DNA from: a virus
Virus record (IMG/VR): IMGVR_UViG_3300042141_000185
Span: 1-25,782 of that record
Reading direction: 5' to 3' (one strand)
Length of the DNA: 25,782 bases
Shown here: in pieces, positions 1-25,782 of the stretch
Numbering within the stretch: the first letter of the stretch is position 1
Layout: each line of letters begins with the position of its first letter
The notes under the pieces: generated by a model
Databases searched by the model: none
Seen by the model: the letters and a program-made list of their open reading frames with translations, nothing else
Told to the model about the DNA's origin: nothing
Translations under genes and position numbers: made by a program

Positions 1-2
1 TC

Positions 3-191
3 TTCCTGAACACCAACTACATGAACATGTACATTCACGAAATGGCTTCGTTCGCGTTCACCGGCTTCGAGTCCACGATCGCGAACTTCCAGGTCGGTTA
101 TATCGGCGCGGTGCTGACGGTGGCCGAACTGGTCAGCGTGAAACCCAGCACCATGTCCCGAGTCACCGGCCTCAACAGCCTGACGATTTGA
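3..191 (+). CDS. C-terminal end of probable major capsid protein (partial)
   Basis: The frame is open from the window edge and ends with TGA at 189-191, giving 62 residues of a C-terminus. The visible part begins FLNTNYMNMYIHEMASF and ends in TGLNSLTI. The pattern of an 'FLNT.Y..MYIH' strand, then an aromatic segment and a 'VGYIGAVLTVAELVSVKPS' strand resembles the end of phage major capsid proteins, where a final beta strand carries a small-hydrophobic stretch. The position supports this: a decoration-like protein, a small protein and a head-tail adaptor follow directly, the usual order in podovirus-like genomes. The call rests on context and general resemblance only, because the fold-defining part lies outside the window. 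Another head protein remains possible. Confidence 0.5.
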   Translation, partial: FLNTNYMNMYIHEMASFAFTGFESTIANFQVGYIGAVLTVAELVSVKPSTMSRVTGLNSLTI

Positions 192-201
192 GGAGACGGC
201 A

Positions 202-1296
202 ATGCCTCTGAACCAGATTGGCTTCGGCCCTCGGACTACTGCCTTCGCCGGCATTCCGATCAGCCTCGCATCCGGCGGAATCTTCAACCTGCCCAGCGGT
301 CAGTGGACCGTGAATGCAGGCCCGTACACCTTCCTGCAGCAGTATGACCCGGTCAGCCAGATTTGGCTGCCGGTCGGCACTGGCAATGGCAATGAGCATA
401 CGACCGTGTCGTCGGACGGCTACAACTTCCGCCTGGCGAACCTGACCGGCTGCCCGGTCGGCGCGCACATCACCAACGGTGGCACGGGCTACACCAACGG
501 CATCTACCCGGCTGCGGCGCAGCTTGGCACTGCCGCGGCCCCGAGCGTGACGATGTCCGCCGGTGGCGCGCGTCCGACGATTGTCGTCGGCGGCGCTGTA
601 AACACAACTGGAGTCATCGTCGCCGGTGGTGGCAACTACACTTTGCCGCCGATTCTGACGGTTTCCCCGCCGCCTCAGGGCGGTGTGCAGGCGACGGCCA
701 CCTGCACGTTGACGGGCGGCGCGATCAGCGGTGTGACGTTCACCAACCAGGGCGCTGGTTACATTGTGGCCCCGACTGTCACCGTTACCCGCCACCCGTT
801 CGACACGACCGGCAGCGGCGGCGTGGTGGCCGCCAACTCGACGCTGGTCGGCAGCAACAGCATCACTGCTCTGACGTTCCCGGACCACGGCGCCGGCGGC
901 CTGACCGCGGTTCCGACGTTCACGTTCGCCCCGGCCTCGACCACTGCGGCGACGGCGATCATGTGCTTTACCGTGACGGCCTTCAACCAGCAGACGACCC
1001 TGACCGGTCTGATCCTGGCGAACATGGGCTTTGCCCTTGGGCAGGCCCCGACGTCGGCTGCCACGCTGACGAACCCTCGCATCAGCACGGGTTTGTTTGT
1101 GCCGCGCCTGGCGATGACGGGCATGAGCGCGACCACCACCGGCACCCTGACGCCGATCGTGGACGGTGGCCTGCACATGACCATCCCCATCGGAACGGTG
1201 TATGCTGGCCTCATTGCCGGGTTTACGTCGGCCACTGCGGCTGTGGTGCCGACCGTGGGCGGCATCACCGACACGTCGTTTCTGACGCCCGTGTAA
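202..1296 (+). CDS. Repeat-containing virion protein, possibly head decoration
   Basis: This 364-residue protein starts at ATG 202 behind GAGGAGAC. It is rich in Gly, Thr, Ala and Val and nearly free of charged residues. It contains degenerate repeats of the form 'G-x-G-Y/N-Y-T...P-x-(I/V)-T-V', seen around residues 92-105 (GGTGYTNGIYPAA), 146-156 (GGNYTLPPILTV) and 184-195 (GAGYIVAPTVTV). Such beta-strand repeats are common in phage surface and decoration proteins. It sits directly after the capsid end and before the adaptor genes, so a head-surface or head-stabilising role is likely. A fibre-like role is less likely because a separate fibre gene lies at 3981. I do not recognise a named family. 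Confidence 0.55.
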   Translation: MPLNQIGFGPRTTAFAGIPISLASGGIFNLPSGQWTVNAGPYTFLQQYDPVSQIWLPVGTGNGNEHTTVSSDGYNFRLANLTGCPVGAHITNGGTGYTNGIYPAAAQLGTAAAPSVTMSAGGARPTIVVGGAVNTTGVIVAGGGNYTLPPILTVSPPPQGGVQATATCTLTGGAISGVTFTNQGAGYIVAPTVTVTRHPFDTTGSGGVVAANSTLVGSNSITALTFPDHGAGGLTAVPTFTFAPASTTAATAIMCFTVTAFNQQTTLTGLILANMGFALGQAPTSAATLTNPRISTGLFVPRLAMTGMSATTTGTLTPIVDGGLHMTIPIGTVYAGLIAGFTSATAAVVPTVGGITDTSFLTPV

Positions 1297-1312
1297 GCTT
1301 GGAGGGAAGGCC

Positions 1313-1573
1313 ATGCTGATCGTGAACAACGGACTCGAATATCCGATCATGGCCCGGTATGCGGGCGAGGATTTCCTGTTTCCGGTTGGCGAAGATGTGG
1401 CGTGCCAAGAAGAGGTCGCGCGCCATATTTTCGGTTTCGGTGAGCCTGACAAGACCGTGGCGCTGCTGCGTCTTGGTTGGATCACGCCGGGGCATGACAA
1501 GTCGATTGCAGAGGAGCGCCTGAACAAGATCGTGTTCAAGCGGGCCAATGTTTCGATCACGGCGGCCAAATAA
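1313..1573 (+). CDS. Small conserved phage protein of unknown function in head module
   Basis: This is an 86-residue protein starting at ATG 1313, with GGAGG about 9 nt upstream. It begins MLIVNNGLEYPIMARYAGED, is of mixed alpha/beta character, and has no signal peptide or membrane segment. It lies 16 nt after the decoration-like gene and 9 nt before the adaptor gene, so it is almost certainly co-transcribed with them. Proteins at this position in podovirus-like genomes are often small head or head-completion accessories, but nothing in the sequence identifies a fold. The function is unknown. Confidence 0.6.
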   Translation: MLIVNNGLEYPIMARYAGEDFLFPVGEDVACQEEVARHIFGFGEPDKTVALLRLGWITPGHDKSIAEERLNKIVFKRANVSITAAK

Positions 1574-1582
1574 ACACCGAAT

Positions 1583-2422
1583 GTGGCGACCCTTCAGACC
1601 TACCTCACAGAGTGCCGGCGGCTTCTGCATGATGCAGTCGGCAACTTCTGGTCAGATCCTGAGCTAATCGACTACATCAATCAGGGCAGGCAGCGCGTTG
1701 CTGCCGACACAGCCTGCAGTCGCCGGCTGGTGACCATCACCCTGAACGTCCAGTCCTGCACCGGCACGGGCAGCGGCGGGAACACCATTACCGGCGTTTC
1801 CCCCGCGCCAGATGAAACCTGGGTGGGCGCGTCCCTTATCGGCACCGGCATTTCCGGGCTGACTTCGAGCAACCCGGTGGTGCTGGCGGTCAACGGCACG
1901 ACAGTGACGATCAGCGGCACGGCGACGGCCGGCGCGGTATCGTTCACCTACTACCAGGAAGCCTACCCGTTCACCAGCGTGACGGTGCCGAGCGGGCAGT
2001 CGATCATCGACGTGCTGAACATCTCGGCCATCTGGGGAAACACCCGGTACGTGCTCCAGACCAAGCCGTGGTCTGAGTTCAACGCGCTGATGCGGTCATA
2101 CATGACCTTCCAGCAGCGCCCGGTGATGTTCAGCGTGTACGGCCAGAGCACGGTCTACATCGGCCCGATCGTGGACCAGCCCTACGTGACCGAGTGGGAC
2201 TGTGTGCTGACGCCTGTGGCGCTGGTCAGCGCGACTGATGTCGAGACGCTGACCTTTCCTTACACGGCTCCTGTGGCCTTCTGGGCCTGTTACCTTGCGA
2301 AGATCCGCGACAGCAGCTGGGACGAGGCGAAGGTGTTTCAGGACGAATACATGGGCAAGATTCGACATGCCATCGCGGCATCTGCGATGCGGCGCATCCC
2401 GAACGTCTATGCGGGGATCTGA
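1583..2422 (+). CDS. Head-tail adaptor-like protein
   Basis: This 279-residue protein appears to start at GTG 1583, since the ATG at 1581 opens a short out-of-frame reading. The N-terminus (MATLQTYLTECRRLLHDAVG, then 'SDPELIDYINQGRQRVAADT') matches the helical N-terminal pattern of phage adaptor proteins that dock under the portal: a short helix, then 'ELIDYIN.gR..vA.dt'. A Gly/Thr/Ser-rich insertion follows at about residues 55-115. The C-terminus is helical ('AFWACYLAKIRDSSWDEAKVFQDEYMGKI'), as expected for proteins that pack in a ring around the portal. It lies between head genes and the beta-propeller tail hub, which is where an adaptor belongs. The insertion could be an immunoglobulin-like decoration. 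Confidence 0.65.
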   Translation: MATLQTYLTECRRLLHDAVGNFWSDPELIDYINQGRQRVAADTACSRRLVTITLNVQSCTGTGSGGNTITGVSPAPDETWVGASLIGTGISGLTSSNPVVLAVNGTTVTISGTATAGAVSFTYYQEAYPFTSVTVPSGQSIIDVLNISAIWGNTRYVLQTKPWSEFNALMRSYMTFQQRPVMFSVYGQSTVYIGPIVDQPYVTEWDCVLTPVALVSATDVETLTFPYTAPVAFWACYLAKIRDSSWDEAKVFQDEYMGKIRHAIAASAMRRIPNVYAGI

Positions 2423-2425
2423 CGC

Positions 2426-3979
2426 ATGGCCGAGAAAGCGCTGACCAAGAAGCAGGAGTTCGCCACCTCCGAGTTTCGGGGGATGAACACCCAAGCCCTG
2501 CGGCAAGCCATCGCTGACGGCCAGCAATCGTGGCTGGAAAATATCCAGCCCATTGGCAACGCCAACGCCCGCACCGTGCCGGCAATGTCTGACGTGCTTG
2601 CGTCCCTGCCCGGAGCGCCGACGCCGTACATCGCGATGGGGTTCAACATCATCATCTCGGGAACGCCCACCGACATCCTGATGATCGCGACCACCAACGG
2701 GAACCTGTATGAGTTCAATTGCCAGACCAATGCGGTGACGACCGTCGCGACCAGCGGCAGCTATACCCGCGCATCGTTCGCGCAGTGGAAGAACGAGCGG
2801 GTGATGATCATCGACTCTGTCAGCGGCCTATGGGACTGGAACGGCACGACGCTGACTGCTGCGTCGTCCTATCCGCACCCCGCGCCCAGTCCGGGGGAGC
2901 ACATCGCCACTTTCGCGGGTAGGGTCTGGATTTCCACCAATCGCACTATCACGTTCAGCGCGCCAAACCAGTACGACGATTTTCGGCCAGCCGCAGCAGG
3001 CGGGTCGTTCATCCTGACAGACGAGACGGTGCATTCCAGCGTGCAGCAGTTGGTGTCTGCGAACAACTTCTTGTACATCTTCGGCACGTCCAGCGTGAAC
3101 GTCATCAGCGACTTGCGCGTCGTGTCTGGCGTTACGCTGTTCACCAACACGAACCTGTCCACGGGCGTCGGCACGCCGTTCCCGCTGTCCGCAACGGTGT
3201 TTGGCCGTGCGGTGTTCTTCGCAAGCGTGACGGGCTTCTACGCGCTCTACGGAAGCAGCGCCCAAAAGATTTCCAACGAGCTGGATGGCTTGTATCCGCT
3301 TATCTCTGGCTTGACGTCGCCGGCTGGCTTAGGCTCTGCGCCGACCATTTCCGGTGGTGCCGTGGTCATCAACAACATCCTGTGCCTGGCATTCCAGTTC
3401 GATTATGCAGATCCGGCACTGGGTATCACGCGGCCGTTGTTGGCCATTTACTTCGACAACAAGTGGTTCGTCGCCAGCCAAGGCACGAACAGCGGCGTCG
3501 GCTCACTGTCTTTGATCGCAGACAACGATGTCGGCGGAGAGAGCCGCCTCTACGGCATGGACACCAGCGGCAACATCTACCGGCTGTTCGCCAATGCGGC
3601 AGGAGTGGTGCCGTACCGCTGGCAGACTGCCTTCTGGGACTTCGGCGCTCCGGTGCTGTTCAAGCAAGCTATGAAGGCCGGCATAGGTGTCTACTTTTCG
3701 TCGCAGGCTGCAAGCCTTACGATCAACATAGACAGCGAGAACAGCACGAACGCCTTCGCGGCGGCAGGCGGCAGCCTGTTACAGTTCGTCGGTACCGGAC
3801 CTATCACGTTTGTCGGCACGCTGCCGATCGCATGGATTTCCGGCGGGTACGTGCTGCTGCAAACGGACGTGACCAACATGGGGCGCTATCTGGGCATGAC
3901 CATGACCGGCGCCGCTGTTGACGCCACGTTCACGCTGGCGCTTCTTGAATACAACTTCCGCTCTCAGTGGGGCACCTGA
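2426..3979 (+). CDS. Beta-propeller tail hub / DNA-stabilisation protein (P22 gp10-like)
   Basis: This 517-residue protein starts at ATG 2426, 3 nt after the adaptor stop. It is rich in beta strands and shows repeated propeller-blade segments such as 'DILMIATTNGNLYEFN', 'WKNERVMIIDSVSGLWDWNG', 'GRVWISTNRTITFSAPNQYDDF' and 'NNFLYIFGTSSVNVISDL'. The 'APNQYDDF' turn followed by 'fGr.vfFAS..GfYALYGS' is typical of the P22 gp10 / packaged-DNA-stabilisation family, which forms the hub or nozzle of short tails and closes the portal channel after packaging. The position between adaptor and fibre fits. A T7 gp12-like nozzle would be equivalent in role. The family call is made by eye. Confidence 0.7.
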   Translation: MAEKALTKKQEFATSEFRGMNTQALRQAIADGQQSWLENIQPIGNANARTVPAMSDVLASLPGAPTPYIAMGFNIIISGTPTDILMIATTNGNLYEFNCQTNAVTTVATSGSYTRASFAQWKNERVMIIDSVSGLWDWNGTTLTAASSYPHPAPSPGEHIATFAGRVWISTNRTITFSAPNQYDDFRPAAAGGSFILTDETVHSSVQQLVSANNFLYIFGTSSVNVISDLRVVSGVTLFTNTNLSTGVGTPFPLSATVFGRAVFFASVTGFYALYGSSAQKISNELDGLYPLISGLTSPAGLGSAPTISGGAVVINNILCLAFQFDYADPALGITRPLLAIYFDNKWFVASQGTNSGVGSLSLIADNDVGGESRLYGMDTSGNIYRLFANAAGVVPYRWQTAFWDFGAPVLFKQAMKAGIGVYFSSQAASLTINIDSENSTNAFAAAGGSLLQFVGTGPITFVGTLPIAWISGGYVLLQTDVTNMGRYLGMTMTGAAVDATFTLALLEYNFRSQWGT

Positions 3980-3980
3980 C

Positions 3981-4844
3981 ATGGGCTTCTGGAACCTTCC
4001 CAACACGTTCGCGACCCTGTCCGGCAACCAGCCGGCCAGCAAGCTGGACACCAATTTCGACGCGCTGGCAATCGTCCCGCAGTACGCGACGGCAGTGTCC
4101 GGAACGAACGCTATTGCGCTGACCGTTCCGCTGACGTTTTCTTCCTATGCGATCGGCATGAGATTCACATTCATGGCGGCAGGAACGAATACCGGACCCG
4201 CCACTTTGAACGTGAATGGGGTCGGCGCCATAAACATCGTCAAGGACAACAATCTGACGCTCGTTGGCGGTGAAATTCTTTCTGGAACGGTCGTGGAGTG
4301 TTACTACGACGGCATAAATTTTCACTACATCAATGTGCGACCAAGCATGGTTCTGCTCAACAGAACCGTGGCAAGCGGGGCATCGGCTGTGTCGTGGGGG
4401 TCGTCCGTTTTTACCTCGGCGTATGGCCGATGGTACTTGCAGATCACAAACATGTCGTTTTCAACAACGGCAGATTTCTTGATGCAGTTTTCAACCGACA
4501 ACGGCGCAACCTGGGTCAACACGGGCAACGTGTACGCAAGGTATGGGACCACAGCGCAAACTGCGACTGGTACAAATGTTCAAAACGTAAGCGCCACCAA
4601 CGATTCTTCCATAAGTTTTGGCACTGGGTTCACGACTGCTTATCGAGTCTCAGCAGATATTTTTATAGATATAGTCAACCAATCAATGATTAGAGTTTCG
4701 CAAAGCTGGTTTGCAAGCGGCGTGCAACAGGGAGCGACTACTGGTATGGGCGGCATTAGTTCAGTGGCTAATGCTTTTAGGATTACTACAAACACGGGCA
4801 CTATTTCGGGAACCTTTGCCATCTATGGGATTAGGAACTCATGA
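3981..4844 (+). CDS. Tail fibre / receptor-binding protein
   Basis: I choose ATG 3981, 1 nt after the hub stop, giving 287 residues; an upstream in-frame extension would only overlap the hub gene. The N-terminal stretch (MGFWNLPNTFATLSGNQPAS, then KLDTNFDAL) matches the 'P.S.LD.NF..L' anchor of many podovirus fibres and spikes. A second module (about residues 35-115: 'SGTNAIALTVPL', 'NTGPATLNVNGVGA', 'YYDGINFHYIN') is a familiar fibre beta domain. The remaining roughly 170 residues are Ser/Thr/Asn-rich beta structure and probably contact the receptor. From about 4140 the DNA becomes visibly more AT-rich, with ATA and AGG codons rare elsewhere in the module. This suggests the tip was exchanged by recombination. 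Confidence 0.7.
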   Translation: MGFWNLPNTFATLSGNQPASKLDTNFDALAIVPQYATAVSGTNAIALTVPLTFSSYAIGMRFTFMAAGTNTGPATLNVNGVGAINIVKDNNLTLVGGEILSGTVVECYYDGINFHYINVRPSMVLLNRTVASGASAVSWGSSVFTSAYGRWYLQITNMSFSTTADFLMQFSTDNGATWVNTGNVYARYGTTAQTATGTNVQNVSATNDSSISFGTGFTTAYRVSADIFIDIVNQSMIRVSQSWFASGVQQGATTGMGGISSVANAFRITTNTGTISGTFAIYGIRNS

Positions 4845-5293
4845 GTGTGAAAATCTACGTAGACGGCCGCGAGGTGCTCCTCACTTCGCCGCAGGACATC
4901 GCCGCGTTCGAGGCGGCGCGCCCCACCCCCACGCTTGTGCAGGCCAAGGCGGCAGCCGACACGCGAATTACCACCGACCGCAACGCCGCCCTGTCGTCTC
5001 TTACTGCCGTTTGGGACGGCGACACATGGGACGCGAACGAGGAAACCAGCAACCGCATTGCTAACGCCCTCTCCATGATTCGCGAGGCAGAGTCCCAGAA
5101 CATGTCGGTTCCCACCTCCATCAACTGGCGCACCGCTGACAACCGTTCCCGGGCGTTGACCATCCCGCAGTTGACCTCGATGGGCGCGGCGGTGTTTGGG
5201 GCGCAGCAGATGGTCTGGGCGCGCAACGCCTTGCTGAAGGACGCCATCCTCGCGGCCACGACGGTCGCCGAGGTGGAATCCATCGTCTGGTAG
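4841..5293 (+). CDS. DUF4376-type tail-fibre-associated protein
   Basis: This is a 150-residue protein whose ATG 4841 overlaps the fibre stop (ATGA). It begins MSVKIYVDGREVLLTSPQDI. The C-terminal half has the DUF4376 pattern: Ala-rich helix 'VQAKAAADTRIT', then 'INWRTADNRSRALTIPQLTSMG' and a final helix with 'AVFGAQQMVWARNALLKDAI'. DUF4376 proteins are typically encoded just after tail fibre genes and are thought to act as fibre assembly or fibre-attached proteins. Translational coupling to the fibre supports this. Assignment to the domain is by motif only; chaperone versus structural role cannot be decided from sequence. Confidence 0.6.
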   Translation: MSVKIYVDGREVLLTSPQDIAAFEAARPTPTLVQAKAAADTRITTDRNAALSSLTAVWDGDTWDANEETSNRIANALSMIREAESQNMSVPTSINWRTADNRSRALTIPQLTSMGAAVFGAQQMVWARNALLKDAILAATTVAEVESIVW

Positions 5294-5301
5294 TCCAGAC
5301 T

Positions 5302-5637
5302 GTGGACATCACCGCAGCAAGCCGGTTTGACCGGACGGACAAGCGGGCCTTCGAGTGGTGGAACTTGGCCCATCTGGTGACGCACCGGCAGATTTACGCT
5401 GCCTGCCTCGACCAGTCGCTTGTGACGCAGTTCATGCCGGTGGACTATGATCCGAAGAACGAGAACTGGGCCGAGGACCACCAGCTTATCCACAACAGCC
5501 TCTATGAGGCGTTGGGACTGGAAGGCGCGAACCCGGACCTTGGCGACCTCGACTTCGAGGACGCAGAAGCCTGGGAAGCTTGGCATCTTGACCACGAACT
5601 GCTTCATCAGCAGATCAAGGACGCATTAGGACTCTGA
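5302..5637 (+). CDS. Small acidic phage protein, unknown function
   Basis: This is a 111-residue protein starting at GTG 5302, 8 nt after the previous stop, with no strong Shine-Dalgarno site. It is acidic and rich in Trp, His and Leu ('EWWNLAHLVTHRQIYAACLD', 'DAEAWEAWHLDHELLHQQIK'). The spaced His and Asp/Glu residues in helices could suggest metal binding, but no known motif is evident. It lies between the fibre-associated gene and the first internal-virion-like gene, so a virion or assembly role is likely. The function is unknown. Confidence 0.55.
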   Translation: MDITAASRFDRTDKRAFEWWNLAHLVTHRQIYAACLDQSLVTQFMPVDYDPKNENWAEDHQLIHNSLYEALGLEGANPDLGDLDFEDAEAWEAWHLDHELLHQQIKDALGL

Positions 5638-5638
5638 T

Positions 5639-6961
5639 ATGGCAATCTCACGAGGAACGGTCGGACCCGGCGGCGCGCAATTCGGCATGGGGGCCGGCGG
5701 CCCATACAGGTTCGACTACACGCAAAAGGGTAGCGGCCTTTGGGCGTCTGGCATCGATCCGAATTCGCCGGACGTCCAGCGCCTGGCGGAAATCTCGATT
5801 GCCAACCTGCCGCCCAAGGAGCGCGCGAAAGTCCCGAAAGTGGCCGGCCCCCGCAGCACCCAGCCCATCGACGCCGCCAGCGCGCTGGACGCCTACCATC
5901 GCGATGTCGCCCGGCAAATCCAAAAGACCAACAGCTTCTTCGATTCGACGCTGGGCAAGGTGCTGGGCACAGTGGCGACTATCGGCGCCGGGTTCCTTCC
6001 GGGCGGCCAATTCCTTGCGCCGGTAGTCGGGGCAGGCATCGGCGGCGCGAAGGGCGGATTGAAAGGCGCCGTGCTGGGCGGCCTTGGCGGCTATGCGGCC
6101 GGTCAGGGTGCCGGGTTCCTGAAAGGCGCGGCCGGGAAGGCAGGCGGCGCTGCGGCGTTCAAGGCATCACCAAGCGCATTCGCCAAAAATGTCGCAGGCC
6201 AGACTGCCACGGCGGCCAAGAACGCCGTCATGAACCCTGTGAACGCTTTAACGGGCGGCGGCAAGATGGCTGCGCAGAAGGCCTTGGACGCGACCGCAAC
6301 GGCTTCTAGCGCCGCTCCTGCGGCCCTGCGGGGCGGTTTGACGACCGCTGCGGGGGCGGGGCGTGCGTTGCCGGTCATCGCGCCCGTTGCCCCTGCCACC
6401 GGGCTGGCGAAGGTGGGGGCTGGCCTCACCGGACTTGCTGGGCGCGCGCTGGATACCTTGCTGGAGAATCCGTTGGGTGCTGGGTCGCTGGGGCTGGCGG
6501 CATATCAGGCCATCAAGGGTCCGCAACTCAGCACTGGCGAGAAAACGGTTGCTGCTCAGAATGCGCAGACCAACCAGCTGACGAGCTCGCTCATCTCGCG
6601 CTACCAGTCCGGAACGCTGGACCCGAATGATGAGCGGGCGATCGAGGAATGGCGCCGTGGGAGCCGCGCGCAGGTCGAGCAGTTCTTCGTGAATGCGGGC
6701 ATTCCGGACTCTACGCAGAAGCTCGACATGCTCCGCGACATTGACTCCAAGGCGCTTGCCATGCGCGATCAAGTCCGCCAGAACTACGCCTCGGCGGCGA
6801 TGAGCGGGGCGAACGTCTCGAGCAATGCTGCGTTCGCGCTGGGGCAGTTGCAGAACCTGGGAGACGCGCAGGCCAGTCAGGCTTTGAACCAACTCCTGCA
6901 AGCCGCGGCGATTGCGGGCGTACCTTCGGCGCGAGGGCAGCGTCTGCCAGAGGGGGTTTGA
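5639..6961 (+). CDS. Internal virion / ejection-type protein (Ala-Gly rich)
   Basis: This 440-residue protein starts at ATG 5639 in TGATATG, 1 nt after the upstream stop. Residues about 100-270 are a long run of Ala, Gly, Lys and small hydrophobics ('GFLPGGQFLAPVVGAGIGG', 'GAVLGGLGGYAAGQGAG'), the amphipathic low-complexity composition of phage proteins that enter the host envelope during DNA ejection. The C-terminal 140 residues are helical and charged ('RYQSGTLDPNDERAIEEWRR'), ending in an Ala/Gln-rich helix. It is the first of three consecutive large genes placed after the tail genes, the position of the internal core proteins in T7-like and other podoviruses. No lytic transglycosylase motif is visible. 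The role is inferred. Confidence 0.55.
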   Translation: MAISRGTVGPGGAQFGMGAGGPYRFDYTQKGSGLWASGIDPNSPDVQRLAEISIANLPPKERAKVPKVAGPRSTQPIDAASALDAYHRDVARQIQKTNSFFDSTLGKVLGTVATIGAGFLPGGQFLAPVVGAGIGGAKGGLKGAVLGGLGGYAAGQGAGFLKGAAGKAGGAAAFKASPSAFAKNVAGQTATAAKNAVMNPVNALTGGGKMAAQKALDATATASSAAPAALRGGLTTAAGAGRALPVIAPVAPATGLAKVGAGLTGLAGRALDTLLENPLGAGSLGLAAYQAIKGPQLSTGEKTVAAQNAQTNQLTSSLISRYQSGTLDPNDERAIEEWRRGSRAQVEQFFVNAGIPDSTQKLDMLRDIDSKALAMRDQVRQNYASAAMSGANVSSNAAFALGQLQNLGDAQASQALNQLLQAAAIAGVPSARGQRLPEGV

Positions 6962-6962
6962 T

Positions 6963-8636
6963 ATGGCAACCGCACGGGGACAAGGTGGCCTGACTGCTGG
7001 TCAGGGGGCGAATGAACTGACCGCCATCCCGCTGCCTGAGTCGTTCCGGCGAGGGTCCGGCCCGGTGGCGGCTGCGGCCGCGCCTCCGCCGCAGGTTGGC
7101 GTGGATGCGTTGCTGGGCAGGCAGGGCATCCCCGCGCCAGTCGCACAGCCGCTGGGTGACTATTCGGTCGAGCCGGTTTTCGCGCCTCTGCCGCAGCCCA
7201 GCGAACAGACGGTCATGCTGCGCCAGAGTCTGGCCGAGGTGCAGGGTCGTCTCAATGACCAGGCTGTGCAGGATGAGATCAATCGCGCCAAGTTGATGGA
7301 GAACTACGTGTCCTCTGTCACCGCTCCTCTCCCGTCGATGGAGGAGCGCCCGCGCCTTCCTGATGCTCCGGTGATGGAGAACTGGCAGGCGATGGTTCGC
7401 GACCAGATGCCGCTGTTTGCGCTGATCGCAGTTCTCGGTGCCGCCGGCACGCGGCAGCCCATCCTGAACGCGATGGGAGCCATGACCTCGGCGACGATGG
7501 CTCTGCGCAATGGTCAGTACGAGGAGTACCAGCGTGCGCTGAAGCAGTGGGAGGTTGAGAGCAAGGTCGCGTTGGACAAGATCGAAGCATGGCAGGCGAG
7601 GCGAAAGGAAATCCTTGACAGTCGCACCCTGTCCATTGAGCAGAAGAAGGCCATGCTCGAAGCCTTTGACTCCAACGCGAAAGCCCGACAAGGCTTGATT
7701 CAGCGGCAGGTCGATGATTTGTCTGGATGGCTTGAGATGAGCCAGGAAGACGACAAGACCTTTCAGGCCGCTACGGCTGCGAGAGCGACCGCACTGAACA
7801 CCGCGCAAGCTACAAATGCCCGTCTCGGATTGTCTGCTGAGATTGCGGAGCGGCGAGATCTCCGTGCGCAGCGTGCAGACACTCGCGCCGAACTGATGAT
7901 GACGGTAAATGCTGAGCTGGCGAACCAGAGAGTCGCTATCGCCAAGCAAAAGCTGAAGCAGGAAGAGCGCAGGTATGCAAGCGAGGATCGCAAGACTCAG
8001 TTGCAGATTGAGAATCTTCAGGCGAGGAGGGAGGAGGTTTCCTCTCGCTTGAAAGTTGCAGAGGCCAGACTGAAGCTGGCAGAGAATGAAGATCAGCGCA
8101 AAGCACAAATTCACGACCTTGAAGTGCAGCGCAAGCAGTTGGAGATCAATGCCAAGGAACTCGCGGCGGCTTCGATGAGTTCCGAAGATTTCAACAAGGC
8201 CGACAAGATGCGTGCGAATTACGAGAAGCGCACCAAGGTCTGGTATGACGGCTTGGAGGCCATGGACAACATCATGAACGTGGGGGACGCACCTATCGGG
8301 AAGCAGTTGGCCATGAGTTGGCTGCAAAGCCTGACTAGAGGCAGGATCAATACGAACTATCAGCTTCAGATGATTGCCAACACGGGCGACCTCGGCACGC
8401 GCATCGAAAACACCATCAGCATGTGGGCGAGAGGCGTCCCCGGCCCGCAGGCAGAAGCGAACCTGCGAGAACTCATTCGCGCTCTCGCGCCCATCTATCA
8501 GGCCAAGATTCGTGAAGCAGGCGTCGATGTCATGCAAGATGTGCGGCGAGTATTCGCCGGAGCCAGCGCTGAAACCCAAGGCGCGGTTGCACAACTTATC
8601 ATCCCAGACCGAATTCCCGGCCCCAATTTCGAGTAG
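6963..8636 (+). CDS. Coiled-coil internal virion / ejection-type protein
   Basis: I choose ATG 6963, 1 nt after the previous stop in TGATATG, the same junction as at 5639, giving 557 residues. The first 90 residues are Pro/Ala/Gln-rich. A hydrophobic stretch near residues 145-175 ('MPLFALIAVLGAAGTRQPI') is followed by a very long charged helical region (about 180-410) with Gln, Glu, Lys, Ala and Arg heptads such as 'KQKLKQEERRYASEDRKTQLQ'. This is an obvious coiled coil. The C-terminus is helical with 'MWARGVPGPQAEANLRELIR'. A Pro-rich head, one hydrophobic segment and a long coiled coil suit an ejection protein that builds a periplasmic channel. The exact function is inferred from position and composition. 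Confidence 0.55.
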   Translation: MATARGQGGLTAGQGANELTAIPLPESFRRGSGPVAAAAAPPPQVGVDALLGRQGIPAPVAQPLGDYSVEPVFAPLPQPSEQTVMLRQSLAEVQGRLNDQAVQDEINRAKLMENYVSSVTAPLPSMEERPRLPDAPVMENWQAMVRDQMPLFALIAVLGAAGTRQPILNAMGAMTSATMALRNGQYEEYQRALKQWEVESKVALDKIEAWQARRKEILDSRTLSIEQKKAMLEAFDSNAKARQGLIQRQVDDLSGWLEMSQEDDKTFQAATAARATALNTAQATNARLGLSAEIAERRDLRAQRADTRAELMMTVNAELANQRVAIAKQKLKQEERRYASEDRKTQLQIENLQARREEVSSRLKVAEARLKLAENEDQRKAQIHDLEVQRKQLEINAKELAAASMSSEDFNKADKMRANYEKRTKVWYDGLEAMDNIMNVGDAPIGKQLAMSWLQSLTRGRINTNYQLQMIANTGDLGTRIENTISMWARGVPGPQAEANLRELIRALAPIYQAKIREAGVDVMQDVRRVFAGASAETQGAVAQLIIPDRIPGPNFE

Positions 8637-8641
8637 TCGAT

Positions 8642-11600
8642 ATGCCAACACTGGACGAATTTGAAAAGCAGTGGCTTGAGCAGAACAAGATCTCGCCCGC
8701 TCCAGTAACGGAGTACACCGAGGAATACACGGTCACGCCGGGCGGATACACGCGCGAAGAGAAAAACCGCCTGCGCGAGCAGCGTGCAGAGGCTCGCAAC
8801 GTTCTTGGATTTCCGTCTGTCGGCCGCGCAATGGAATTGGCCAAAGAGGGGACTATTTCTGGGGCTTCCGGTCTTTCGACATTCCCCCTCACCGTCAATA
8901 CCCTTGCAGCCAAGGGAATGGCCGCTCTGCTGCCAATCGATCCGCTGAAAAAGATGGCGGCATCTGCAGCTTCAGCTGAAGAAGCTGCGCGCGGAGCGCT
9001 TGAGCCTCGCATCAGGGGACTGCTGTCCGGAACGCTTGAGGCAGTGCCAAACCCGATGGTGCCGCGAGAGGGCGAAGTGCTGCCCGAGATGATTCCGCCG
9101 GAAACTCACTACGAAAAGGTCATCTATCGCGCCGGCGAGTTTTTCCCCGAGGCTGTGACCGCCGCCACCGCAACGCGAGCGCTGCTCGGTACTTCAGCAC
9201 CCGGAGTCCTCGGCGCTGCAGTTGGTGGTCTGCGCGCCATCCCCGGTGCCGCCGGGTCTTCTGCGGGCTTGGGGGCGGTGTCAGTCATTGGCGAGGAGGT
9301 GGGCGGAATCCTTGGCAGGCCTTTTAGCGTGGAAGAGGAGGGCCGAATTTTCGGGCGAATCACTGCCGAAGTTTTGGGCGGCGTTGGGACGCAAGCTGGC
9401 GGGCGTGCGGTGGTCGGGACTGCCGCTGAAGCGGGCCGGAAGATTCTTGCGCCTGTATATCGCAGATCGATCGAAGCGGCGCGGCGCGTGTTCGACCAAC
9501 GCTCTCTCAACGCTCTTGGCCCTGATGCCGTCGCTGGCATGGATCGACTGCAGGACAAGCTCGACCAGTTCTTCGCTACACGCACCGGGCAGCAATTGCG
9601 GCTGGCAATGGAGGGCCGAAAGGCCGCATCCGAGGAGGTCGTGCGCGCTGCCGAGCAGGCGATGGCGGACATGGGCATGCCCCTGACCATCGACCTTGCA
9701 ACCCGCACTGGCGCTGCTGAGATGCAGAATCTCATGAAACAGTTGGAGCGCAAGTCTGAGGCCATGCGGTCACGCAAGGTTCAGCAGGAGAAAGCGTTAG
9801 AGGAGGGCATTGAGCGCTTCAAGAGCCAACTGTTTGCCGGCCAGCGGCAAATGAACCTGCCGTCCCTTGCGGAGGAGACGCTGGCGGGCATCATCCAGCG
9901 GCAAGAGGCGAAGATCGCCTTGTATGAGCAGCGGATGAACGAACTGGCGTCCCAGGTCAGGCGCGAGGGCGCATCGTTTGAGTCAGTCGGACGGCAGGCC
10001 CGTCAGATATTGGCGGATGAGCGCAACGCGACGAAGATCTTGTTCCAGGGCGAATACCAGAGCCTAGACCACCAAGGCAATGCGATCGCCGCGCAACTCC
10101 CAGAGGGCGGGTATCGGCTCGACAACATTCTGGGCTACATCGAGCAGATTCGAACCCAGCAGCCGACCTTGTTCGATCAAGTCCACTCTGCCATCACCCG
10201 GTACGATCGCGCCGGCCAACGACTTGTCATCAAGGAAAATCCTGCGGACGCCTCCGACATCCTGCCGGATACCGGAGATTTCCCGGAACTCATGTCGTCA
10301 GAAGAACTGGCGAACCCATCGCTTGCAAACGCAGATGCGATCGTGAAACGGCAGCGCGACGAGGACGCATACAAGGGGACGCAGGAATACCCCGGCGGTC
10401 AGATCTCCGTCGATGTGTCCAAGTTCCAGCCCGTGTCGTTCGCAACCCTGCGCCACCTTCGACGCGACATCGGCTTTGCGTTGCGCTCTTCGCCTCAGCA
10501 GCTCCGCGGCCCTCTTATGCAGTTGCAGCGTCTCATAGATGCAGAGATTGCCGAGAAAACGCCGGAACTGTTCGACATGTTCCAAGCGCTTCAGCGGTCG
10601 TATGCGACACAGTTCATCGAGCGCTACAAGCGCGGAATCGGCGGCAGGATTCTGTCTGCAGACCGGGAAGGAACCTTCACGACCCTCGACAGTTCTCTGT
10701 TGGACATGCTCTGGAAGGCGGGCGCGGACGGGGCTATTCAGATTAGAGCGCTGGGGCTGGACCGCATGCGCCCCAATCCGCTGCTGACCGTCGCGCTGCG
10801 AAAACTCGCCAAGTCGATCGGCAGCGCAGAGCCATCCGTCGCGGCCAAGAAGTTTGGAATCTTCGTGGAAGACAACCGCGAATTTCTGGAGGCGGCCAAC
10901 CTCACGCCGTACTTCACCGACATGCGGACCAGCATGGAGGCGCTCAACGACTCTCTTCGCATCGCGAAAGAGGAAACGAAAATCGTAGATCGCGAATTGC
11001 TGCGGGAAATAATTGGGGGATTGGAAGTCCCAATCGGAGGGAAGGAAGACCTTGGCGGGAAACTCAGGACGATGGTGGCAAACCGCCGAGATCGCGAAAC
11101 CCTCACGAACATGATGGCATCGCCTGGAATGGAGCCGTTCAGGGATGCGGTGCTGAGAACCATGATGGAGGGAATGGACAGAAGCCAGACCCCATTTGAT
11201 GACATGGTTGCGCTGCAAGATGTTCTTCGCCCCCTGTATGCCACCAAGAGTCCAGAGTCATTCGATAAGACCCTAGCGCTCGCGGCGATCGTGCAGACGA
11301 GGAAAATGACAAGCCCGCAGGCATTTCCGCAAGGGCTTGAGTCAATCGCGTCCCAAGACCCCGTACAGCGCGCTACCGGAACAAGCGCTGTCGCCGTCCT
11401 TGGTCGAGCGCGATCTGTCGTCATGGGGTACATGTCGAAACTCTATGCGGCCTTCGACATCCTTTCTCGCTACGGCATCAAGGTCAGTCGCGAGCGGGCG
11501 GACCAATTGCTGATGGACGCGATGTATGACGAGAACGCCAAAGATGCGCTGCTCAATCTGACATTTGCGCTTGATCGCCCGAACATCGACCTGAGCGGCG

Positions 11601-11722
11601 TCAACCGAGCGGTCGGTCGCTGGAACAGGTATGCCATCGAAAACGGCCTGACCGTCCTGCTGTTCGAGGCCACCGAGCCCGCGCGCACCCCGCCGCCAGA
11701 ACTTCTCCCGTGGGTGGACTGA
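8642..11722 (+). CDS. Large internal virion / ejection-type protein
   Basis: This 1026-residue protein, the largest in the window, starts at ATG 8642, 5 nt after the previous stop. Residues 1-60 are charged. A segment 'YEKVIYRAGEFFPEAVTAA' (about 158-176) leads into a Gly/Ala-rich hydrophobic region (about 180-265), followed by long helical and coiled-coil parts ('MKQLERKSEAMRSRKVQQEK'). The length and location at the end of the virion cluster match the largest core/ejection protein of podoviruses. No lysozyme, transglycosylase or peptidase motif is visible, unlike T7 gp16. The 'YxAGxF' segment before the hydrophobic region recurs in the N-terminus of the methyltransferase fusion at 23955. 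Confidence 0.6.
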   Translation: MPTLDEFEKQWLEQNKISPAPVTEYTEEYTVTPGGYTREEKNRLREQRAEARNVLGFPSVGRAMELAKEGTISGASGLSTFPLTVNTLAAKGMAALLPIDPLKKMAASAASAEEAARGALEPRIRGLLSGTLEAVPNPMVPREGEVLPEMIPPETHYEKVIYRAGEFFPEAVTAATATRALLGTSAPGVLGAAVGGLRAIPGAAGSSAGLGAVSVIGEEVGGILGRPFSVEEEGRIFGRITAEVLGGVGTQAGGRAVVGTAAEAGRKILAPVYRRSIEAARRVFDQRSLNALGPDAVAGMDRLQDKLDQFFATRTGQQLRLAMEGRKAASEEVVRAAEQAMADMGMPLTIDLATRTGAAEMQNLMKQLERKSEAMRSRKVQQEKALEEGIERFKSQLFAGQRQMNLPSLAEETLAGIIQRQEAKIALYEQRMNELASQVRREGASFESVGRQARQILADERNATKILFQGEYQSLDHQGNAIAAQLPEGGYRLDNILGYIEQIRTQQPTLFDQVHSAITRYDRAGQRLVIKENPADASDILPDTGDFPELMSSEELANPSLANADAIVKRQRDEDAYKGTQEYPGGQISVDVSKFQPVSFATLRHLRRDIGFALRSSPQQLRGPLMQLQRLIDAEIAEKTPELFDMFQALQRSYATQFIERYKRGIGGRILSADREGTFTTLDSSLLDMLWKAGADGAIQIRALGLDRMRPNPLLTVALRKLAKSIGSAEPSVAAKKFGIFVEDNREFLEAANLTPYFTDMRTSMEALNDSLRIAKEETKIVDRELLREIIGGLEVPIGGKEDLGGKLRTMVANRRDRETLTNMMASPGMEPFRDAVLRTMMEGMDRSQTPFDDMVALQDVLRPLYATKSPESFDKTLALAAIVQTRKMTSPQAFPQGLESIASQDPVQRATGTSAVAVLGRARSVVMGYMSKLYAAFDILSRYGIKVSRERADQLLMDAMYDENAKDALLNLTFALDRPNIDLSGVNRAVGRWNRYAIENGLTVLLFEATEPARTPPPELLPWVD

Positions 11723-11922
11723 TGGCATCCAAAAAGGCCAAAATTGACCTGACAGACGACATCCGTTCCGCCCTGCGGCGGGAACTGGACGGGCTGGACG
11801 GGCATGCGGAGTTGGCCGACCGCATGGCGATCATCGACCGGGCCATCAAGTTCGAAGCCATGCGAAGGAAGGGCGGGGACGACGAGTACGGCTCCGCATT
11901 TAACGACGAAGAGGAGGGATGA
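11722..11922 (+). CDS. Small charged phage protein, unknown function
   Basis: The ATG at 11722 overlaps the upstream stop by one base (TGATG); a GTG at 11710 would add four residues. The product is 66 residues, Lys-rich at the N-terminus (MASKKAKIDLTDDIRSALRR), then a helix with Asp/Glu/Arg, ending in an acidic tail 'NDEEEG'. It has no membrane segment. It is the first gene after the ejection-type proteins and is tightly coupled to the next membrane protein gene. No family is recognised. Confidence 0.55.
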   Translation: MASKKAKIDLTDDIRSALRRELDGLDGHAELADRMAIIDRAIKFEAMRRKGGDDEYGSAFNDEEEG

Positions 11923-12125
11923 TGTCCGAATCTGCTGCCGCGGTCCTGCTGTTGCGGGCCGCTTTGGAGAACAAGATTGCAATGCTGGTGGCCATGGTAA
12001 CGGCCGCCGCTGGGTTCGCCTGGTGCCTGTACGCGCCGGACTGGATCCGGTTCACCAGCGCCACGACCTACACGTTTCTGACCTACATCGCCGTGCTGCG
12101 CGGCCACAAGGAGGACGCTCCGTGA
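11922..12125 (+). CDS. Small membrane protein at head of lysis cassette
   Basis: There are tandem ATGs at 11919 and 11922. The one at 11922 sits 4 nt after GAGGAGGG, a better spacing, and overlaps the upstream TGA. The 67-residue product has one clear hydrophobic segment (about residues 18-37, 'NKIAMLVAMVTAAAGFAWCL') and a second weaker one ('TTYTFLTYIAVL', about 48-59), then a charged end 'RGHKEDAP'. It sits directly upstream of the endolysin and two holins, so it could be a holin-like, antiholin or membrane accessory of lysis. Nothing distinguishes these. Confidence 0.5.
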   Translation: MSESAAAVLLLRAALENKIAMLVAMVTAAAGFAWCLYAPDWIRFTSATTYTFLTYIAVLRGHKEDAP

Positions 12126-12301
12126 AGACCATCGAAGCCTACATGCCGGAAGACCTGGTGAGCGCAGATCCGCGCAAGACCAAGTTGGAGAAGCGCCCGT
12201 ACTTGCCGCAGTTCAACACGCGCGACCTGTCCCAGAGCCGGGATGGAGTCTGCGTGCCGTGCGTGATGCCGAACACCATCAAGCGGCTGCGGGCGAAGTG
12301 A
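12122..12301 (+). CDS. Small protein of lysis cassette, unknown function
   Basis: The GTG at 12122 overlaps the preceding stop (GTGA), and the same arrangement repeats at its own end with the endolysin. The product is 59 residues, beginning MKTIEAYMPEDLVSADPRKT and containing 'CVPCVMPNTIKRLRAK' near the end. The frame stays open further upstream to 11804, but that part only shadows the genes before it. The C-x2-C pair is the one notable motif. It lacks a membrane segment. The function is unknown. Confidence 0.5.
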   Translation: MKTIEAYMPEDLVSADPRKTKLEKRPYLPQFNTRDLSQSRDGVCVPCVMPNTIKRLRAK

Positions 12302-12741
12302 TCGAAACGCTCTCCCAGAAGCAGTGGCGATTCCTCCGGTACGTGGGGAAGCTCGTCGCTTGGGCAGAGCGTGAAGGCTATGCCCTGACCGGCGCGGAAC
12401 TGTTCCGGTCGCCGGAGCAGGCCGCCATCCATGCCACCCCGGGCACATCCTTGGAGATAGCCGCAGGCCGGATCGAGGACATCTGCCCAGCGATCGCCCG
12501 GGAGTTCCGGGCGCTGGCCAAGCGGCGCGTGGGGGTGGCAGGTCGGGAGATGTCGATCCACCGTGACCGCCTGGCCATCGACCTGAACCTGTTCATAGAT
12601 GGGCGCTGGCAGCAGGACTCTGCCGCCTACGAACCGCTGGGCGTGTACTGGGAGTCTCTTGGCCCGGACTGCATCTGGGGTGGACGCTTCTCCATGCCGG
12701 ATGGTAATCATTTCTCACTGCGACATGATGGGCGGGCCTGA
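12298..12741 (+). CDS. Endolysin, M15-family peptidase (VanY/L-Ala-D-Glu peptidase-like)
   Basis: I prefer GTG 12298, overlapping the previous stop as GTGA, giving 147 residues; the in-frame ATG 12259 would add 13 unlikely residues. The N-terminus 'SQKQWRFLRYVGKLVAWAER' and the zinc site are those of M15 peptidase endolysins: 'SIHRDRLAIDLNLF' holds His88 and Asp95, and 'WGGRFSMPDGNHFS' (127-140) holds His138 as third ligand. Such enzymes cut peptide cross-links of peptidoglycan and cause host lysis. There is no signal peptide, so a holin must release it, and two holin genes follow directly. The length is normal for single-domain phage M15 endolysins. Confidence 0.85.
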   Translation: MIETLSQKQWRFLRYVGKLVAWAEREGYALTGAELFRSPEQAAIHATPGTSLEIAAGRIEDICPAIAREFRALAKRRVGVAGREMSIHRDRLAIDLNLFIDGRWQQDSAAYEPLGVYWESLGPDCIWGGRFSMPDGNHFSLRHDGRA

Positions 12742-12742
12742 C

Positions 12743-13081
12743 ATGGACACCGATAGCTCTCGCGAGGCGGCCAAGGCCGTCACGGACTACAACATCCTGA
12801 CTTATCTGTGGGTGGTGGCGCTGTCGGTCTGGGGCGGCGTGGTGTCGTGGGTGACCAAAGTGCGCCGCGGAGAGATCAGTCCCATGTCGTTCCTTGAGTT
12901 GATTGCCGAAGTGGTGGTGGCCGGGTTCGTCGGCATGCTGACGTTCTGGCTGTGCGAAAACGCCCAGTTGGCGCCGTTGCTGACCGCCGCCATGGTCGGC
13001 GTGTCCAGCCACATGGGCACCCGCGCCCTGTTCCAACTGGAGCGGTTCTTCTCGTCCAAGTTTCCACACAAGGAGTCATGA
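12743..13081 (+). CDS. LydA-like phage holin
   Basis: I choose ATG 12743, 1 nt after the endolysin stop, giving 112 residues; the upstream in-frame extension overlaps the endolysin. Three hydrophobic segments are visible: about 19-37 ('LTYLWVVALSVWGGVVSWV'), 51-70 ('LELIAEVVVAGFVGMLTFWL') and a shorter one at 75-92 ('LAPLLTAAMVGVSSHMG'). A positively charged loop 'TKVRRGEISPMSF' follows segment 1. The layout, with a 'G-x-R-A-L-F' motif after TM3, matches the LydA-type holin family. It would form the inner-membrane lesions that let the endolysin reach the cell wall. The gene is next to the endolysin and upstream of a second, unrelated holin. Confidence 0.7.
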   Translation: MDTDSSREAAKAVTDYNILTYLWVVALSVWGGVVSWVTKVRRGEISPMSFLELIAEVVVAGFVGMLTFWLCENAQLAPLLTAAMVGVSSHMGTRALFQLERFFSSKFPHKES

Positions 13082-13082
13082 C

Positions 13083-13226
13083 ATGCCGAAGGGCACGAAG
13101 GTTGAGCGATGCTATACCGGACTGAAAAAGTCGATGCCGAAGGGGCGCGCTGCGGCTATCTGCCAGAAATCGACCGGCCTCGCGCTGGCGACCGGCAAGC
13201 CCCCGAAGGGAAAGCGCGCTAAATGA
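13083..13226 (+). CDS. Very small basic Cys-containing phage protein
   Basis: ATG 13083 starts a 47-residue frame one base after the holin stop. It begins MPKGTKVERCYTGLKKSMPK, has cysteines at 10 and 27 ('CQKSTG'), and ends 'GKPPKGKRAK'. Highly basic proteins with a 'vdrCv..vk...gk..A.aiCq.stG' pattern are frequent in phage genomes, usually near structural or lysis genes, with no known function. The tight spacing and conserved-looking composition support it as real despite its size. Confidence 0.6.
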   Translation: MPKGTKVERCYTGLKKSMPKGRAAAICQKSTGLALATGKPPKGKRAK

Positions 13227-13247
13227 TGAAGAGGCCATGGATGGCTG

Positions 13248-13790
13248 ATGGATCTGGAAAGTCTGCGGTTCTCGCAGGTCGTGCGGGTGGCGTTGATCAT
13301 GACGACAGCGCCCCTGTCGTGCTGGTCCGCGCTACGCGACCTTGACGCAGTCGAGAACGATGCTGTGATTGGAATAGGCGAAACCATTGCAGAGCTCATA
13401 GGCAAGGTCATCGACCGGACCTGGCCCGACCCTGCCGCCAAGGCGATGGCGGCACTGGAAATCCAGAAGCTGGTGCAGGCCGGCGAGTTCAAGGCCATCG
13501 ATGCCGAACTCGAGCGCGCTCGCCAACAGACGGCGGTGAACGAGGTCGAAGCAGCCAACCCCGACAGGTTCGTCAGTGGTTGGAGGCCGGCAGTGGGTTG
13601 GGTGTGCGCAAGCGCGCTGTTCTGGCACTACATCGGCCGCCCAGTCGCGACTTGGGTGTTGCTGATCAGCGGCGGCACGACGCCGATCCCCGCGGTCGAG
13701 CTAGGTGACCTGCTCGTGATTCTCGTCGGCATGCTGGGACTGTCCGGCATGCGCTCCTACGACAAGGTAAAGGGTACCGCCCTGCACTAA
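13248..13790 (+). CDS. 3TM-type holin (GTA_holin_3TM-like)
   Basis: This is a 180-residue frame from ATG 13248. The core from about residue 38 ('NDAVIGIGETIAELIGKVIDR', then 'WPDPAAKAMAALEIQKLVQAGE', then 'FVSGWRPAVGWVCASALFWHY', 'GDLLVILVGMLGLSGMRSYDKVKG') matches the 3TM holin family associated with gene-transfer agents and phages. The hallmark 'GWRP..GWv' precedes TM segments, and the end has 'lLGl.G.RsyeK.KG'. The first 35 residues are additional: a hydrophobic stretch ending in 'TAPLSCWSAL' that looks like a signal peptide or poor lipobox. The true start could be later. Its stop overlaps the stop of the convergent gene at 13787. Confidence 0.75.
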   Translation: MDLESLRFSQVVRVALIMTTAPLSCWSALRDLDAVENDAVIGIGETIAELIGKVIDRTWPDPAAKAMAALEIQKLVQAGEFKAIDAELERARQQTAVNEVEAANPDRFVSGWRPAVGWVCASALFWHYIGRPVATWVLLISGGTTPIPAVELGDLLVILVGMLGLSGMRSYDKVKGTALH

Positions 13791-13993
13791 CGCAGGCAGA
13801 AGATCCTGAACCCGCCGTTCTCCTTACGCGACGCGAACTTTTTCCCCGTCTTCTTCCCCCAATAACCGAGCGCGTATGACACGCGATGTCTGCGCGTGTC
13901 GTTGACCAACCGCGATTGCCCCTGCTTCATGCGCTGGAGCCAGTCCCAAGTGCGCCGCTCGTCAGGAGCAATTCCTTCGTCAAATTCTTCCAC
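13787..13993 (-). CDS. Small basic phage protein on the minus strand
   Basis: A GTG at 13993 starts a 68-residue protein with AAGGAAG about 9 nt upstream. It begins MEEFDEGIAPDERRTWDWLQ, is Arg/Lys/Trp-rich in the middle ('RRHRVSYALGYWGKKTGKKF'), and ends 'ASRKENGGFRIFCLR'. Its stop overlaps the holin stop tail to tail. It is not a shadow, because the opposite strand carries no gene over most of it. The basic, aromatic C-terminus would suit nucleic-acid contact, but no fold is recognised. The motif at 14009-14019 lies just upstream of its start. Confidence 0.55.
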   Translation of the reverse strand: MEEFDEGIAPDERRTWDWLQRMKQGQSRLVNDTRRHRVSYALGYWGKKTGKKFASRKENGGFRIFCLR

Positions 13994-14008
13994 AATTCTG
14001 ACTTCCTT

Positions 14009-14019
14009 GATATCCTATA
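14009..14019 (+). promoter_or_regulatory. Shared early-operon motif GATATCCTATA (site A)
   Basis: GATATCCTATA is followed by CAT and lies 32 nt before the ATG of the gene at 14052, in a locally AT-rich pocket. TATACA at 14016-14021 could be a -10 box. No matching -35 box stands 17 nt upstream, although TTGATA (14007-14012) overlaps the motif. The identical 11 nt occur in matching orientation upstream of the minus-strand early operon (22885-22895). It is either a promoter or a regulator site. Confidence 0.45.
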
Positions 14020-14051
14020 CATCCGTTACATTCTAGCACTGGAGGAAGGGA

Positions 14052-14267
14052 ATGCGTTACTACGTAGTGGACTGCGAGCTTGGCGCCGAGAAGATGCGGT
14101 TCATGGTCAAGGCGCAGAGCAAGGCTGCGGCCCGCAAGTTCGTGACCGACAAGGTCACGGAGGCAAGCATCGCAGATCAGGATGCCCTCGTCGACTGGGT
14201 GCGCGCCGGACTGCCGGTCAGCGAGGCCACGGAGACGGCGCAGGAGGCGTCGGACGTCGAAGGGTAG
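14052..14267 (+). CDS. First gene of plus-strand early operon, unknown function
   Basis: This is a 71-residue protein from ATG 14052, preceded by the strong Shine-Dalgarno GGAGGAAGGG. It begins MRYYVVDCELGAEKMRFMVK and then has a Lys/Ala-rich helix 'QSKAAARKFVTDKVTEASIA', ending in an acidic tail. The strand-helix arrangement with 'a.s.aaA.r.v' resembles small phage proteins found at the start of early operons, but no function is known. It is the first gene after the candidate regulatory motif at 14009 and so should be among the earliest expressed. Confidence 0.65.
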   Translation: MRYYVVDCELGAEKMRFMVKAQSKAAARKFVTDKVTEASIADQDALVDWVRAGLPVSEATETAQEASDVEG

Positions 14268-14276
14268 GCAACGGTA

Positions 14277-14303
14277 GCTGGCGGCGGGAAGGACGCCGCC
14301 AGC
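14277..14303 (+). other. Strong intergenic hairpin with Shine-Dalgarno-like loop
   Basis: A perfect 10-bp inverted repeat (GCTGGCGGCG / CGCCGCCAGC) encloses the 7-nt loop GGAAGGA, between the stop at 14267 and the ATG at 14320. There is no T-run after it, so it is not a standard intrinsic terminator. It could be an RNA-processing or mRNA-stability element. The GGAGG used by the next gene (14311-14315) lies outside the stem. Confidence 0.6.
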
Positions 14304-14319
14304 GGCCACAGGAGGCCAT

Positions 14320-14427
14320 ATGGAAGCGGTGGCAGAGGCGGCAGGGTGGTTATTGGTGATCATGGTGGCAGTGGCGGTTGCCGAAGCCGTAGTGGACACG
14401 CTCCAAGAGCGAAAGCGCAGAAAGTGA
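14320..14427 (+). CDS. 35-residue single-pass membrane microprotein
   Basis: ATG 14320 follows ACAGGAGGCCAT, an excellent ribosome site, and the frame ends at TGA 14425-14427. The peptide starts MEAVAEAAGWLLVIMVAVAV. Residues about 7-25 form one hydrophobic helix, then a charged tail 'VVDTLQERKRRK' would stay in the cytoplasm by the positive-inside rule. Tiny membrane proteins like this in early phage operons are often host-takeover or superinfection-exclusion factors, but the sequence alone does not show it. The strong ribosome site is the main support. Confidence 0.5.
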   Translation: MEAVAEAAGWLLVIMVAVAVAEAVVDTLQERKRRK

Positions 14428-14434
14428 GGACATC

Positions 14435-14629
14435 GTGGGTTGGTGGTTTTTTCTCGCATGGCTGGATACTGGGTTGCCGCACACTGCGGCGATCTACACC
14501 GGGCTGGACGAACAGCGGTGCTTGCAGGTCGCGGACGAACACCTCGAGCAACAGCAGGAGCGTCCCGAACGGTTCGTGGAGCTTCTGTACCTAGGCTGTG
14601 TGCGCGGTAGCGCGCCGAGGAGGATGTGA
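14435..14629 (+). CDS. Small early protein with aromatic N-terminus
   Basis: GTG 14435 starts 7 nt after the previous stop, with GAGGA a few bases upstream. The product has 64 residues: an aromatic hydrophobic start (MGWWFFLAWLDTGLPHTAAI), then a charged helix 'DEQRCLQVADEHLEQQQERP' and a basic end. The N-terminus could insert into a membrane or act as an uncleaved signal, but it is short. Its last codon, ATG, and stop abut the start of the next gene. No family is recognised. Confidence 0.45.
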   Translation: MGWWFFLAWLDTGLPHTAAIYTGLDEQRCLQVADEHLEQQQERPERFVELLYLGCVRGSAPRRM

Positions 14630-14937
14630 TGCAGCGAACCTACGCCGGCCTGCAACGGCCCGACTGTGAACGCGAGCCGCCGGACTGCGAGGACTGTCTC
14701 AGCCGCGACGCGATGCTGGACGAACTCCAGCGCGACCGCGACCAGTACATGGCCTGGTACGCGCTCGCCGATGCCGAGCGCCGCCAAGCGCAGGCCGAGG
14801 TCGAGCGGCTGGAAAAAGACAACGCCGAATGGCAGGACGGCTACTCCGCTTTGACCGCCGAGGTCGAGCGGCTGCGGGTGATTGTTGAGCGCTGCGCCGA
14901 AAAATGCGTTTGCGGAGCAATAGGGGAATCAGAATGA
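14629..14937 (+). CDS. Cys-rich coiled-coil early protein
   Basis: ATG 14629 shares its A with the preceding TGA and follows GAGGAGGA. The 102-residue protein opens with a cysteine cluster ('PDCEREPPDCEDCLSRD'), continues as a long coiled coil ('AEVERLEKDNAEWQDGYSAL', 'TAEVERLRVIVERC'), and ends with another Cys group 'CAEKCVCGAIGESE'. The cysteine sets could bind a metal ion. The 'AEVERL' unit is used twice and again in the next gene. The function is unknown. Confidence 0.55.
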   Translation: MQRTYAGLQRPDCEREPPDCEDCLSRDAMLDELQRDRDQYMAWYALADAERRQAQAEVERLEKDNAEWQDGYSALTAEVERLRVIVERCAEKCVCGAIGESE

Positions 14938-15212
14938 GCTCGAAACGACTAACGCCGAACAAAATCGCCAATCTAATCATGGCGAATGACGCATGGCATG
15001 ACAGCGAATATGTCGCGGCAGCCGACTATGACGCCGCTCTAGTCCGCGCCGAGAAAGCCGAAGCCGAGCTCGAGCGGCTGCGGGCTGACGCCGAACGGTA
15101 TCGGTGGCTTCGGGACGCGCCGGCATGGGGTCAGAGCGTTTGTTACGCCTTCAGCGAGCGCTTGGATAATCCCGGCGAAATCGACGCCGCCATCGACGCG
15201 GCGAGGAGGTGA
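14934..15212 (+). CDS. Small coiled-coil early protein ending in IDAAIDAARR
   Basis: I choose ATG 14934 because it overlaps the previous stop (ATGA) and has a GGGGAATC region upstream, giving 92 residues. A Lys-rich start (MSSKRLTPNKIANLIMANDA) leads to a coiled coil 'EKAEAELERLRADAERYRWL', then 'RD...GQSVCYAF' and the C-terminal 'EIDAAIDAARR'. The 'RYRWLRD ... DAAIDAA' arrangement is very common in small phage proteins of unknown function. The DNA encoding the end is repeated at the ends of two later genes (15725 and 16262). Confidence 0.6.
   Translation: MSSKRLTPNKIANLIMANDAWHDSEYVAAADYDAALVRAEKAEAELERLRADAERYRWLRDAPAWGQSVCYAFSERLDNPGEIDAAIDAARR
15183..15209 (+). repeat. Gene-junction repeat, copy 1
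   Basis: GACGCCGCCATCGACGCGGCG followed by AGGAGG codes for the 'DAAIDAARR' end of one gene and also supplies the Shine-Dalgarno for the next. It is nearly identical to copies at 15725 and 16262. Confidence 0.7.
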
Positions 15213-15215
15213 GGG

Positions 15216-15437
15216 ATGAGCGATACCGACAACGGCGGCCCGGCGTTTCCCGGCGTCGATGAGCAGGGAGACTCATATAACGGCATGACCCTGCGCGACT
15301 ACTTCGCGGCTAAGGCGATGCAGGGATTGTTGCAGGGCGCTTATATGGACATGACCTATGAAGGCGAACCTGCCGCATTGGCTCATGAGGCATATCGCAT
15401 AGCTGACGCGATGCTGAAAGCGCGAGGTGAGGGATGA
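15216..15437 (+). CDS. Conserved small phage protein ('GMTLRDYFAAKAMQ' family)
   Basis: This is a 73-residue protein at ATG 15216, preceded by GAGGAGGTGAGGG. It carries a pattern seen in many phages and prophages: 'GGPAFPGVDEQG' followed by 'GMTLRDYFAAKAMQGLL' and a final helix 'EAYRIADAMLKARGEG'. The family has no assigned function that I know. The junction sequence GAGGTGAGGGATGAG at its start recurs at the start of the next gene (15425-15439), a sign of cassette-like organisation. Its stop overlaps the next start (ATGAGC). Confidence 0.7.
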   Translation: MSDTDNGGPAFPGVDEQGDSYNGMTLRDYFAAKAMQGLLQGAYMDMTYEGEPAALAHEAYRIADAMLKARGEG

Positions 15438-15766
15438 GCACACTATTGGAAGCGCTTGCCGACATGCGGCACTACATCCGCTGCGGAACTGAAGCTCCCG
15501 AGCAATGCCCTGCGTGCGTGCGGTACGACGCGCTGCAAGTCGAGGTGCTTAAGATCATGGCCGAGCGCGATGCGCTGCGGGCTGAAATTGGCGAGTCGCG
15601 GCGAGATACGGATCGTCTACGCGACATCTTCAGAGCAAACATGCTGCGCTACGTTCCGGGCGTGACGCATGAGCAGATTGACGCGGCATTAGATGGCGAG
15701 CGGTGTTTCGTGAATCCCAAGCCAGACGCCGCCATAGACGCGGCGCGAGGAGATGCCAGTGATTGA
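15434..15766 (+). CDS. Small early protein with coiled coil and DAAIDAAR end
   Basis: ATG 15434 overlaps the preceding stop. The 110-residue protein has an N-terminal Cys-x2-Cys ('APEQCPACVRYD'), a coiled coil 'IMAERDALRAEIGESRRDTD', then 'GVTHEQIDAALDGER', and near the end 'KPDAAIDAARGDASD'. The unit 'AERDALRA' recurs in the next gene with the same 23 bases. Function is unknown; its construction from parts shared with its neighbours is its chief feature. Confidence 0.55.
   Translation: MSTLLEALADMRHYIRCGTEAPEQCPACVRYDALQVEVLKIMAERDALRAEIGESRRDTDRLRDIFRANMLRYVPGVTHEQIDAALDGERCFVNPKPDAAIDAARGDASD
15725..15752 (+). repeat. Gene-junction repeat, copy 2
   Basis: GACGCCGCCATAGACGCGGCG followed by CGAGGAG encodes 'DAAIDAAR' inside the gene ending at 15766 and provides the Shine-Dalgarno for the gene starting at 15759. 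Confidence 0.7.
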
Positions 15767-16262
15767 CCACGACATGATCGCCTGCTGGAAAATCAATTAT
15801 GGCCTTGACACGCGCACTCCGGCCGACGCAATGCGCTATTGGGATGAGCGTTGCAACGGAATGGCTCCAGCGGGCGCGGTTGCCGCGCTTGGGTTATGCA
15901 TTGAACATATCGAACGCCTCGAGACTGATCGCATCGCGATGCGGCACGAATTGGAAATTGAGCGTGCTCGGTTGGCCGCTTGCGGCGTCGTCGCAATGAG
16001 CAATACGCCAGAGTCAGCCGCTGTCGCGCGGCAACTACAACCGGATTACCGCAGCGCATCTTGCGATGACGTAGCGACAGCCGTAGACCGCGAAATGTCG
16101 CTCCGCGCCGAGCGCGATGCGCTGCGGGCGGCGGCGTCTTACTTCGCGCACTGCCCTCAATGCGCCAGCGCGGAGACGTGCGCAGACGGCTGCACGTTTG
16201 CGCTTGACGCGCCGAACGACCACCAGCACATGTTGCTGCTACGGTCGGCGTTGCGCGAATAG
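15759..16262 (+). CDS. Early protein with Cys cluster, unknown function
   Basis: I prefer GTG 15759, 6 nt after GAGGAG, over ATG 15753, which abuts the ribosome site; both are in frame. The 167-residue product begins with 'IDHDMIACWKINYGLDTRTP' and has a helix around 'ALGLCIEHIERLETDRIAMR'. It then repeats 'RAERDALRAAASYFAHC' and carries 'CPQCASAETCADGC' (about residues 138-151), a possible zinc-binding or disulfide knot. It lacks the usual 'IDAAIDAAR' end: the same DNA follows its stop codon untranslated. The function is unknown. Confidence 0.5.
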   Translation: MIDHDMIACWKINYGLDTRTPADAMRYWDERCNGMAPAGAVAALGLCIEHIERLETDRIAMRHELEIERARLAACGVVAMSNTPESAAVARQLQPDYRSASCDDVATAVDREMSLRAERDALRAAASYFAHCPQCASAETCADGCTFALDAPNDHQHMLLLRSALRE

Positions 16263-16289
16263 ACGCCGCCATCGACGGGGCGCGAGGGG
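16262..16289 (+). repeat. Gene-junction repeat, copy 3 (outside the reading frame)
   Basis: GACGCCGCCATCGACGGGGCG followed by CGAGGGG starts on the last base of the TAG stop of the upstream gene. Here the repeat is not translated in that gene and serves only as leader for the gene at 16297. This shows the DNA junction itself was copied. Confidence 0.65.
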
Positions 16290-16296
16290 AGGGGAA

Positions 16297-16956
16297 ATGA
16301 ATTACTCAGACGCATTCGAAAATTTTTGGGTTAAGTACGGCAGCGACGAAGGCCTATCAGTCAGCGAGAAAGGGTCCAAGCGCGAAGCGTACAAGGCCTG
16401 GGACAAAGCATTGGCGAAGTGGCAACGCGACGAGAATGTGCCGGCATCCGAGGCCGAGCAGGAGTTCGCACGCAAGATTGCCCACGGTTACGGCATCGCC
16501 TCTCGCAACAGGAAGGCCCTGATGCGTTCGAAGCGGTTCTGCCCGCGCTTGCCGATGGCCTCGACGTATCTGCACCAATGGCGCTGGGAAGATGCACTGG
16601 ACGTTGGGACATCGGAAATTGCAGAGTCGAATGCGCCGGCAATCATGCGGACGTGCGACCGTCCGGGATGCCAGGCGCCGCCCATCGGCCGCACAGCGGA
16701 AGGCGGGTGGATCTGCAAGGCGCACGACTTGGAAGACTGGTACCGGAATGTCCGGCTATCCGTCGACCCGATCCGCATCAAATGGTCGCCGCGTCTCATG
16801 CAAGAAAGGTATCCGCGTGCCCAAAACGAGAGCTGGCCGGACTGGTCGCGCCGCGTCGCCCGCGAAATCGTCCGCAATGCCAAACCCGGCAGTGCGCTTG
16901 CCGCCCTCGGAAGCCGAGGCGGCCGCCAGGAAGACGTACGAGACATTTCGGGATGA
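16297..16956 (+). CDS. Putative replisome organiser / helicase-loader-type protein
   Basis: I choose ATG 16297 behind GAGGGGAGGGG, giving 219 residues; a longer in-frame start at 16117 lies inside the previous gene. The N-terminus (MNYSDAFENFWVKYGSDEGL, then 'GSKREAYKAWDKALAKW') and 'RLPMASTYLHQWRWED' (about 82-97) match the C-terminal part of phage replication-initiation proteins, which show 'F..FW..YP...gK..A.kaW' and 'p.tyLn..RWed'. A Cys/His group follows ('TCDRPGCQA ... WICKAHD', about 118-141), perhaps a zinc site. The final roughly 25 residues look unlike coding sequence, while another frame over them does (see 16877). Loader function is inferred. Confidence 0.55.
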   Translation: MNYSDAFENFWVKYGSDEGLSVSEKGSKREAYKAWDKALAKWQRDENVPASEAEQEFARKIAHGYGIASRNRKALMRSKRFCPRLPMASTYLHQWRWEDALDVGTSEIAESNAPAIMRTCDRPGCQAPPIGRTAEGGWICKAHDLEDWYRNVRLSVDPIRIKWSPRLMQERYPRAQNESWPDWSRRVAREIVRNAKPGSALAALGSRGGRQEDVRDISG

Positions 16957-17323
16957 CCCCCGCATGGTGGCGCTGGTGAAGGGCGACGAGCCTCTCCAGC
17001 GCTTCCTGCGCGAGCTTGTAGAGCATTTCGGCCCGGTCGACGTATCATGGGTCGATGGGCCGGTATGGGAACTTTCGACGGGAGATGACGCGGAAGCTGG
17101 GCGGCACGGCATCCAGCCATACCCTCGCGCCCGCAAAGCCCTCGAAGGCCATCCGACCGTCCCCGCCACTCGAACACGAAATCCAGAAGGCGTTCGTCGC
17201 GATGGTGAACATGCTCCCAGACCCGGCAGTCAGGGTCGCCTTTGCGATCCCGAACGCCGCCAAGCGGTCGTACCGGGTGATCGCGATGCTCAAGGCGGAG
17301 GGTTTCCGGGCGGGGATGCCTGA
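16877..17323 (+). CDS. Overlapping reading frame between loader-like and VRR-NUC genes
   Basis: ATG 16877 opens a 148-residue frame in +2 that overlaps the end of the loader-like gene and the start of the nuclease. Its first 65 residues look coding: strongly G/C third bases and a helical sequence 'EAAARKTYETFRDDPRMVAL', then 'EPLQRFLRELVEHFGPVDVS'. After about 17090 it turns Arg/Pro-rich and the nuclease frame takes over. An alternative start is ATG 16964, 8 nt after the upstream stop. It may be a true overlapping gene, or part of the loader protein reached by a +1 shift near 16870. I cannot decide between these. Confidence 0.4.
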   Translation: MPNPAVRLPPSEAEAAARKTYETFRDDPRMVALVKGDEPLQRFLRELVEHFGPVDVSWVDGPVWELSTGDDAEAGRHGIQPYPRARKALEGHPTVPATRTRNPEGVRRDGEHAPRPGSQGRLCDPERRQAVVPGDRDAQGGGFPGGDA

Positions 17324-17561
17324 CTGGTGCCTGCCCGTGCCGCGGGGACAGTACTGCGCCCTCTGGATCGAGTTCAAAAGGCCTGGTGAAAAGGCACGCC
17401 CCGAGCAGGCCGCAATGCACGAACTGCTCAGGGCGGAAGGGGCGTCAGTGCAGATCCACACCGACGCCCACGAGGCACTGCAGGCGGTAAGAGACTACCT
17501 GTCTCTCGGTCGTCAGTATAGCGGCCTGTCGGAGGTCAGCCCGCAGTCCTCGCAGCGGTAG
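17055..17561 (+). CDS. VRR-NUC domain nuclease
   Basis: The frame runs from ATG 17055 (168 residues), with ATG 17085 as an alternative start; neither has a well-spaced ribosome site. The core from about residue 38 matches the VRR-NUC fold, a PD-(D/E)XK-type nuclease related to Holliday-junction resolvases: 'PPLEHEIQKAFVAMVN', 'FAIPNAAKRSYRV' (usually IPNGG), 'GFRAGMPDWCLPVPRGQYCA' with Asp90, 'LWIEFKRPGEKARPEQ' with Glu106-x-Lys108 and Gln118, and 'GASVQI...EAL'. Stand-alone phage versions probably process branched DNA in replication or packaging. The gene's 3' end overlaps the convergent gene at 17513 by 49 nt. The catalytic set is complete. Confidence 0.8.
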   Translation: MGRYGNFRREMTRKLGGTASSHTLAPAKPSKAIRPSPPLEHEIQKAFVAMVNMLPDPAVRVAFAIPNAAKRSYRVIAMLKAEGFRAGMPDWCLPVPRGQYCALWIEFKRPGEKARPEQAAMHELLRAEGASVQIHTDAHEALQAVRDYLSLGRQYSGLSEVSPQSSQR

Positions 17562-18019
17562 AAGGTCGTCTGGCGATCGTGCTCGCAGACATCGACCGGA
17601 CGTTCGCCGCGAGCCTCGCGGATTTCATCCCGCAGCCCGCTCACGGGCAGTTCCCGCGCCTTCTCCAGCCAGGCCTCGCGCTCTTCAGGCTCCATCTTGA
17701 CCGGTAGCAGCTTGACCAGCCGATCCATCGCGATGCCTTCCAGCAGATGGGGCAAGTCCCCGAACCGCCGGTAGACCGCGATGCAGTTGTAGGCTGACGA
17801 CCGCCGCAAGCCCACCTCGACCAGGAACTGGTCAAAGGACTTGATGTGCTCGCCGGCATGCGCGTGCAGGCCGGTGTCCTGGACATGCGCCAGCAGCGCT
17901 CCAATCTGCACGTAGTCCATGCAGATGCGCCCGTGCAACTCCCGGACGCGCTGCATTATCTGCCATAGTTCTTCGACCGGCGTGAGTTCGCCGGCTGGCG
18001 TCACAGAAAGTTCCGCCAT
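17513..18019 (-). CDS. ParB/DUF3102-like DNA-binding protein with zinc-ribbon-like tail
   Basis: I choose the ATG at 18019, with GAGGAG 5 nt upstream, giving 168 residues; a start at 18037 lacks support. The central segment 'YVQIGALLAHVQDTGLHAHA', then 'SFDQFLVEVGLRRSSAYNCI', 'AVYRRFGDLPHLLEGI' resembles the helix-turn-helix of DUF3102/ParB-like phage proteins ('G..L...k......f..f....g.s..tay.....'). The C-terminus holds 'CEHDRQTTFYRCEDCG', a Cys-His-Cys-Cys set that could bind zinc. It is the last gene of the minus early operon. A regulatory or DNA-partner role is likely but unproved. Confidence 0.55.
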   Translation of the reverse strand: MAELSVTPAGELTPVEELWQIMQRVRELHGRICMDYVQIGALLAHVQDTGLHAHAGEHIKSFDQFLVEVGLRRSSAYNCIAVYRRFGDLPHLLEGIAMDRLVKLLPVKMEPEEREAWLEKARELPVSGLRDEIREARGERPVDVCEHDRQTTFYRCEDCGLTSDRPLY

Positions 18020-18183
18020 AACTGCTCCTCTTCCCATGACCCGGGCTTGACCGCTGGCACGCGACGCCGGTCCAGCACCTCGCGCAGCATCTTCGTCGCC
18101 GCCTCGCGCGACCCTACCTGCCGGGTTTCCAGCAGGTAGAGCGCCGCACGGGCGATGCTCTCCAGATCATGCTCATCAGCCAT
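18001..18183 (-). CDS. Small helical protein in recombination operon
   Basis: This is a 60-residue protein from ATG 18183, 9 nt after GGAGG; ATG 18189 is possible but too near the ribosome site. It overlaps both neighbours, by 8 nt upstream and 19 nt downstream. It consists mostly of two helices ('DLESIARAALYLLETRQVGS', 'REAATKMLREVLDRRRVPAV') with an end 'GSWEEEQLWRNFL'. It has no membrane segment or known motif. The operon location suggests a partner of the exonuclease or of the DNA-binding protein. Confidence 0.55.
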   Translation of the reverse strand: MADEHDLESIARAALYLLETRQVGSREAATKMLREVLDRRRVPAVKPGSWEEEQLWRNFL

Positions 18184-19033
18184 CGACATCGGCCTCCACG
18201 GCTTCAGGAGAGGCCGCAGGAGCGTACCTGCACACCGCCCTGACCGGACAGTAGGACTCGCACCTCACCGCCCGCCCACGCCGCTCCACGACCGTCTGCT
18301 TGCTCGCTTGCGCCGCCAGCACCTCCGCCTCAAAGGGGTTGTCAAACACGCGCACGGCGGTCTTCCTGCCCTCCTTCATCACGGCCCAGGTGCTGGGGCG
18401 GACCCAGCGCTCCTCCGGGGAGCACGGTGTCGGCGCGGCATGCGCCTGCAGGCGCTCCCGCAGGAACTGGTCGCATTCGGCCTCAGACCACAGCGGCTGC
18501 GGCACGACCACGACCATGCTGCCGGGGTAATCGCCGCCGGCGAGGGCCTTCCCAGCGCTCCAGTCGCGCAAGAACACGATGTTCTGCACGCGGGTCACGG
18601 TGTGGCCGGCTTGGCGCATGCCGTGGGCATACAGGTTCAGCTGCTGCGCCCACTCCGCGCGACCGCCCAAGACCAGCGACCAGACCGAGGTGACCTTGTA
18701 GTCGGTCAGGATGCCGTCCTGCGTGGACAGCAAGTCGGGGTGCCCGATGACGTAATCGTCGCCGGCACTGATGCGAATCGGCTCCTCGACGATGTGCTCT
18801 GCCGGGTCGGCGTGCTTCTCCAGCAGGTCATGCACCGCAGTGCCGAACAGCGACCAGACGCTTTCGCTCGCGTCGGCCTCCAGTTCGTCCCAGTGGTTGA
18901 CGAGCAGCATGCGCTGCCATGCAGGCCCGATCAGGCCCGTCACCGACAGCCTGGAAGGGTCGGGGCGGCGTTGCCGCTGCTCCACGAACCGCACGAAAGG
19001 GGACGGAAGCCCCATCTTGTTGGTCAATTTCAT
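18176..19033 (-). CDS. PD-(D/E)XK (RecB/Cas4-like) nuclease with four cysteines
   Basis: This is a 285-residue protein from ATG 19033. The RecB-type nuclease motifs are in order: 'FGTAVHDLLEKH' with His68, 'VIGHPDLLS' with Asp100, 'ILTDYKVTSVWSL' with Asp111-x-Lys113, and 'EWAQQLNLYAHGM' with the Gln131-x3-Tyr135 pattern. The C-terminal part contains Cys204 ('TPCSPEERW') and 'CESYCPVRAVC' (Cys258, 262, 268), a four-cysteine set recalling the Fe-S clusters of Cas4 and AddB, though the spacing differs. It is encoded with an SSB-like protein, so a 5'-3' or end-resecting exonuclease for phage recombination is likely. No CRISPR elements are present, so this is not a CRISPR Cas4. Confidence 0.75.
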   Translation of the reverse strand: MKLTNKMGLPSPFVRFVEQRQRRPDPSRLSVTGLIGPAWQRMLLVNHWDELEADASESVWSLFGTAVHDLLEKHADPAEHIVEEPIRISAGDDYVIGHPDLLSTQDGILTDYKVTSVWSLVLGGRAEWAQQLNLYAHGMRQAGHTVTRVQNIVFLRDWSAGKALAGGDYPGSMVVVVPQPLWSEAECDQFLRERLQAHAAPTPCSPEERWVRPSTWAVMKEGRKTAVRVFDNPFEAEVLAAQASKQTVVERRGRAVRCESYCPVRAVCRYAPAASPEAVEADVDG

Positions 19034-19044
19034 TATCGCCTCCT

Positions 19045-19635
19045 CTAGAACGGGATTTCGTCGTCGAGGACCGGCCCGGTGCCGCTTGATTCGGCATCCT
19101 GGATCCGCTCACTGAGCAGTTTTTTGAGCCACGCGGACAGGCGCTCGTAGGTTGCCTGATTGTGGAACTCCGGGCTGTAGACCAGCGGCTCATTCACCGC
19201 TGGCGGAACCTGCATGCCTTTGGGCAGCGACGTGACCGCGATCACGTCCGCGTAGGTGTTGCCGTTATTCGCCTTACGATGCGCTACCTGAACCATGCAG
19301 GCCCTGCCGATGAGCTTGGTCAGGTCGAAATCGACCGCCTCTTCGTCGGTCAACTTGGACCCGCGCCACCCCTCCACGAACTTCCGCAGGGTGGCCTTCT
19401 CATGCATCGAGTAGGTCAGTCGGGCGCTGATCGTGAACGGCCGCCCGTCCTCCATCGGTTCGTCAGGCAGTTCCCAGCCCAGATGCACGAGGTGCTTGAG
19501 CTTGGTCTCCCCCTGGTAGGTCTTCTCGTGCAGACCAAGGTCTACCAGGGCGTACAGCCTTGCCGCGTGGTTGCCGGCCGGGCACGGCGTGTATTCACTA
19601 CTTCCGGCGTTTTCATGTTTAGGCTTAGGGAACAT
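19045..19635 (-). CDS. OB-fold single-stranded DNA-binding-like protein
   Basis: This is a 196-residue protein from ATG 19635, preceded by AGGAGATAGTGC. The N-terminal half has the strand-rich pattern of a widespread phage SSB-like family: 'PAGNHAARLYALVDLGLHEK', 'TYQGETKLKHLVHLGWELPD', 'GRPFTISARLTYSMHEKATL', then 'GRACMVQVAHRKANNGNTYA' and 'DVIAVTSLPKGM'. The protein ends with an acidic tip 'VLDDEIPF', like the C-terminal tail with which bacterial SSB recruits partner proteins. It directly precedes the PD-(D/E)XK nuclease, consistent with a recombination or replication set. It is unrelated by sequence to bacterial SSB apart from the tail. Confidence 0.7.
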   Translation of the reverse strand: MFPKPKHENAGSSEYTPCPAGNHAARLYALVDLGLHEKTYQGETKLKHLVHLGWELPDEPMEDGRPFTISARLTYSMHEKATLRKFVEGWRGSKLTDEEAVDFDLTKLIGRACMVQVAHRKANNGNTYADVIAVTSLPKGMQVPPAVNEPLVYSPEFHNQATYERLSAWLKKLLSERIQDAESSGTGPVLDDEIPF

Positions 19636-19843
19636 GCACTATCTCCTTTTCGTTGAACTCAACCACCATTTTCGGCTCGCCCTGACGCGCGTATCGCGCC
19701 GCCATGGCAGTTCCAATCCACTTCCCATCTGCATCCTCCATCAGGATGGAAACGGTGCTCAGCACCACGCCGTCTTGATGCAGCTCATGGGTCAGGTTGA
19801 CCGACACCTTGCGCGTTGAATTAAAGCTCACAATCGTGCTCAC
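19625..19843 (-). CDS. Small phage protein upstream of SSB-like gene
   Basis: This is a 72-residue protein from ATG 19843; it overlaps the SSB-like start by 11 nt and the previous gene by 4 nt. It looks like a beta-sheet protein: 'IVSFNSTRKVSVNLTHELHQ', 'DGVVLSTVSILMEDADGKWI', 'EPKMVVEFNEKEIVHVP'. No catalytic motif is seen. The tight overlaps argue for translational coupling with the SSB-like protein, so it may be a partner or inhibitor. The function is unknown. Confidence 0.55.
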   Translation of the reverse strand: MSTIVSFNSTRKVSVNLTHELHQDGVVLSTVSILMEDADGKWIGTAMAARYARQGEPKMVVEFNEKEIVHVP

Positions 19844-20073
19844 GCTCGTACCCTCCTTTTACACTTGCTACAACGACACTCGACAGACCGCCGGTCATGC
19901 GACCATTCATGGCCGCACCGACATTGAATCCGCTGATACATCCCGCGTCGCCTCAATGGGTCGCGCACCCAGCACCGCGGGCATCGCCGCGGGCGTGGCG
20001 TAAGCGGGGTCCATTTGTGCCCGCATGACGGGCAGCACACCGGCTCAGACTCAGAATTGCTTGAATTCGACAT
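19840..20073 (-). CDS. Small multi-zinc-finger-like protein
   Basis: I choose ATG 20073, about 10 nt after GGAG; a GTG at 20082 would add three residues. The 77-residue product is very rich in Cys and Arg: 'CCPSCGHKW', 'RRCPRCWVRDPLRRR', 'IQCRCGHEWSHDRRS', 'ECRCSKCKRRVRA'. These are about four C-x2-C or C-x-C pairs, enough for two zinc ribbons. The repeated 'CGHxW' motif appears twice, suggesting two copies of one small domain. Such proteins in phages bind nucleic acid or host transcription factors; the target is unknown. It overlaps the upstream gene by 23 nt. Confidence 0.6.
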   Translation of the reverse strand: MSNSSNSESEPVCCPSCGHKWTPLTPRPRRCPRCWVRDPLRRRGMYQRIQCRCGHEWSHDRRSVECRCSKCKRRVRA

Positions 20074-20236
20074 TCTGCTCACGCTCCACCAGACCTAGTT
20101 CGAAAATCAGATGGGTCAGCAGGTCGCTGGGCATGCCAGCCTCGGCGGCCCAGGCCACTACGGCAGCAGATTGGGACATGCGTTCGCGTTCCAGATCGCT
20201 CTGGGCCTGAGCATCGTCGTCAGGGATATAGATCAC
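20051..20236 (-). CDS. Small acidic helical protein, first gene after the operon break
   Basis: GTG 20236 follows TGGAGGTGACT, a strong ribosome site, and I prefer it over in-frame starts at 20278 and 20290, which lack one. The 61-residue product begins MIYIPDDDAQAQSDLERERM, continues as helices 'SQSAAVVAWAAEAGMPSDLL', and ends 'LGLVEREQNVEFKQF'. It is acidic and has no membrane segment. It is the first gene after a terminator and a palindrome-rich non-coding stretch, so it probably begins a separate transcription unit. Confidence 0.5.
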   Translation of the reverse strand: MIYIPDDDAQAQSDLERERMSQSAAVVAWAAEAGMPSDLLTHLIFELGLVEREQNVEFKQF

Positions 20237-20297
20237 AGTCACCTCCACAAGGTCAGTCAACACACAGGCTGAGATCATAACAACCTGCATAATCTAT

Positions 20298-20325
20298 GTC
20301 CAGAGTCTGGACGGCCTTGCCGTCC
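20298..20325. promoter_or_regulatory. Two overlapping palindromes upstream of the gene at 20236
   Basis: GTCCAGAGTCTGGAC (20298-20312) is a perfect 7-bp inverted repeat around a central G. GGACGGCCTTGCCGTCC (20309-20325) is a second, with 7-bp arms and a 3-nt loop. They share four bases, so only one hairpin can form at a time in RNA. The layout suggests an operator pair or an alternative RNA switch controlling the downstream minus-strand genes. There is no clear -35/-10 pair. Confidence 0.45.
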
Positions 20326-20411
20326 AAGCCCAATTTTATGGGCGGCCAGTAGCGCCTGAAAATTTGACTCCGACCCCAAAAAACTGAAAATCTCAGCATC
20401 GCCTCAGGCCC

Positions 20412-20540
20412 GCTGGGCGGGCGGCGGGCAGCCGGGGCGGCGGGCGGTCGGGGCGGCTGGGACGGCCGAGGCGGCCGGGGCGGCCGGGGTGGTCGGGGTG
20501 GTCGGGGTGGTCGGGGTGGTGCCGAGGTGGTCGGGGTGGT
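20412..20540 (+). repeat. G-rich 9-bp tandem repeat in non-coding DNA
   Basis: On the plus strand the unit GGTCGGGGT (earlier copies GGCCGGGGC) repeats in tandem over about 75 nt from 20464, continuing a GGGC-rich stretch from 20412. The runs of four G suit G-quadruplex formation. No gene is credible here. It lies between an intrinsic terminator (20556-20581) and the palindromes at 20298-20325, in a 365-nt gene-free stretch (20237-20601). Confidence 0.7.
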
Positions 20541-20555
20541 CAAGCGCTGGCACCC

Positions 20556-20581
20556 AAAAAAAGGGCCGCTCGAGGCGGCCC
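20556..20581 (-). terminator. Intrinsic terminator, minus strand
   Basis: Read on the minus strand, GGGCCGC, a 5-nt loop and GCGGCCC are followed by seven T. This is a textbook rho-independent terminator, 20 nt beyond the stop of the gene ending at 20602. It separates the upstream early genes from those starting at 20236. Confidence 0.85.
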
Positions 20582-20601
20582 GGAGTTCGAAGGGTGACAG
20601 C

Positions 20602-20796
20602 CTAAAGGAACATGGCCAAAACGACGCACGCCGCTAGGAGCGCCAAGCATGCCGAGTACCCGACAGCATCGACCGCCATGCGCAATGCCGCGCGCATCGC
20701 CGCGCGCTGCCGTGCGACACGCTCGAGGCGCCGCAGTCGGCGGATCCGCTCCCGCGGCATCTCGGGGCGTGCCATCATGCGGCGACCGCCGCTCAT
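20602..20796 (-). CDS. Small basic membrane-anchored protein
   Basis: ATG 20796 overlaps the previous stop (ATGA) and has GAGG 7 nt upstream, giving 64 residues. A strongly basic N-terminal half ('RERIRRLRRLERVARQRAAM') precedes one hydrophobic segment at the end ('VGYSACLALLAACVVLAMFL'), so it would be tail-anchored with its basic part in the cytoplasm. It is followed by a terminator. The function is unknown; a host-envelope or exclusion role is only a guess. Confidence 0.55.
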   Translation of the reverse strand: MSGGRRMMARPEMPRERIRRLRRLERVARQRAAMRAALRMAVDAVGYSACLALLAACVVLAMFL

Positions 20797-20999
20797 GGTT
20801 GCGCCTCGCACACAAGATCAAACCACGACCGCGCGCCGGTCGCGAGTGCTCGCCCGTCGGCGCCGAACAACTGCGCCACGCCCAGGTCATCGCGGCAGAT
20901 GGCCACGGGCGCGCCCCGATCGCCAGCCGCGACCGCGACGCACACCCACCGCCGGCCGCGGCGGTCCAAATAAACCCTTGACTCGCGTAACAAAATCAT
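20793..20999 (-). CDS. Small phage protein, unknown function
   Basis: This is a 68-residue protein from ATG 20999, which overlaps the upstream stop (ATGA), and its own stop overlaps the next start the same way. It starts MILLRESRVYLDRRGRRWVC and continues with 'VAVAAGDRGAPVAICRDDLG', ending 'ARSWFDLVCEAQP'. The alternating hydrophobic segments suggest a small beta barrel. No family is recognised. The two coupled overlaps support expression as part of the operon. Confidence 0.55.
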   Translation of the reverse strand: MILLRESRVYLDRRGRRWVCVAVAAGDRGAPVAICRDDLGVAQLFGADGRALATGARSWFDLVCEAQP

Positions 21000-21850
21000 C
21001 GGCCGGATCTCCGCGCCAGTCCCCGCAGCTGATCATCGGACAGCCGGCGCGCAGCTGCGCCTAGGCCGTGGTCGAAAATCGCGATCCCACGCGGGCCGGC
21101 CGCACTGGTTCCGGCGCACTGCCGGCAGCTCGCACAATCGAGGCGCGCGCCCGTCTCACGCGCGGCTGGACACGCCGCTTCGCCACTGGCTCTTTTGGCT
21201 TCGTCGGCGCGCCGGATGTCGATCACGCGGAACGTCCGCCATCCGGCGGCCTGAGCCCTGTCGCGCTCGACCGCGGAGTCTACTGAGGCCATGCACCATT
21301 GCCGGATCGCCCGGGCGTTGGCGCGCACTATGGGATCAGGATGATCCCACTGATGCGAGTACCCCGTGGCCAGCCGCGCGTGGCGCAAGATCGCGCGCCA
21401 CGTCGCGACGCTGACGGCTGCCGGGTCGCCATAACTGCCGAGCCTAACGTCGAATCCGCGCAACCACTCGGCTGCATCGGCGAGCGTGTCGGCGCGCGCG
21501 TAGCGTCCAGCCTGTAACGCGCGGTAAACGGCCCTGGGCGCGTTGTCGACCCGGACGTAACATTGCGTCGCGGTGGCCGGCTCGCGACGCGCTCGGGCGT
21601 CGGCGCGCAATGCGCGGGCGACAGTCGGCCGGAGCCGACATGATCCGCACACGCTCGCATCTGCGCCCGATTCGATGGCGCGCCGCGGGAGCAGGTCCGC
21701 GCGGATGATCCAGGACTGGATCAAGGCTCCCGTCTTGGGATTATCTGACCCGCGCTGACCGCGCGCCGGCCGGCCGGTAAAGATCACGTAGATCTCAGCG
21801 CCGTCGATCAGGGACGGGAGCGGGCCGATTGCTAGGGATGACCTGATCAT
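20996..21850 (-). CDS. Conserved eight-cysteine phage protein, unknown function
   Basis: I choose ATG 21850, two nt after the previous stop, giving 284 residues; an upstream in-frame extension to 22075 overlaps the gene before it. It carries a series of motifs I associate with a widespread uncharacterised phage family: 'NPKTGALIQSWIIRADLLPR', 'GADASVCGSCRLRP', 'QCYVRVDNAPRAVYRA', 'VRLGSYGDPAAVSVATW', 'GYSHQWDHP', 'CMASVDSAVERDRAQAAGWR', 'ACPAARETGARLDCASCRQC'. The eight cysteines fall into two sets of four, one ending C-x2-C-x2-C. This would suit iron-sulfur or zinc sites. A 'GDP' strand and conserved His/Trp hint at an enzyme. The activity is unknown. Confidence 0.7.
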   Translation of the reverse strand: MIRSSLAIGPLPSLIDGAEIYVIFTGRPARGQRGSDNPKTGALIQSWIIRADLLPRRAIESGADASVCGSCRLRPTVARALRADARARREPATATQCYVRVDNAPRAVYRALQAGRYARADTLADAAEWLRGFDVRLGSYGDPAAVSVATWRAILRHARLATGYSHQWDHPDPIVRANARAIRQWCMASVDSAVERDRAQAAGWRTFRVIDIRRADEAKRASGEAACPAARETGARLDCASCRQCAGTSAAGPRGIAIFDHGLGAAARRLSDDQLRGLARRSGR

Positions 21851-21852
21851 GC

Positions 21853-22452
21853 TTAGCCTCCCAGCGCGCGCAGCGCTTGCCCGCGCCGCGTCGCCAGCCA
21901 TGCGCGCATGGCGTCTTCGCGCTCGTCGCGTGACTCGGTCTGGCCGATGTATTCGGCCATCTGCTCTCGCAGATCGGCGATTACTGCTTCGCAGATCGCA
22001 ACGCGCAAAGCCTGGCGGATTGCCGTCTCGTGATCGTCGTCGCGCGGCAATACCGGCAGACTGCAGGTTTCCCATCCGTCGACGTCATCCGGGCTCGCTG
22101 GCCAAGGTTCGTTGGACAGCGACGCCGCATGCCCTTCAGCCGCGTCGCGGATCGCGGCCAACTCGTCTTCCGACAATTGGCCTGGGATCTCAACAATGCC
22201 GATATACGCTATCTCGCCGCCCGCCCAGCGAATGGCAAAAACGCGCTCCGGCTCGTTGTGGATCCGCCCGCGAATGTCGTCGGCCCAGTCCGGACCCTCG
22301 TCGGTCAATTCGGCAAGTTCGCCGCCCTGATCGGCGACAGACTGTCTCGTCTCGGCGAGTAGGTCGTCGAACGTCGTCCAGCCTTCGCCGTTAATGGGCT
22401 TGACCTGATACTCGCCGAAACCGGCCGGATAAATGGATTGCTCGTAAAACAT
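21853..22452 (-). CDS. Acidic early phage protein, unknown function
   Basis: I choose ATG 22452, preceded by AAAGGAGACTCGACC, giving 199 residues; the in-frame start at 22485 lies in the terminator region. It begins MFYEQSIYPAGFGEYQVKPI and contains 'WTTFDDLLAETRQSVADQGG', 'DIRGRIHNEPERVFAIRWAG', then a helical C-terminus 'AICEAVIADLREQMAEYIGQ' and 'AMRAWLATRRGQALRALGG'. It is acidic in the middle and basic at the end. No domain is recognised. It is the second gene of the minus early operon, after an intrinsic terminator, so its expression probably depends on read-through or on a local promoter. Confidence 0.6.
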   Translation of the reverse strand: MFYEQSIYPAGFGEYQVKPINGEGWTTFDDLLAETRQSVADQGGELAELTDEGPDWADDIRGRIHNEPERVFAIRWAGGEIAYIGIVEIPGQLSEDELAAIRDAAEGHAASLSNEPWPASPDDVDGWETCSLPVLPRDDDHETAIRQALRVAICEAVIADLREQMAEYIGQTESRDEREDAMRAWLATRRGQALRALGG

Positions 22453-22489
22453 GGTCGAGTCTCCTTTCACTAAACACAAACACAAAAGA

Positions 22490-22514
22490 AGCGCCCCGGA
22501 CGTTTCGGGGCGCT
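22490..22514 (-). terminator. Intrinsic terminator, minus strand, after first early gene
   Basis: A perfect 9-bp stem (AGCGCCCCG / CGGGGCGCT) with a 7-nt loop is followed on the minus strand by TCTTTTGTGTTTG. It lies 9 nt after the stop at 22524 and only 37 nt before the next ATG (22452), so it may act as an attenuator that limits the rest of the operon. Confidence 0.8.
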
Positions 22515-22523
22515 ACATACAAC

Positions 22524-22790
22524 TCAATCAGCGGCTTCACGGACCGACTGGCGTGCGATGGCGGATAGCGTCGCACGCGCGCTACGGACCAGTCGCGCGC
22601 ATTCGTCGACGTTGCCGTCGGCGTACCATGCAGCATCCGCCCGCAGGCATTCGATCTGCTCGGCAGTCGCCACGATGTAGACGGATCGCCCGCACGGGCG
22701 GATAAACTCGGCCATCTGGTCCGGCCGGTCAACGGGCGAGCGGTCGGCGTAGTCATACCAAAAATCGGCGGGAACTCGATATAGGCGCAT
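22524..22790 (-). CDS. First gene of minus-strand early operon, unknown function
   Basis: This is an 88-residue protein from ATG 22790, preceded by GAGGAGTGAGTT. It begins MRLYRVPADFWYDYADRSPV, then 'QMAEFIRPCGRSVYIVATAE', and ends with Ala/Arg-rich helices ('DECARLVRSARATLSAIARQ'). The start 'mrlYrvpadFwyDyadR' looks like a family found at the head of phage early operons, but I know no function. It is the first gene behind the -10-like motif at 22883 and is followed by its own terminator, so it should be highly and separately expressed early. Confidence 0.6.
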   Translation of the reverse strand: MRLYRVPADFWYDYADRSPVDRPDQMAEFIRPCGRSVYIVATAEQIECLRADAAWYADGNVDECARLVRSARATLSAIARQSVREAAD

Positions 22791-22882
22791 AACTCACTCC
22801 TCACTAATCACATGCGATCTAATGACCGCGCGCGTATGATGGCACATCTACGCCCCACTGCCAATATTCCAACGTCCCGCAG

Positions 22883-22895
22883 ATTATAGGATATC
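22883..22895 (-). promoter_or_regulatory. Candidate early promoter with shared motif GATATCCTATAAT (site B)
   Basis: On the minus strand GATATCCTATAAT contains a perfect -10 box (TATAAT), about 92 nt upstream of the ATG at 22790. No convincing -35 box lies 15-19 nt upstream. The first 11 nt are identical to site A at 14009-14019, upstream of the other early operon in the same relative orientation. Confidence 0.5.
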
Positions 22896-23305
22896 GTCCC
22901 GACAGCATTACGCGATGGGGACGGTTAGCGTATGGCGAGCATTCCTCGCGCGCGCGTGTAGGGTCCACATACTGTGGGGAGGTCGGCCAGGGGAAGATGT
23001 CGGATCTCGTAGCGCTTGACGGACGGCCCGAGCGGCTCTAGGCCATGGGGTCAGGCCTTGCCCCGCCCCCCCTCGACACCCCCAGCCCCTCCCGCCCGCA
23101 CCCGCCCGGCCCCGCCCGCCCGCCGCTAACCCACTGATTCACCTGCCGTTCGCGCTGGCAGCTGGCCGGCCGCGCCCGTGACACCCACCCCGGCTCGGCA
23201 CGCATGCGGCAGCGCTGGGGACCCGCCGGCGGGGCGAGGAATTCTGCTCCACTCCCCTCCCACCGACAGGAAAAATTCTGGCCAGACTGTCCGTATCTGG
23301 CAGTT

Positions 23306-23317
23306 TCCGCATGCGGA
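23306..23317. promoter_or_regulatory. Perfect 12-bp palindrome TCCGCATGCGGA
   Basis: TCCGCATGCGGA is its own reverse complement and lies 230 nt before the first plus-strand gene. A short CCAGA...TCTGG inverted repeat is directly upstream. A repressor or initiator binding site is possible. Confidence 0.35.
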
Positions 23318-23359
23318 TAGGTGACTGTAGGGGCGAATGTAGGCGTTGGAAGGCTGTTC

Positions 23360-23391
23360 GAGGGGTTTTGAGGGGCTCTAGGGGGTTTTGA
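23360..23391 (+). repeat. G-run direct repeats (GGGGTTTTGA)
   Basis: Two copies of GGGGTTTTGA flank GGGGCTCTAG. Together with the upstream G-run at 23330, these give four G-tracts on the plus strand, able in principle to form a quadruplex. Confidence 0.5.
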
Positions 23392-23535
23392 AGCGATTCC
23401 TTTGTGGTCAGGTAGTACGGAGAGGTTCTTGAGAGTCTGGATGAGGTGTGCCCACGGGCGAGTATCGGCTTGATGGTGTTCTGGGGGTGTTGGGCTATGC
23501 TATTGGCGGCGCATGGGGCGCTTGGGAGAGCAGGA

Positions 23536-23781
23536 ATGGCGAAGATGGGCATGGGTAAGGGGGCGAGGGGTGGTGGTGTGCAGGGGTCGCAGAGGATGCC
23601 GAGCGTGGCGGCTGGTGTGCGTGCTGGTATGGGGGCTGGTGTGGGTGCCAAGGTGAAGGCGAAGGCGCCGCAGGCGATGCCTGGGGTGACGAGTCCGGCG
23701 TACAACAAGGGGCTGGGGCGGATGGCGAAGGCTGGGAAGCTGGGTGCGGCGATGGGCGTCAAGAAGCCGAAGGGGATGTGA
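23536..23781 (+). CDS. Small basic Gly/Lys/Met-rich protein
   Basis: I choose ATG 23536, 6 nt after GGAGAGCAGG, giving 81 residues; the in-frame ATG 23446 has no ribosome site. The protein is almost entirely Ala, Gly, Lys, Met, Val and Pro (MAKMGMGKGARGGGVQGSQR, 'KVKAKAPQAMPGVTSPAYNK', ending 'GVKKPKGM'), with no acidic residues visible. It is likely disordered. Its position at the start of the virion module, with more basic small proteins next to it, suggests a DNA-contacting virion or assembly factor. The function is unknown. Confidence 0.6.
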   Translation: MAKMGMGKGARGGGVQGSQRMPSVAAGVRAGMGAGVGAKVKAKAPQAMPGVTSPAYNKGLGRMAKAGKLGAAMGVKKPKGM

Positions 23782-23782
23782 G

Positions 23783-23953
23783 ATGGCGAAGGCTGGTCTG
23801 TACGCGAACATACACGCCAAGCGTGCGCGGATAGCGGAGGGGAGTGGGGAGCGGATGCGGAAGGTGGGGGCGAAGGGTGCGCCGCGGGACGAGGATTTTC
23901 GCGAGTCTGCGAAGACGGCCAAGCGGCCCGTGAAGCGTAGCAGGCGGGGGTAG
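23783..23953 (+). CDS. Small basic conserved phage protein ('GLYANIHAKRARI' family)
   Basis: ATG 23783 starts one nt after the previous stop; the in-frame start at 23744 overlaps that gene. The 56-residue protein matches a pattern common near packaging and portal genes in podoviruses and marine phages: 'GLYANIHAKRARIAEGSGER', then 'MRKVGAKGAPRDEDFRESAK' and 'TAKRPVKRSRRG'. It is highly basic. I recall the family as uncharacterised. Its presence supports placing this region at the head of a virion module. Confidence 0.7.
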   Translation: MAKAGLYANIHAKRARIAEGSGERMRKVGAKGAPRDEDFRESAKTAKRPVKRSRRG

Positions 23954-23954
23954 G

Positions 23955-25295
23955 GTGGATCGCCAGTTCTACGAAGACCTGAAGCGCAATGCCGCAGCTG
24001 CTGCCAGAGGCGCGCAGCAGGGCTTGACCACGGACACGCTGGGCGCACCGGTGGACTTGGTCAATATGGCCTTGGGTGCCCTAGGGGTGAACATTCCGGC
24101 CCCTGTCGGCGGGTCCGAGTGGTTTCAGCGGCAGGCGGAGGAGCGCGGGCTGCTGCCGCCGGCCGAGGACAACCTGCAGTATCAGGCTGGCAGGTTTCTG
24201 GGGCCGATGGCGGCGGCTGGTGTGCCGCGGGCCTTGGAGGCTGCCAAGAACCTGGGGGTCAATGCCGTGCAGGATTACATGAAATCCGCTATTGGCAGCA
24301 ATCCATATCGCGGGCAGATGGGAGCGGTGGGCAGCATAGAAGAGAAGCCGCGCGTCCTGACCCTGTTTTCCGGCGGCGGCAGTTATGAGCAGGCCTTGAA
24401 GGGCAAGGTGCGCCCCGTGGGGGCGGTGGAGTTCGACCCTGCGATCGGAGGACACTACCGCAACGTCCACGGCGAACACGTACAGGTCAAGGATGTCCGC
24501 GAGGTGGACTTCACCCCATTCCGCGGCCAGGTGGACATCATGCACGCCTCGCCTGTCTGCAAGCGGGCATCCGCCGCCAAATGCGCTGCCGGCGAGCAGG
24601 AACTGGACATGGACACGGCACAGGCCACTGCCCGCGCCCTGGGCGAGGTGGAACCTGCCGTATTCACGCTGGAGAACGTGCCCCAGTACCAGAAATTCGG
24701 CGCGTTCAAGGTCATCACCGACAAACTGGACGAACTGGGCTACAACTGGGATGTGGTCAGGTATGACGCCGCCCGGCTTGGGGCACCCTCTCGGCGCGAC
24801 CGCATCATGCTCAGGGCCAGCAAGGGCCAGTTGCCGCCCGCGCCGGGGGCTGCTGCGCCTGCTGCCCAGGCGGACTGGTTCTCGGCTGTTGAAGACCTCC
24901 TGCCGACGATGCCGCGGTCCAACCTTGCCAACTGGCAGCGGCAGCGGCTGATGGCGCAGGGCATCAATCCTGACGCCTTGGAGAGGCCGTTACTGGTCGG
25001 TGGTGGCAGCGGGATGAAGGGGACCATCCCTGCGGCCCAGCAGGGCGGTCCTGCGTGGACGATCAAGGCCACCGCAAAGGAACTTGGCGGCGACCGCATC
25101 GTGATGCCGGGGGGAGAGACTTACACGCTGACCCCGCGGGCCTATGCGCGCCTGCTGGGGCTTCCTGACGAGTACCCGCTGCCTGACGACGCGCGTTTGG
25201 CGAAGACGATCGTAGGCAATGCGATGGCGCCCGCCATGACTCGCGAGGTGATGGAGCCATTTCTGAAGATGCTTGCAGGAAAGGGGGTGCAGTGA
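23955..25295 (+). CDS. C5-cytosine DNA methyltransferase fused to a virion-type N-terminal segment
   Basis: GTG 23955 starts one nt after the previous stop, giving 446 residues. Residues 132-440 are a cytosine-5 methyltransferase: motif I 'VLTLFSGGGS' (134-143), motif IV 'ASPVCKRAS' with catalytic Cys202, motif VI 'LENVPQY' (239-245), motif VIII 'LGAPSRRDRIML' (275-286), and motifs IX-X 'RLLGLPDEYPLP' and 'IVGNAMAP' (399-426). Motif IV reads SPVC rather than PPCQ, as I recall from other phage enzymes. Residues 1-130 are not methyltransferase: 'TLGAPVDLVNMALGALGVNI', 'PVGGSEWFQRQ', 'QYQAGRFLGPMAAAGV'. This resembles injected or polyvalent phage proteins. No cognate restriction enzyme is present. 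Confidence 0.8.
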   Translation: MDRQFYEDLKRNAAAAARGAQQGLTTDTLGAPVDLVNMALGALGVNIPAPVGGSEWFQRQAEERGLLPPAEDNLQYQAGRFLGPMAAAGVPRALEAAKNLGVNAVQDYMKSAIGSNPYRGQMGAVGSIEEKPRVLTLFSGGGSYEQALKGKVRPVGAVEFDPAIGGHYRNVHGEHVQVKDVREVDFTPFRGQVDIMHASPVCKRASAAKCAAGEQELDMDTAQATARALGEVEPAVFTLENVPQYQKFGAFKVITDKLDELGYNWDVVRYDAARLGAPSRRDRIMLRASKGQLPPAPGAAAPAAQADWFSAVEDLLPTMPRSNLANWQRQRLMAQGINPDALERPLLVGGGSGMKGTIPAAQQGGPAWTIKATAKELGGDRIVMPGGETYTLTPRAYARLLGLPDEYPLPDDARLAKTIVGNAMAPAMTREVMEPFLKMLAGKGVQ

Positions 25296-25570
25296 TGCCC
25301 AAGAAGCAGGGGCCGAACCTGTCCGTCTCCAAGGGCGAGAAGCTTCCGGTGTCGAAAGGTGCTGGACTCACGGCCAAGGGGCGGGAGAAGTACAATCGCG
25401 CGACCGGGAGCAACCTGAAGGCTCCTGCGCCGAACCCGAAGACGGCGGCTGACGCCGGTCGGAAGGCCAGTTTCTGCGCCCGGATGTCTGGCATGCCGGG
25501 TCCGATGAAGGATGAGAAGGGTCGCCCGACCCGCAAGGCCGCGAGTCTGCGGCGATGGAATTGCCCGTAG
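25295..25570 (+). CDS. Small basic phage protein with CARMSGM/RRWNC end
   Basis: ATG 25295 shares its A with the methyltransferase TGA and follows AAGGGGG, giving 91 residues. The sequence is highly basic with two near-repeats at the start ('NLSVSKGEKLPVSKGAGLTA'), then 'KGREKYNRATGSNLKAPAPN', 'ASFCARMSGMPGPMKDEKGR' and 'AASLRRWNCP'. The block 'GLTAKGR.KYNRATGSNLK.P.P', with a closing 'SFCAR..G' and 'RRW.C', is shared with many phage proteins from structural modules. The function is unknown; contact with packaged DNA is plausible. Confidence 0.7.
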   Translation: MPKKQGPNLSVSKGEKLPVSKGAGLTAKGREKYNRATGSNLKAPAPNPKTAADAGRKASFCARMSGMPGPMKDEKGRPTRKAASLRRWNCP

Positions 25571-25587
25571 GGGCCAAGGAGAGCGAG

Positions 25588-25782
25588 ATGACGACGTGGA
25601 TTGGCGGTTACGACCGAACTGACGACAGCAATGCCATCAAGCCGGTGGCGGAGTACCAGGATCCGGTCAACAAGATGCGGGTGTCGCAGCCCCAGTCTTT
25701 GATCGACACCGACTTCGAGTACGGCCTGCAGCCCACCAAGTGGGATGCGGTGACCCTGTCGAACAACAGGCCCACCCTATTC
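25588..25782 (+). CDS. N-terminus of large virion structural protein (partial)
   Basis: ATG 25588 follows AAGGAGAGCG and the frame is open to the window edge, showing 65 residues. It starts MTTWIGGYDRTDDSNAIKPV and contains 'VNKMRVSQPQSLIDTDFEYG' followed by 'LQPTKWDAVTLSNNRPTLF'. The block 'RVS.PQsLIDTDFEYGlQptKWe.l...NN.P..f' is a recognisable N-terminal motif of large virion proteins in podoviruses and cyanophage-like or marine myoviruses. The full size and role cannot be seen. Confidence 0.6.
   Translation, partial: MTTWIGGYDRTDDSNAIKPVAEYQDPVNKMRVSQPQSLIDTDFEYGLQPTKWDAVTLSNNRPTLF

Follow-up and report, generated by a model that had tools for sequence, protein, structure and literature searches.

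The stretch of DNA analysed here, called the window in the following, is the entire IMG/VR record IMGVR_UViG_3300042141_000185, a 25,782-base fragment from an uncultured tailed phage. Close to the start of a rightward operon of virion genes, it carries a gene for a C5-cytosine DNA methyltransferase, the start of which is tightly coupled to the small gene upstream, and directly 3' of which lie the genes for a DUF6321 protein and a phrog_5838 structural protein. The features of this region are:

23446..23781, plus strand: basic ORF of 111 residues at the head of the rightward operon, with no function assigned from the ORF list and profile searches
23783..23953, plus strand: small basic protein of 56 residues (phrog_16028), encoded just 3' of the terminase large subunit gene in related phages
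23955..25295, plus strand: C5-cytosine DNA methyltransferase gene, 446 residues, with a GTG start at 23955 and a stop codon ending at 25295
23973..24227, plus strand: N-terminal module, residues ~7-91, recognised by a module HMM match (GAPVD at 24042-24056, PVGGSEW at 24102-24122)
24228..24344, plus strand: linker, residues ~92-130, helical to disordered with low confidence in the AlphaFold model
24345..25292, plus strand: catalytic domain, residues 131-446 (Cys202 at 24558-24560, ENV at 24672-24680, GNAMAP near the C-terminus)
25292..25570, plus strand: DUF6321 protein (PF19846), the gene for which begins 9-480 nt past the terminase large subunit gene in related phages
25588..25782, plus strand: start of a virion structural protein (phrog_5838), truncated by the contig end

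A first-pass annotation, made from the sequence alone, had placed the methyltransferase among virion genes and noted the absence of a restriction partner. Both observations hold: the gene belongs to the rightward operon, with the DUF6321 and virion-structural genes 3' of it, and no restriction gene was recognised adjoining it. In a clade of related phages, DUF6321 and phrog_16028 genes come after terminase in 40 and 48 loci, respectively. As its neighbours are post-terminase genes there, the window methyltransferase sits in the packaging region, though not necessarily within the slot between the genes for the small and large terminase subunits (TerS and TerL), which is described below. DUF6321 itself stands alone after terminase in many related phages, whereas several PHROGs have it as the C-terminal portion of larger proteins; we found no paper on it among the open-access ones searched. 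Elsewhere in the window, positions 17055-17561, apart from the methyltransferase gene, encode a VRR-NUC nuclease-like protein (PF08774, phrog_824), and a minus-strand ORF at 20996-22075 matches phrog_2554 (E 1e-55, function unassigned) and has a similar-looking counterpart in locus L007 (961-1794, minus strand; L numbers denote the loci of this analysis).

The ORF encodes a complete C5-cytosine methyltransferase of the M.HhaI fold, together with an extra N-terminus of about 130 residues. PF00145 matches residues 134-434 (E 1.3e-25, 91 bits against a Pfam cut-off of 22), and in a nine-row alignment of the window enzyme and its relatives, Cys202 (motif IV), E240-N241-V242 (motif VI), R281/R283 (the RxR of motif VIII) and G421-N422 (the GN of motif X) are invariant, which substantiates the full motif set read earlier from the sequence. 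Motif IV has the form P-V-C instead of the usual P-C, a variant that the relatives have as well. In the AlphaFold model, residues 131-446 are predicted with confidence, with M.HhaI and M.HaeIII as the best Foldseek matches (E 6e-16 to 8e-15), and residues 1-130 are helical with low confidence. That these N-terminal residues lie outside any methyltransferase domain, as had been proposed, was likewise supported: no Pfam family covers residues 1-130, PHROG DNA-methyltransferase matches start at about residue 128, and the related solo phage methyltransferases begin right at the catalytic domain. Across the whole protein, PF00145 was the only Pfam match, and the N6-adenine methyltransferase, SF2 helicase and LPD36 domains of the phage P1 protein DarB are absent. 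Searches of PHROGs with residues 1-130 gave weak matches, none of them significant. The GC content by codon position is alike in the N-terminal and enzyme parts of the ORF.

To find relatives of the N-terminus, we searched 2.9 million contigs of viral origin for coding sequence matching PVGG(S/T)EW plus one hydrophobic residue. Of the 59 stretches obtained, about 40 encode proteins with the same layout: they open with what looks like a helix and continue with G(A)PVD, at least 15 further residues and PVGGSEW, after which come a segment that resembles RRPxxE or contains GE and, finally, small hydrophobics. The window protein matches an HMM of this module, built without the window sequence, with 70 bits (E 2e-20). 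Because the collection was seeded by PVGGSEW and is biased toward this motif, we also masked the motif in the window protein, which then scored 30.7 bits, compared with 13.8 bits for the best of 20,000 shuffles. Judged by these sequence comparisons, residues ~7-91 constitute an uncatalogued module. The first-pass annotation had additionally seen a likeness between the N-terminus and the segment IYRAGEFFPEAV of a 1026-residue protein encoded in the window (8642-11722). This likeness was not borne out, with BLASTP E-values of at least 1.2 and a module HMM score of 3.3 bits.

All relatives in this analysis come from metagenomic or uncultured-virus records or from bacterial genome contigs, many of them short; Variovorax (L067, L073) and Diaphorobacter (L063) are among the bacteria with putative prophages that bear the module. 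When residues 1-130 and module sequences were compared by tblastn with 50,697 phages and 72,556 plasmids, nothing significant was found, and these collections revealed no cultured module-bearing phage; matches to Motura, SNUABM and zth2-2 (the last with E 0.02) were judged to be due to chance. Among 85k prokaryote genomes, a module pattern with fixed spacing gave 0 matches and a looser one 13, of which four are real. Several homologous modules, though not the window's own copy, match phrog_21712. In one alignment (A2), these are four of 15 copies, with a best E-value of 4e-6; PHROGs labels this family 'major head protein', a label to which we give no weight. In the open-access papers searched, we found no description of the module, nor of the NxLAP tag or the TerS-TerL slot introduced below, although such descriptions may exist elsewhere.

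Overall, the module is common to about 40 phage proteins with differing cargos, several of whose assignments fall below Pfam curated thresholds. In proteins of 280-450 residues it stands at the N-terminus, and the rest of these proteins is unrelated, being ART-like (in L006 with PF18760 at E 7e-5, below the cut-off, and more weakly in L052), GNAT-like (in L007 at E 0.0016, also below the cut-off) or, in several cases, without any match. It is also found internally in proteins of 585-1,270 residues, some of which have SLT lysozyme domains (L043, E 4e-13; L021, E 5e-9); DUF7178 (L030) and PcfJ (L032) are further domains carried by large module proteins. One locus (L205:11356-14387) has two tandem module genes, encoding a short ART-like protein and a 633-residue protein with a degenerate PGGSEW module. 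In 16 of the 17 records in which both were found, the module gene and terminase lie on the same strand. The kinship of the N-terminus to ejection or polyvalent-type proteins, as first suggested, is thus supported by the occurrence of the module on phage proteins that are unrelated to one another, among them large ones with lysozyme domains or of the polyvalent type. Conversely, had homologues of residues 1-130 turned up only in solitary methyltransferases, this would have spoken against a virion role; instead, no other methyltransferase in the module-bearing records has the module, and the close relatives of the enzyme reside in the TerS-TerL slot or in a giant polyvalent protein.

These relatives of the enzyme were found by a profile search of viral contigs; a direct search with the whole window protein gave no match, because its search patterns were unique to that protein. 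The relatives comprise the methyltransferases of L081 and L082 (64% identical over the catalytic domain), the solo enzyme of L083 (41%) and that of L105 (37%). In L081 and L082, the enzymes have a leader that differs from the window module, and their genes lie between TerS and TerL. The L082 locus, which encodes a portal of the P22 type (E 2e-174), and the L105 protein, a polyvalent one of about 3,480 residues that has the methyltransferase as its C-terminal domain besides phosphoribosyltransferase (PRTase), ART-PolyVal and GNAT domains, are organised as follows:

L082, gene order: TerS-like, methyltransferase, 73 aa, terminase large subunit (phrog_2), 137 aa, DUF6321, 88 aa, P22-type portal, 120 aa, 88 aa, scaffold-like
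L105:1-6921 / L202:10361-20000: giant polyvalent protein with a C-terminal C5 methyltransferase

In a tree, the window enzyme groups with those of L081, L082 and L105 in a single clade with a support of 99/98, in which the L105 branch is long and, given that the tree tool warns on long branches, less surely placed than its architecture is determined. From this clade, we conclude that a single enzyme lineage occurs with three N-terminal arrangements: fused to the module, fused to a different leader, or as part of a giant polyvalent protein.

We surveyed the slot between the terminase genes in 72 phages in which both genes are visible and TerL is at least 76% identical (76-88%). In 41 of them it is empty; in the other 31 it is filled, by well over ten unrelated families, and Pfam and PHROGs offered no function for most of these cargos. 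This hypervariable slot belongs to a freshwater podovirus clade (L220-L298). Many of its occupants begin with a short N-terminal sequence of the form M..NxLAPxxxN, hereafter the NxLAP tag, which is found in 17 of 32 slot ORFs and in 2 of 1586 other ORFs of the same loci, both of the latter also close to terminase genes. Although the count is inflated by kinship, about ten unrelated families still share the tag, and as its Leu, Ala and Pro are encoded by many synonymous codons, it is the peptide and not the DNA that is conserved. Leaders can also be longer: the L081 methyltransferase and the L228 slot protein have a common leader (residues 1-111, 86%) on different cargos, that of L228 being one that we take to be ParB-like from 'SHEGRHRA'. 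The L284 slot protein has an LPD23 polyvalent domain (PF18838, 3e-11), and some slot cargos have neither tag nor module. DUF6973 occurs both in an NxLAP-tagged slot protein (L270:646-1104) and in a module protein of a bacterial MAG (L068:6338-7999).

Tag and module meet in L007, the slot protein of which combines the NxLAP tag, the module and a GNAT-like domain. Its gene lies between a TerS gene (57% identical to that of L082) and a TerL gene (78% identical), so that the slot is the same as in L082 with another payload. L007 is the sole case of a module in the slot, as no further copies were found in the terminase-selected loci or in those fetched by other queries. No window ORF carries the tag. 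Given that the window protein lacks it and that the closest enzymes carry a different leader, module and tag need not share a job.

The fusion of the methyltransferase to a segment found on many unrelated enzymes suggests that it is loaded into the particle and delivered with the viral DNA. Computation establishes the module and its occurrence on unrelated cargos, the location in the packaging region, the polyvalent relative and the intact catalytic motifs, and from here we infer packaging, injection and an anti-restriction role. We lean, if only slightly, towards the view that the window gene encodes a single-enzyme effector, packaged in the virion and injected, for methylating phage DNA upon entry or early in replication, similar to P1 DarB in logic, though not homologous to it. 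In this scenario, the N-terminal segment of about 90 residues would be a portable one that phages of this kind put on particle-destined proteins, and the C-terminal domain a predicted active C5-cytosine DNA methyltransferase. Produced late, along with the packaging and structural genes, the enzyme would be docked by its module in or on the procapsid or portal, be ejected into the next cell with the DNA, and there methylate cytosines of the incoming and first replicated phage DNA, thereby evading restriction. Among the open-access papers searched, we found none on a virion-packaged cytosine methyltransferase.

Counting against injection, late expression would by itself suffice to methylate progeny DNA ahead of packaging. 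The main alternative is accordingly a late solitary methyltransferase that acts in the producing cell only and marks progeny DNA before or during packaging, with the module serving as a tether to the portal, terminase or procapsid. This would agree with the position of the gene near the head of a late operon, with the close relatives directly between the terminase subunit genes, and with solitary methyltransferases being common in phages. Yet the module and the slot also come with ART-like, GNAT-like, LPD23 and ParB-like proteins; no use in packaging is obvious for these, but they fit effectors acting upon entry. In addition, the sister enzyme in L105 is part of a giant polyvalent protein; we therefore judge this alternative unlikely, while giving it real weight. 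Even with methylation before packaging, an injected copy would moreover be of use. As the gene is late, the DNA from the initial rounds of replication would otherwise be under-methylated, and an injected enzyme would cover the gap before the phage's own late gene is expressed, when replication dilutes the earlier methylation and exposes restriction sites.

An injected enzyme might also be directed at the host, where early DNA methylation could alter transcription or block nucleases. ART-like and GNAT-like companion cargos, which are expected to modify host proteins, would be in keeping with this, but nothing points specifically to host targets, and the function best documented for phage methyltransferases, and for the injected DarB system of P1, is to protect DNA (PMC9024508, PMC5512222), so that we regard a host-directed role as improbable. 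Finally, the module may have nothing to do with packaging and may instead be, say, a fold of general use or a domain that interacts with membranes or a DNA conduit, and the gene an accessory cargo hitch-hiking in variable sites of the late operon. The module has no known biochemical function, its region is modelled with low confidence, and other slot cargos manage without tag or module; its repeated, conserved N-terminal fusion to unrelated cargos, and its presence in large lysozyme-domain proteins of the ejection-protein type, nevertheless make this account hardly likely.

Beyond the window, we consider it possible, and advance only tentatively, that in environmental P22-like podoviruses the module and the NxLAP tag are packaging or ejection signals for injected effectors that rotate through variable sites among the packaging genes. 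The C5 methyltransferase would be one such payload, a stand-alone anti-restriction enzyme of a kind outside the polyvalent protein survey. Injected phage effectors are hard to spot, because they have little sequence in common. If this proposal is true, module, tag and TerS-TerL slot offer a way to find such effectors in uncultured phages as well as new candidate signals for loading proteins into virions, and cytosine methylation joins what a phage particle may carry into the cell.

Among known systems, the internal proteins of phage T4, such as IPIII and Alt, resemble the proposed arrangement in that a short N-terminal sequence is placed on unrelated small cargos that are delivered with the DNA, although no sequence relation to the window module or the tag is evident. 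The T4 capsid targeting sequence is cleaved off by the prohead protease. Solitary phage C5 methyltransferases, such as that of Planktothrix phage PaV-LD and those of phrog_116/363, have a homologous catalytic domain, but begin directly with it and do not possess the N-terminal module; in PaV-LD, the gene also lies near a replicative helicase gene, unlike that in the window.

Another comparison is with polyvalent proteins. Relatives that share the module or the slot draw on the effector repertoire of such proteins (PMC5512222), with ART-PolyVal, GNAT, LPD23, PcfJ and PRTase domains; the window gene is located among virion genes, and the sister enzyme in L105 forms a domain of a true giant polyvalent protein. 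While such proteins are defined by at least two effector domains, as found in L105, the window protein has a single catalytic domain and an unassigned module. Furthermore, the methyltransferases in the polyvalent survey are mostly EcoKI/TaqI-like adenine enzymes, and the word 'cytosine' appears in its reference list only (Iyer et al. 2017, PMC5512222). The precedent in function is DarB of phage P1, an antirestriction protein that is believed to be injected and whose N-terminal 30 residues suffice for capsid targeting (PMC9024508). DarB is a 250 kDa protein with an N6-adenine methyltransferase, a SWI2/SNF2 helicase and an LPD36 N-terminus, whereas the window protein is a C5-cytosine enzyme of 446 residues with an unrelated N-terminus and no helicase. 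By extension from P1 to the window protein, the two would have three things in common: the presumed entry of a DNA methyltransferase into the cell along with the DNA, a packaging signal at the N-terminus, and a virion-linked gene (PMC9024508, PMC5512222).
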